DNA of 64,000 nt from Geosiphon pyriformis (taxonomy: Eukaryota; Glomeromycota; Glomeromycetes; Archaeosporales; Geosiphonaceae). This document shows positions 1 to 64,000 of the stretch, one piece after another. The position numbers and the translations under genes were made by a program. Each line of letters begins with the position of its first letter. The stretch's first letter is position 1. The stretch is taken from positions 1,316,054 through 1,380,053 of the forward strand of contig JAAOMT010000602.1 of the NCBI GenBank assembly GCA_016748015.1. Direction: 5' to 3'. The notes beneath the pieces are model-generated. The model was not told the DNA's origin, did not search any database, and was given only the letters and a program-made list of their open reading frames with translations.

Positions 1-1651
1 AGACTTCTCACACAATGTTAAGCTTGATAAAAAGAAATTTATTTTTGATTAATGTAAAATATTTTAGACAGTTTTTCAAGTATAGTTTCTTAAATTTAAA
101 GATTTTCTCTAATTCCTTCCAGTCACAAACTTTTATAGTGAAATTGTAACACGAATATTTTTCTTCTCTTAATTTATTCTGAAGTCATCAGTTGATCAGT
201 GATTTTACATAATAAGAAAATATTAAATTTCTTTTTAGATTTCTCTTGATTTAACAGCAAAATAAAAATAGAATATTATATAAATGATACAAGTTTTGAG
301 CTTTTCAATATATTTCTATTTGAAAAGAAATTGGATCTTTCAGAATTTTTTTAACTCTTATGTTTTATTATTTATTTTAAAACATCAATTAAATTTCTTA
401 ATTTTTATTTAAAGATTGTTTACAAAATATATTCTTTAATCTCATTTTTAAATTTAAAGAAAAGGTTTAATTAAATATATATTTTTACAAAAAATTTTTT
501 AAGATTGCAAAAAGTTTACATCTTTTAACACTTTTTTTGATAAGAGAAACTAATCAAAACGAAATATTAAAGAGCTTTAATCGGGTTTAAATTTATTGCA
601 ACCTATTTTTCATTATTTCGATCTTTTTAATAAGAATTTTTTTTAACCTTTAGTATATTTTTTTGGTCTTAAACAATTTCATATTTTCATATTTTATTAT
701 ATTTCTAAAACTGAATCTGCATTGTTTAAAGTTAAATGTATTCAGATTTTTTTGAATTTTGAAGGAAAGAAAATAAATAATTTGAAAAAGTAAGTCCGAT
801 TCATGGTTTTAAGTCTTCAAAGATAATATTTTTAATTTACAAATTTAGAATGTTTAAAAACTATCTTAAAGCCAAACTAAAATGATTGATCAAAAGCTTT
901 TAGAAAATTTTATCTGAAAGCTTGGGAAAATTAAATTATACCTTTACGAAAAAAGAAAAAGATATGCTGTTTGCTTCAAATTGGAGAAATTTCTCATGAT
1001 TGCACTTTTGAATGCATATCAAAAGAGTTTTTGAAATTCAAGTCTTTTAAATACATTCATATTTTAAGTTAGCTCTCTCTAGCTCATTTATCTTTGAATG
1101 AGGTTATAAGCGAACAGAATTTTCTAATTTATTAGAGCGTGGCTGAGGATGAGGTATTAAACCAAATTTGATGTAAAATCAAAGAATTTTTCAATTATCA
1201 AGGCTCTGTTTGAAAGAAATTGAATTACGTCTAGTTGATGGTTTTTTGATTTTTGAAAAAGAAGGCCGAAAAAATTATGGATTTCGGCGTCAACCAATTT
1301 TATTGCTTCAAATAGCTTGGTAATGAGGGTCAACACAGGTTCTATACCAAATTTGGTTTCAGCAAAGTTTTTTATTGAATAATATTTATTAGAAAACCTT
1401 ACCAATAATAACCTTCTCATTTTATAATTTAACTTGAATCAAATATCGAGTAGAATAAGTTTATTCTCAAAATGATAAAGTTACTAAAATAGCACGGAGT
1501 TAAAATTTAAGTTTATAGTTTTCTTCAAATATGACTTATATCCAGAAAATTCGCTATAAGGTATTATAAGCGCCTATTATCCCTTTAAATAGGTTTTTGT
1601 TCACCTGATTCATATCAATTGCTTCTTAATTCCGCAAAGTATTTCTTGATA
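1..1651. other. AT-rich intergenic stretch, one doubtful ORF
   Basis: Very AT-rich sequence with no recognisable gene. The only candidate is an 87-codon minus-strand ORF at 1157-1420 that starts with a true ATG. Its early codons are followed by GTAAGG, which could be a donor site, and its product is not recognisable. Its amino-acid make-up is less Phe/Lys/Asn-skewed than typical noise, so it may be one exon of an unrecognised gene or chance. Nothing else is supported here. Confidence 0.3.
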
Positions 1652-2290
1652 TCAGTTGGATTCAATTGAACGAATAACAGGTCTGATGGGACGAACGGGT
1701 TGAATAACAGGCCTAATAGGGCGAATGGGTTGTCTTATAGGACGAATAGGCTCCAAAACGGGTCTGGCAGGGCGAATAAGTTCCAAAATGGGTCTAATAG
1801 GGCGAATGGGCTCCAAAACGGGCCTAATAGGGCGAATGGGTTGTCTTATAGGGCGAATAGGCTCTAAAACGGGTCTGGCAGGACGAATAGGTTCCAAAAC
1901 GGGCCTAATAGGGCGAATTGGCTGAATAACAGGTCTTATAGGACGAATAGGGCGAATAGGCTCTAAAACAGGTCTGATCGGACGAATAGGCTCTAAAACG
2001 GGCCTGAGTGGTCGAAACCGACTTGGAGGTTGAACAAGCTGTTGATTGGAAGTGTCTTCCTCAAAATGGGTATCTACCACAGATGGTAAAACTTCAAATT
2101 TTTTGGCTAAATCCTCGGTCATTGAGGTTTCAGATTGGTGATTAAGATCAAGTTGAGAAGATGAATTCACTTCACCCAACGTATTAGTGACTCTTTCATG
2201 ATTTACGAGATCATTAGCCATTATATTATTGAAAGGAAATGTTATGAAAAAAAAAGCGAAAAAGAACAGAATATCAAGGCTCAAATTCAT
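1652..2290 (-). CDS. Secreted Arg-Pro-Ile tandem-repeat protein
   Basis: A 212-residue single-exon ORF. Residues 1-25 form a clear signal peptide: a short N-terminus, a Phe-rich hydrophobic core and an Ala near residue 25. Residues 26-90 are polar and acidic. Residues 90-205 are a basic low-complexity array built on 10- to 15-residue units such as RPIRPVLEPI and RPARPVLEPI, with variants RPIRQPIRPI and RPVIQPIRPI. The DNA shows matching 30-bp and 15-bp tandem repeats (about 1680-2010). A TATA-like stretch lies about 20-40 bp upstream of the ATG (2306-2330). The product should be exported; the Pro- and Arg-rich repeats would suit a wall-associated or secreted effector-type protein, but no named family is recognised. 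The minus-strand frame is preferred over the antisense frame because it alone has the signal peptide and a full start and stop. Confidence 0.7.
   Translation of the reverse strand: MNLSLDILFFFAFFFITFPFNNIMANDLVNHERVTNTLGEVNSSSQLDLNHQSETSMTEDLAKKFEVLPSVVDTHFEEDTSNQQLVQPPSRFRPLRPVLEPIRPIRPVLEPIRPIRPIRPVIQPIRPIRPVLEPIRPARPVLEPIRPIRQPIRPIRPVLEPIRPIRPILELIRPARPVLEPIRPIRQPIRPIRPVIQPVRPIRPVIRSIESN
1680..2010. repeat. Coding minisatellite, 15/30-bp units
   Basis: Imperfect tandem copies of a roughly 30-bp unit (two 15-bp halves, such as GGGCGAATAGGCTCCAAAAC followed by GGGTCTGATA). Variation is almost all at third codon positions of the minus-strand gene, so the Arg-Pro-Ile pattern is kept while the DNA drifts. 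Unit number is likely to vary between strains. Confidence 0.85.
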
Positions 2291-4272
2291 TTTGAAATTT
2301 GGAAGGTTATTTTATATATAAATATCTTTATGTTCGTTTGAATGAAATTTATTGCAAAGAAATTATGAAAAGTTTGATGCGTAAATTTGAAACCAAAAAG
2401 GTTAATTTTATATGTTCAAATGTAATTTTCATTGCTGTTAATATAAACTACAACGTATATATTATTAGCTTCAAGACCTAGGGCGCTAAAGTTTTACTAA
2501 TCATATTGAAGAAGGCGTTAAAGATTAAATTACACATCTATTCTAAAAAATTGCTTATAACGTGAGAGAAACCTACTGATTTAAAAAAGTGCTTATAGCT
2601 CATATAGAAGGTAAAATTGTAATCGAGAATTTTTTATTTAAGAAAAGTTTGTATAATTGTTTGACAATTTTAAATTTTCGCTAAATGATAAATTAGAGTT
2701 TAAAAACAAAGGGTGTTCGATCATCTTTTTATATTATTAGCTTCATGATAGAAAAGGTTTTTGATTATTTTTTTATATTAATAGCTTCATGATAGAAAAA
2801 TTATTGCAACTCGTCGATATAAAATTTTGAATGATTCAGCATATTATTCGCATCTGGTTTAAATCATTTAATTAATTTCAACTCACAATTTAAGGTTTAA
2901 GATTGTTTAATTTGCATTTTGATGGTAAAGTTTTACGATTTATACTTTGGAAAACTTTTTTAATGCTAAAAATCTTGATTTATTTTGATTTCAATTTATA
3001 AATTAAAATCTAATTATGTTCTTTTTAAACAACAAAAAAGAAACTCAAAAACATTTAATGGGACTATCACTTTTAAAAAGTGCAATATACTGTTTCAAAA
3101 GAGAGAAAATAAAGAACTATATTTCAGTCTACTCCAAACCTAAATTGAAATTTTTAGGCAACAAAGATTGCGAGTCTTATTTTTATAAATAGAATTTGGT
3201 TAAAATATATCACGAAATAGTAAAATTTATGTTTTATTTTTGAGTGGTCCTTAAATCATGTATCCTATATTAGAAAATTTAAGGACCTCTTGAGGATCGG
3301 GTTTTTGAAAAAAAATGTTACAAATTGCTAATTTGAAACTTCTTCCTGACTATATGTATTTCAAAAAGGCAAAAATTTCACTTTAATAGCTGTATTATCT
3401 TTATATTCGGCTTTATTCAGAGAAATTATAAAGAGTCACAGAATTTGAAATAATCGCTGCAAACGTGACTAAAATAAATAATTTGATGCGAAATATAACT
3501 CGATCCTTAGCTGTACGCCATGTTGAAATCATCTGCTGTGATTAGCTCTTCAAAAAGTCATCATGGGACGACAATTAGAAATTTTAACGAGTTTCACAAA
3601 ATTTAAAAGGAAAATATTTTCAAACACTTTGATATCAAATTTGGAGATGAAACAAATTAACAAAGATCAATTACTTTTTCGACTCATCTAGTTTTAATAT
3701 TATAATTTTCCCAATTATAATTTCAAATCTTAATGTTAAAAAATTTATTTTTATGCAATATCAAAAGCAATTTTTTCAAGTTCTTCTATTATTTAAAATA
3801 GCTTCGCGTTTAAATTTTTAATGAAACTAACCTCTCATTAGTTTCTATTTCATTTCGTAATAAATAATGAAAAATAAATCTAAATAGAAGTTATGATTTT
3901 ATTGACTAATAAATATTTCAACATTTTATTCAGCTCAAATTTTAAAGAAATCAAGATTTAGTAAGAATAGTTTATCTATTGTGCTTGTACAATCAGACCT
4001 AGGTTGAACCAAATTTTAAAAGCTGCACAATGATAAATTTAGACTAACAGAGATAAATTCAAATCTCAAATTAAAGACATAGTAGATGTATTTAAGAAAT
4101 GCATGGTCTTGAAAAATTTTCCATTTTAATTATTACCCGCATTATTATATTTTTAATATCATAAAATGTCTTTCAAGTAAAGGAAGTCGACTTAAGAAAA
4201 TCTTTTAATTTACCTCTTCTTTAACATCAAGTTGGAAGATCATTAAGAAACTTTTTAAGAATCCAAAAGAAA
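2291..4272. other. AT-rich intergenic DNA with short direct repeats
   Basis: No gene is supported. The block TATTATTAGCTTCATGATAG recurs about 41 bp later with few changes (about 2730-2803), and a shorter version (ATTATTAGCTTCA) lies near 2460. A 60-codon ORF at 2299-2481 is AT-driven noise. Confidence 0.6.
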
Positions 4273-4383
4273 ATGGCCGATGCATTTTTCTTAGATACCG
4301 TCCTATCCGAGCTGCCAAACATCTCCGACCTAGTTCGATCATTCACAATTCCAACCCTTCGACCCGGCCAACTCCTAAACTAA
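4273..4383 (+). other. Small ORF, 36 codons, GC-richer than surroundings
   Basis: An ATG-to-TAA ORF in a patch clearly richer in G and C than the flanks. The product begins MADAFFLDTVLSELPNISDL and is followed by a Pro/Arg-containing tail. It may be one exon of a gene or a relic; no splice partner could be fixed. It lies about 340 bp upstream of another GC-richer ORF on the same strand, so both may belong to one unit. No function is assigned. Confidence 0.25.
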
Positions 4384-4721
4384 AAGAATAGATAGGGTGA
4401 CTATATCTTGGTATTCAGTAAGCTGCATCAATCAGCGAAAATCATAATATCCTTGCGTCATTATACCTACACCGCAAAAAAAAAACTGGGTACTTGATCT
4501 TTTGTGCACATAAATGAACTTAACAAGTACAGCCGCCCCCCAACAAGAGACATTATGAATTTGATTACCGCTCAACTTATACTTCAATGATAAATCCATA
4601 ATTCTGATCTTCCCATCAAAAATACGTCACTATTATAAATAAATAAATAGCAGTTTTCGACATAAAAAAAGTTCATAAAATATCTTCTTTTGCCCCCATT
4701 TTTTTTCACGCAAATTTCAAA

Positions 4722-5096
4722 ATGAAACGACAAAGATTTTTATCTGAATTTGATTCTGCAAAACCTGTGCGCAAGCAAGACCTGGAACTGACACCGGATG
4801 AACACTTGTTTCTTGAACAAAGCCAGAAAATAGAACAAGCATCAATGTTGAATTCGGCCTATCTGCAATCTCGTCATCCCAGTGATCTGATGATTTATCC
4901 ATGGGAAGGTTTGTTTCGCTACCACTTAGCCAGTTTGGCCAAGAAAATGGATAGCAAAAAAACACATTGGCCTGATCAAAATATTTGAAATAGAATGGGA
5001 TGATAATGAAGAAGATGAAAAGCCGGGCTCAGGTGTAGCTGCGCGACAAAAGTATGGATATTGGATAATTAAATATCGATATTTCGATTCAAAATA
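4722..5096 (+). pseudogene. Frameshifted ORF truncated by assembly gap
   Basis: The first 88 codons (starting MKRQRFLSEFDSAKP, ending in a TGA at 4986-4988) have normal protein-like composition. From about 4960 the coding signal shifts to a second frame, reading IFEIEWDDNEEDEKPGSG and then an aromatic-rich stretch, and stays open to the N run at 5097. The switch falls at a run of seven A's near 4955-4961, so it is a one-base indel: either a sequencing error in a homopolymer or a real frameshift. The rest is hidden by the gap. The region is GC-richer than its flanks. The family is not recognised; a mobile-element relic or a fast-evolving lineage gene are both possible. Confidence 0.4.
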
Positions 5097-5932
5097 NNNN
5101 NNNNNNNNNNNNNNNNNNNNNNNNNNNNNNNNNNNNNNNNNNNNNNNNNNNNNNNNNNNNNNNNNNNNNNNNNNNNNNNNNNNNNNNNNNNNNNNNNNNN
5201 NNNNNNNNNNNNNNNNNNNNNNNNNNNNNNNNNNNNNNNNNNNNNNNNNNNNNNNNNNNNNNNNNNNNNNNNNNNNNNNNNNNNNNNNNNNNNNNNNNNN
5301 NNNNNNNNNNNNNNNNNNNNNNNNNNNNNNNNNNNNNNNNNNNNNNNNNNNNNNNNNNNNNNNNNNNNNNNNNNNNNNNNNNNNNNNNNNNNNNNNNNNN
5401 NNNNNNNNNNNNNNNNNNNNNNNNNNNNNNNNNNNNNNNNNNNNNNNNNNNNNNNNNNNNNNNNNNNNNNNNNNNNNNNNNNNNNNNNNNNNNNNNNNNN
5501 NNNNNNNNNNNNNNNNNNNNNNNNNNNNNNNNNNNNNNNNNNNNNNNNNNNNNNNNNNNNNNNNNNNNNNNNNNNNNNNNNNNNNNNNNNNNNNNNNNNN
5601 NNNNNNNNNNNNNNNNNNNNNNNNNNNNNNNNNNNNNNNNNNNNNNNNNNNNNNNNNNNNNNNNNNNNNNNNNNNNNNNNNNNNNNNNNNNNNNNNNNNN
5701 NNNNNNNNNNNNNNNNNNNNNNNNNNNNNNNNNNNNNNNNNNNNNNNNNNNNNNNNNNNNNNNNNNNNNNNNNNNNNNNNNNNNNNNNNNNNNNNNNNNN
5801 NNNNNNNNNNNNNNNNNNNNNNNNNNNNNNNNNNNNNNNNNNNNNNNNNNNNNNNNNNNNNNNNNNNNNNNNNNNNNNNNNNNNNNNNNNNNNNNNNNNN
5901 NNNNNNNNNNNNNNNNNNNNNNNNNNNNNNNN
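5097..5932. other. Assembly gap (836 N)
   Basis: A run of undetermined bases. Anything read across it, including a long open frame on the minus strand, is an artefact. Confidence 1.
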
Positions 5933-6381
5933 GTTAAATGAGAGTGTCAAGAAATTCTAGATTTTTGTTATAATGAGCTTTTTGGAGAGTTTTTTGACCT
6001 TTCATGTCGTGAATGCAAGTTTTTTATTTTAGAAGTAAAAAATTTATCATAAGGACAAACAAGATACCAGAATTCCAATTGTGGTTCTGAGCATTGGTTC
6101 AGCCGAACTAATTATTGAAAAAGGTATTTTTATTTATCTTTTAGAGTATAAAGAGTTGGCCAGAATTTATGCCGGTAGGCACATATAAGCCTTGTGCTAC
6201 AATATGCCATAAATATACGTACCACAAAGAAGTATGAATCTCATTGGTCATAAAATATACATACATCGGTCATTAAAATCCGATCAAATTTGATTAAAAT
6301 GGCTCTAATTCAAAAATATTCTCCCAAGCTAAATTTTTTAGTCGTTGATCTTGTTTAATCTTGAGTAAATATCAGGTCACT

Positions 6382-7509
6382 ATGCCATTTGTTAACGAAA
6401 AGCTCACCCCAAGAGAGCTAAAACTGATAATTGACCTTGAAAGAATTTCTAAACATCGACCGGATTTTTCTTTAATTCTTTTGGCCTCAAGAATATTATA
6501 TCGCGCTCAGTTAAAGCTTTATGCACAAGATAGAATCCAGTCTGACGTTTTGATCAAAATATTCAAAGATGAAATTCAACATTTACCAATCCTTCTTCAA
6601 AGATTAGATTGTGAACCAATATATTCCGTTTCGGGGTTGGCTTCCCTCGAAAATAAATTCTCCGAGTTTCTGTTGACTTCTCTAACTCCTTTGCAAAGTC
6701 TCCGATATCTACTAACTAATAATATAGAATCTTTAGGAACCTCAAAATCAATTTCAGCCATTCGTAGGTGTTACAAAAACCTGGTGAAATTATTAGATTC
6801 AATATTTTTTGCAGATAATGAATTACATAATAAAGTTGGGGAACCTTCGCAAAGAGGAAATATTTGTGAGGTAAACTTTGCCATCAATGACCTTCTTTGT
6901 TCTGAAGGACCTAATGAGAAAGAAAGAATTCAGGCTCCAACCCGATTTTTGTGGCTTCGTACGTTAACTGATAATGACAATGTAACTCATTGTGAAACTT
7001 CTTCATTTGCTTTGCGTCGAAATGAAGTTGTAGCAAGCACTAAGTATCGGAATAGAATGCTGAGAATGAACCGCGTTCAAAAATTGTATTCAAAAATTCC
7101 TGCTACACAATTTTCTCAATTAAGAAGAGCGAAACGTAATTCGGCCGGCCCTCAGCAAAGATATGAAAGGCCAGCTCTCCCTTTCAAGGAAAAAAATAAT
7201 ATGAGCTCAGTAAACCAGCTAAGAGATAATGATGCTCATATCGAACCATCGAATTCTCTTAGTCCAGTACAAATGAATCAGTACGACTTAGGAATGAGTA
7301 CGCTCCCAAGTTTTTTACAGCCTGACCCATTTGATAACAGACACGAAAGAAGTAATTATACGTTACAAGAAGCTTCTAAAAACTGCCAGAAGCACAATTA
7401 TAGCGCTTATTCTCCTTACTTATGTCAATGCATAAGATCAAAAAGCCCTCTAAAATCTCGAAAAAATTTATCTGATTATTCACTTTTCAGTGTGGTCAAG
7501 AAACATTAA
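6382..7509 (+). CDS. Unrecognised 375-residue protein
   Basis: A long single ORF whose first in-frame ATG is at 6382; the open frame extends seven codons further upstream without an ATG. An upstream exon is possible because AATATCAG just before the ATG resembles an acceptor. Residues 1-150 look folded and mostly helical, with many Leu and Ile and basic patches. The rest is polar, rich in Ser, Asn and Gln with several Arg-rich patches, and likely disordered. No signal peptide or membrane segment is seen. A faint likeness of an RPDFSLILL stretch to the start of an HMG box was considered but does not extend. The single exon and helical-plus-disordered layout would suit a DNA-binding regulator, but that is a guess. 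Confidence 0.65.
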   Translation: MPFVNEKLTPRELKLIIDLERISKHRPDFSLILLASRILYRAQLKLYAQDRIQSDVLIKIFKDEIQHLPILLQRLDCEPIYSVSGLASLENKFSEFLLTSLTPLQSLRYLLTNNIESLGTSKSISAIRRCYKNLVKLLDSIFFADNELHNKVGEPSQRGNICEVNFAINDLLCSEGPNEKERIQAPTRFLWLRTLTDNDNVTHCETSSFALRRNEVVASTKYRNRMLRMNRVQKLYSKIPATQFSQLRRAKRNSAGPQQRYERPALPFKEKNNMSSVNQLRDNDAHIEPSNSLSPVQMNQYDLGMSTLPSFLQPDPFDNRHERSNYTLQEASKNCQKHNYSAYSPYLCQCIRSKSPLKSRKNLSDYSLFSVVKKH

Positions 7510-9895
7510 ATTATATGATAAAAAGACAATTTTAAGTTTTAATCGAATTATTTTTACGCTATCAAAAATTTTAAGAGGAGAAAGTTTACAATGGCTGTGA
7601 TATCTCTAATTACACCATCTTAGTCTCCCAGTCATGATCGTTATTTTAAATTGTGCTAGGCCTAAGATTACTTTCATCCTTATTTCCCCCTTGTATTAGT
7701 ATATTTCCGACGAAATACGTTTATAAAAACATTTATATTTTTCATTGAATTTAGAAAAATTTCGTTTTAGATCTCTATGATACTCTTATTTCGAACTTTT
7801 ATTCCCAGAGCCTTTCGAAAAACCTTGTATAAAAAAAATTTACATTTAATTACTGCCTTTTTAACGCTAGCGATTGAAAAACAAGTTCTTTTTTCTGTTC
7901 TGTTCTGTTCTGTTTAACCGTTTTACTCATTTTTCAACAACAACAACGACAACAACAATAAGAAGTTCTGTTCTAATCTATTTTGACTCCCCATTTTCGC
8001 GTAAACTTTTTAGATTTTTAAAAATTAATATTTAGAATATTTTGATAATAGCCACTAATTAATATCTTTAAGTTAAAGCTATCTGTTCTGTTCTAAAAAT
8101 AGATGTAATTTATAGATTTTTTATTTGGAAAACGGTTTTTAAAACCTCAAAAATTAAAAACAATCGAGTTTTGTAAACGATCGTCATACATAAACCAGAC
8201 CCATGTGAAATGCTGTTGTGCTTAATTTTAGACAAAAGGGAATTCAAATTGATTGTCTTTAATTCTACCATTAATATCTCTTCATGTTTTTAGATAACTC
8301 GAGGAACTCAAGATATTAATAACTATCTAAGCCAATCAAAGAAATAAACCTTGTATTGGATTGATTGAAAAACAATTTTCCAAATTGGAATTTTCAAGGA
8401 TTTAAAAAAATTACAAGCAAAACACGGAAAAACTAATCTTTAAATCTCAACGAGCGAGTAGTCTTGCCGATAGAAAATTTTCCATGAGTAAGTGCTTCTA
8501 AACAGACATCAAATTTTAAACTTGGTGTACTTTTGAACATCTGATTTTTTCAAAATAGATCAATTTTTTTTAGGTCTTTAAATACTGCCAGAAAAGTACA
8601 CTGGCCGATGGAAAAGTGCTGCTATGTATGTACATATATTTTAGTTTCCAATATACACCTCTATCTTTGACGACAAAAAATGATTAAGCTAACCCTTTCC
8701 AATTGACCTTAATAACTGATCTTGGCATATTCATTCAGAGATAGATATAAAATTCTTTGAAATTTTTTATAAATCATTTTATTAATTTTCTAATTATCAT
8801 GAAATAAATCCAAGGGTGTGAAAGAATCTCAAAAGACTTTGAACACGGAACCAAACACTGGAGCTGTTTTCCTCCGAATTAAATACTGAGGATGAGCCAC
8901 ATTCTAAATACATTTCAAATCCTTTTGCTGGAAAAGGCAAAAATATCCTTTGATTATTTGTCATATTCGAGATCGAACGAATGCCGAAGGGAAACTGGTG
9001 ATGTCAAAAAAATGACAATCCGAAGAACACAAGTCGTATTGCCGAAATTTGTCTTGAAAACAATATGTCTAAAGTTATAGATAAGTTATTAAATAATTTT
9101 AATGGGAAATTTATAGGCTGTTGTCAAGGCAACGTGGAAAGGTGGATGGGTAAAAATCGTACCAATCTGCAAGAGTTTTGATCGAAAATAAATCTAAACC
9201 AATCATTTAAAAACGAGTTTTAGCCTTATATATGTGGTTTGCTCATGAAAAGTGATAACATTATGGCAAAACCCCTATAATTAGATAAATTAAAAACATT
9301 AATAAAATATATTTTTTTCATAATTTTACTGCTTTTGATTTGTAAAAGACGTGCATTCATTTCCTACAATATTAATTTCTAATAAGATATTAGTAATTTC
9401 ATTATTAAAATTATGTACCTTATTTCTATTATTCAACGAGTAAAAAATCTAATTCAGTTGAATTTAATTATATTAGAATAAACAAAATGGTTTGATTTCC
9501 AAAAATATACTGTCTTGAATTATTTATATATTATTTATATATTTAGTTATTTTATTTATTATTAAAATATTTCAATAAATATACAGAATTGATTTTAAAG
9601 TTGAAAAAAGTATCAAACAAGCTGTTAAAATGATTACAAGATTAAATGAATTGTTCTGACTTATTTAATAAACTTTGAATATTGTTAAAAAGTACTCTAA
9701 AATTTACTGATTAAAACATAAAAATATTGTAAATATTCAATTAATAACTTTAAATTATCAAATTTTATTTGTAATTTTATATATTACAAATCTTTGATTT
9801 TTGTATTTTCAAATTACCCATTGTTAAAAATTTAATTTCAATATGATGCATATACTTCTTAAAATGTCTATAAACAAATTATTATTATTATTATT
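7510..9895. other. AT-rich intergenic DNA with TTCTG repeats
   Basis: No gene is supported. A short TTCTG array (7891-7914) is followed by a CAA/GAC triplet stretch (about 7936-7960) and two more TTCTGTTCT copies (7966 and 8083). A 62-codon ORF at 8892-9080 has an ATG but no recognisable features. Confidence 0.5.
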
Positions 9896-9975
9896 TGTAG
9901 ACAATGTAGCTCTAACCACGTATCGTACATTAGACGTGGATCGCGCGTGACTACCCACCCGTAATAAATAAATAA
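9896..9975. repeat. GC-rich hairpin island beside ATT microsatellite
   Basis: About 65 bp of unusually GC-rich sequence sits between an ATT run (9879-9896) and an AATA run (9963-9975). It contains an inverted repeat CCACGT (9916-9921) / ACGTGG (9934-9939) and a CGCGCG core. This shape, a short GC island ended by AT microsatellites, looks like the end of a small non-autonomous mobile element or a dispersed repeat. The identity is inferred from form only. Confidence 0.35.
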
Positions 9976-11098
9976 CATCATATCAATGTTGCATTGTTTT
10001 AAAATAAAATTAATATTTTTTAAGGCTTTAAAAAGTTCTAGAATGTTTTGTTTTGAAAAAAATTAATGACTAAATTAACAATTAAACCAACAAAATATTT
10101 GTATCAAGTAATAATTCATAATTAATAGAATTTAATAATCAATAACAGTAAAATATTTTAGCTAATAGTTTTTAATATTGAAATTTAATTTTTTCAAAAG
10201 TCCAAATAAAATAAATTAGTAAATTTTACATTATTCAATTATTCAATTTCCAAAGGAAATAAAACTAAAAATTATAGTTTATTTTCAGAAGTGTTGACCT
10301 TTTTAGTAAGAAGGATTCTAATGAGTTTCGTAATTTTTAAAATCATATACAATATAATTTATGCGATAAACTCTATTTTAAAATTCTGCAAACCGCGACC
10401 ATTTTAGAAAAATTATTGAATTAGAAAGGTTATTAATAATCGACTCAAAACAATTTACCTTTGCCTTTGCCTTTCATTAAAATTATTTATTATTATTATT
10501 ATTATTATTTAAATCCTTACGTTTCATTGAAAAAACTGCATAACTTGAGGGTTTTCATTAAATCTTTTTTCTATTTGTATGACTGTAATTTTTGTGAATA
10601 AAGCGGTGCATTATTGGATAAACATAATTTCATGAATGTTTAACAGAGTTTACAAAATGGTAAATATCTATCGAATAACACTTGATCAAGTTTCAAAACT
10701 CAAATCAACTCATATTACTTGTCTTTTTGTAATTTTTGTAAATTTATTTTTTTTTATCTCAAACTCATTTCGAGCGATTAAAATTCATATACTTTTGAGT
10801 TCCAATATATATTTAAATCAAATACATCATGTGAATAGTAGCTGTAAAAGTAATCGCGGTCAATTAATAATTTTTGACAATATAAAAACACGAAAACTCA
10901 TGATAATAAATAGTATTAAGAATGATTTTAAGATTCATCACCAGTTCAGCTGGCGTACAATTTCAAGAAAAAGTGAATGGTAATATTTTACAAAGAGAAT
11001 AGAAATATTTTACAAAGAGAATAGACAAACGAAAAAAATTAAAATTAAAAATAATAATAAGGTAATACGGAAGTAAAATTAAAATAAATATCCGGTGA
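9976..11098. other. AT-rich intergenic DNA
   Basis: Contains an ATT triplet run at about 10485-10509. A 115-codon plus-strand ORF at 10636-10983 is judged noise because its composition (Ile, Asn, Lys, Phe) mirrors the base composition and it has no family features. Confidence 0.5.
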
Positions 11099-11860
11099 CT
11101 AGTTAACCAACCCGAGCTGCTCAATCCAAGAAGCCCAATCTTTGACTGCCTCTTCAACCTGACATTCAGGCTTTAATGCAATAGCTTTTATATCTTCATA
11201 TGCAGGAAAATGAGGTGATGATGGTGGAACATATTTTGAAATTCGTAACCACTGTTGAGTAAGTCTTGAATCCATTGGACATTCTCGTCTTTTTCGTCGC
11301 AAAATTTTGGCTTCAATATTAGCTTCTTTGTCGATATCGTCTTCAATGGCCAAAGAATTCTTTTCAGGAACCGTTTGCAACGGAGGTGATGGTGTGATAT
11401 TTTCAATTAAAGTTGATAGAACATTTGTATGACGTGTGACTTTAATTTCTAATCCTTTAGGATTTTTTTTTGATTTTTTCCAAGCCTGAAATTCTTTTGG
11501 AAGCCTTGAACATATCACTCTATCAGGTAAATATTCTTCTTTGAAAAGTTTTGAAATCATTCCTCGATAGAATTGAATATGTGATATGAGCTTTTCATAG
11601 TCCTCGTCATATAGTTCATCACTTGAAGAAGAGTCCTCACTCTTCTCGTCGTCGTCGTCGTGAAAGTATTCGTTGTAGATCGAGGAGGGGTAATTGTTTA
11701 ATGGTTTACACATGTCACACTCGTAGAGAAAAGCTTCACAGTATTTCGGAATGCTATTGTTTGGATGATCTTTTTCCAAGATGAGTTGTTGAAGAATATA
11801 AAGGGAATCCATAATACGATGTAATGGGTGCTGATAAGTTTGATCATGAGTAGTAAACAT
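11099..11860 (-). CDS. Unrecognised 253-residue acidic protein
   Basis: An intact single-exon ORF from a good ATG (MFTTHDQTYQHPLHRIMD). Residues 1-65 look helical and contain a CDMC pair. Residues 67-92 are a strongly acidic Asp/Glu/Ser run. A basic stretch follows (WKKSKKNPKG) and then a second basic cluster (LRRKRRE) that could be a nuclear signal. The C-terminus is well ordered, with aromatic residues and Pro (YVPPSSPHFPAYEDI, then DWASWIEQLGL). No membrane segment or signal peptide is seen. The pattern of acidic run, basic cluster and ordered tail would suit a nuclear or chromatin-associated protein, but no family is recognised. Confidence 0.65.
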   Translation of the reverse strand: MFTTHDQTYQHPLHRIMDSLYILQQLILEKDHPNNSIPKYCEAFLYECDMCKPLNNYPSSIYNEYFHDDDDEKSEDSSSSDELYDEDYEKLISHIQFYRGMISKLFKEEYLPDRVICSRLPKEFQAWKKSKKNPKGLEIKVTRHTNVLSTLIENITPSPPLQTVPEKNSLAIEDDIDKEANIEAKILRRKRRECPMDSRLTQQWLRISKYVPPSSPHFPAYEDIKAIALKPECQVEEAVKDWASWIEQLGLVN

Positions 11861-14800
11861 TTTAATTTTAATTAATAATTAATTGAAGTTGAATATATGT
11901 GATAAAATTAAAGAAGTAGATATTGATTTCAGAAAAAAAATTAAGGGTTCATTAAAATTTCTAAATCCTTAGTTACTATTCAAAATAAAAGAAGTGTTTC
12001 AAAATTGGTTAAGGAAAAGAGTAATCTTCCTCCCTCGTTTCATTCTCTTACTTTATATGAAAATTTATTGTATGATTAGCTGTATAATGCCACGAAGCTC
12101 GCACAACATATTTATAAGCCATTGTGAAATAACAATACAGTCATCTGGTCTTCTTAATTGTATTGTTTTTGTTGGCTACGCACATAATACAAAGTTATGG
12201 AAATGTTGTCATTGTTGAAGCTAGAGAATCAGGTAAAGATAATGGATATTTGACAAAGTATGATAAATAATTTCATTATATTCATATCTTATATAAGCAA
12301 ATCATTTACCTATAATTTTTTTTTATATTCAGTAGGTTTGTATGACTTTTGATCCTCCCCCTCTCGCTCCCGAAAATAGCTAAAAAATCTAATTAACTAG
12401 GTAACTTTTAATTTTTCATTTTCAACTAGTTTGCTAAAATTCAATAGAGAGATTATTTAAAATTTTTCTCCAGACAAGACCTCTTTATTAATATTAAAAT
12501 TCGTAATTAATGATTATAATAGAAAAAATCTAGTTTTGCTTTTTTTTCCTGGAAGTTTGAAACCCTAAGAAGGGATTTTGTTTTACCAAATTTTAGATGT
12601 GATTTCCTTGATATAAAAATTTGAAAAGGTTAATAATTCGATTTCTTGATAAAGTTGAGGATAGCGTTCAAAAACGTCAAGATACGATTTCATTGAGATT
12701 TTTTCATCCCCACCCATCTTTGTCTACAACTTTCCTGATTTAATTTATAGAAACAATACAAAAAAAACTTATCTTGACAATATTAAAATACCGTTTCTTT
12801 TTTTAGAAAGATTAGCAATTGAGTTCATTATAATTGACAAAGTGTCCTATTTTAGAACCTGTATAACAGCAACAATTAGATTGGAGCTCGGGTAATTTCT
12901 AGTGCTGATCAATGCGGAGAAACGAAAGTTCGGACATAATAGTTGTTAACATTGTTCGCCAAATTGACGTTAATCACTGGATTAGATAAGTGGTAGTTTT
13001 TATACAAAAAAACTTTTGATAATAAACACAATACATGTACTCCTAATTACCGAAAATATTGTTCCAATTTTCAAGGTTTAACATAGGAACTAGATGCTCA
13101 ATAAAACCCCACGTAATATTAACGATTACAATGGATGATATATTAAAAGGCTAAGATTATTTTTAGATTAATAGATTTCTAAGACGTCAAGTTAAATTAT
13201 CCCACTATTCTTATTTTATTCAACAATAAAAAAATTGAGTTTTAAATTAATCCAACACTTTAATTTTTTCAAATGTAAATTCATACTTTGTATATATCAA
13301 ACTCTTTCTATTGAAAATATACGTTCTTTTACTAATAGAACAAAATAAATTTTACTTCCAATAGTCCTAATTCAATGCAAGTCTTATATCTAATTCGCAT
13401 CTTAAAACAAATAAAGGAAAATTTATAAAAGCCTCATGATCAATGCACAGGATATTTTTTTTTGTGTAAAATTTTTCAGAATTTTTGAGTTCATAGCAAC
13501 ATAAATAAATGATTTACAAAATTAATTGTAATATATATCTGTTGTATGAGAGATTAAATCATCTTAATCTCACCATTATCTTTCTTTTAATCATACAAAA
13601 TTTTTTTTACATAGTTATCAACTTTAATTGGGTTTTTTTTATTTGTAAACATAATTTTTGGATAATGATTTTTCCCTTTGATTAAATTTATTTGAATGAA
13701 AAGAAAATTAATTCTAAAAAATTTTAATTGAAAGTTGAATTGAAATCAAAATAATAATTAAAATTAAAATAGGCTTTAAACAAAAATGTCTTTGATAATT
13801 TGAGATATTAATCGACATTTTGAAGATAAAACTGAGTATTTGTAACAATTATTATAATTTACAACTTGAATTTTACGTTGCTGACTATTTAAATATACTT
13901 TAAACATCACAAAGTTAGCTTACAATATCATTAGCATTCAATTTTTAATAAACTGAGCCTAACATAAAAAATAAAACTTTCAAAAAAAGTGTCCAATCAT
14001 CAAAAATTACCATTAACTAACTATTTTATTTTTCATTATTAAAAGTAAGAAAATTTGATGTCCTTAAAGATACTTTCAAGCCAAAACGTATTTATGGCTC
14101 TTGATTGAGATGATTGTCGCCAAAGAAAATTGGAAAATACTTTTTATGTAATAATATCACAGAGCTGTGCTGAAAATTAAAAGTGCAAATTCTTGACATA
14201 AATATTTTTGATATTCATGTACTGAGTAGTTTCCCGATTATTAAATTTATCATGAGCTATAGAATACACTAAAATCTACTGAAAAAAATTTACATTAAAT
14301 CTACATTCTAGCTGTGAATTTTCAAGAATTATGAGATTTCCAGAATCCATGGACTGCCTTTGTCAAGATATCGGAAAACAACAACCTAAAACCTCTCCCT
14401 ATGTGGGGTACAGCGTATAAATCTTCATGTAATTTCAGACTATTGTTGTCATTCGAGCTTCAAACATAAATATCATTTATTGCATTGGAGATTCGATTTT
14501 TATGTAGTCTGTAAATAAAAATATAAACAAAAAGCAAGGTAATTTCGGATTCAGTATGATAAACTATAGTATCTTTATTGTAAAAAATAATAAAAAGCTT
14601 AATGCATATCAATTTTTTTACTAAAAATCATTTTCAAAAAAAAAATTGCCCCGCTGAAACTTGTAATTTTTCAAAAACTAACATTTATTATCAATTTTGG
14701 ATTGATGTTTGGCTCCCAAGAGCTTTGTTAACGACAAAAATTTGAGGTATCTTTCAATGCAAGGATCTACTTTATAAAATTGTGAATGATCAACTTTTTA

Positions 14801-15299
14801 TTTTATTTTTTATTTTTTAAAATTTTAAAGCGGCATGCTTAGCTCAATCTAGATATTGTAAGCATGTCCTGTGTAAAAATCACGCAATATTCTTTAATAA
14901 AACTCATATTTACCTTTACTTCCACAAAGAACTGTTAAATATTGACAAAAGTTTCTTCTTTTACGTATTTCATCCATAGGATGTTCCAAGTCATGCAGAT
15001 TTTCATGGATTTACTTAACTTTTTGGTACTATCTCATCTCTAAACAACAGTTTTCATTCAAAAAAAACAGTTATAGTAAAAAAAATTAAGGCTAATGTCA
15101 AGAATGAAAACACAAAGAAATAGCATTTTCAAATTTTGAAATGGAAATTATATAAAATTATTGCACCAAGTGTCAACGATCTGTTGTTATGAAAATCAAT
15201 TACATAATTTTACCAATATTGATCATTTGATAAAAAGTGCCGAGGCAGTAAATCTCAGTGATCCTTAGAAATGAAAAAGATTTAGCACTAAAAATAAAA
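11861..15299. other. AT-rich intergenic desert
   Basis: About 3.4 kb with no supported gene. A 74-codon ORF at 11994-12218 lacks any features. No tandem repeat or structured element stands out beyond homopolymer runs. Confidence 0.55.
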
Positions 15300-15309
15300 A
15301 TATGCATTG

Positions 15310-16680
15310 CCAAGTAAGGTTACTATTTCCTTGCATGTATAGGCTTCATTTCGGATGACAACATGAACTTCTAGCTCCTCAGCCTTGGCGATCAGAAGTT
15401 GACAGAAACAGTAACATAACCAGTGAAGCATTTTTCAGACAGTATTTCGCGTCCTTTCTCTCGCCTTACAATTGTCATGTCTGCCACCTTAAACGACGAG
15501 GTGACAATTGCGTCAAACTCGTGAGTGAAAAACACGATTGTCTTTCACCCTGCAGACGCACAATTCTTCGTCGTAAACTTTGAAGTAGAGACAGCCAGTT
15601 CGAAATGAAGTGATTCATATACTTTACACAGGCAAAAAATTCATCTAATATCACCAAAGTCCATTTTAACACACTCCTTTAGAGTGGAACACCAATTGAA
15701 GACGCGAGCGCCAGAATTGCATAGATTGAGATGTACGCGGACTTTGTTTTGTGCCTCATAAACAAAGAAAACGTTCAATCGTTGGGTTTTCGAATTTTTC
15801 GTCAGATGTAATCTTGTGCGGATAGGGCTATTTCTGTGCTCAGTCTCGAAATAGAAAGGCTACAGTGCGCTTTTATCTTATTATAAAAAAGTTTTCTTTG
15901 AAATTTTTTTAAGCAACTACGTGCATAGGCATGCATTGACGAAGTGTCAAGGTACGAGACATAAAAACGATTCAAAAATGAAAATTTTGATAACGTACTG
16001 AAGCCCCTTTTCGTACTCATGAAGTATCCGAGTAATTTTGTCTCGCGCCGTCAGTGCGTGATCAATAACTTCAGCCATTTCTTTTTCATAATACTATTTT
16101 GCTTTATCACACAAAAGGTCTTTTTATTCCACCCTACTATGGTATTAAAGAAGAATCTCGCCAAGCCTATCCATTGCTCCAATAATTGCTTCTGAGGATG
16201 TTGGGATACACCTTGATCAAAGAATGCGGTTGAGAAGTTCTCGCAGGCATCGTCACGTGCTGCCGCCCTGGTTTTTATATTGAGCTTTTTGCTTGAGTTG
16301 GCGCTCTCTTCTGTATCTAGCTGCTCGCCGTTCTTCAATTCTGGAAGTGAAGACACACTGTTAATGACAAAGTTGAACTCTAAAAGTTCGTGCCCGTTAA
16401 AGGTTTCATCATCGAAAAAAGCGACGAATTTTGCAGAATGAAAGATGTATTAGAGGAGGTTCCAAGACAAGTGGCAGAAAACGACCGCAATCACTTATTA
16501 TAACTTCTGAGACCATTCTGCGACTTGTTTGTTCCAGTAGGTCATTAAGTTCCGGTCTTTTGACGTTGAAACTGGATCGATATCGTTGAGAAGTTTATAG
16601 GTTGGAAATTGAGAAAGAAGGACCCGCTTTTGTTGCCTGATATCTATTTTTGCTTGACACGAGAGACACGCGCGTAAAGG
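15310..16680 (-). pseudogene. Decayed Fanzor/TnpB-like RNA-guided nuclease
   Basis: Read 16680 to 15310 on the minus strand in shifting frames, this GC-richer block gives one protein-like trail. The order is: an N-terminal part with YWNKQVAEWSQKL; two stops; an SFCKIRRFF-type stretch; an acidic/polar segment; then QHPQKQLLEQWIGLARFFFN (about 16130-16190), which fits the Q..L..WIG..R..YN signature near the start of TnpB/Fanzor proteins. Next comes ALTARDKITRILHEYEKGLQ. About 15690-15720 reads NSGARVFNW where the RuvC-I motif has DPGxRxF, so the catalytic Asp is Asn, followed by DFGDIR-IFCLCKVYESL matching the family's GDI.RI.RLC..YD.L. Then SSFKVADMTIVRREKGREI matches the PSF..S.M segment. Finally KMLHWLCYCFCQLLIAKAEE and NEAYTCKE match KML.WSHYRFRQ.L...A and NE.YTSKTCG. 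Frameshifts and stops (near 16470, 16500, 16060, 15950, 15625, 15470) make it non-functional. The zinc-finger tail is not clearly preserved. Confidence 0.8.
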
Positions 16681-18300
16681 TAACAGCCGAGAAGATAGGG
16701 GAGAAGGTGGTGATTGTAGCAGTAATGGCTTTATTTTGTGAAATTAGCTCGAGAACGAGAGAAGATTATGGAGATGAATACATGGTAAGAGAGCAATTTT
16801 AGATAGCAAAAAGAAGGTAAAATTATTTATTGGCACGAGTTTGAACCTTACTAAGCAGCTTTATTATAAGAATTTACTAAGATTTTTCAGCGTAATTAAT
16901 TTATCACTTGACCAAAAACCTTTGCTCTTTTTTTTTAAGAACCTTTCAAACCAATCGATAGAAATAAAGCTCTTTTCCATTTTTTATATGTGAATTAAAT
17001 ACAAGATTCTTTAGAATTTTTTAACGATTCAAGTTTTCCAATCGTAACAATGTTTTGATTTTTAATTTCATGAGTTGAACCTAAAATTCTTGTATGCAAA
17101 TATCTAAGTTAAAAAAGTATATGATTTGCGTAAAAAATGTGCAAATTCAAAATCTAGCCACTTCAAATTCTTATTAATACCCCTTAAATTTTAGCGGACA
17201 AGCGTAAATATTTTGAATTTATTCTCTCAGAGTATTGTTGAGCATTCTGGGAATGCCAAATTATTTGTCCAACTACCCAGAGTACAAACTTGAATTAAAA
17301 TCTCTCGTATGATGTAGTGCTTGGCTCAAAATTTTCATTATTAGAAAATGTGCAATGCCATAAAAGCACTCTTTTTAAGATTTTTTTTTCTTTGTTACTT
17401 GTTTACAATTAAACTTCTTTGCAGAAGAAAATGCTTTCAAATGTGCTCTAGGCATAAAACGCCAATTTTGATTAATGATACTAGGAAAAGTTCAAAGGAG
17501 AGTTTCAGACATACAATCATGCAGGTCTAAAATTATCAAAACGTCAACAATTTTTGGGGTTGCCATTGATGGAAACTTATCACAATGGCTATAATTTATA
17601 ATAGCTTTATTCCTTAATTTTTAATATCAAGCTTGTTTTTTTTTTGGCTGAATTTTAAGACTATTTACTTTTCTTAACTTTCGGATGTGAGAAATTTGAA
17701 GGGACACTTTGCATTGCAAATTCTGATCCGGTTTCAAGTCATTGTTACTAGAGATAGAGAAATAGACTCTAGCATACTTAAAAGACAAACATGAGAATTC
17801 AAGCATTGTCATTTGACTATTTTTGGTGAAATAAATTGTATTAAATATGCAAACATTCGACACATGTCAAATATTTGATGTGCTTTGATTTAGTACCACA
17901 ATAAATTCTTAAGTAATTTTTTACGCCCAAAGAGTGAATTTAAAGTTTTTCCTCCTGGGATGAAAAACAATTTTTTTTTAGCTTCACATGAAGTTGAGAT
18001 ATTGAAAAGCAATCTTATTGGCTGATTAGTGTTTTAAAATTAGGATTTCCTATTTTTTCTGTTTTTTATTTTTGAACAGGAATGTATAGTAATATTATTG
18101 CCAAAAATCTCACGTTATTAACGGAAAGACAAACCAGGAAGCAAAAAAAAAACCAATCCTTGGAATCCTAATTCTTTTACCTGCATTACATCATCTAATA
18201 AAACTTTAAGGCTTAACGTTTCACAACGACCAAATAAAATTTCGGGGCTTGATACATTTAAGATTAAAATCTGTACTACAAGAGAGAAATTGACCAATAG
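16681..18300. other. AT-rich intergenic DNA
   Basis: No gene is supported. The first 100 bp continue the higher-GC block of the neighbouring relic, so its upstream limit may lie a little beyond 16680. ORFs at 17348-17530 and 17627-17863 have no recognisable features. Confidence 0.5.
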
Positions 18301-18329
18301 AAAAAGGAGCTTATATTGAGCTCCTTTTT
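18301..18329. promoter_or_regulatory. Perfect 11-bp hairpin with T-run, terminator-like
   Basis: AAAAAGGAGCT (18301-18311), a 7-base loop, then AGCTCCTTTTT (18319-18329) forms a perfect stem ending in a T-run. In a bacterium it would be called an intrinsic terminator. In this fungal setting, about 230 bp upstream of an HMG-box gene, it is more likely a regulatory or mobile-element hairpin. Confidence 0.5.
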
Positions 18330-18336
18330 TATCTTA

Positions 18337-18375
18337 GAGAAAGCTCAACTTTGAGAAAGCTCAACTTTGAGAAAA
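18337..18375. repeat. 16-bp tandem repeat upstream of HMG gene
   Basis: Two exact copies of GAGAAAGCTCAACTTT (18337-18352 and 18353-18368) and the start of a third. They begin 7 bp after the hairpin and lie about 190 bp upstream of the HMG-box start codon, in the probable promoter. They could be paired protein-binding sites. Confidence 0.6.
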
Positions 18376-18560
18376 TACAAGGCAGTGAGATATTTGTCAC
18401 ACTCTAAGGAAGTTTTCATATTAGATTTGAATTCAAAAGTTTATTCCACTTGCGCAGTAACGCCACCTCAAGTATAAAATTGAGTTGTTGAATTTTGTTT
18501 CAATCATCTCGGCGAACTTATTTTTACCTTTAAACACTCGAAACAATCGTATCAAAAAAT

Positions 18561-19364
18561 ATGGATGAGTATTTGCAAAATCTTAGTCAATCTGGTAAAG
18601 AGATGATTATTGTGTTTGAATCAGATCTCAATCCCCCATTTTTTAAGTTAGTCGTTCCCTTGACCAAACTCCTTCAGCTAAACAAACCTTTAATGTCACA
18701 AAAAAACAAACAAAAAACACCAAATGGTTTTATTCTCTTTATGATAAATTTTCGTTCAGGCTACAAGGAGGAATGCCAATGCTCAAATTGCCTACCTAAA
18801 AATGAGAATGCACCCACTGATATCTCATGTCGGAAACGGATCGATCTTGAAAATTTGACCAGAATTGGCGCGAGGGAATGGCAAAGGCAACCGAACTGTA
18901 TAAAGAGATACTTTGAACTGCTAGCTGATGTTGCTCAATCTATTCAAGATGCCAAATTTAAGAGCGAGATATCACATATTAAATTCAATTTAAAAAAACA
19001 GAAGCAAAAAAATAAGAAAACTGCAACAAAAAAGAGTTCAAATCATAAACACGTTATTATAGATCCTTATCGAGAAACTAGTACCAATTGTGGTAAATTC
19101 CCTTGTTCGTTTAACCAACATGAATTTTCACAAACCAAATTTATGCCAATTCAAACTAGCTCTTATCTTTATTCATCCACTTTAATGCAGAATGTACCAC
19201 AATCATTTATTTTACAATCTCAGGATTTGAAATTTCCTTGCCCCTTAACACAACAAGAAAACCTGTTTATATGCAACTCAGACTTAATTGATTCTCAGTA
19301 TTTAAGTATTGCTTCTAATTTTTTCTTGGCTGAAACGCCTATGGATCAAACACTTTCTCTTTGA
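18561..19364 (+). CDS. Diverged MATA-type HMG-box protein
   Basis: A 267-residue single-exon ORF. Residues 52-66 (QKTPNGFILFMINFR) match the opening of a MATA-HMG box (P.NAFILYR...), and residues 96-125 (ENLTRIGAREWQRQP, then KRYFELLADVAQ) match its second and third helices, with the core Trp at residue 107. Between them is an insertion of about 25 residues holding a CQCSNC cluster (Cys 72, 74, 77) and a further Cys 90, which typical boxes lack; it might bind metal. A Lys-rich stretch at 143-160 could be a nuclear signal. The tail is polar, rich in Ser and Gln. The protein is expected to be a nuclear DNA-binding regulator. It shares with two HMG genes further along a hydrophobic VPLTKL segment just before the box. 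The upstream hairpin and tandem repeat may belong to its promoter. Confidence 0.7.
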   Translation: MDEYLQNLSQSGKEMIIVFESDLNPPFFKLVVPLTKLLQLNKPLMSQKNKQKTPNGFILFMINFRSGYKEECQCSNCLPKNENAPTDISCRKRIDLENLTRIGAREWQRQPNCIKRYFELLADVAQSIQDAKFKSEISHIKFNLKKQKQKNKKTATKKSSNHKHVIIDPYRETSTNCGKFPCSFNQHEFSQTKFMPIQTSSYLYSSTLMQNVPQSFILQSQDLKFPCPLTQQENLFICNSDLIDSQYLSIASNFFLAETPMDQTLSL

Positions 19365-22300
19365 TTAAATATCACTTTTAAACTTATTTTCCTCTTAAGG
19401 CCAAAAAAGTTCAAGAGCTTTTGGAATTAAGATATTCTCTTGGTAAGATTTAAATATTCAATATAGTATAAACATTTCCCTGAAACCTCATATTTTAAGC
19501 AACAATAATCCCCTTTAATATGATATATTATGAATTTTTCTGATCTAAATTTTTATTTAAAAAAGTTTATTATGATGAAACTTTACTAAAGTCTTTTAAA
19601 TTTTTCGTTATTTCTTAATATTTTATGAATCAAAATTTTAATAAATTAGTTTAGTGCATTCTAGCGATAAATTTAGCTTAAAGATTATCCCCGTGTTACA
19701 AAGTGCCCTACAAAGATTAAAATTTTAAACGCTATAATTCGAATCAATGAACAACGAAAAAATTGCCGACTATTTAATAAAACAACCATATATTTCAATT
19801 AAAAATGACTTCACCTTCTCCGCTTGTTGAAACTTGTAATATCCCACTTTCCATGAACAGAGAGAGATGGATTAAGATCACGGAGCCCAGGTTTTGAGGA
19901 GGAGATTGTGATGGTACAGTGCTGAAAAGGCATTTTTGTAAAGTGAAAAGCTTTCATATAATTTTTTACACTCATGTTTTCGAGCAAGAATAGTGTAAAG
20001 GATCTAGATATAGCCATGGTAGATAGAATTTAATCTGCGACTGATAAAAAAAATTGCTGGATTATTTCCCAACTTTATGAATAATCTAGTATTAAGATAT
20101 TATTGAGATAAAGAAAACTGTAAACTTTGTTTAGTTTTTATTAAAAACTACTTTAATACTTTTAGAATTAATATTAAGTTTAAAATCTAATATTGATTGC
20201 TGGTAAAAAGGTAAAAAGGTCAAAATATCAAAAAGAAATGGTGTATTAAAGTTTGATTTTTTACCAAAAAAAAAAATATTAAATTGAACAATTGTCTAAT
20301 TTTTTATTTTTATAAACCTCAATTATTTTAAAAATTTTTAATGAGATTAAATATTAATTATTACTATTATTGAAATTTCTAAAATAAAATAATCTATTGA
20401 CCTTCTTTCTATTATATCAATAGTTTTAAAATATATATTTAAAGAATAAATATATATTCTCAGAAAAACTTATAATAGACTATGATTTATCGACTTCGTG
20501 AGATTAGCTTTTTAAAGAAAAAAATCGATTTTTTTGATAAAAGCTTATATTATTTATATTAATTTTCAAAAATCATTTTATTATTACTGGAAGATAAAAA
20601 CACTTTTAAAAAATAAAAAAAAAAGTTTAGTCTTCATCTACATAATAATGAAACAATAAAATGCTGAACATTTTATTAAAAAAGTCTTTATATTGATCTT
20701 TGATTGTTTTCCTTTGATCGTTAAAGGCTAAATGATAAAAAATGAATCGACAAAGATAAAACAAAAAAGCCTGTCCCGATATTATCTTTAAATCAAAAAA
20801 ATCAAACAGATTGAAATAAATAATTACAATTTATAAACATAAACACCTTTGTATACGAAAAGCTTTTTCAGGTTCACAGCGAGGAGTTAGTTGTATGGAA
20901 ATAGAATCTTTGAGGTTCGTCTTTCTAAAGTGCTAAAATTTCAAAGCTTAAGAAACGTCAAATATTAATGAGTAAACGGTATGTATAGTACAATATAAGT
21001 AGGAAAATGAGCCCTTCAGATCTCAATTAAATAAAAATTTTAAAAAAGAAAAAAACTACTCTGCTCTATATGCAATCAATAAATTTACGTTCTTTTTATT
21101 GCTCACTAGTCCAAATTAAGGGTTTTTGTGATAATCTTTTAAGAGTTTAGCTAAATTAGGATTCAATAAATATCCTTTCACGGTAAATAAAACTATCAAT
21201 TTATGCGCTGTTGACAATTGAAGTTTTTTTTCTTGTCGAAAGGATGACTTTTTAAAAGCTAAAATAGATCTTAAATTCAATTTTAATTTAGTAATAACTT
21301 TTATACTAAAAAAAAGTTTTACTTTATCCGTCTGCTTAAAAGTTACAATAAAACTTTTCTCATTTTTTTAATTCCCCTTTTTTTAAAGAACTATCTGCAA
21401 AACTGCTGAAACTCTTGCAGTTACCTCATGATCGAGACAAAAAGAACAAATTCCAATCATCTTTCATTGCATTATCGCTCCAACTGTCAAGCACATGTTA
21501 CCACGGGCAGACAAATGGTTACTCCTTTGACTTTCTTGTGCTAAGGTTATTTCCTTGTACTTGGTATATATATATATATATTTTAAAAGACTCATTTTCA
21601 ATCCAATATTATAACTTTAATATTTTGTACCTTATTATGGGCGTGTCACTAAGTAATTCAAAATAAATCTATTGTTTTTGAAACAAAATAAAAAAACAAG
21701 AGTTTATAATCTTCAAATCGAAATTTTTTCGTTAAAAACTCGATCCGCATTAATCTCTTGTGTTGGTGTCTCATGAACTTTTCGTCATAGCTATTTTAGA
21801 CCTATACTTATTCCTTTATTATCTCATTATTACTACAAAAATCACAACTGAAAATTCGTTTTGTCAATGAAAGCAACATTTAAATCCAAGGAAGGTAAAT
21901 TTAGGAAACCCCGAAGTGAATCAGAAATTAGCACTGAGAATAATTGATCTATCACTATCTTTTAAAGAAATCAAGTTCATTTTATAAGAGAAAAAACTTC
22001 TTACATTTTTCCTCCGATATCTCAATTGACTCCATACGAAAATTTCCAGAAACCTTTACCCTTTTATTTTGTTAGAAAAAAAAGTTTTTGCTTACATAAA
22101 AGTTTTCAAATTATATCAATTCTTATCAATCATGATAAAATTAAAAGTATAAAACAGTATGTAATTTCTCAATAAATATATAAAATGATGAATTATTTTT
22201 TTGTCGGATATGAAATGCACGAGGTCGTGGCTATGATGATTGCTATTGTGGTGCATTGCATAGCATAATACCGGAAAAACAAAAAGGTGGAAATCTTGAC

Positions 22301-22727
22301 CATGCAATTTAATCAATTATATAAGTACATTTTTGGTCTGATAGATTTCATGTAGGCCAAAGCGTGATTCAATATTTTTAAATTTTATTTTTTATCTTCA
22401 AATCCATGAAGAAATTTTTTTAAAAGAATACTTTGTATTTAGTCAATAAGTGATCATATTTCCGGTAAAAATGGGAATAACTGATGGACTTAAATTAAAA
22501 TAATATGGACTTTAAACAAGAAAAATTCAGAACAATCAAAACAGTGCACTTAAAGACTAGACTTAATAAAATAATGAGCAAGTTTATTTGATTTCATTAA
22601 TAGAAGCTCATAACATAATTAGAAAATTGATTTTTTTTTAAAAAATCAAGCATATTGACCAATAATTTTAACTTAACCGTAAATCTTGTATCGAGAATTT
22701 TCTCACGCCAATTTTAGACCTTAAAAC
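19365..22727. other. AT-rich intergenic desert
   Basis: About 3.4 kb without a supported gene. It holds a TA dinucleotide run at 21564-21580. ORFs at 19811-20017, 21415-21666 and 22116-22316 show no family features. The 21415 ORF starts from a non-ATG codon and is partly made of the TA run. Confidence 0.5.
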
Positions 22728-23897
22728 TTATGTTGAAATAAACCTCACATGATTGCGCTCGTCATCAGATGGAGGATTTTCTTTAATATTTGCTTTTCTA
22801 ACTCCAGGCTTTCGGAAATGAATGTGAAGACCCTGTGCACGAAAGTAAGTAAGTCGATCTGAAGGTCCTAATTGTAAATCAGAAATTTTCGATTCAATTA
22901 TTTTTTGGAATGAGAACTATTTATTAAAAAAGCCAAATTTTTTATTTTGATTACCTAACATTCCAGGAAACCCATGAGGTGAATAAACCTCAAAAGGGTT
23001 TGACATCACATTATCTCTGATGACGTTGGGTACTTGAAATGAATCATGTAGCAAAGATGCGGAGAAATTATATTCACTGAAAAAATTAAAAAAGATTGTG
23101 AATTCTCATTTCCCCTTTCAAATCAATGAAAAGCTAGAAATTTTTGAAGAAAGGTACTAACCTAAGGTTTATTAAACTAAAGTTTAATCGAAAGACTCCT
23201 TCAGCTCTCACACTTAAATCTTTGAAAACAAAAAATAATCCTGTTTTATGATCGATGTCTAAAAATTTTTCTGCATTGGCCTCTCGAGCCCCAACCAGGT
23301 TCCACATCTTAGTCTTGGGGCTATCTGAAGTTGAAGAAGGGCAGACAAGGATAGAAGCATCTGTCCCATCTACCTGTAAAATGCTGACTTGCACTATAAA
23401 TTTCGATGGATCAAGTTTTCTAAAAAAAGAGAAAAATTAATGTTTTCTAAATCCAGAAATTCTTAAAGCTCACAAATTTAAAATCTTTACTCAATATCTA
23501 TCGAAATTCCTTTTGAATTTTCAACTACTAATTTAAGAATTGGGATTGGAGATATATTTCTTCGCTCCTGAAAATTTGAAAAATTAAGAAACACATGAGC
23601 AATCCTGAAAACACTAGACTATATTTGAGTTTTACCGTTTGGCTAAAACCAATTCTTCTTGCCCGATTAGGATGTTCTAGCACTTTCAAGTGATACACCC
23701 AGTCATGAGAATCACTAAAAATTTTGCAATATTATTAAAGCTATTTATCTCGGATGAAAATTCTGGTTTCAACTTCAACATCGTAATTTAGGTACTTACC
23801 TAAAATGAGGTTCATTATGAGTAACAGAAATATTTGATTTTTGGGAAAGCTTTCTAATGGGTTGGTTGGTTGGGTGTATAATTTTCGAAAGTGACAT
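22728..23897 (-). CDS. Velvet-domain transcriptional regulator (VosA/VelB-like)
   Basis: Six exons rebuild a 257-residue protein with every junction in frame: 23897-23800, 23714-23636, 23567-23491, 23419-23162, 23076-22955 and 22867-22728. All introns are GT..AG. The start is the first ATG after an in-frame stop. The velvet domain fills most of the protein: HDWVYHLKVLEHPNRARRIG, then an ERRNISPIPILKLVV strand, the long core with VQVSILQVDGTDASILV, WNLVGAREANAEKFLDID, and GLFFVFKDLSVRAEGVFRLN (the most diagnostic velvet stretch), and the closing NPFEVYSPHGFPGML, then SDRLTYFRAQGLHIHFRKPG. Velvet proteins are fungal DNA-binding dimers with an NF-kB-like fold that steer spore development and secondary metabolism. 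The short N-terminal part and lack of a long C-terminal tail favour VosA/VelB over VeA, but the exact member is uncertain. Confidence 0.92.
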
Positions 23898-24498
23898 ATC
23901 TGGAAACAGTTAGACAGCTTGCCCTGATCGGTTTATTTGTAATTCGTCTTAGTTAGGGTACGTAAAAAGAGATATACTTGAATTGAGAGGAAAGGTCAAG
24001 AGATTGTGTTTGCGTGACCTTCCTTGAAAAGTTGAATGTTTTTGTGAAATCAATGAAGGTTGAGATAAATGAAAGAAAACAAAAATGGCAAAAAGCAAAA
24101 ATCCAGAATTTTTTATTCGAAGTGGTCATTTTATATTTTAATCAATTAATTAGTACATTTAAAAGTCTGTTTATGAAAGGAGAATTTTTTTAATTGAACA
24201 AGGTTTAAGGGGCTTTCCTGCAATTGAGAATGGTTCGATAGTAATAAGATTCGCAGCGAAAAATAGGTGAGAAAGAATCTTGAAGTCTATCACGCTATAT
24301 GATCATCACGATTTATATATATTGACCAAGTCTATGCAGAGGAGATCACCTAAGGTGATTTTTCAAACCCCAAATAGCATTCCCATCCCATAAAAGGTCG
24401 ACAGCGATATGACATATATTTTTCCTCTTTTCTTTAAAAATGGACGAGAATTGACAAAGCACTCGCATAAAAAATAAAAACAAGCATTTCTTTTATTT
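23898..24498. other. Upstream region of velvet gene
   Basis: Intergenic. It contains the presumed velvet promoter (minus strand) just above 23897, with an A/T-rich stretch and repeated GGTTGGTTGG-type sequence lying inside exon 1 itself. No separate gene is seen. Confidence 0.4.
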
Positions 24499-24542
<44 letters not shown>

Positions 24543-24603
24543 TTACTACTACTACTACTACTACTACTACTATTACTACTACTACTACTACTACTACTAC
24601 TAT

Positions 24604-24641
<38 letters not shown>

Positions 24642-24642
24642 T

Positions 24643-24674
<32 letters not shown>

Positions 24675-24675
24675 T

Positions 24676-24713
<38 letters not shown>

Positions 24714-24720
24714 TTACTAC
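24499..24720. repeat. Interrupted TAC/AGT trinucleotide microsatellite
   Basis: About 74 TAC units, broken by a TAT unit every 10 to 15 units, so a higher-order pattern is visible. On the minus strand it is an open frame of poly-Ser with regular Asn, but that frame has no ATG, so it is annotated as a repeat and not as a gene. Confidence 0.9.
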
Positions 24721-27700
24721 TTATTTTACTTACTGCAACGAAATGGTTTAGTTGGAAATCCTCGGGTATGTCCAAATTAACAATGCAGTATTTCTCATAT
24801 TGATCATTGAAAGGATAAAAGTAATACGCCAAAGTCCAAAAAAAAAAAATTCCAAAAACAAAGTTATGTTATTTTAACAAAAGCGTTAGATTTTTGATTG
24901 ACTGATGTAAACTGTTTTTATTGGTTTAATAAAAATTATTTCATTTGACCTTTTTTTTTGAAATCCTTGTAAATTAATTTCGATATCTTCTTTGTACTTT
25001 TAATAATTTTTAACTGAATAATTTAGCCAATCAATAAATTTGATAGTAATTTTTAACAGTGAAAGGTTCAAAGTTTAGTAATGAAAATGGATGTCGCGTT
25101 TCATTGTACTGCAGTGTCATTTTTTAAGAAACTTGACCTAAAATGATTAAGTGACTGCTGCATAGCAACTTTCTAGATTTTAAGTTTAGGCTGAAACTAA
25201 ATCAAAGATATCGAGGGGTTTGCTTTGTTATTATCTGATAAAGTAATAATTTCAAAATGGTCAGTTATAAATCATCAAAAATATATAATTTTTCTTATTT
25301 AAGAATTAATCATAAAAAGATTGTTTTTTGATCATTATTATGAAATAAATTTCAAATTAATTTTTAGAAGATGTTATTTTGTAGCCTAGTCTAAAAAAAT
25401 ATTCGGCCCTTAAGTCTTTTGGCTATTAAAAGGGCCAGATCTTACATATTACATAGAAAAGAAGTTAAAAAAAACAAGCCCATTCAAAAAAGTTTACAGA
25501 AAAGGCTTTTTGAAAATGAAACACATGAAATTCTACTTTTAAACCTATTTTTGTATTTTACAAGTTGATATTGTAAATAATAAAAGATTTTTATCACTTC
25601 AAGGAAATTATTTATGATTGTAAATTTAAGAGTAGAAAAATTTCAACAATTAGATAAAAGTTTTTACTTCTTCTTTAGTTCACCCCAGAGTTTTTTAAAA
25701 ATTGAAAAAGCCAGTTTTTTCCGCTTTTACCAAGCTCAGGTTCAATCAATAGGTAGATATTATTGAATACTCTCATCTGTGAAACATTGAAACGTCTTTA
25801 TTTGTTTGCATGATTTTTTTCTTTTTAAGTACCCTAATAATTGAACCAAAAAGTTTATTTGGTTCAAAAGTTTCGTATTCTTTATTAATTAAAGGTCTCA
25901 TGCACATATATATTTGTGATTCAGGGACATTATTCCTGGTTTTCTACCACTTTTACTGTAAGAAAATATATATATTTCCTGGAAAAATAATAATAGTTGG
26001 CAAATCTTGCCAAATTAAATCAAATTAATTGCCCGGTAAAATATGGCACAAATCCTGTTTCTTACATTGTATGTTAAAACTACTTCCCAGGTCCCAAAAA
26101 CGACTCATTATGAAGATTTTATTCAATAAATTATTTTTGTTTCTTGTCTAAATTAGATCTATAGCACGTTATCGATTTAATTCGAAGCAATTTCTTCTTG
26201 AAATGTTTTAAGTGTGATAATATTGATAACAAAAGTAAAAATTGTTAATATTTTCTTAATGAAATTGATTATTGTACTATGCTGTAATGCTTTCCAATAA
26301 ATTTATGTAATTTCATTTCATTTCGTTTTAGGCACTCCCTTTTTTTGGTACATATTTGTTATGAACTATTTTGAAAGATTTTTTATGTTTGAAGTTTGCG
26401 TAAAGTAGAATGTGACATGAAATAAGAAAACTTAAAGTAAGTACCAAAATTTTTTATTCACACTCATTGGCCCGAATAATATTTCCTTAAATAAATTTTT
26501 TTAACATTAATTTTAATATATAATATATATCCCCTTTTTGAAAAGAAAATTTTAGAATAATATACTTGTGTTTATTTTGATTTTAACCATGTGGATTGGA
26601 TTCTCACCCAACTAAATCATGAAAGAGTCCAAAGTTATTTAAAAACCAGTCAATATTAAAGTAATTTTTTTCAAATAAGTACTTCCGAACAAAAGTTTAA
26701 CATAATTTTGATCAAAAATTTTGTAAATTTCATAATAAAAATATGCGACGAATAGTATATATACTTTGTCTCCAAAGTTTTTGTTTATTTTGAACTTTTT
26801 TATTTAAAGTTAAGAATTTTGTACGATTTTCCAACTAGTAAAAATTTTCAAACTTGATTCCAAGATTAAAAAAAATTAGCAAAACATTTCATAGATTTTG
26901 AAACATTGCATTAGGATAGAATTTTATTTATCTATTGTTTCAGAAAGTTAATTATTTCAACCAGAAAAAATATTTTTTAACACTAGATTCTTCAAAAATA
27001 GAGTTTTCGATTATCATTTTTGATTAGTTTTAACATAAGCCATTAAAGTGTAAAGATATAGTGTATTTTCACCAAAAAAATTAGCAAAAATTTTATACAT
27101 TGAACAATCGATATTTACTAAAAGAATAGATGGTGTATTCTTTTTCGAATAAAGAAATTTTAATTTATCAAGTCTAAATATAACGTTTTGGTTTTATATT
27201 TTATTATCTCCCTTTTTCAGATTAAACTATTTGACATTTTTGGATTTTCATTGAGAAAATTGAGTTAAACTTTTTGTTAATTCTTTTGTTTTACTTAATC
27301 TTGAATAAATTTCCAAAAAAAAAATAAGTTCATAAAGTTGAAATATGGAGACAAAAGATTATATAATCAAGCAAAGATGATTCATAATGATATATTACAT
27401 TTATCGGTTATTTCTTTGCAAAAGTTTTTCCAGACTTTAAAACCCTATCTATCAGCAAAATGGGATATTCGAAGTTTACATTATATTATAAATAATAAAT
27501 TTATCTTTAAAAAAATTGGTTTTTGGGATAGATTTCATTGGATAATAACAATAAAGTATTCAAATCAGGTCGATAAATTTGTTGACTCACAGTCTTGGGT
27601 ACAAACCAAAATCAATCATATATTCTTGATATTCTATATTTCTCTCCATTTGAAAAAGGAAACTCATTGAAAAAATATTTAGAGTCAACAAAATAATTGG

Positions 27701-28643
27701 ATGACAATCTCTTCTATTTATTCAAACTATATCAGGATTATTATGTTGTCTTTAAAATTTTCATTCAAATGAGTCACAACACGTTATAAAATTCCCTTTT
27801 CCTGATTGTTTATCTACAGAACAGGTTCTCAAACAGGCTTTTAATAATTGATCCTGAAGCTTCGGAGCAACTGCATCATTGTTTCTTTTTACTTGTGTCA
27901 TCTTATCTATACCAAAACGGGCCTGAATACAGGTCAAATGCTGATCACCTGAAATAGTTCTCATTCAAGAATAGATTTTTGGGGGTCATTTTTATTTAAA
28001 GGTTTGGTTAGATCGATTAACTGAACAAAATGGAAAAGCAAATTTTAAAACCTTTGAGCCCTATTAAAATATTAACCTTGAACAAAAAACTTTAATCCTA
28101 AAAATAATTTAGATTATTGTTGCTTAGGAATGAATCAAATTTTAGTTACTAGGATATTTTAACGAAAAAAGAATACTTTTTCACGCATAGTATTTTTTTA
28201 ATGATTTACAATTTTTTGAAAAAAATAAATTAAGAATTAATCATCCCCATCTATAATAATTAAAATGGCTTCGGATATAAAAGCTTTAAAACTAGTCTAA
28301 TACTTTAGGATCGTAATAATTTTTTAATATATAAATCAGAGTCATATAAAAATTAATTACGTGGCAAAAAATATGAAAGGGATAAGAATTAGAAAGAACC
28401 AGACGGTCTATTTCAAGTTTCACAATAAATTTTCAAAGTGGGAAAACGTGACACAAGTAAAACTACTTGTAATAGAGGGATTTCTAGAATATATATATGT
28501 ATAATTTTTTTTTAAAATACTCATTTTTACCTCCACAGTATTGTGAATGCTTACGAAACTTTTAAAGTTATTAGTACACCAATTGTTTTTTTTTTTTGAG
28601 GACAAGAGGTTTCTTTGATTAACTTAACTAATTAAATTATCTG

Positions 28644-28646
<3 letters not shown>
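24721..28646. other. AT-rich intergenic desert
   Basis: About 3.9 kb. No gene is firmly supported; the best candidate is the small minus-strand ORF at 27761-27964 listed separately. The ORFs at 25810-26028 and 27338-27670 follow base composition and have no domain features. Confidence 0.5.
27761..27964 (-). CDS. Small Cys-containing ORF, 67 residues
   Basis: An ATG-started ORF preceded directly by an in-frame TGA. The composition is unlike the AT-driven noise around it: balanced residues and five Cys, in the contexts LTCIQ, KACLRTCSV and ITCC. There is no signal peptide. It could be a genuine short protein, the last exon of a longer one, or a relic. No family is recognised. Confidence 0.3.
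   Translation of the reverse strand: MRTISGDQHLTCIQARFGIDKMTQVKRNNDAVAPKLQDQLLKACLRTCSVDKQSGKGNFITCCDSFE

Positions 28647-28739
<93 letters not shown>
28647..28739. repeat. 93-base poly-T tract
   Basis: An uninterrupted run of 93 T's between ordinary unique sequence. The true length is uncertain because such runs assemble poorly. On the minus strand it would be a poly-A tail, so a retroposed sequence could lie at 28740 onward (read on the minus strand), but no coding match was seen there. Confidence 0.9.
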
Positions 28740-29369
28740 CAAGGAATTACACAAAGGCTTTGCAAAAAGCCGTTTCCCTTTAAAGACAAGCAATCGAAGC
28801 TCAGCCTCGAGGTTTTTGCATGTTTCGTGAGAATTTTTTCATACAAACATAAACTCTTTGTTTGAAAAAAATCTCCAATCGCAAGAAAAGCTAGTAGCTT
28901 TAGCAATAAGGTAATCTGATCGATTTCTGGATATCCTTTGTCAACTATTAATTTAAATTTTCTAGCAATAATACAGCAAGATATTTTGCATAACTTGCTG
29001 TATCACAGTTTCACATTAAAATCGAAGAGGTTTTGATCATTCTTTTTAATTTATCTTAAAAATTGGTCACAAACACAATGTGCACGTAAATAAAATAAAT
29101 ATTTGTGTGATGTTTTCTAATTGGAATCTCATCATATATAAAATGCAAAATTAGAGTTTAAAGGGATAATCTTGATTTGTACCCATCGTAAAATGGTACA
29201 TAAAGAAAAAAAAATTTAATTCACCCTGATGCGTGTCAATGTAAGTTTTTTTTTGATACTATGATAATAATTAATCAATGCACTAATGAGGCGTTTTAAA
29301 CTTTTATCAGGTTTTTCGAAACCACAGTTTAGGGTTTGGTATGTTTAAATTCTAATGAAAGTGAAACAA

Positions 29370-29403
<34 letters not shown>

Positions 29404-30728
29404 TTATCAAGTTTCTGTCATGCAAAATCGGAAAAAGTCATTGAAGTTACGCAGGTTTGCACGCAATTTTCATTTTCATCGCGTACAACAAAGTTGTACC
29501 TATGTTTATAAAAGATCTAATGGGAATTTTAATTGGTGAATATATTTGAAGCCCCATTCTTTTGAAGCTTTCAAAAGAAGCAATTAGAATAAGAAAAGAG
29601 TTAGCTTTAATCAAAGACATGTGACATATATTTATGGACTCTTTACTACTGAATCACGTCATATTTTAATAAAGTTAAACGTACAAATTTACTACTAATT
29701 TCATTCACATGAAGCAGATCTTGAACTTTGCAGATTTTAGACTTGTCGAACAATATTTAACTGATTAAGAATATTTCTCAGCATGATGAATCCTTCGCTT
29801 CTCTCAAAAATTCTTTTTGACTTAAAAGAAACATAATTCGAATATTTTTCTAAAAAAATTGTGAGCTTATTCCCTTTTCTTTTTTTAGGTCAGAGAAGGG
29901 TTAATTTATACCAGCTTTTCTAAAAAAAAAATTTCAGAATAATAAAATTAAAGCTATATTATTTTAAGAAAGTAACTTTCTCTTGTTTTTTTTTTTTATT
30001 TCTGCTTCTTTTAAATATTTTCTTATGTCACCTGTTTTCTATTAAGTGGATGTATTTCAAATCAGTAATGTATCAATCTTATTAACAAATAATCTCGACA
30101 TATTTTTTTGACATATAAACATTACCTGATAACTTATATAATAACAAACTATGAATGACAAAATGAATGATTATATTTCCCACCTCTACTATATAATATC
30201 AAAATATTTAGCCATTTCAATCTTTATTGATGTTATCCAGCTTCAAGTATTGTTAGATTGTAAATGTTTTATCAAGCTATAAAAATCAAATATTGCGACA
30301 AAACTTCTCACTCTCTATAAAATTAAATTAGCATTTCTTCTAACCTTTTTTTTTTGCCGAAATATTAAAAAATTGAGGCTTAGTAAGAAGAAAAATTTTA
30401 ATAGTGAGTATCCTACGCCAATATCATGATTAAATCATTTGGCAACATATTTTCCTAAATCAAACTTGTGACAAAATCATTTTACGTATCATTTTGCCAG
30501 GTCTAAAATAAACTATAAACATCATAGATTAAAAAAGTTTCCTAAAACAGGTTAAAAAGGACAAGAAAAACTACTTCTATAATGCTTTTTAAAAATTAAA
30601 GAATGATTTTTTTTTGCCATTTTACGTTTCCTTAATTGTTTTTAAAGCTAAAAAATCTACTAAATTGCCGATTATAGAGTTAGTTACCACTTCATTGCTT
30701 TTATCTTGCGTAGCTAGTTATCTGAGTA
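28740..30728. other. AT-rich intergenic DNA
   Basis: No gene is supported. A second T run of about 30 lies at 29371-29400. The 67-codon ORF at 29336-29539 runs through that T tract and is judged noise. Confidence 0.5.
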
Positions 30729-32214
30729 ATGGGAACAATAATAGAAACGTTCCATGGTGAGAAATGGTGGACCAAAACTTTCTTATAAATTCTACTATTT
30801 TTCCTCTCTCACTTATTATCTATTTTTGAAATGTATAATTAGGAAAAATTCCAAACACCAATGCGGCTGCAATAATTTTCGGTTAGTTATTAGAGAAAAT
30901 TAAATTTTGAATCATAATTAACGTCCAAGAATATATTTTAATTATACAGAAGCCTGTCGACTTGGAGTTCTTGACAGAACTCATCGACGTCTTTTAGAAG
31001 AGGAGAAGAGATCAATTCGAGGCGGTGAAGTGTTAGTAATTCTCTTCAAAAATTTTGTTCGATTTAGCATAGAAATTAAATTCATTCTTCTTTAGTTTTG
31101 TGTTCGCCGAAAATCTTTCAGGAATTAAGCGATGGACTGATGGCAAGTAGGTGTATACTAAATGTATTAAAGTCGTTCATTACTGATCCAGAAAGTTTGA
31201 TCTACATTCTCAATTCATTCAGAAATTGGTCACCGAGCCGCGTTGTTGGAGATTTTTTAGTTTATTTTGAATTGGATACAAGAATACACAACGTCAAGCG
31301 GACTCAAGAATTGCAGCCTACTTTGCTGGCACGTATAGAGAAAGAGGATTTGAAAGTCCAAATAGGAAATAAAGGAACTTTTATATATCGCAAGAATGGA
31401 CTTATTAAGAAAACGATATCTTTAAATAGTGAAAACGATGTGGAGCACATGATAATTTACGAGAGCCCTTTAGGTAACGTTTTTCTTATCTCATAAACCA
31501 AATTTTAGAGTGTCATCTTATTGAAAGATATTTTTAGACACTGGGGAAAAGCTTTTTTCGCCAAAAGCCTATGTTGAATTATCTATGATTCAAGCAAGTG
31601 ATCAAGTAATGCGAGGTTTATACAAACCAAGTAATAATACTCGAGGGCAAAGTGGACCACGGCATAACCATTCCCTAGTGAGTAACTATGGTTCAGACGA
31701 TGCAAATTCATCGGAAGAAGAACACCCATCTACATCTTGGTATCCGAATTCGGGAAAAATTGAAAAAAATATCGCTGAAGGGCAATTGATTAGCTGTGGG
31801 GGACATGAGATATCTACCGAAAAGGGAAAACCAGATTCTCAACGTCCTAAAACCTGTTCATCTCCGATAGTCTCGGATTCGTCTCAACCTCCTCAAAATT
31901 ATTTAAATCTTGCCCCGATGAATTTTACTCAATCTATCCAGTGTATGAAATCTTCACCAAAGTCCAATATTATCCAAACTCCTGAATCGAGTCGCACGCA
32001 GGTGACCTATGGATCTGATTACAATCCCTATGTAACTTCAATGGGTCAGAAAAATTGGACAAACACCATAAATACCTCGTTCACGGAAAATTCCAAGGAA
32101 TCACCTCATTATATTCCAGGTACGCCTAATCAAAGAATTTTTGAGGGAGAGAAAGTGAATTCTTGTAATGTGACATCAATTATTGAGGAACTTGGTTCAA
32201 TTTCGCAAATTTAA
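30729..32214 (+). CDS. WOPR-domain regulator (Gti1/Pac2, Wor1-like)
   Basis: Six exons rebuild 375 residues with every junction in frame: 30729-30756, 30843-30881, 30950-31031, 31096-31146, 31223-31473 and 31538-32214. The first exon is only 28 bp. The WOPR N-terminal half reads IIETFHGKIPNTNAAAIIFE, ACRLGVLDRTHRRLLEEEKR, SIRGGEVFVFAENLSGIKRW and TDGKNWSPSRVVGDFLVYFE, all hallmark segments. The second half includes GTFIYRKNGLIKKTISL and DTGEKLFSPKAYVELSMIQ. Residues from about 190 on are polar and disordered, rich in Ser, Pro and Asn, as usual for the family. These nuclear proteins bind DNA and switch morphology and virulence or sporulation programmes (Wor1, Ryp1, Pac2, Gti1). An in-frame open stretch follows the stop (see the next entry), so the true C-terminus may be longer. 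Confidence 0.92.
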
Positions 32215-32478
32215 GGGTTTTATAAAACCCAGAATATGCTCGAAACATCAAATAGACCTCAGCCCACTCTAGATGGTTGTTTTCCCCGAATACTTCCCAG
32301 GCCGCGACCACAACATGCATCCGCTATCGAGGCTAGATGGCTTGGGAATACATCTGTAACTCAGTCGGTCTTGCATATGCCCGATGATTGTGAAATATAT
32401 GAACGTCAACAGAATGTCACCCCAGGTAGCGCGGTGAACCCAAATTTTTTTGGGATATTGGATTATGGACGTTTTTGA
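32215..32478 (+). other. In-frame open tail after WOPR stop, with palindrome
   Basis: Directly after the TAA, GGGTTTTATAAAACCC (32215-32230) is a perfect 16-bp palindrome. The same frame then stays open for over 80 codons to TGA at 32476-32478, with protein-like composition (ETSNRPQPTLDGCFPRILPR, and an ARWLGNTSV segment). Three explanations fit: a recent nonsense change; an intron from a GTGAAT donor at 32155 or a GTGACA donor at 32170 to the CAG ending at 32232 (78 or 63 bp, both keep the frame); or stop readthrough. The acceptor has little pyrimidine tract, which weakens the intron model. Confidence 0.55.
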
Positions 32479-34683
32479 ATTAGGACTATGGCAGTACTAA
32501 TTACTGAACTTACTACCAATTACCAGATTAGAATGGTTTTATAAAAATTTTAATTCATTATATAGAGTATTTTAAATGAAAAAATATGTAAAAATTTTAT
32601 CTGATATCTTGAATTGAGAAGTTTTTTAAACATCAAGTTTTATTTAAACTATATATAAACTTTAGATATAAAAATGAGATTCCAAAAATACTTGAGGTTT
32701 TTTTTCAAAAACGCAGTAAAAAATTTGAACGGGTAATGAAATCGATACATTAAAAGCGAAGAATAACAAAATATTACTCAGCCTCAAATTTCAATTCTCT
32801 TACTTAAATATCTAAGACCTTTTTTTTAAAGCAAACCGTCATAGTGTTATGGAAAATTCCAGACAAAATCACGCTTTTTGTGTAATTTGATTACAATGGT
32901 GATGTGACAGTTTATATCCAACACATGTAAGATTTATCAAAGTAAAACATTATATATAGTCATTTCTCACTTTTCTTTTTGTTACTTGATTTTATAAAAA
33001 GTAATATTATTCCATACTTTTTTAACATTATCTATATAAAAATTAAAAAGACAAATAATGTTTTTGTTGAAATATTGTAACATTGGATCATTTTAAGCAT
33101 GTGTGTTCTCATTAAGGATCTCGAATGGAAAGTGATTTTATTTTTTTTTACAGATGTGCATAACATGTTTGAAGATAATAACCAATAGTAAAAAATATAT
33201 GTAAAAGATCAAAATCACTCAGTTCAAATCATTAACAAGAAAGGTTTCAAATTACAAATAACTTGTTACAGTATTTTTTAAAACAAGAAATTATAAAGTT
33301 TTTATTATTTCTTAAGAATAAATATATGTAGAAAAACATAGAATACAAATTATTGTTTGTAGTTAAATATTGGGTATTTAACAATAAAAAAATAAAAATT
33401 TTCTGAATCTTTTTTAAATACATTTCAAAAAAAAAGAAAAATAATTGTTTAATGTGTAATTAATATTTTTGACAGTTTTGAAAAATTTTATTAATAATTA
33501 GATTAACAAGTAAAAATAAAATTATTAAAATATAAAAACATTAAACGTTCATAAATAAATAAAAATAATATAATATAAAATAAAAATTCAGTTATAACAA
33601 TATTATTGCTAAAGTTTTAAATTTAAGAAATTATTAAATAAAAACCATAGTGTTTTTATTAAAAATATCATAAACAATATACGCATAATTACATTTTTAA
33701 TTTCGTTTATATTTAATTTACAAAGCATGTAGGCAGTTATAATATTAAGTAATTATTTTTACGAAAAAAATATACAAGCAAAAGTTATGAATTTTTGTGA
33801 ATATTTTTATTATATTTTAAATGAAATTCAAAATAATTACTATTTTTAATGCATAATAATGCTCATAATATTTTTATTGTTATTTTACTTAAAAACAAGT
33901 ACATATGAAAGTCTAGCTTTTTAAAAATTTGATTTATTATAAAATTTCATAATTTTCAAAATGGGTTAATTTATAATATTCATTATATAAATATTAAATT
34001 TCAGTTTATATTGTTCAAAATATAATTTTCTTTACCTGTTTGTACTAATTAATACTTTTAATTAGAAATGAAGATAATAAGTTAGATAAAAATTATTAAA
34101 ATTTGATTTTTCTTTTTATTATTATTTTAAACTTCTTTTTTATAAATTAACCTGATTCAGTTATTAACTCGATCATAAACCTAATTATTGGTTTTCTTCA
34201 GTGAATAAATTTAAAGTTGTTTTGAAAACATAAAGAAAAAATCAAATAAATTAGTTAGAAAGACATAATTTTAGATTTATTGAAATAAACTTATTTTGCT
34301 ATTAAATTATTCCAATATTTGCTTGTTGTAACATGGACTATTAATTGGTTTATTTAAAATTTGATTCAAACGAAGCCATTTTATGACTTTAAGCTTGATC
34401 CTCCAAGACTGGTTTTTTTGCTTACCTTTATTATTTTATCGTAGTTTGCTCCCAAAATCTGTCCACTTAATGCTTGAATCTGGTATAATCATTTGCCTAA
34501 TATATCTGCTTTTTGGTGATATAATCATTTATCTATCTACTTTTGATGGATGCGTAAATTTCCAAAATGGGGTACTAATTTTAAGAGGATACACAACTTT
34601 TAGAATGTTTCGTTTCCGCAAATATTTATTTAATCAATAATTACAAAACCCATATATATGCGGATAACTTCTAAATCAAAACT
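32479..34683. other. AT-rich intergenic desert
   Basis: About 2.2 kb, among the most AT-rich parts of the window. No gene is supported. An 85-codon ORF at 34383-34640 lies just before the lipase-like gene; it is hydrophobic, but it is not joined in frame to that gene and is probably noise. Confidence 0.5.
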
Positions 34684-36047
34684 ATGCTACTCAATATTTC
34701 AATAATGCATTTTGAAAATATTTTCCAAAAACGATACGTCATTTTTTTTAATGTCTTTTGGTGTGCTATATTATCATTAAAAAATATTTTTTTTTCTCCA
34801 AATAAATTTGCAACTGATATTTCCACTTTTATTGTCGATAATAATTCAAATCAATTTAAGACACAAATTTATAATTTTTCCAAAAGGGCTACACTAATAC
34901 CTAATGTTTATCGGGTAACTAATTTATATAATTTACAATTTTTAGCTGAAATGGCTTACTACGCTCATCAGACTTATTGTTTACTTGAGGATACGGGTTT
35001 CGTGGAAGACGATATCTATGGTACATATGATTCTATTTAGCTTGCAGCCATTTTAAATTACTTTTTTTTGAAACTGAAATTTGTTGAAATTGAATTTAGT
35101 ATGGGTAAGTCCAGCTTCAAAAAAAATTACCTTGAGAAGTGGTGTTAAACGTGTAATTTTAATACAAGTAAGAGGACGAGAATTAACCTATGATAGAATG
35201 ATTGAATGGGATCAAACTCGGGATTTTAAGACTTTAAAAAGCGGGGGACTTAAATTTTGGGAAAATTTCAAAGTACCACTAGCATCCTATATAAGATATG
35301 AAAGAAAGTTGAAAAACAGAATATCAGATCTTCTTGAGAAATATGTGTCCAATAAATATTATAAAAATTACGGCTTCCTTTTTATAGGTCATGGTGAGGG
35401 TGGAGGTAGGGAAAGAGTTTTTGATATATTGATGCCTAATATAAATTCACTAATATCGAAAATTTATTTAAAAGCTCTAGCAACTTATGCTGCATTGGAC
35501 TTTTGGCAAAATATTCGTGGCAAAATTAAGTCATCCCAATTAGAAGTGATAACTTTTGGAGCCCCAAGGATTGGAGATGAAGGATTTGTCCGTTCAATTT
35601 CGAAAATTTTTAGAATCAATCGAGTAACTTATTCAAATGACTTTGTTCCATTATTTTTGAGTCATACATTTCGACACCCGAATACCGAATATTGGATAGG
35701 TGGTGAATTATGTGACTGCGATGTGTTAGCCAATCAACCTCAACCGTATCCTGTTATTTATGATTGTTATATGTATTCAGGAACTGAAAATCCTGTAAGT
35801 ATTGGTAAATTTTTTTTAAACTGGTTTAGATATGTTGAGTAATTCAAATTATTACTTTTAAATTTTTTAGTTTTGTAACTTGGCTTTTCAAAAACCCGCA
35901 TTAGAAGGGATGCTTGATCTCAGTTCTGAAATCTTTGGCTCCCATTTAGATGCACATAATGGACCTTATTTCGGGTATATAATGAAACAATGTCGTAGCA
36001 GATATGAAAAATATTTCTTTTTTTTTGATAATGATATTGATTTCTAA
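34684..36047 (+). CDS. Class-3 lipase-like protein, nucleophile Ser missing
   Basis: Three exons, 34684-35020, 35100-35794 and 35871-36047, give 402 residues with frames kept. Residues 8-37 hold a hydrophobic stretch fit for a signal peptide or anchor (the start could also be the second Met). The alpha/beta-hydrolase lipase-3 landmarks follow in order: an ILIQVRG strand in place of VAFRG (oxyanion region); LFIGHGEGGG at about 207-216 where the family has GHSxGG; VITFGAPRIGD; TYSNDFVP with the acid Asp (about 293); RHPNTEYW; then in exon 3 DAHNGPYFG with the catalytic His (about 373). Thus Asp and His remain but Ser is Gly (residue 211). The protein is either a secreted or endomembrane pseudo-lipase or an early pseudogene. 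No stops or frameshifts are seen, which supports the former. Confidence 0.82.
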
Positions 36048-37166
36048 TCTCGAGACATTTACATGAGTTTATATTCAAAATAAAATATTATTATTTTTAG
36101 CTCTTGCATCTTAACCAAAAGAACTAAAAGCCTGACAATTAACTTTGATAAATGTTATCGAACAAATTGCTTCCAGTTTATTTTTTTTCATTCTAGTGTT
36201 TATCAATTTCTCGCTAGAAATTGAAAAGTTGTTAATTTTTTTGAATTTATTGTATTGACTCTAGTTTAAAATGCATTCCAATCTATAATTCTTCTCGAGT
36301 TTTAAAACAAATTTAGAATTTATATGAACTTTATTTAAAATTAAGTTATTCAAATTTACCGGTAGATACTTGGCATTAAAATTATTTTATAAAAAACTTT
36401 AAATTTTTAGATACTTGATATATTTACTTCTTAACACAAGTAAGCATATAGTCTCAAAATTTTGGTTATTTTTTGTTGCAGAAGGGACATATAATATAAG
36501 GATGAACCACTTTGGAAATTTTAATATGAAGCTTAATAAGTTACATGATTAATATAATGACTATAGATAATTTGTGGTTATTTTATAGTGTTTTCAAATA
36601 AACCATGTACGACAAAATTCCAAATTTTATAGGATGTCGAAAATCATTAATTCAAAAAGAAAAAAAAAACTGTACACTAGAATTGAAAAAAAACATAATT
36701 CCCAATTTTATTTAAAGTTTTTTTTTTTTCACAGAAGATTAAAAAGTTTTAATTGAATGGAAAATTATCACCATAAATCATAATTTAATTGTTCTACGGT
36801 TTATTACTTTACATATTACTTTACATTTTAAACATAACTATTTCTTAATTAACTATAAGAAAATTTCTTATAAATTTAAATGCATAATTTTGTGAGGAAT
36901 TCTCGAATATGGGAAAATAATTTTCGGGGTGCATAACATAAAGATTTTTAGGAGGATAAAAATTAATAAAATTTAAAGAAACAATTTTTTATAAGCTAGG
37001 ATAGAACAGAAAAGAACAGAAAACGAATGACGACTATAAACTAATATAGAAAATAAACAAAGCGTAAACTTCCAGCAAAATAGAACAGAAACGTTGAAAT
37101 GTGTGTATGTAAAATTTGAAATTATTAAAAAATTAATTCGAAAAGCGGAAGGAATTTATAAAAGAG
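36048..37166. other. AT-rich intergenic DNA
   Basis: About 1.1 kb between convergent genes: the lipase-like gene on plus and an HMG-box gene on minus. It holds AGAACAGAAAAGAACAGAAA (37003-37022) and another AGAACAGAAA (37083), which are inverted copies of the TTCTG repeats near 7.9 kb. No gene is supported. Confidence 0.5.
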
Positions 37167-38537
37167 TTAAACCCAAAATGAATCTAAAAGACCTTCACTT
37201 GTATCATTGTCTTCAAAATGAATATCGGGAAATAAACTATTTCTCAAATCAAAAGTTGTTTTATATGTCGGAAATGAAATGACATTAATATATTCAAGAG
37301 GAGTCGGAGTGATTGGAGTGATTGGAGATATTGGAGAAATTGGGATATGTGCAACTTTTTCAGATATTAAAAGTTCTTGAGATTCGAAGGGAAAACGAGT
37401 AGGCCTGTATTCGAAAATTTCAAGGGGATTTTTTGAAAACGAATCAGATTCTTGATTTGACAAATCAAGGGGAATTTCCGATTGACCAATATGAACTAAT
37501 GTAGAAGGTAGTGTAGAAATAAGAGGACCACTTCTATAATTTACAGCAGCAAATTTAATCTCACTTTGATATGGGTCATTGAGAGAGAGATTATCTTCGC
37601 TAGAAAAATCGGATTCTTCTTCTTTTAAAACAAGGTTCAAATTGTTTTGACTTTTTTGCCCAGTGAAAGGGATAAGACATTGAAACGGTTGATAATCTTT
37701 TGGAAAGGTTCTAGTTTCGCTTAATGACTTTTGATTTTTACATAAAGTCTGGAAAGCATCCGGTTTTAAATCTTGGACAGAAGAATAAGTAATCTCGAAT
37801 TGGGCATATGGCGAATTTGTCAGTGTTTGACCTAAATCACAAGAGGGTGTTGAAGAGGCTAAATGTTCTCGAGAAAAATTAGGATAAGGGTGGTTTGAAG
37901 ATGGTGTAACTTGCTTTTCAGAATTGTTTGATGATGAAAATGCTCTGATAAAAGTATCACAAAAAGGTTCTAGCTGAGATTTTTTAGCCTTCTTTGGGCC
38001 CTTAATAAATTTATAATCGGGGAATTGACGTTGATGCTCCCATTTTGCCTCTTTGTAAAGTTGTTTGAATGCATCCTTGACCTCTTTAGTACTCCTTCTC
38101 CAAGCTGTTTTAGCTAGCATTGAAACTTCTTGCGATTTGAAATGATGGTTTTCGAGTGAGTCATGAAACCATGTTCTAAATAACATAAAACTATTTGGTA
38201 AACGAACAGGTCTATTGGTAGATTTAACTCGTTTATGAAAGAAACGATTAACGATTTCGCAAAGTGTTGGAATTAAGAAGTAAGTGTTTTCACTGTGAGA
38301 CATTTCTAACATAACATAATTTCTTTCTCCAAAAGTTTTCAAATAAGCTTGGATTACTTTGTTTTGAGACTTTCTTTTTTTAAATTCATTTTTGAAACTA
38401 GCCGCGAGATCATTTGAAGTAGCAGCAGCATCAGAAGCATCAACATCAGCAGCATCAGCAGTAGCAGTGTTGTTGTTGTTGTTGTTGTTGTTGTATGGAT
38501 TGGAAACTATGTGAGTATGAATTCTTTTTAATGACAT
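37167..38537 (-). CDS. MATA-type HMG-box transcription factor
   Basis: A 456-residue single-exon ORF with a clear ATG. Residues 16-45 are low complexity: a poly-Asn run coded by AAC repeats, then Ala/Asp/Thr. Residues 83-107 hold the pre-box segment SENTYFLIPTLCEIVNRFF. The HMG box is at about 108-180: RPVRLPNSFMLFRTW (helix 1), SQEVSMLAKTAWRRS (helix 2, core Trp) and EVKDAFKQLYKEAKWEHQRQ (helix 3), then FPDYKFIKG and a basic patch KKAKK that suits nuclear entry. The C-terminal 270 residues are polar, with Ser, Thr and Pro and a PISPISPITPITPTP run that may be a phosphorylation target. MATA-HMG proteins are sequence-specific minor-groove binders related to fungal mating-type factors, but in mycorrhizal fungi most copies have no proven mating role. 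Confidence 0.9.
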   Translation of the reverse strand: MSLKRIHTHIVSNPYNNNNNNNNTATADAADVDASDAAATSNDLAASFKNEFKKRKSQNKVIQAYLKTFGERNYVMLEMSHSENTYFLIPTLCEIVNRFFHKRVKSTNRPVRLPNSFMLFRTWFHDSLENHHFKSQEVSMLAKTAWRRSTKEVKDAFKQLYKEAKWEHQRQFPDYKFIKGPKKAKKSQLEPFCDTFIRAFSSSNNSEKQVTPSSNHPYPNFSREHLASSTPSCDLGQTLTNSPYAQFEITYSSVQDLKPDAFQTLCKNQKSLSETRTFPKDYQPFQCLIPFTGQKSQNNLNLVLKEEESDFSSEDNLSLNDPYQSEIKFAAVNYRSGPLISTLPSTLVHIGQSEIPLDLSNQESDSFSKNPLEIFEYRPTRFPFESQELLISEKVAHIPISPISPITPITPTPLEYINVISFPTYKTTFDLRNSLFPDIHFEDNDTSEGLLDSFWV

Positions 38538-41521
38538 TCTTTAATAATTGTGAATTAAAAAAAAATGTGAGAATATTGACGCTTTCAAACTGAAAATATC
38601 TTTGAAAAAATTATCTTCTATAAAGATCAGTTTTCGTGGACATGAAATTTTTCAAAATTCCGAATATGTCAACTTTTAAAAAGTAAAATAACCATCAAGT
38701 TTTATACTTTTCTCAATCAAAAATTATTTAAAATTAGCAATCTCCTCGACTCATTGTAAATTCTTTTTTTTTAGTTTTATTTTTATTTTTATTTTTATTT
38801 TATTTTTTTTACAAAGTTATTGGAAAATATTCGAGGACAATATCCTTATTTTTAATCTAATTTGGATTTTAAAGTTGTTTTCAAGTGCGGAAAAATTTTA
38901 AGCTAATTTTCTAACTCGAGAAAATCTACACACTGGCTGAAAACAAACAAAAAACGACCTTTTTCGGATAATGCATGATTTTTTGAATAGACTAATATAT
39001 TGTTCAAATCTTTATCAACTTTACAATTAATCGTTTTAGATTCACTACTGAAACTATAGGCATCCAAAATAAACAAACGTTTCCTCCACAAACCATCCTC
39101 CTAAAAAAGGACAATGTATTTAAGAAAAATAAAAGTACCACTGATAACCTTGGAGTGTTCTATATTCCAATTAATTCCCTTTTTTTGGAAACGTACCAGC
39201 CATATGGCTGCAACCATTTTCGAAATTTAATGGTGACCAAGTTTCCTCAATCTACATTGTTGACTTTAATTCACAACGGTTAGCTAAATCGAGTTAAATT
39301 TTGGTTTCAGTAGCCGGGGTATTAAATCTGTCCTTCTCATTGTTTCCTCATTCGGGATATGTTTGCATAATTGTTAGAAAATTAAAGTTTTAAATGCAGC
39401 TACTATCAATTATTCTTATTTGATGAGGGATAACTGATACTAAGAGAGATTTTGACATTTGAATAGTAACAAACTTTGCTTTTTTTTTTTGCTTTGAAGT
39501 GAATTGTATTTTTTAATGTGTCTAAAATTACAGTGAAGAAAATAATTGATTTCTTTGTTTATCTTAGTTGAATATATATTAGGCATTAAAAAAGGGGGTC
39601 TTTTTAGGTAATTCATTTTTATTTGATATACAAGATTAAAATCGTTTTTTAAATTTTAACTTTCATTTGTCATTCAAAAGAAAAAAGTAAAAACCTGAAA
39701 TCATTTTAAAGAGAACTTTTAATTAACGAATCTTGGAAGCATCAAAAAAAAAAAAAAAAAAAAAAAAAAAACTTTTTTCTTACCTGAGAACTTTTTGCAA
39801 AAAAAACGTAAACATCCTAGGAATGGAATAATCATATTTATTTACCTAAATGTTTATCCTCATTGACCATTCGGTTTAATATTTTTCCATTTAAGCAAAA
39901 AAATGCGTCATTTATCAATTAAGAGTATAAATGCCTTACGCATATTTTCTGTTTGGCGATTGTTTATCAGTCTCGTGCATTTTTATTTGTTCTTTCGATA
40001 AAATAATTTGACAAATACTTACCCTGATTTACTTGCATAATCTTATTTACATATATTTCTGTCAATCAACCTATCCAATCTAATTTTTTAAACTTTGACC
40101 TAAATCAAAAATTTCCTCAGGGTTTGATTGAAGATATTTACCTTCAAGACGCCTAAAGTCCATGCTAAGCCGAAAATGATTTTAAAAAGGTATGAATGAC
40201 TTCTACTACATATAATTATTGATGGACTTAGCTACCGAATGAATTTTATCAACATCTAGAATCAAATGAGCTAAATTTAAAATTTTACTAAAAAATACAT
40301 TTTCTGGCATTCGATGCGGTTCAATGATGACATTGATCATTGTCTTCTTTATTAAAAGATCATAAATAAAGTTATATATATTACTTTTAGGAACAAATTT
40401 AAAGCATCTAAAATAAAATATAGTTTTTGTTTAAAATTTTATGAATATATAAGGAATTAAAAAATAACCTCTGTTTTTCATGAAACCATAGGGTATTATT
40501 ACAATAAAAACGTAATTTAAATCAGAAAAATTTTTTATGCAAACTTTTCTGCACTATATTCTTGTATCCTGTCAGAAAATTCACTGTTCAATCTTATTAA
40601 GACTTATCAGCGGACCTCGGTTATAAGATGCTCGAGAACTTTGAATAATGTTCTTGGAATAACTGGTTTTTTTTTTAATCCTTTATCACTCACTATAATT
40701 TGTACTTTATTTGGCCTAACAAATTTTATCTCAAAGAGAAAAAGTTTTCCCACGCCAAAAAGTTTTAATTTGAATCTTTGAGTGGAGCGTTGAAAGCCTT
40801 GATTATTATTATTATTATTATTATTATAAATTGTGACTTTGTGACTTTCTATTCAAAAAAATTTTTGATGTCACTTTTCATTCTTTGGAAAAGCTTTTTT
40901 GTCATTTTTAGCCTAACTTTAAAAAATTTTATTGATTCAAACTTGGGTCATGAATACAAAATTCAAACATTAAAATTATACCATGAATAGGTAAACCTTT
41001 TTTGGTATTAAATTTCCTAATTATGTTTCTGTAACCTTCTCTATCCCCCTTCAAAAGAAATCATGCATGTTTTCTTTGCAGATTCAATCTAACAGCTCAA
41101 AATGCTTCAATGGTAAAAAAAATGACAGTTTCTGGATTCTTCAATGATGTCTAGAAATATTTATTTATTTATTTTTTTACTTTTTGACATGTCTAATACC
41201 TCGAGGTCACCAAACACAAAAATTTTTATATATGCAACAAGTTTTTGAATTCAAAGTCCATTGTATTCATAGTTTATATTAGGTACGTGTGATAAAGGCA
41301 CCTAAACATTTTTCGTGAGAAAATTCGATTACCTCATTTCCAAAGTAGGGTTCTTTCTATGGCACAAAGATATTTATGAAATAAAACATATTTTTATATT
41401 AAAAGTTGATTGGGGAAAATTTGAGACATAATCTAATTGGTTTATTTCATATTCTGCATTTTCCCGAATAAGGTTTAAAACCTCTTACGATAAAATCCAG
41501 ACTTTTTTGATTTGAAAAAAA

Positions 41522-41569
<48 letters not shown>

Positions 41570-42802
41570 TTGGCTTTTTTACAAACCCTTCGAATAATGA
41601 TTGTAATAAACAAACGTATTCCTTTTTAGATTTAGAATTTTCGTTTGAAAACAAATTTCGTCTAATCCTAAAATATAGCACATAACACTTTGAACTATAA
41701 TTGATTTGAGTTTGTTAAACATTCTATGCTTCTTGTATATATGTGTCATTAAAAGAATTTGTGCATATTATTATGATTGTTCTTGGTGAGAAAAGACCCA
41801 ATTCATCGCTCAATAATTTCATATCTGCTAATTTCATATTTATTAACGCCTGCATTTTTAAAGCATATTTTATGTTTCTCTGTTTCCATTGGACCTATTA
41901 CAATACGGTTTTGGTCTAAAACCTATTAAGATTGACAAAGGGAAAGATTTTTTTTTAAAATCTTATTCTTAATACTTCAAACAGTGAAGTGGTCTATTTC
42001 AATTTCTTATAAATTGCTTGCTTACACTTCTTTGAACCCTTCTGCATGTAATTTCTCGTCAAATCCCGAAACTATTTTTTCCGCAATGTTACTCAAGAAT
42101 TTTTCTCATTTTTCTCCGTTTTCGTCTGACAATATATCTATATCGGATGATAATAGTTATGGTTTAAGGCAAGACGTGTATTGTGTAATGGTGGCAGTAA
42201 AATGTCGAATATTTTACTTTAGACGACCCTTTTTTACTGTCAATTATTTAACCAAAGAATTTCCAAGGGTAAAATCAAAACAAGAAAAAAAAGACCTTGT
42301 TGCTGAGAGGATCAATTTTTTAAAATTTATCAATTTGATCACTAAAAATTTAAAGTTTGAAATACGCATTCACAAAGAATATTAGACGAATATGTCACTT
42401 TTAAATTTAAAGAACTAACGATCTCTTTATTCATAATAGCACTATATCTGAAAGACCTACAGGCATTCGATTATTTAATGCTACATAAAAATTGTGTGCG
42501 AGGCTAAATTCGTGAGGATAAAAAAGCTAGATTTAAATTTTTTTAAAACTTCATAGCAAATCTTCTTGTCAAAAGCATACGTAAATATCAGTAACACATA
42601 TCATATGAGGCTTTAGAAATCTTTAATATAGAGTAAAAAATCATATCGCCTAAAACCCTACTCTTTCAATCCCATCTTTATGGAAAGTCATTCGATCATT
42701 TCAACAGCAAGACTTTTTGAAACTAAGAATCAAAGTCTCCCCAATTTTCTGACGTTTGGAAAAAGCGTTTTGAAAACAAAGAAATTATTTCAAAAAGATT
42801 TT
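38538..42802. other. AT-rich intergenic desert with microsatellites
   Basis: About 4.3 kb. It contains TTTTA repeats (about 38768-38813), a run of 28 A's (39744-39771), an ATT array (40802-40827) and an ATA array (41527-41570). The 133-codon ORF at 41984-42385 has an ATG and a Ser-rich first half that looks somewhat protein-like up to about residue 75, where a GTCGAA could be a donor. It is not recognised and is kept only as a weak candidate. Other ORFs here are microsatellite or AT noise. Confidence 0.5.
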
Positions 42803-43978
42803 TCAAGTGTAATTACCAAAGATTAACCATGGATCAATGGGGCCAAATTGTTGTTTATTGTGATTCGTTTGTGAGGAAGATTGTTGAAAATGTAAATGCA
42901 AGTGAAAATTTTCATTTTGCATATAGATTTGTTGAGACTCTGATCTTGGGTAAATGAGGTCGAAAGTTTCTCTCTTAGGCTCCAAATGTGGTTGAATTTC
43001 AGGTGGTGGCATATTATATTGAATCAATCCGATAGGTATGCTGGTCATAGCTTGAACCTGAACGGCGGAGCTGTTTGAATCCCAATCCAACATTGGCTGC
43101 CCACCAAATGACTGGAGATACATTGAGGTTGTTGGAAAATTTGTGGGTACCGTTGAATGGACGGTGGCATATGATTTTTGGTTGCACAAATTGTGGTTGG
43201 TTAAAAATTGTCTCTGAATTGAGGATGTAGGCGTTTCATATTTTAATTGTGAGGCTAAGAGATTGGGGAATTCAATTTGATTTAAAGGCAAGTAAATTGG
43301 CGCGAAAGAAAAGTTGCCTGTTGAATAATGCTTTGTTGTTAGGCTTTTTCCAGCATGGCTGGGCACAGAAGATGACGAGTAGTTTTCAGTAACATGCACA
43401 AGCTGACCCGACGGAACTGATGTAGATGAATCGAGATCATCTGGAGAAATTTCGTGAGATGTTGAAATTTCCTTTGTGGGCTGATTTGTTCGGCTACGAT
43501 TTGGTTTATATACATACCCAGGATTGATTTCACTATGTTTCTCTTTAACTGTCTGAGCAAGTTTAGTAAAAACATCCCGGACTTCTGATGAGGCTTTTTT
43601 CCAAACCTGACTGGCTAAATTCGAGACGACAGGCACTTGTAGTCGGCGATGGTCAACAGCAGATTGTACACCGGCGCGTAAGATGAAAAACTTGTTTGGT
43701 GGCCTCGCCGGTTTCTCCGATGTTTTTGCTTTTCGGTAAAAATACTTTTCTTTGATTTCCTGTAGAGTCGGCACAAAGAAACGAACATGTGTTCCGTTAT
43801 CAAAATCGACTATTACACTTGGTCGGGCACTGGTCGGGTCAAGAGTTGCCTGTAAAACGTTACCGACTAAATCAAATGGTAACTCCATTCGTGAAGGTGA
43901 AGAGCAGTCATCACTGGGGTTTCTAATCACATTGTACGGACTTGCTCTTTTGTTTTCATTCTTAACAGAAACAGGCAT
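42803..43978 (-). CDS. MATA-type HMG-box transcription factor
   Basis: A 391-residue single-exon ORF. Residues 64-86 form a pre-box segment (THVRFFVPTLQEIKEKYFYR) alike in place and pattern to that of the HMG gene about 4.3 kb away on the same strand. The HMG box spans about 90-161: EKPARPPNKFFILRAGVQ (helix 1), VPVVSNLASQVWKKASSEVR (helix 2, core Trp) and DVFTKLAQTVKEKHSE (helix 3), then NPGYVYKPNRSR. The rest is rich in Ser, Thr, Gln and Asn with many Pro and Tyr, and likely disordered. It is nuclear and DNA-binding by family. The two boxes are diverged (shared residues mostly at core positions), so this is not a fresh duplicate. A GGTAAT near the 3' end could be a donor, so a short last exon is possible. 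Confidence 0.9.
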   Translation of the reverse strand: MPVSVKNENKRASPYNVIRNPSDDCSSPSRMELPFDLVGNVLQATLDPTSARPSVIVDFDNGTHVRFFVPTLQEIKEKYFYRKAKTSEKPARPPNKFFILRAGVQSAVDHRRLQVPVVSNLASQVWKKASSEVRDVFTKLAQTVKEKHSEINPGYVYKPNRSRTNQPTKEISTSHEISPDDLDSSTSVPSGQLVHVTENYSSSSVPSHAGKSLTTKHYSTGNFSFAPIYLPLNQIEFPNLLASQLKYETPTSSIQRQFLTNHNLCNQKSYATVHSTVPTNFPTTSMYLQSFGGQPMLDWDSNSSAVQVQAMTSIPIGLIQYNMPPPEIQPHLEPKRETFDLIYPRSESQQIYMQNENFHLHLHFQQSSSQTNHNKQQFGPIDPWLIFGNYT

Positions 43979-46685
43979 TTTTCTATGTATTCAAACAAAT
44001 AAGAATATCACAAATATGATTAGAAAATTAAAGTTTGTAGTTCATAAACCAAAAAAGGTATTCCTAAAGGCAAGCTGTTGATTTTGTTTAGCCCAAACTA
44101 AGTGAGGTGTTTTGTTGTTGTTATTGTTGTTGTTGTTGTTGTTGTACCCACGGGAACAAAATGTTCAAATAAACCAATTAACTGAGGCCCAGTCTCAGCT
44201 TGCGCAACTTTTATAATGATTAGGATGAAGCTTTATACATTATCGAGTATACACGTCAAGAGCTCACGATATTTTACTTACAGAATTATTTTTTCTTGAA
44301 AAGTTTAAAATTTTTTAGAGGGTCGTTGTAGCGCCAAGGAGAAAAAGAAAAAAGATTTTTACCCTGAACTTTATTCAAGTTCTCACACAACTTGTCACGA
44401 GCAAAATGACTCATTGAGATCCCATCTGATTGGAAGATCAATTTGCTATTTCATAAAATCTAATAAGAAATTCATTCCCTTCCGAAAACATGCTAATTTG
44501 GGCAAAACGAAACAAAATGTAAATACTTTCATTTTTGGTTTATCTATTGTTGTTTCAAAATATCGATTGAAGTTTCTTTTAAAGTCTTTGGTAAGACTAG
44601 CATGTAAAAACATCGATCTTTTGGTGTGAATATCCCATGCTATTGTCCCAGAATAATAATGGTCTATTATGTTATATCCCTCTTTTGGGCTTTCATTACC
44701 TGGGTGATTGAATTTTAAGTAATCAGTGAAAATTTTCCTCACCCAGTAATTTTTAAAAAAATCTGAGCCACGTAGCTTGGGAATTTCTTATTTATTTTTT
44801 GACACAAAATTCAAAGAATATAGAGATATTTTATGGCACACAATGCTCTTTGATTTCTTAGTAATAATTTTTTTTCCTAATACTTTTGAGAATATAAAAA
44901 CCAATGTGCATTTTTTTGCTCATTCAAAAAATGTCCATTGACAATTGTTCTACATGACAGTAATCTTTTAATCACTGTTTTATAAGCATTTTCTTTGGGA
45001 TATTTATTTATCATATTTTTAGGATAATTTCTACAAATTGGAATAACTGAAGATGAATGATTTGTTTTCTTTTTGGATTGCAGGTCTTAACCGTCATTTT
45101 CTATTGATCAGACTTGACAAAAGAGCATGAGACCTTGGGTTTTTCCGTTCGGCTGATACTCTCTAGGGGATCAGTTTACGATGAACTACTCTTTTTCAGA
45201 TATGGGTCCCCTTTCTTTGACACCGGGTTAAAGATTCTCAATTTTGGAACAAAATTCAAGTTCGCCCTCAATTTCAAAGACCTTTTTATATTAGAAGCAT
45301 CAATTGTGTACCGATAGAAATTACGAATAAGCGCATGCATTTATTCTATTGTTGTCAATAATTGGAGGAAAATGAGGAAATAATTTTTGTCAGTATATTA
45401 ATATCTTAAATGGTATTAGAAGTATTTTAAGGCAAAAAAATCTTTAGAATAAAGAAAATAATAATATGCACCGTTTCTCACCTGAAGTAGTTTTCAAAAT
45501 TTTCGGGATTATTTATTGAATCATAAATAAAAACTCGAATTTAAAAGAGATCTCAATAGAATTTGAAAAAGGGTTCTAACAGTCGAAGAAACTAATCTAA
45601 AGAAAAAACTAATGATGCTAGTGCTATCTTGAGTGATCATGAATCATTTGGACATTTTGTCTAATCCATTTTTATTCTGGTTAATTTTAGTAATAAAAGA
45701 ATTTTGTTTACTAAAATAATTTGGCCTGTTAAACGGTTGAAGTATTTAATTGTAAAAAAAATTAGTATTTTAGCATCAAGAAAGGAATTAATCAATTTAA
45801 AACAAGAGGTTGTAGACACAAAAAGTTACCCATCTAACATAGAATGTTCTTACATAATAAAACCATTGATTATTTGTAACTGAAGGTACTATAATCATAC
45901 ATTTAGACACATAGGACATATCCACAAATATTCATTTTCGCGAGAAAGATGATAACACCACTTAAAGTAGTTAAACTTCCCAAATCGAAACTTTTGAGGC
46001 TACAAAACGTTGCCAACAATGAACTTATCGACATATTATAGCCAAAAATGAGCAAATCAATCAGCAAAGATATTAATGTGCACAGCCTCAATTAAAGTTG
46101 GCTTGCAAATTATCATCGGAATTTTATGTCTTTAATATTAGAAGCATGTGTTTCAATCTTAGAGCTTATAAAATCTAGGAAATCTTTTATTTTGCTTATC
46201 AGTTAGAATCTGTTGGATGTGGCCTAAAAATTTTTGCGTTACAATGAATATATTAAATTTTGAATTCTATTTTTTTATTTTAACTGATTGATTTATATCA
46301 ATTTTTCAAATGCATTCCTTATCAATCTCTGATGTCGTCAAATATTGGCGTAGAATTGATGTGGAAGATAAAGCGGCATTCTTGAATGTGGTATCTGAGC
46401 TCATATTTAAACCCTTACCTGATATTGAAAACTTGAAAGGTCAGTTTAATTTATGCGTTTTAGTGCTTATTTTAAAAAAATTAGAAATAATAAAATCTTG
46501 ATTATCCACAAATAAGCAGGAATATGAAATTAGTTAGTTGGATCTGAATTTCGACTTACCAATGCATAATTGGAACGTAAACACTAACGATACCATTAAA
46601 ATTTTATTGAGGCACGTGCAAGTTTTGCGAGGGTAAATTATTTTCCAAATTTTTTGAATGTCATTTTATTGGTAATACTCAACTA
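43979..46685. other. Intergenic DNA with possible gene relics
   Basis: A GTT array lies at 44110-44145. Three short segments look somewhat protein-like: minus 44446-44742 (with GYNIIDHYYSGTIAWDIHTK), plus 45114-45317 (GC-richer) and plus 46310-46440 (listed separately). None matches a family I know and none has a complete gene structure. The first two may be exons or relics. Confidence 0.4.
46310..46439 (+). other. Possible coding exon of an unrecognised gene
   Basis: An ATG-led stretch of about 43 codons with protein-like composition (DVVKYWRRIDVEDKAAFLNV, then SELIFKPLPDIENLK) that stops being protein-like exactly at a GGTCAGTT donor-like site. No later exon could be joined, because an ATA array begins about 250 bp on. 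It may be a truncated gene. Confidence 0.25.
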
Positions 46686-46688
46686 ATG

Positions 46689-46785
<97 letters not shown>

Positions 46786-46801
46786 TGATAATAATAATAA
46801 T
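46686..46801. repeat. ATA trinucleotide microsatellite
   Basis: About 38 near-perfect ATA/TAA units with a few ATG interruptions near the right end. The apparent poly-Ile ORF through it is not a gene. Confidence 0.95.
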
Positions 46802-49800
46802 CGATACCAATATGGATTATTTTCCATCACCCACTTTTCGGATTGCTGTATGTCTTTCTCCTTTGTAACTTTGCTTTTGTTTTATTTTGTGGATCGTAAA
46901 GATAGCTTCTATGTTATCCTTAGCTGTTGATATTCATTGTCCTATGTTTCTTGATTTTGTCTGAATATCTTTTATATAAATAAATATAAACCAATTTACT
47001 TGAATTCAAACCTCATTTTTGCACAGAAAAATTCTTCACGCAATATGTAGCAATTTCACAGTTCCATTCGGATTTCAAAAAAATGTATATTTACTTCAAA
47101 TTCCTATTTTTTTGCATAATTTTTTTTACTTTTCCCAAACCAGCAAGGCTTTGATAAATGACTTAAGCAACCAACAAGAAACATGTTTCAACTAGAATTA
47201 TTATGAAAGATTAAACTAACCCTTTAATCAACGCCTGCGAAACTTATTGACTTGGCTCCTTGCAGATTAGAGGTGATAAGGATTTTTAAGCTACATTCAA
47301 TTTATTGATAGATTTTTATGAACATATTGACCTACTTTTCTCAATGCATATCAGGTAATCTTTCTTGCGACAACCGTTATCGCCTTTTGTGCTCAATTTT
47401 TCTAAATTTTTGATATTGCAATGTATAATTGAGATAAGTATCTCTGTGAACTTACTTAATTTTTAATCTCACTCCAGAAGTAGATTAGCTTTTGCTTGCA
47501 TATTCCTTGACTGACAGGTTTATTTCTAATGTGAATTATGTAAATAGCTGCAAATTAATTCTGCCTATCACATAGACTTTTATTTGGATAAAAATGAAAA
47601 TTTTTTTACTCTTGCCTGTTGATCGTCACTATAAACGAGATATGCAAAAAACTGGGACTTGCCATTTTTTATATTTAAAACATCACCACATATCGAGAAA
47701 GTATAGGATATTAAAAATAAATTTATATAATTCTTAGAAATTTTTTTTTTACTATCTACCTTCGTGATTATTTATTTTATTGCTAGATATTAGTTTTTGT
47801 ACTCATACATATTTTCTGAACATAAAAGAAAAGTACCCTTTCTTTGATACGATTATGTTTCTACATAGATTACTAAACTTTCCATGCTTCTATATTTAGA
47901 TGTCTCTTCATAATAAATTCGAATTTTTATAACATAGAAAATTAAGAATTTAATTCTTAAATACAAAAATCAAATAAAAATATAAAATATTTTTCTGATC
48001 CTTTGAATTTTAAATATCAATTGAATATATGAAAACCATAATTGGAAAAATAAAATTAAACTGCGGCCGATGTGTTTATTTAAATATGTAAATTTAAAAA
48101 GAAAACCATTAAATTTTAATGCAAAAGTTAAAAACATAGAATCATGAAATTGACTTCAATATTTTCTCATCTTGTAGAACTATTAATATTCTTTGTTGTC
48201 ATTTGAATTGCTAAACTGCATTAAGTTTTTGATTTTTAGTTTTCTTTTTATAAATAAAGTAGTAAATAAAAACATTTAATAATTTTATTGCATCCTCATT
48301 TTATATATATGTATTACTTATAATATAATACCTAATTAACTTTCTTATTTTAAATATTTTCTTCTTTTAAAAAAACAAATAGTTGTATGTGTAATTCTTG
48401 CAATTTTATAATATAAATAGAAAAATAAAGTAATTACTGGGAAATAGTAGAAGATTTAAATAAGTAAAAAAGTTTTAATAATTGTTTTTAAAAAAATGAT
48501 AAAAGACTACAAATGATAATATTATTAATTTAATCATTAATTATTATTAAGTGTATATAAACAACGTTTATTTATATTTGTTTTCATTTTTTTCATTTTT
48601 TTATTTTTTATTGTAAAATTAATTGTTAGATTATAAAAAATTTGTTAACTGAGAAATAAGTATGTTATTGAATTTGTAATGCAAAAATTAATTCTTTATT
48701 TTGTTGGCTTGAAATTAATACTTTTAAGACTAAATCTCTTTTTTGAATACTTTATTTACTATTTTTCTCGGCTCATAAAAATTTAATTTTCAAATAACAT
48801 GATTTATTTTCAATTAATAATTCATCCTTTCTTTTGTATTTCACATTTTTCATTATTGATTTGACTAAATTGAGTAAAAACCTTTTATTTTTTAAACATG
48901 AATCATCCTAAATTCTCTATTAAAAATTCCTTTCGAGTATTTAAGTCAAATAAATTTTGGCTTGGATCATATTTCCTTGTGTTCAGTTTTTAGCGAATAA
49001 ACGAGAATTTTAAAGCCAAGAAATAAAAAAATGGCTTCAAACTATTTTTTTTACAAAGTTGTTAGTAATTTTTCTTGACCAACCTTTACTGTGTTTCTAA
49101 ACGAAATTTTCTGTTTTTTTTCAATTTTTGCGAATTGTAATATAATTTAGAGAAATCAATGCTTGAATTTCTTGAAAGCTGTATTTCCTAACTTAGCAAA
49201 TATAAAATCATCTTGAGTTCCCGCTTTTTCACAGACAATTGTATTAATGGTTATTTTGCACAAAAAATCTTGAACATTATGGTGTTGTGAGAAAAAAATA
49301 GTAACACCAAGTCTTTTTTCACATCGTAATTCATTTGTACTTTTGGTTAAGGCATTGCATGTGATTTTATCACATGAAAAATTATAAATAACAGTTTGTT
49401 TACCAGTATGTTTATCAAAATACTTTTTTAACAAAGTTTTTTAGGAAACAGATAAGGTATCATAACTAAGCCAAATATTTATTTTGCAATACTTTATACT
49501 AAATTTGATCAATGAGCAGGTTAAAAGTCAAAACATCAAATTTGATTGAGTAAAAAATTAGAGTCATCTGCAAAAAAACCAAATATCACATAGAAAATAT
49601 TTCTGCTATTTTAATTTGTCATTTTGCATCTTTTGCAAACGCAAAACTATAAATCAAAATTTTAAACTTTTTTGAATTTTAATCCATTAATATCTTTATA
49701 AGTTTTAAGCTTATAGAAAGTCTGTTAAAGTTTTAGAATAATGAGATTTTTAAAAATTTAAAATACCAAAAAAATGATATTTATAGCTAGAAAAGTTTAA

Positions 49801-51744
49801 TTCAAAGCATAAGTTATAAAGGAAGTAGGGATAAAAAATACTGGTGGGAAAATTTATTAAAAGAATAGACGATTGATAGTTAGAAACAGAATGGGATAAA
49901 AGATTTTTTAATTAAAGTTTGATTTGAAATGTCTACACAAATAAACCTCGAATGAGATTTGCAAAAGGATAAAAATTTTGGGTGATAAGGAAACTTTTTA
50001 AAGGGAAGAATTAGTAACAATAGATTCATTATGAGCTGGCGAAGAAGTTTTTAAATCCGTGACAGCTTCATGAATGCAAGCGTCGACAAAAGGTTAAATA
50101 ATTTCAGTGAAATTATCTAATGAATATTGAAGTATAATATTTATTTATTATGAATTTATTTAAATTAAATTATTAAAAGAATAAAACTACTATTTACCCT
50201 CAGCTTTCATCTATATCAGGGCTGAAATTAAGTCCGAATACTTTGAGTAAATAGCACCGATGAAGTTTGCCTACGAGTATCACTTGGACTAATGGGTAAA
50301 GTGGAAATTATAGTATAATGAAAAATTATATATAAACCTTCAAACTAGTCTGTTTTATTGAATTCTTGATCTTGGTTGAAGATGTCAGAATTTTTAGGGG
50401 ATAGCAAACGTTAAAATTCTGAAAAGAAGCTAAAATTATTATTATTCATCGTTATAATGATGAAGAAAGGCAAACTTTAATGGTCAGAACTCTTTTATAA
50501 ACCATCTCCATCCAGTATTCCTCAATCGAAGTAAAGTTTTTATTAACTCAAATGAGATAGTTCAGTTTTCGCTAAAGATCGGAAAACCAATAAGAAAAAG
50601 TCGATTATAATTAAAGATAGTAAAAGCCTTGGTGTGAAGTTCAAAAAACTTTTAGAGAAACAGAAAAAACGAAAAGAACGGAATAATTAATAATGTAAAG
50701 TCATTTGAATTTTCAATTAAATTGCTCGTAATGATTATGATCTAAAGCTGTATTAAGAACTATCCTGATTCATTTTAATTTTCCCCCAGAAGAAATAAAA
50801 ATAGAAGCCCATAAATAAAAATTAGAAACGAAATCTCAAAGTTACAAAAATTTAGAAAATTTCCTCATCATTAAAAAAATTTCTACGATAACAAAGTGAT
50901 ATTTTCACAATACCAAGAAACAACTCGGCTTCATTTACTACTCGCCGTAAAACAAACAGTTTGGTCAAAAAACCCTGAGATTTATGTAATGCGTCACAAA
51001 AATATTAGTAAAGAGAATATATGGGCTTAACTTTACAAAGCCTAGTCTCACCATAATCAAATAGAGTTTCAAAAATCAGCTCAAAATTTTAAAGAATCTA
51101 ATGAATTATAATTTTTAAATTTCAGTAGATATCTTAAAGTCGCCCAAGCTAGCTTTATTTTATGAATGATGCAAGGAGAGCGGCAGTACGATTTGAGATT
51201 TGTCACTTATAAAAATTTCTGTTTGAAAAATTGGTAAAAAATGGGCTAGTTTTTTTCGCGCATAAAATCGCGAATTCTTAGAAAGCGGTAAAGATTTTGG
51301 GAATGGGAAAATGAAAATAATCTTTTAAAAACTCGATTTTAAAATACAATTTATAAAATTAGTTATAAATTTAGGTTAAGAGCATATAGGAAATGCCTAA
51401 AATTCCAATTTTATATAATTATTTTTTACTCTTGATTCAAAGTTCCAATTCATGGCATTGAAAGGTAATTTTAGTCATGAGAAATTTATTTCAAGCTTTT
51501 TAATGCGAATATTGATTCATAAATATTTTATTCTTACAAAATGGTATAAAAAAATTTGTCTCAAATTTAAAAACCTGCGTGTGTATTTTACAAAATAAGG
51601 GTTTGGGGTTCAGAAAACTTAAATGCTGTGATTCCTTATCTTTTGAATTATTATATATATATATATATATGCTAGACTAAATTCTAGCTGCTTATCTTTA
51701 CTTTTAAATTAATATTTTTGGTTGTTCTATATTTTAACGAAAAG
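46802..51744. other. AT-rich intergenic desert
   Basis: About 4.9 kb. The only protein-like stretch is minus 49156-49434 (92 codons, five Cys, with KHTGKQTVIYNFSCDKITC), but it has no ATG, so at best it is an internal or last exon or a relic. A TA run lies at 51651-51670. Nothing else is supported. Confidence 0.5.
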
Positions 51745-52905
51745 TTATTCAGCTGCTGGTTTCTTTCCATAGCATCTAAAGGTATTGAGCGATGAATGAT
51801 ATTCTTCCACCTCTTGGATCAGAGAACACAGTAGCCTTTCGTACTCTGCGTCGCTTACACCCATTTCTGGTTGTAAAAATGGTTTCATTAATTTCAGGAA
51901 GTTGATATTATCTTCTAATGCTGTCTCTCCTAGCGTGCCTCCCCATTTCCCTAAGGGTGTCATTTTTTGCAAGTATTTTATGTCGACCAGATCAGCTGAC
52001 TCAAACCAAGAAGTGATATTTGCGCTTATTTTTATATCTACTTTTTTGGATTTTAAAATTTTGAAAGCTAAATTTTGAGTTTTCAAAAAATTAATTAGAA
52101 ATTTTTATTAAAGATAAAATATTTATTGGCTTAAAATTAAAAATTATACCACAATCAATAAAAAGCTTTCCGACTGGACCGCTGTTATTATATTCTAGGT
52201 CTGGCTCCATAATTTCGATCCATCCACCAGATTTCACAATTCGAACCAACTCCCGAATCTGTTCCCGATATTGAGTTTGAGTACAGCTGGCAAAAAGCAT
52301 TCTTTGGTAGACGAAATCAAAGTGATTTTCTTCCCAAGGTAATCCTTCTAAAACATTTAATTGAATAAAAGAGGCATTCCTAGGCTTAACAAATTTTGGA
52401 AAATGTGCATCAGAGTCAACACCAGTGAATTTTGTGGCAACATATTCTGTGGCCATATCAAGAACCCAAGTACCCGGTCCACAGCTATTATAGAAAGTTT
52501 AAGAAACTTATTAGACAATAAAATGATAACTTCGCAGAAGTTTTTGAAATTCTTGTAAAATCATTACCCAACATCTAAGACACGAGAATTTTTTTGGAGA
52601 AAAACGGGTGCTGAAAAATTCCCACCCCAAGTAACTTTAACAATCCAATGCTGATTTTGCAAGCGATCTTGCTCTTCATTGGCATGATAGAATTTTAAAG
52701 TTCTGGGTTCTTTTTTCTTGTTATATTGAACTTCACTACAAGTTACAATATCTTCAACAGTTTTAGAGTAAGGAGGAGTAGTTGAAGCCTTGGCGATTGT
52801 AATCACGGATGGAACAGCTGATGTATAATTTGTGGAATTTACATCTGAAAGACAAAGTTTTACAGCACTTGAAGTTTCTTGTTCTTTAGTAAGGCAATTA
52901 CCCAT
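51745..52905 (-). CDS. LaeA-like SAM methyltransferase, N-myristoylation start
   Basis: Three exons, 52905-52568, 52484-52150 and 52067-51745, give 331 residues with frames kept. The N-terminus MGNCLTKEQ has Gly2 with a small residue at position 6 and a Cys at 4, a typical N-myristoylation plus palmitoylation signal, so membrane anchoring is expected. Residues 10-70 are Ser/Thr-rich linker. The class I methyltransferase fold follows: VLDVGCGPGTWVLDMA (SAM motif I, about 109-124), FTGVDSD (motif II acidic end), NVLEGLPWEENHFDFVYQRM (motif IV region) and VRIVKSGGWIEIMEPD (motif V), then a family-typical C-terminus with MTPLGKWGG and LMKPFLQPEMGVSDAEYERL. This layout matches the large fungal LaeA/TAM-like group. 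The substrate is unknown; LaeA itself works with velvet proteins in the nucleus, which the lipid signal here would argue against. Confidence 0.88.
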
Positions 52906-55079
52906 TTGAGATGAGGGTAAAGTAAGAACAAATGATAAGAGAATTTTGAAAATGTGTTTGAGAAAATGATAAGGAAAAAGGAAAAGAGTGGTGCCAAAAT
53001 GAACCTCGAATTTTATGAAAAGAGTGTATTAAATAATAAGAAAAAAGATTCAAAGAGGAAAAAACCTGCTGGGAGTGAAAATATTTCAATTTTAGGATAA
53101 CATTTTATATTTTTCTTGTGATTAAAACCTTAAGTTTTAAGAAATTTAATTCAATATTTTTAAAAATAATTTCAATTTGGATTATATAATAATTACATGT
53201 CAAATTTGCTTTTTCCCCAGTTGGAAATATCACTAGCCACACTAACCAATTAAGGCAAATTTCTAATTCAGCCCCCATGCAGTATAAAAAATTCTCATCG
53301 AAATTATCTTGGTTTTTCCTATTAATCAGTTCCCTCGAAAAGAGGTCGGCTCATTTATACATATTGATGCATGCGCGAATAAATAATTGCATAACGCACG
53401 CATTAAAAAGATCTAGAATTACAGTATAAAATCTTATCTTGAGCTTGACGCCACATCCCTTACTTTTTTTTTAATTTCACAAATTGAATAGGTTGCAGAA
53501 ACGCTAGCTTACTAAAATAAGATTCAAACTTTCTTGTTGACAAACCGATTCGGAAATATCCAATCTCGATTTCGTGTTTTGCAAGACTTGATGGGAGCTA
53601 AATGCGCGCTCTTCTCTTGTGCACTGAATTTTAAAATGAAACCACAAGAACCGATTCAGGCAATTATGTATCCAAATACTTTTCTTAATGGGTTGAAATT
53701 AAAAAGTCACACAACAAATTTTGGTTTAATTAATGCACTCTAAAGCACTGGACTTGTTGAGCAAATACATGTAATGGTTTCGGATTTGGAAACATTTGTT
53801 ACCATAGACAGAAATGGTTAAATCATAAATCCCCAAAGTTAAGAAAAAGTATTCCGCTAATTTTTTTTACCATCTTAATAGTAAAACTTGGATTTTGTTT
53901 TTCTCATAAATATCAATAATAGAAATTTTTCTCTCAAAAATTTTTGTGGTTGAAATTTCCTTATCTATTTCTTGAAAAGCTTTTTACAAATTCAATTATA
54001 AGTTTTTCTGATAATATATTGATTTTTCATTTCATGAACATTTTCAGACCAACAGAATATTTCATATTAGTGAAATCGTAAATGAACAATAATGAAAACT
54101 TTTGTTTCATAATAATAATTATAGGACATGATTCTGCGTTTATTATCCATAACTTTGAGTATTAATCATCACCAAAAATGAGTCACTAATAAATTTAGAA
54201 TACTTCCTGTTTCATAATCTGGTCCCGAAATATATGGTACCCTTTTTAAAATCAAAATAGATTGTGAAATTTATAAAACTAAAAATACCAAACCCATTCT
54301 TTTTTGAATATTCCCCAAACTATTGCGCACTTCGTCATCCATATATATTTTTAAACTTGTGGATTTCCTTGTGAGAACATTTCAAGTAGTAATTTTTCTT
54401 TAAAATTAAATTGGGTTTTAATATTTATAACTGTGGAACGAGTTTCCTACAACAAAAATTTAGAAATATCGATTAATTTAGTTTTGTGAATAGTAAACTC
54501 ATATTTTGTACGATTCAGGGATCTATTAATCATTTGTTTTGCTTCCAAAGCCATCAACACAATTTTGGTAGGTTAAGAATTATTTTCGTTCTTCAAAAAC
54601 GGGTTTATGTATTTCGCTGCCTCTTCGGTGACTTTCACTTGTTGAGTAGCCTCTGAATTTTAAAATTTTCATTTTATTTTTTCGAAAAGTTTATATAGCG
54701 TTTACTAAATATGAATTTTTATAAAAGCATTGTTTATTGAGGTCATCTCAAGGATGATATTAAAAGCGATTATGTAAAACTACGCAAAAGTATTTGATTT
54801 GGGATAAAAAAGATTTGGTAATTAGTACAGCAATATTTTCGTACAAGTAGTTTCTTTGTACTCATTAAGATTTAAGTTTTAGGTGTTGACTATTTATCCT
54901 TTCAGGCGAGTTACCCAAGAATTCATTTAAAAAATTAAACTTAATGGTAAGAATAGTTTATTAATTTATTAACAAGAAATCATGAGTATCTTAAAAATAT
55001 GATTCGACAGAAGAATGTCACCAAATATTAAACAAGATATACAACAAATAAAGACTAAGGCTTATTGACGTTGAAAATC
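52906..55079. other. Intergenic DNA, possible transposase relic
   Basis: About 2.2 kb. An ORF at 53534-53743 contains NRFGNIQSRFRVLQDLMGAK, which faintly resembles the RFG.LK.RFR.L stretch near the end of DDE transposases of the PIF/Harbinger type, in a GC-richer patch. It is short and unsupported by any other motif. The rest is AT-rich without features. Confidence 0.35.
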
Positions 55080-56804
55080 TTAACCGTTGACAACAGAACC
55101 TCCGTTAGGATGAAGGACCTGAGACAAAAAATCAAAAACATATTTGGGTGAATATAAATTTAGAATGATATAATATACTCAAGTAATAAATTGTTCGCAC
55201 CTGTCCGGTGTAATAAGTGGAGTCATTACTCGCCAAGAAGACGTAAGTAGGTGCAACTATAAATAATAAACAAGGTTATGGAATAAGAACTTGAAAGCAG
55301 TATAATAAGCTTATAACTGAGTTTAGAATGACCCAATGGATTACCTTCGGAAGGTTGCCCTGGGCGACCCATTGGTACTTCAGTTCCAAAAGTTTCCATT
55401 TGTTCAGGAGGAAACGACGCAGCGATAAGAGGGGTCCAAATAGGACCTATAGAAAAATACCATAAATATCCGATTTCTCAAACTTTACTAATTGGAATAA
55501 ATAAAATGTTTCAAAAAGTTATAACCTGGAGCCACAGCGTTTACTCGAATTCCTCGCTTAACCAAATGTAAAGCAAGTGATCTTGTAAAAGCCACGATAG
55601 CCCCCTTGATAGTATTTGAGTTAGAAAATTTAAAATCATTGCAAGAAATTTAGTGCAGGTTACCTTCGTTGACGAATAATCAAGCAAATTTGGTTTTCCT
55701 TTATATGCCGTCACAGAAGTTGTATTTATAATGGCACTAACCCCAGAGAAAAATTCAAAATTTGCTTTTAGGCTGAGAAGATAGATAATTATCATGAACG
55801 CACTATAACAATTTATAAATACAATTTAAAATTACCTCCCCTCTTTCATGTAATGGACTGCATGTTTGGCGAGATAAAACATGCCAAATATGTTTGACCT
55901 AAGTGAAAATCATTCGATAAACGCAATAGTCGGATCCAAAATATTATAAGGTGATACTACCTGAAAGTACGTTCCAATTGTTCCGAGGTCAGCTCCTCGA
56001 TTTTTTCACAAATGTGCTAAAAAATTGGTTTATCACAAATTAGAAAAATAAATGAAAAAAATGATCAACAGTGTACTCACCTGTTCAGAAGCATTATTAA
56101 CTAAAATATCAATGTGATCAAATTCTTTTTGAACTTGTTTGACAATATCAACAACATTTTCTTCATAACCAACATCTTTACTGATTAGAAGAACCTTAGT
56201 TTTGGATTGTTTTTCGATCCGTTCTTTGGTTTCTCTCGCATCCTTCAATTAGGATAGGTCCAAAAATTTTAAGCTTTCAATGAGATTAGCGTGGCCGCGA
56301 TTCACAAATTTAAAATTTACCTTTTCTTCACGCTCTAAATGAACAATAGCGATACCTTCAGCTCCTTCAAGTGCGAAGAGGGTTGCAACGGCACGTCCAA
56401 TACCACTATCTCCCCCTGTAATCAACGCCACTTTATTTTCCAATTTTCCAGCGGCTTTATATGCTTTGAACGTCCCATCATCAGCGGGAAGATGATGAAC
56501 GACAGGCCGAGGGTTAAGCTCATGTTCGAGACCTAGGATGTGAAGAGGTAAAGAGATATATTGGTTTCAAAAGTTAAACAAAAAAATTGAAATTACCTGG
56601 CTGTTCTTGCATAGATTGTTTCGGTATATTTGAGGCCTCTTGAAGGTTTGATGGTTGTTTTTGAGAAGCCATGTTTCTGAAGATGATCGATCCTCGCGAT
56701 CGTTGAAAGGTACTTGAGGTTGATTTTAACAGGGAAAATGCAAATTTGGGTGTTTGGATATGACGAGAGCTAATTTGAAGAGTTTTTGATAGTCCGTAAA
56801 ACAT
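55080..56804 (-). CDS. Short-chain dehydrogenase/reductase (YghA-like), probable mitochondrial
   Basis: Ten exons give 361 residues with all junctions in frame: 56804-56597, 56532-56321, 56242-56081, 56016-55961, 55898-55836, 55772-55664, 55604-55526, 55446-55345, 55256-55201 and 55118-55080. Residues 1-44 are basic, Ser-rich and poor in acids, like a mitochondrial presequence; starting at Met45 instead would give a 317-residue cytosolic form. Then come the family lead-in [12 protein letters not shown], the cofactor loop TGGDSGIG (108-115), NNASEQ, and the catalytic Ser253, Tyr266 and Lys270 (INTTSV and DYSSTK, with the usual 13-residue Ser-Tyr spacing), followed by VNAVAPGPIWTPL and the ending [15 protein letters not shown]. 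The lead-in and loop fit the bacterial YghA / glucose-ribitol dehydrogenase subfamily, NAD(P)-dependent alcohol/aldehyde reductases. The exact substrate is unknown. Confidence 0.93.
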
Positions 56805-57181
56805 GGTACAAAATTGCTTGCTTTATAAAAAGATTCCCCTTTAATTAATATAAGCTTTACCTCTACTGATGCGAAATCCGTTTAATATGACATTATGTTT
56901 ATCAACTAGTGATGTCAGTATGATTAAAAACTCTTTCGATTTTTTTCCGATGGGTGATATCTCTTTAGGCATCAGCGATGATATAATAACACACATCTGG
57001 CTGATTGGGTATTTTTACTTTTGAAGAAAAAAATTGCTTTTGAACTCAATTTTTTGTATTTTTAGCCTATTTTCGCATCACTGGCATTCGATTATATTAC
57101 TTTTATTAGGTATGAATGAACGAATGGACTTTATTCTCATTCTGTGATTGATTGAAGTTAAATTGGGGAAATAATCTTTGT
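56805..57181. other. Upstream region of SDR gene
   Basis: Intergenic, with the presumed SDR promoter on the minus strand above 56804. No other feature is supported. Confidence 0.4.
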
Positions 57182-57290
57182 AATTAATTAAATTAAATTA
57201 AATTAAATTAAATTTACTATCAATCATTGGCGGCTTAAAGCAGTGGGGGTCTTCGGAATAAAGCCGATAAACTATTATTTATTATTGCAA
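57182..57290. repeat. AAATT microsatellite plus GC-rich hairpin island
   Basis: A five-base repeat (AAATT units, 57182-57214) abuts a GC-richer island of about 55 bp with an inverted repeat CGGCTT (57231-57236) / AAGCCG (57261-57266), then ATT-type repeats. The arrangement is the same in kind as the island near 9.9 kb, so the two may be members of a class of small dispersed elements ended by microsatellites. Confidence 0.35.
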
Positions 57291-58400
57291 ATGAGTATTC
57301 TGATTCTTTTGCAAGGTTCTCTATTTTTAATCTATCACCATTTTGGAGGAATCAAAATACATGCTTAAATTTTTGACCTGAAAACTAATATATTTTTTAA
57401 TGCAAACTTGAATCTATACTCAGCATCTTGGGGTTATTTATTAGCCCAACTTTTAAATCTTTTGGGCACCTAGACACCAGGAATCAATAAACGATTTCGA
57501 GGGTCACTATAACTCATAATCCCAGCGAGTTTATAAAGAAAAACATGCAGAATGTGAGAAACCAAAGAAAAACATATTATAATTTTCGATTAAACGCATA
57601 CAAAGTGACCAGAATTGCTCATAAATGTTTGTCCACTATTGATGCTGTCTTTTTTTGGTATCATGTCACATGCAATTTTATATAGTTTCTGGCGATGGAT
57701 ATGAGATTTCCAAAGCCAACGCTTTGTACTATGCAATTAATGGCAATGTTCATAGGCAATAAAGAAGAAGATGGGAGTTTGAGTGTCTATTTTAAATGAA
57801 TATATAAAGAAGGAAATGTAATATTTGATAAACGACTACCGTGGTACCATAAACCAAATTATATGTTATCATTAATGCTCTAAAAAAACTGTTATTTCCT
57901 AAATGTTTTCATATTGCTTATTTTTCCTAATCTAGAAAATGTTTCTTAAAGCAATCTATACAAAGTGTCTGAATCTATGAATATAAACTGCTGATAACCT
58001 CAACTATTTAACAAGACAAACTTGCCAAAATAATTGTGTTTACCTTTTGAAAGATGTAAGAGGTAAGAACTTTGAAAAGATTTGAATTTTCAAAAGTGAT
58101 ATATGAAGACATATCCAATAATAAACTTAAAGACACAATTTTTTTAACAAACAAAAATAGCTAACTTACATTAATTAAATATCTTGTTAATTTTTCATTT
58201 TTTCAAAACTTATATAATAAACTAATTAAAAAGTCAATTCATCTAAATTATAAATATAAATATAAATTTCAAAATTATTTATGAAAATTTCTTGATATCT
58301 AACATATTTTAATGTAATTAATAATTAATATTTGCTAACTAATATCATTTTTTAATTTTAGGAATAATTTTTATATTGTCAATCAACAATTGAGATTACT
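57291..58400. other. AT-rich intergenic DNA
   Basis: About 1.1 kb with no supported gene. The Tc1 relic that follows may reach somewhat into its right end, but no transposase motif or inverted repeat could be picked out before 58400. Confidence 0.45.
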
Positions 58401-58803
58401 ATGCCCGATGTTGAGGAAAGTTCAAAGCAGAAACGTGTTCAATGAGCTAAATGACATTTTAACGATAACTGAAAAAAACCTATTTATTAACGAAATGACG
58501 TTTTAACTGTTCCCAAACAGAATTGAAGGACAAGCGACCGGTTTTTCCAAGGCCATGGATTTTTGGGTGGGATGATTTTTGTATAAAGGGAAAAACTAAC
58601 CAATTTTATTTTTGGCATATCATTGATGTTAAGGTTTACCTTGATATTTTGTAACAATATGTCGGAGAAATGAAAGGGATACTTGTGAAGAAGTGGTGCT
58701 TTCAAAAAAATTCAAATCTCAAGCATGCAACTCGAATAGCTAAGGCGTTTCTTGCAGAGTATTTACTGAATGACCATCGTGTGGTCCCTATTGAAAATCT
58801 ATG
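58401..58803 (+). pseudogene. Tc1/mariner transposase relic
   Basis: In one plus frame 58401-58500 reads MPDVEESSKQKRVQ-AK-HFNDN-KK, where hyphens are TGA stops in places where Tc1 transposases carry Trp (KRV.WA..H....W). After a one-base shift, 58546-58803 reads GWDDFCIKGKTNQFYF, then VKVYLDIL, KKWCFQKNSNLKHATRIAKA, then FLAE and PIENL. This fits the family's WGGF...G......D...Y..IL, FQQDNDPKHTS..AK.FL and PDLNPIENLW landmarks. The catalytic Asp of QQDNDPKH is lost and much of the N-terminal half and the WPSQSPDLN segment are missing. The copy is old and inactive. The DNA-binding half and terminal inverted repeats were not found. Confidence 0.75.
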
Positions 58804-59835
58804 AATGATCGTTTTTTAACATTAGATAGAGCGATGTATGGTTGAGAATTGTAATTCTTTATCAAAAACTACGTTAATCAATTAGTAACAATATATTCAT
58901 CATATGAGTTCCGTTAATATTTTTCTCACATATTGTATATTTAAAGTGGTAGAAAATTTTGTGTCAATTTATAAATTAAATTACATAATTCCCAAAATTA
59001 AAAGTTATGTTTGAAGATGAAAATCTAACAAAATAATTGCTATTATCAATTATTTGACTAAATAAAAAACCCAGATCACATGAGATTAAAATTTATAAAA
59101 AGTGTCAATTATATTTATCAAAAATAATCTACGCCATAAATTGTCCAAAAACCTTAATGAAAGAAAACCACTTTTAAAGTTTTAAAACAAAAGTTTGTAT
59201 AATTATTGTTGTTGTTATTGTTGTTGCTGTTGTTTTTGTTGTTGTTTATTATAATTTCTGAAAAAGTTTTACAGATACATGTTTTAAGAAAATAACTGGT
59301 ATATATCCTGGTCTGTGATTTTGATAAGAATTTAATCTATATATAATGACTGATTGATTATCCTTATCAAGATATCACCACTTTTTAATGATCCAAAATT
59401 GGGACCCTGCATGCACATCCATAACAAATGGACAAATCATATCGACATTTTAATTTTTCTTTCGGGAACAATGACCCAGAAGAGCTTAACCTCAATGCTA
59501 TTGACAAGTTCAATTTGTGTAAAAAAAAATCGAACCTGTTTAAACTTGCTTATTGTCATACCCCTTAATAGCTTCCGGCCAAAAAGAAAACGGCAAGCGT
59601 AGAATGTTGCATTGTTAGCCTTATTTCATGTTAATATTGTCCACCAATTACGTAATTTTGTAGAAATTGAGGCAACCTGTATATAATGAAGAGGGCATTT
59701 GTCAATTTTTTAGATATGAACTTTGCCCATTCATGAAAAATGTTCCCAAATAGGTGTTGATTTCGTCTGTAAAAATATAATTTTTTTCAATATTTCCCTT
59801 TACTCCTCCTTACTTTCTTTCAACCAGCGCAATCT
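58804..59835. other. Intergenic DNA with GTT array
   Basis: It holds an imperfect GTT array (59202-59247) and the presumed promoter of the MLKL-like gene. The 82-codon ORF at 59354-59602 is GC-richer than its flanks but has no recognisable features. Confidence 0.45.
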
Positions 59836-62288
59836 ATGGCCGTCAAATATTCAGGGACAGATATTGTGATGAACGGAATCAATGCGACGATACAAGTCGG
59901 AAAAATGATTCCTTTCGTTGCTGAAGCAGCCGCATTATGTGAAATGATTTTTAATATGGCCCAAACAGCGCTTCATAATAAAGCAGTATGTAAAGCGTTG
60001 GCAGCACGTGTTAAGAATAAACAAGATTGGTTAGTGCGAGAAAGCCCACCGGCCGAAAACTGTCGAAATACATATTTAACTTATATCGAAGTTTTGAAAG
60101 AAATTCGAGATTATATAAAAGAATTGAAAGATCCGGGACCATTTACATCTAGATTTATACTAAAAGTTAAAAGAACCCTTGGTGCGAACGATGTGAGTAG
60201 AAAAGCTTTTTCAATTTTAAATCTAATCTAGACTGTTCCCCCAATATTTTTAAAGAAATTATTTATCTGCTCTTTCCTTAATAGGTTGCTGCAATGCATG
60301 CAGATTTAGAAGAGAGACTTGATAAAGCCCAAAAAGATTTCCATTTAGATTTGTCCTATGATACCAACAGTGTAGTCAAGGATGCCAACGGTATAGGCAA
60401 GGATACTAACAGTAGGCTCAGGGATGCTGACAAAAAGTTGGATGAATTGTTGGAAAGAGAGAGGAAACGTGACGAAAATCAGGTTGCTCTCGCAATGTAT
60501 AACAAGGGTGTTGAACCATCCGCAAACGACATAAAGGCGACAAAACTTGACTTTAGCCATTTTGAAGACGAAGACGACGAAGAGGATTCAGTTACTCGCG
60601 GTAAAATCGAAAAGAAAATGTATCACATGCAAATAGTGGCTTTGAAAAAAATTGGAAATTTAAAACAAATACCTAAAGCACAGCTTGCTCGTATTGATAA
60701 AGAAGCTGTTTTATTTTCGAGATTATCTGATTGTACGAAGATTGAAAAATTGTATGTGGTTTAACTTTTTTACATTCTTTTGTTAACATTCGATCATAAA
60801 ATTTGACTCAGTATAACTTCGGATTTTCAACCATTGATTTAGCTATGGTACTACCATAAATGCTGATATTTTGTATATCGCCACCGAATGGGCTGAGCAT
60901 GGAGATCTTGAAAAGTATTTAAGAGCTAATCCTAACCTTGAATGGAAGCACAAAATCAAATTCGCTGAAGATATTGCCATTGCTCTTGCCTGGTGTCATT
61001 CTGTTGAAATTTTTCATCATGATGTCAGAAGGTAAATTCTTAATTGCTCCTTCTTTTCTAATAATCTTATGATTTAGAAACTGACCTTTTTTATCTCGAT
61101 ATAGTCACTCTGTTTTAATCGATGAAAATCTCACTGCAAAATTAACCAACTTTCAAATGAGCCGTTTCGGTACAGACGCTACTACTTCCATAACGAATAT
61201 GACCGCGAACTCAAGGTAAAGAAATATTTTCTAACTTTTAAATTTTTTATTAGTTAATACTTTAACTTGTGATTATTTTGACCAGATGGACTGCGCCTGA
61301 AAAACTCCAAGCAAATATTCCTTACAGTAAAAAGATGGATGTGTATAGTTTTGGTATCGTAATGTGGGAGATTTCTGCTCAAGATAAACCTTTTGGCGAA
61401 ATTATTAATGACATGGAAGTTATGACAGTTGTATCAAAAAATATACGACCACAGCCTATCCCCGAAGATACTCCAGAGGGCTATAAACTCCTAATGAAAC
61501 AAGCTTGGCATGAAAAGCCCAATAAAAGGCCAGCAATGGAATTTTTGTCAAAAGAATTACATCGTGTTGGACAAAAATATAGGAAGTATTCATCAACTTC
61601 ATCAATTTCATCAATGTCGGATAGCATTAGTACTCTCGATGTACCATCTATTGCGCAAAGACCAGGTACTCCTTTGCCAGAAATTGAAGGACAGGAATAT
61701 GGATTTCAATCATCAGATGATCTCGGTATCGACTTGTCTGATTTAATAATCACTGATTTACCTAGTTGGGAAGACGTTTATCAAATGATAAAAGATAAGA
61801 GTATCAAGAAAGCTTTCCCCTATATTGAGGAACACGCAAAACAAGGTAATGCTGTAGCCCAATATTACGCCGGTAGGTATCTTTACGAAGGTCAGTATGT
61901 TGAGCGTGACGAAGATCAAGCTTTGGCGTATCTTTGTCAAGCAGCTGACACACCAGTTCAATACGGTCAGCGTACACCCGCACATATTTCATATGCGCAG
62001 TTTACCTATGCACATGGGTGCCTTAAAGGAAGCAGTTATGACCAAACAGCGGGAATTGAATACTTGAAGAAAGCGGTTCGTAATGGGCAACCGCAGGCAT
62101 TGCTCTTTTATGGTGAGATTCTTTTAGATGGTCTATACGGTCAACCTATCAGATTAGATGAAGCTGAAAAAATGTTGAAGGCATATAAACGAATGAATCC
62201 GCAAGAACTTGAAACCGAAAGTGGCAAGAAAAAATTCGAAAAGATTGTTTACAAATTACAAATATACAAAAAGCAAGCTGGATCTTAA
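59836..62288 (+). CDS. MLKL-like protein: helical N-domain, pseudokinase, Sel1 repeats
   Basis: Five exons, 59836-60192, 60285-60751, 60843-61031, 61105-61215 and 61286-62288, give 708 residues with all frames kept. Residues 1-165 are a helical bundle whose start (GMSN-free, AVKYSGTDIVMNGINATIQV) resembles the MLKL/HeLo-like N-terminal domain found in plant, animal and fungal cell-death proteins. Residues 165-195 are a charged helix (brace). Residues 205-480 are kinase-like: VALKK (Lys about 240) is kept, but the Gly-loop is absent, HRD reads HHD (333-335), the metal Asn is Ser (340) and DFG reads NFQ (353-355). RWTAPEKL, DVYSFGIVMWEI and RP near the end are typical tyrosine-kinase-like (TKL) features. 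A Ser-rich linker (about 485-510) leads to Sel1 repeats (about 570-690), such as GNAVAQYYAGRYLYEGQYV and KAVRNGQPQALLFYGEILLD. Pseudokinase scaffolding or a death-executioner role is inferred from architecture alone. Confidence 0.9.
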
Positions 62289-62774
62289 TTTCAATCGTGG
62301 CGCGAAATACAATTAGAATTCAAAATTCAAAGCTAGAAATGGTTTCCTTTTGAAATAAATGTAAAGTTGGGTATTAATTTATTGGGAATTTTTGACAGAG
62401 GCTTAAGATGAATCTTGATGTAAATACTGTTAATTCTTCCTCCTTCATTGGGAAAAACTTTATAATTGCTTGGGATTAAAAAATGTCTTTGAAATATGGT
62501 AATTGTTAACAATTTGTTTTTGATTCAAATTTTTGATCATTAAATTGATTAAAGCGTAAATGTAAAAACAGGAGCCTTATATTGAATGTACAAGAAAAAC
62601 TTAAATTGATGCCACTGAATTATAGATTTTAAATTTATTTTATAACTTTACGAATCTTTGGAATGATAAAAAATGAAAGTATGATTTTTCTTAAAAATCT
62701 TTATTGAGAGAAGGAGGTCAATTAAATATCATGAATATAAAAAATTCGGGAACTTATAATTTTTAGTTATCTTA
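62289..62774. other. 3' flank of MLKL-like gene
   Basis: AT-rich, with no gene. It probably holds the transcript end of the upstream gene. Confidence 0.4.
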
Positions 62775-63297
62775 TGTAGTCATATGTATTAGCCACTGAT
62801 GTCATTATATTAGCCACCCTATTTTTAGAATTAGTCGTTGATGTGATCATTGACTTGATAATTGATCCCTTTTTAAGAGTATATAAGTGAGACCTTCCAA
62901 AGCCATAGAAATTCATTCACACTCAATTCATTAAAAACAAAGATCAATACAACGATATCAACTCCTGTATTTCCTTTTCACTATTTCTTTTCCCTTTTCT
63001 TTTCTTGATTTGTATAATTGTTAGTTTTTATGAAGTATATTGAATCAACATTTACTGAAAAGGACAACTGATACCTGATATTGAATTCTAAGAGTGCCGA
63101 TGTGAGGTATAGAATTATATCAGTGTGTGATTTTTTGTTCAGATTCCCTTGTTACCATTTTTTGGAAAGAATAGTGACTGAAATATTTATGAGACTTATC
63201 TCGCATATTGAATCCCTACTAATTTAATTCGCTTATAAAGTTGGATTATTTTCATCGTCACACAATACTGTTCTTTGCTATCCATTAGCGTGTTACA
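62775..63297. mobile_element. Possible solo LTR
   Basis: A 523-bp segment begins TGTAGTCATA and ends GTGTTACA, so the termini are TGTA..TACA. It contains a TATA box in AGTATATAAGTG (about 62879-62890) followed by a pyrimidine-rich leader, as in an LTR promoter. The five bases on each side are TCTTA and TCTGA, a 4-of-5 match to a target-site duplication. Two related motifs (TTAGCCACTGATGT and TTAGTCGTTGATGT) lie just upstream of the TATA box, like promoter repeats. No internal retrotransposon sequence is present. This is form-based and needs a second copy for proof. Confidence 0.35.
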
Positions 63298-64000
63298 TCT
63301 GACCGTAATAATGTAATTCATTTGCTATTAATCTTAACAAAATTTTCTTGCATTGAACAATTATTAACATTATAGTTTGATTAAACAAATAATACAAACT
63401 TATTGAGATTTTGTTTTAAAAAGCTAAATAATTTTATTTAACTTCTAAAGATTAATAATTTCAAGATTATTACTTTACTTGTACATTATTATTTAAATAA
63501 CAGTTTTCTTTATGTGACCAAGTTTTTTTTTTACATTAATTATAAAAACTTTAAAAATGTATTTTATTATTTTTGAATAATATTACATTTAAATTAGTAT
63601 GCTTTAAAGTAGATTATTTATAACTTTATTTTACATATTTCAAGACATTTTTAAAATTAATAATTTTAATGTTTTTTTTTTGCATAATTTTTTTATTTTT
63701 AACTCCAAAAAAATATGTATCAATTATATGATTGTAAAATTATTATTTAAAATTTTCTATGCCTTCTTTTGTTAATATTTTTTTGATTACTTTAAATTTG
63801 TTTCACTTTTTTGCAATTGATAGGTGAATTATAATAAATATTTTATATTAATTTTTTTAAAATATCGTATTCACCTGGAAATAAGCACTCCCTTCTGATT
63901 TTTCATAGTAAATTAGGGTACTTATTCTCGGGTAAAATACGGTACAAATATCATAAAAATAAAAAGTAAATCTTTTGTAACTTTACTAACTCGTTATTAA
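63298..64000. other. AT-rich intergenic DNA to the window edge
   Basis: Very AT-rich and homopolymer-laden. No gene or structured repeat is seen. Confidence 0.5.

Follow-up and report, generated by a model that had tools for sequence, protein, structure and literature searches.

The relic described here is, with a probability that we put at about 93%, the decayed remains of one copy of a Geosiphon pyriformis (Archaeosporales, Glomeromycotina) transposon of the IS607 type, carrying a serine recombinase together with a Fanzor2 nuclease. It lies on the minus strand of the window, by which we mean the whole 64,000-nucleotide stretch of DNA that was analysed (C300:1316054-1380053), and its parts follow one another in the order left-end remnant, tnpA, a Fanzor2/TnpB gene overlapping tnpA in another frame, and right-end motif. 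Elements of this kind are already known; the Geosiphon relic adds a member, and many such remains are present in the same fungus. The features are as follows, with their basis in brackets.

about 15291..16856, minus: whole IS607-type Fanzor2 transposon relic, left end at the high coordinate (paralogue DNA homology and end motifs)
16825..16856, minus: left-end remnant, family motif GCTTAGTA..GGTTCAAACTCGTGACAATAAAT (motif also found at the left ends of other copies)
16330..16682, minus: tnpA relic, catalytic domain of an IS607 serine recombinase in broken frames, the 16330 end being estimated (tblastn with the L070 frame)
16487..16576, minus: dual-frame stretch, TnpA frame SSFNVKRPELNDLLEQTSRRMVSEVIISDC (translation; PYW motif in bacterial DNA)
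15327..16353, minus: core part of the Fanzor2/TnpB relic, with several frameshifts and stops (translation, tblastn, protein match, alignment)
16132..16203, minus: OrfB-type N-terminal helix-turn-helix QHPQKQLLEQWIGLARFFFNTIVG (homology to L021, which runs on into PF07282)
15698..15718, minus: RuvC-I position, NSGARVF (NSG against DPG in relatives)
15476..15499, minus: former RuvC-II position, SSFKVADM (alignment with relatives)
15327..15350, minus: NEAYTCKE, alternative RuvC-II Glu (Ealt) kept, zinc ribbon after it missing (alignment)
15291..15326, minus: right-end motif, family form CTTACTTAGCAATGCYTAGTACTACC (26 of 36 positions agree)
15291..16980, minus: gene model G9A89_010422 (P0001, 269 aa, hypothetical protein), assembled from the relic (public annotation)

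Identity of the relic and its two genes

The original prediction had placed a relic of a eukaryotic Fanzor at 15310-16680. Three-frame translation recovers the quoted motifs from the minus strand; their frames are broken, and they follow the order known from TnpB/Fanzor proteins. The Fanzor reading was right but incomplete: the relic is that of an IS607 Fanzor2 element, whose first 350 bp, overlooked at the time, are a serine-recombinase transposase. The extent also had to be corrected to about 15291-16856, where family end motifs were located at both ends of the relic, as the prediction had thought might be feasible.

To identify paralogues, we searched the same genome (124.7 Mb, 406 contigs) with the DNA of 15200-16850 and obtained 57 other stretches at E <= 1e-3, several of them per copy. 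The best of these, C330:125298-126701, is 65% identical over query positions 183-1521 (1.34 kb; E 2.6e-74), and the best alignment of the relic with a paralogue, L021, runs from 16909 to 15307. A tblastn search with paralogue open frames against the 64 kb window returned the relic with L021 (E 8.7e-13 at 16566-16132), with L006 (E 1.3e-9 at 15461-15330), with L031 (E 5.9e-8), and with L027 (E 2.5e-4) over the RuvC-I part; the open frame of L034 did not match the relic in this search. At six places (C330, C346, C377, C355, C360 and C117), a match to PF07282, the TnpB/Fanzor zinc ribbon, and relic DNA occur in one copy. These linked copies, along with the match of P0001 to P0039, a metagenome protein with PF07282 (40% identity; E 7e-11, calculated for 120 proteins), support the eukaryotic Fanzor relic first proposed. 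The Fanzor frame of L006 matches PF07282 (E 9.4e-14) and the solved TnpB-like structure L79 (9b0l, E 3.9e-11). The joined window pieces alone had no PDB match even at E 10, and P0001 had no NCBIfam match; the identification therefore rests on the paralogues and on P0039. The genome profile search (E <= 1e-3) likewise placed no PF07282 match in the window, and PF12323 on P0001 (E 0.024) is below the cut-off.

Within the nuclease part, LLEQWIGLARFFFN is located inside 16203-16132 and KMLHWLCYCFCQLLIAKAEE..NEAYTCKE spans 15434-15327, both on the minus strand. The replacement of the catalytic Asp of RuvC-I by Asn, as originally read, is borne out by the alignment: DPG is found in 14 of 14 relatives (chosen from the best 120) against NSG in the window, and it is retained in Geosiphon copies L002 and L033. 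At the SSFKVADM position the relatives mostly read IIPPFE.. or IIPEFN.., without the canonical Glu, and at Ealt most of them read [NSD]E[AVS]YTSKTC, against NEAYTCKE in the window. DPG at RuvC-I, together with a Glu placed six residues ahead of the first zinc-ribbon Cys, has been used to define the Fanzor clade, and Fanzor2 proteins are tied mostly to IS607 (both in the available text of PMC10711439). From these motifs, the relic nuclease can be assigned to the Fanzor2 type. As for an omega-RNA, which had been expected to be perhaps detectable, Rfam gave no match in 14500-17500; eight right ends were aligned for this purpose as well, and the conserved end seen there proves nothing because the eight had been chosen by the end-motif pattern.

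In the transposase part, the active-site motif YARVS is retained in YLYARVSRVKQK at 16682-16647 (minus). Among three genome matches to PF00239 (serine resolvase), the one on C200 lies inside the first part of an element copy (L070). The longest frame piece of this copy matches the window at 16623-16487 (tblastn, E 2.5e-7) and 10 of the 20 fetched loci at E <= 1e-3, with E-values calculated for this small set. Read with X at stops, the C200 TnpA frame matches the IS607 transposase model NF033518 at E 2.5e-17 and PF00239 at E 9e-10, and the C310 frame does so at E 3.8e-23 and E 1.2e-7; the C310 frame also matches solved IS607-family TnpA domains (6dgc, E 6.6e-13; 3ilx, E 3e-10). The window TnpA piece reaches only E 0.075 against NF033518.

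IS607 TnpA proteins usually begin with a DNA-binding domain of the MerR family (available text of PMC4058570). In Geosiphon, 29 of the 30 NF033518 matches leave out the first 48 model positions. Five of the 29 begin at 49-54 and extend back to where the catalytic domain begins; the other 24 begin at position 82 or later and, being shorter fragments, say little. The distance from the left-end motif to the active-site stretch is 69-138 bp in six copies (two of them weakly placed, 27/44) and 149 bp in the window, whereas in the cyanobacterial IS607 elements compared, the active site of TnpA is preceded by at least 45 aa at 62 of 64 loci. The winged-helix motif was detected by regular expression in 24 of these 64 loci, and the one TnpA that was scored covers NF033518 positions 2-41. 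It seems from these lengths that the TnpA of the Geosiphon family is without the N-terminal winged helix of IS607 transposases: either this family lost the domain, or its ends were bound in another way. The sole Geosiphon match that includes the winged-helix part (model positions 3-165) is at C328:97862-98338 and contains six stops.

Copies, ends and decay in the Geosiphon genome

Matches to tnpA, zinc ribbon, helix-turn-helix, relic DNA and end motifs were pooled into places, which gave at least 135 distinct places in the genome with at least one match to element parts, counting the window and both Geosiphon families described here; most of them have only one kind of match. PF07282 accounts for 67 genome matches at E <= 1e-3. 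NF033518 was found at 30 places, two of which are one duplicated sequence, and these 30 matches and two family-copy fragments all fall below the full-length cut-off of 110 bits. Another listed match lies within 2.5 kb on the same strand at 10 of the 30 places (0.1 expected at random), of which only 8 show a second part, because at C168 and C318 the neighbouring match is the tnpA stretch itself; the remaining 20 are without another listed part within this distance. No open frame covering a full gene was found in the copies examined, the longest family frame among the 20 loci fetched being 195 aa, and the intact paralogues that had been suggested as a search target in this genome are absent from the copies examined.

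Two further arrangements were observed. L041:599-2828 and L042:3750-5915 belong to a second, younger Fanzor family (82.8% identity between the two copies, 2.2 kb), the nearest relatives of which are a metagenome protein and chytrid proteins; of tnpA there is no more than a trace, at the start, and a T/A-run stands at the right end. In L029 (C342:176000-184000), two Fanzor copies with identical scores lie 2129 bp apart, a local tandem duplication.

At the left end of the element, GGTTCAAAATCGTGACAATAAATA is preceded by a tandem array with as many as three units of about CTTAGTAATGCYTATCAATAAAACTA, and the right end has one ACTTAGCAATGC, with CTTACTTAGCAATGCYTAGTACTACC standing after the zinc ribbon in the family. 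In the window, the left-end motif at 16848-16825 has one mismatch (0 expected in 100 shuffles), and the 15-mer core of the right-end motif at 15318-15304 also has one (0.10 expected). Apart from short pieces, homology among 21 sequences ends at about 1.7 kb. Genome-wide, each of three end-motif patterns matched 9 times and, when reversed, not at all, and 12 of the 24 end-motif places have another listed part within 2.5 kb while the other 12 have none. In the oriented loci, the end motifs were found 53 times and the reversed motifs never; part of this count arises by construction because some loci had been fetched with the same patterns. A sensitive blastn of long flanks for the boundaries returned mostly AT-rich noise (53-58%) and was set aside.

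IS607 elements are described as having no inverted repeats, no target duplication and short direct repeats near their ends, although the same source also speaks of an imperfect inverted repeat there (available text of PMC6188088). In our copies, neither inspection by eye nor a blastn comparison of flanks (16 left, 9 right; E 1e-3) revealed terminal inverted repeats; the single inverted match is taken to come from a neighbouring copy in reverse orientation. The ends do carry short direct repeats, as the IS607 type requires; their direct or inverted orientation is partly ambiguous because the end motif is a near palindrome.

The right-end motif stands directly after NEAYTCKE, so the zinc ribbon and the RuvC-III Asp are gone. 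Because of this loss, the Asn in place of the RuvC-I Asp and the broken frames, the window copy is dead. It is 67-72% identical to 18 paralogues, and the median pairwise identity of copies is 73.5% (152 pairs), values from which the copies would represent an old burst. Measured against the majority base of the 18 other copies, C to T changes occur in the window at 13 of 60 CpG and 63 of 269 other sites, and G to A changes at 15 of 61 CpG and 39 of 208 other sites, against 34 of 395 for A to G and 23 of 334 for T to C. GC-to-AT transitions are thus about threefold more frequent than the reverse, and CpG-specific decay was rejected, the window counts having no preference for CpG sites. The Arg-to-Cys changes originally read as CGT to TGT are real in comparison with the paralogues (AHYRFRQ in L031), but the decay behind them is not specific to CpG. 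Overall, the Geosiphon elements are what remains of an old, multiplied and perhaps extinct IS607/Fanzor2 invasion.

With 35% and 38% GC per kb, the block is richer in GC than its surroundings, as had been pointed out, but it is not unique in the window, where the 1 kb segments at 43-44 kb (41%) and at 31-32 kb and 60-62 kb (36-37%) are GC-rich as well. Elsewhere in the window, the ORFs at 37167-38537 and 42803-43978 (minus) have HMG-box matches (E 1.9e-7 and 7e-4, the latter below the cut-off), and there are a kinase and Sel1-repeat ORF at 61269-62288 (plus) and a class 3 lipase ORF at 35081-35842 (plus), families that are typically expanded in such fungi. The segment 5001-6000 has a GC content of 5.4%, far under the rest of the window, and its 293-codon open frame is probably mere AT-rich sequence.

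The overlap of tnpA and tnpB

The genes of IS607 elements often overlap (available text of PMC6188088 and PMC9956272). In the window, the DNA that reads SSFNVKRPELNDLLEQTSRRMVSEVIISDC in the TnpA frame reads RNLMTYWNKQVAEWSQKL in the Fanzor frame (16554-16501, minus); with CTA-CTG codons, the same DNA gives ELNDLLEQTSRRMVSEV (TnpA) and LMTYWNKQVAEWSQKL (Fanzor). By this reading, the relic retains a dual-frame signature.

Bacterial relatives (79 loci kept of 342) and viral loci were examined for the same arrangement. A viral scan with P0015 produced no match; a scan with the alignment produced 56 loci, of which 22 (L151-L172) were used. Among the resulting 101 bacterial and viral loci (L072-L172), 69 gave a TnpB open frame. 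The TnpA motif pattern was present in 24 distinct sequences from bacteria or viral contigs; the second frame at its Leu/Ile-Leu reads PYW in 23 and TFW in one. In 23 of 24 sequences the first codon has A at its third position, where codon use in the same frames would predict 2.1, and all 24 have CTG or TTG as the second codon (3.9 expected); these expectations are not significance levels because 11 of the 24 sequences are from Moorena and 4 from Anabaenopsis. TnpA stands near the TnpB open frame in 38 of 69 loci, and the open frames overlap in 35 of these 38, by more than 500 bp in 23 (start codons not being fixed). Together, these counts make the tnpA/tnpB overlap of the bacterial relatives look dual-coding.

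A PYW-like motif is found in 51 of 58 bacterial or viral TnpB frames with at least 200 residues before RuvC-I, in 41 of them with SWFS too. Among the best 120 database matches, 66 of 119 proteins have at least 200 residues before the nuclease signature; 36 of these have a PYW-like motif (15 with SWFS as well) and 30 do not. The alternate-frame PYW motif is seen in proteins of a chytrid and of Diversispora as well, and a strict pattern for the alternate-frame YW/HW motif is present in 5 of 21 Geosiphon sequences, including the window. The position in the second frame was seen in the DNA of bacteria and Geosiphon, and for chytrids and Diversispora it is deduced from the protein motif.

We give roughly even odds to a broader proposal: from cyanobacteria to chytrids and fungi of the arbuscular-mycorrhizal type, an N-terminal extension of Fanzor2/TnpB would be encoded in a second frame within tnpA, with both frames under selection and the two genes thereby inseparable by simple mutation; the TnpA of the fungal branch would have lost its DNA-binding domain, and the Geosiphon relics would be fossils of this arrangement. 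No statement on dual coding was found in the available parts of PMC10711439, PMC3627910 and PMC4058570 or in literature listings. One metagenome protein, P0111 (555 aa), joins resolvase, HTH_OrfB, OrfB and zinc-ribbon domains in a single polypeptide, and is either a TnpA-TnpB fusion or a frameshifted overlap.

Relatives, alternative readings and meaning

A tree of 189 sequences was built with FastTree and rooted at the midpoint; 67 of the bacterial and viral loci entered it. The Geosiphon family groups with metagenome proteins P0028, P0031 and P0039 (support 0.994), followed by Diversispora P0006 and P0018 with P0015 and P0024 (0.984). The 26-member clade around them (0.929) also includes the second Geosiphon family and chytrid proteins, and the bacterial loci, cyanobacterial ones included, lie outside it. 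The fine placement is uncertain because the tips from Geosiphon are short fragments and the proteins had been gathered by searching with the second Geosiphon family. On this tree, the nearest relatives would be metagenome proteins of unknown host, followed by Diversispora proteins, rather than cyanobacterial ones.

The nearest named relatives, Glove_40g20 (P0018) and Glove_688g24 (P0006) of Diversispora epigaea, are from Glomeromycotina too. P0006 carries the N-extension PYWN..NSWFS. These proteins, compared here at the protein level, are annotated as full-length, whereas the Geosiphon copies examined are broken. The Fanzor2 elements of IS607 type described by Bao & Jurka 2013 (PMC3627910) are alike in having a serine recombinase and a TnpB-like protein, no inverted repeats and a eukaryotic host, and they share the DPG/Ealt clade with the Geosiphon family (PMC10711439); in comparison, Geosiphon has many decayed places in one genome and a TnpA apparently without winged helix. 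The cyanobacterial IS607 'pro-Fanzors' (PMC10711439) share the gene order, the tnpA/tnpB overlap and the alternate-frame PYW/SWFS motifs, and bacterial relatives in general show 37-51% identity to P0039, which heads the query alignment. The term 'Glom' is absent from the main text of the Fanzor2 survey (PMC3627910). Within the literature listings available, Fanzor with Glomeromycotina gave no hit and Fanzor with Rhizophagus gave only a review on gene transfer in plants.

Several other readings of the relic were weighed. Fanzor1 proteins of Spizellomyces and Mucorales are fungal RNA-guided nucleases of the same superfamily (PMC3627910), and there is a slim chance that the relic is a Fanzor1 carried by a eukaryotic cut-and-paste transposon such as MuDR, as reported for Rhizopus, Phycomyces and Mucor, rather than by an IS607 element: Mucoromycotina Fanzor1 elements with MuDR-type ends have been published (PMC3627910), and the Geosiphon genome has 18 MULE-domain matches. 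However, Fanzor1 elements belong to other transposon types, with inverted repeats and no serine recombinase (PMC3627910), while the transposase of our copies is an IS607 serine recombinase, the compared copies showed no terminal inverted repeats, and the tree sets the copies among TnpB/Fanzor2 relatives; this reading was dropped once the serine recombinase had been found. Slightly slimmer is the chance that the element was recently acquired from Nostoc, the cyanobacterium living inside Geosiphon as an endosymbiont. Nostoc loci do occur among the bacterial relatives, and Fanzor-like IS607 TnpBs are mostly cyanobacterial (PMC10711439), but the copies are old by their median identity and the tree, with its short partial sequences, midpoint root and second-family query set, gives an endosymbiont origin no support, placing them with metagenome and Diversispora proteins apart from the cyanobacterial loci.

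That G9A89_010422 is an expressed host gene, derived from the element and serving a new role, is just as improbable as endosymbiont transfer. A model of 269 aa does exist in the public annotation, but its predicted introns skip stops and frame changes, the locus is as diverged from the 18 paralogues as stated above, and the catalytic residues are lost; a search of the relic read-through against 5.8 billion proteins returned only this gene model itself, yet that search was word-limited and missed P0039 too. As to chance likeness of AT-rich fungal DNA to Fanzor motifs, the broken frames and the failure of profile searches with the window alone would agree with it, but its probability is negligible in view of the DNA match at E 2.6e-74 to a paralogue that runs into PF07282 and the match at E 7e-11 to P0039.

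Under the preferred reading of an IS607-type Fanzor2 element, and by analogy with known families, TnpA of a live element would excise it as a circle and then reinsert the circle at a short core sequence, for IS607 a GG dinucleotide, without target duplication; an RNA from the right end would guide Fanzor2 to cut the emptied donor site, the repair of which would restore the element. Excision and insertion by TnpA have been demonstrated for IS607 in published work. Observed here are the homology of both genes, direct-repeat ends, multicopy spread and the death of the window copy, which does nothing now.

The public gene model G9A89_010422 is a transposon fossil, and its annotation is thereby corrected. 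The relic and its paralogues record an IS607/Fanzor2 invasion in a relative of arbuscular mycorrhizal fungi. PYW..SWFS in the second frame offers a simple signature for decayed copies that profile searches miss, and the dual-coded overlap, if confirmed, would explain why the RNA-guided nucleases of this clade have stayed tied to their transposase.
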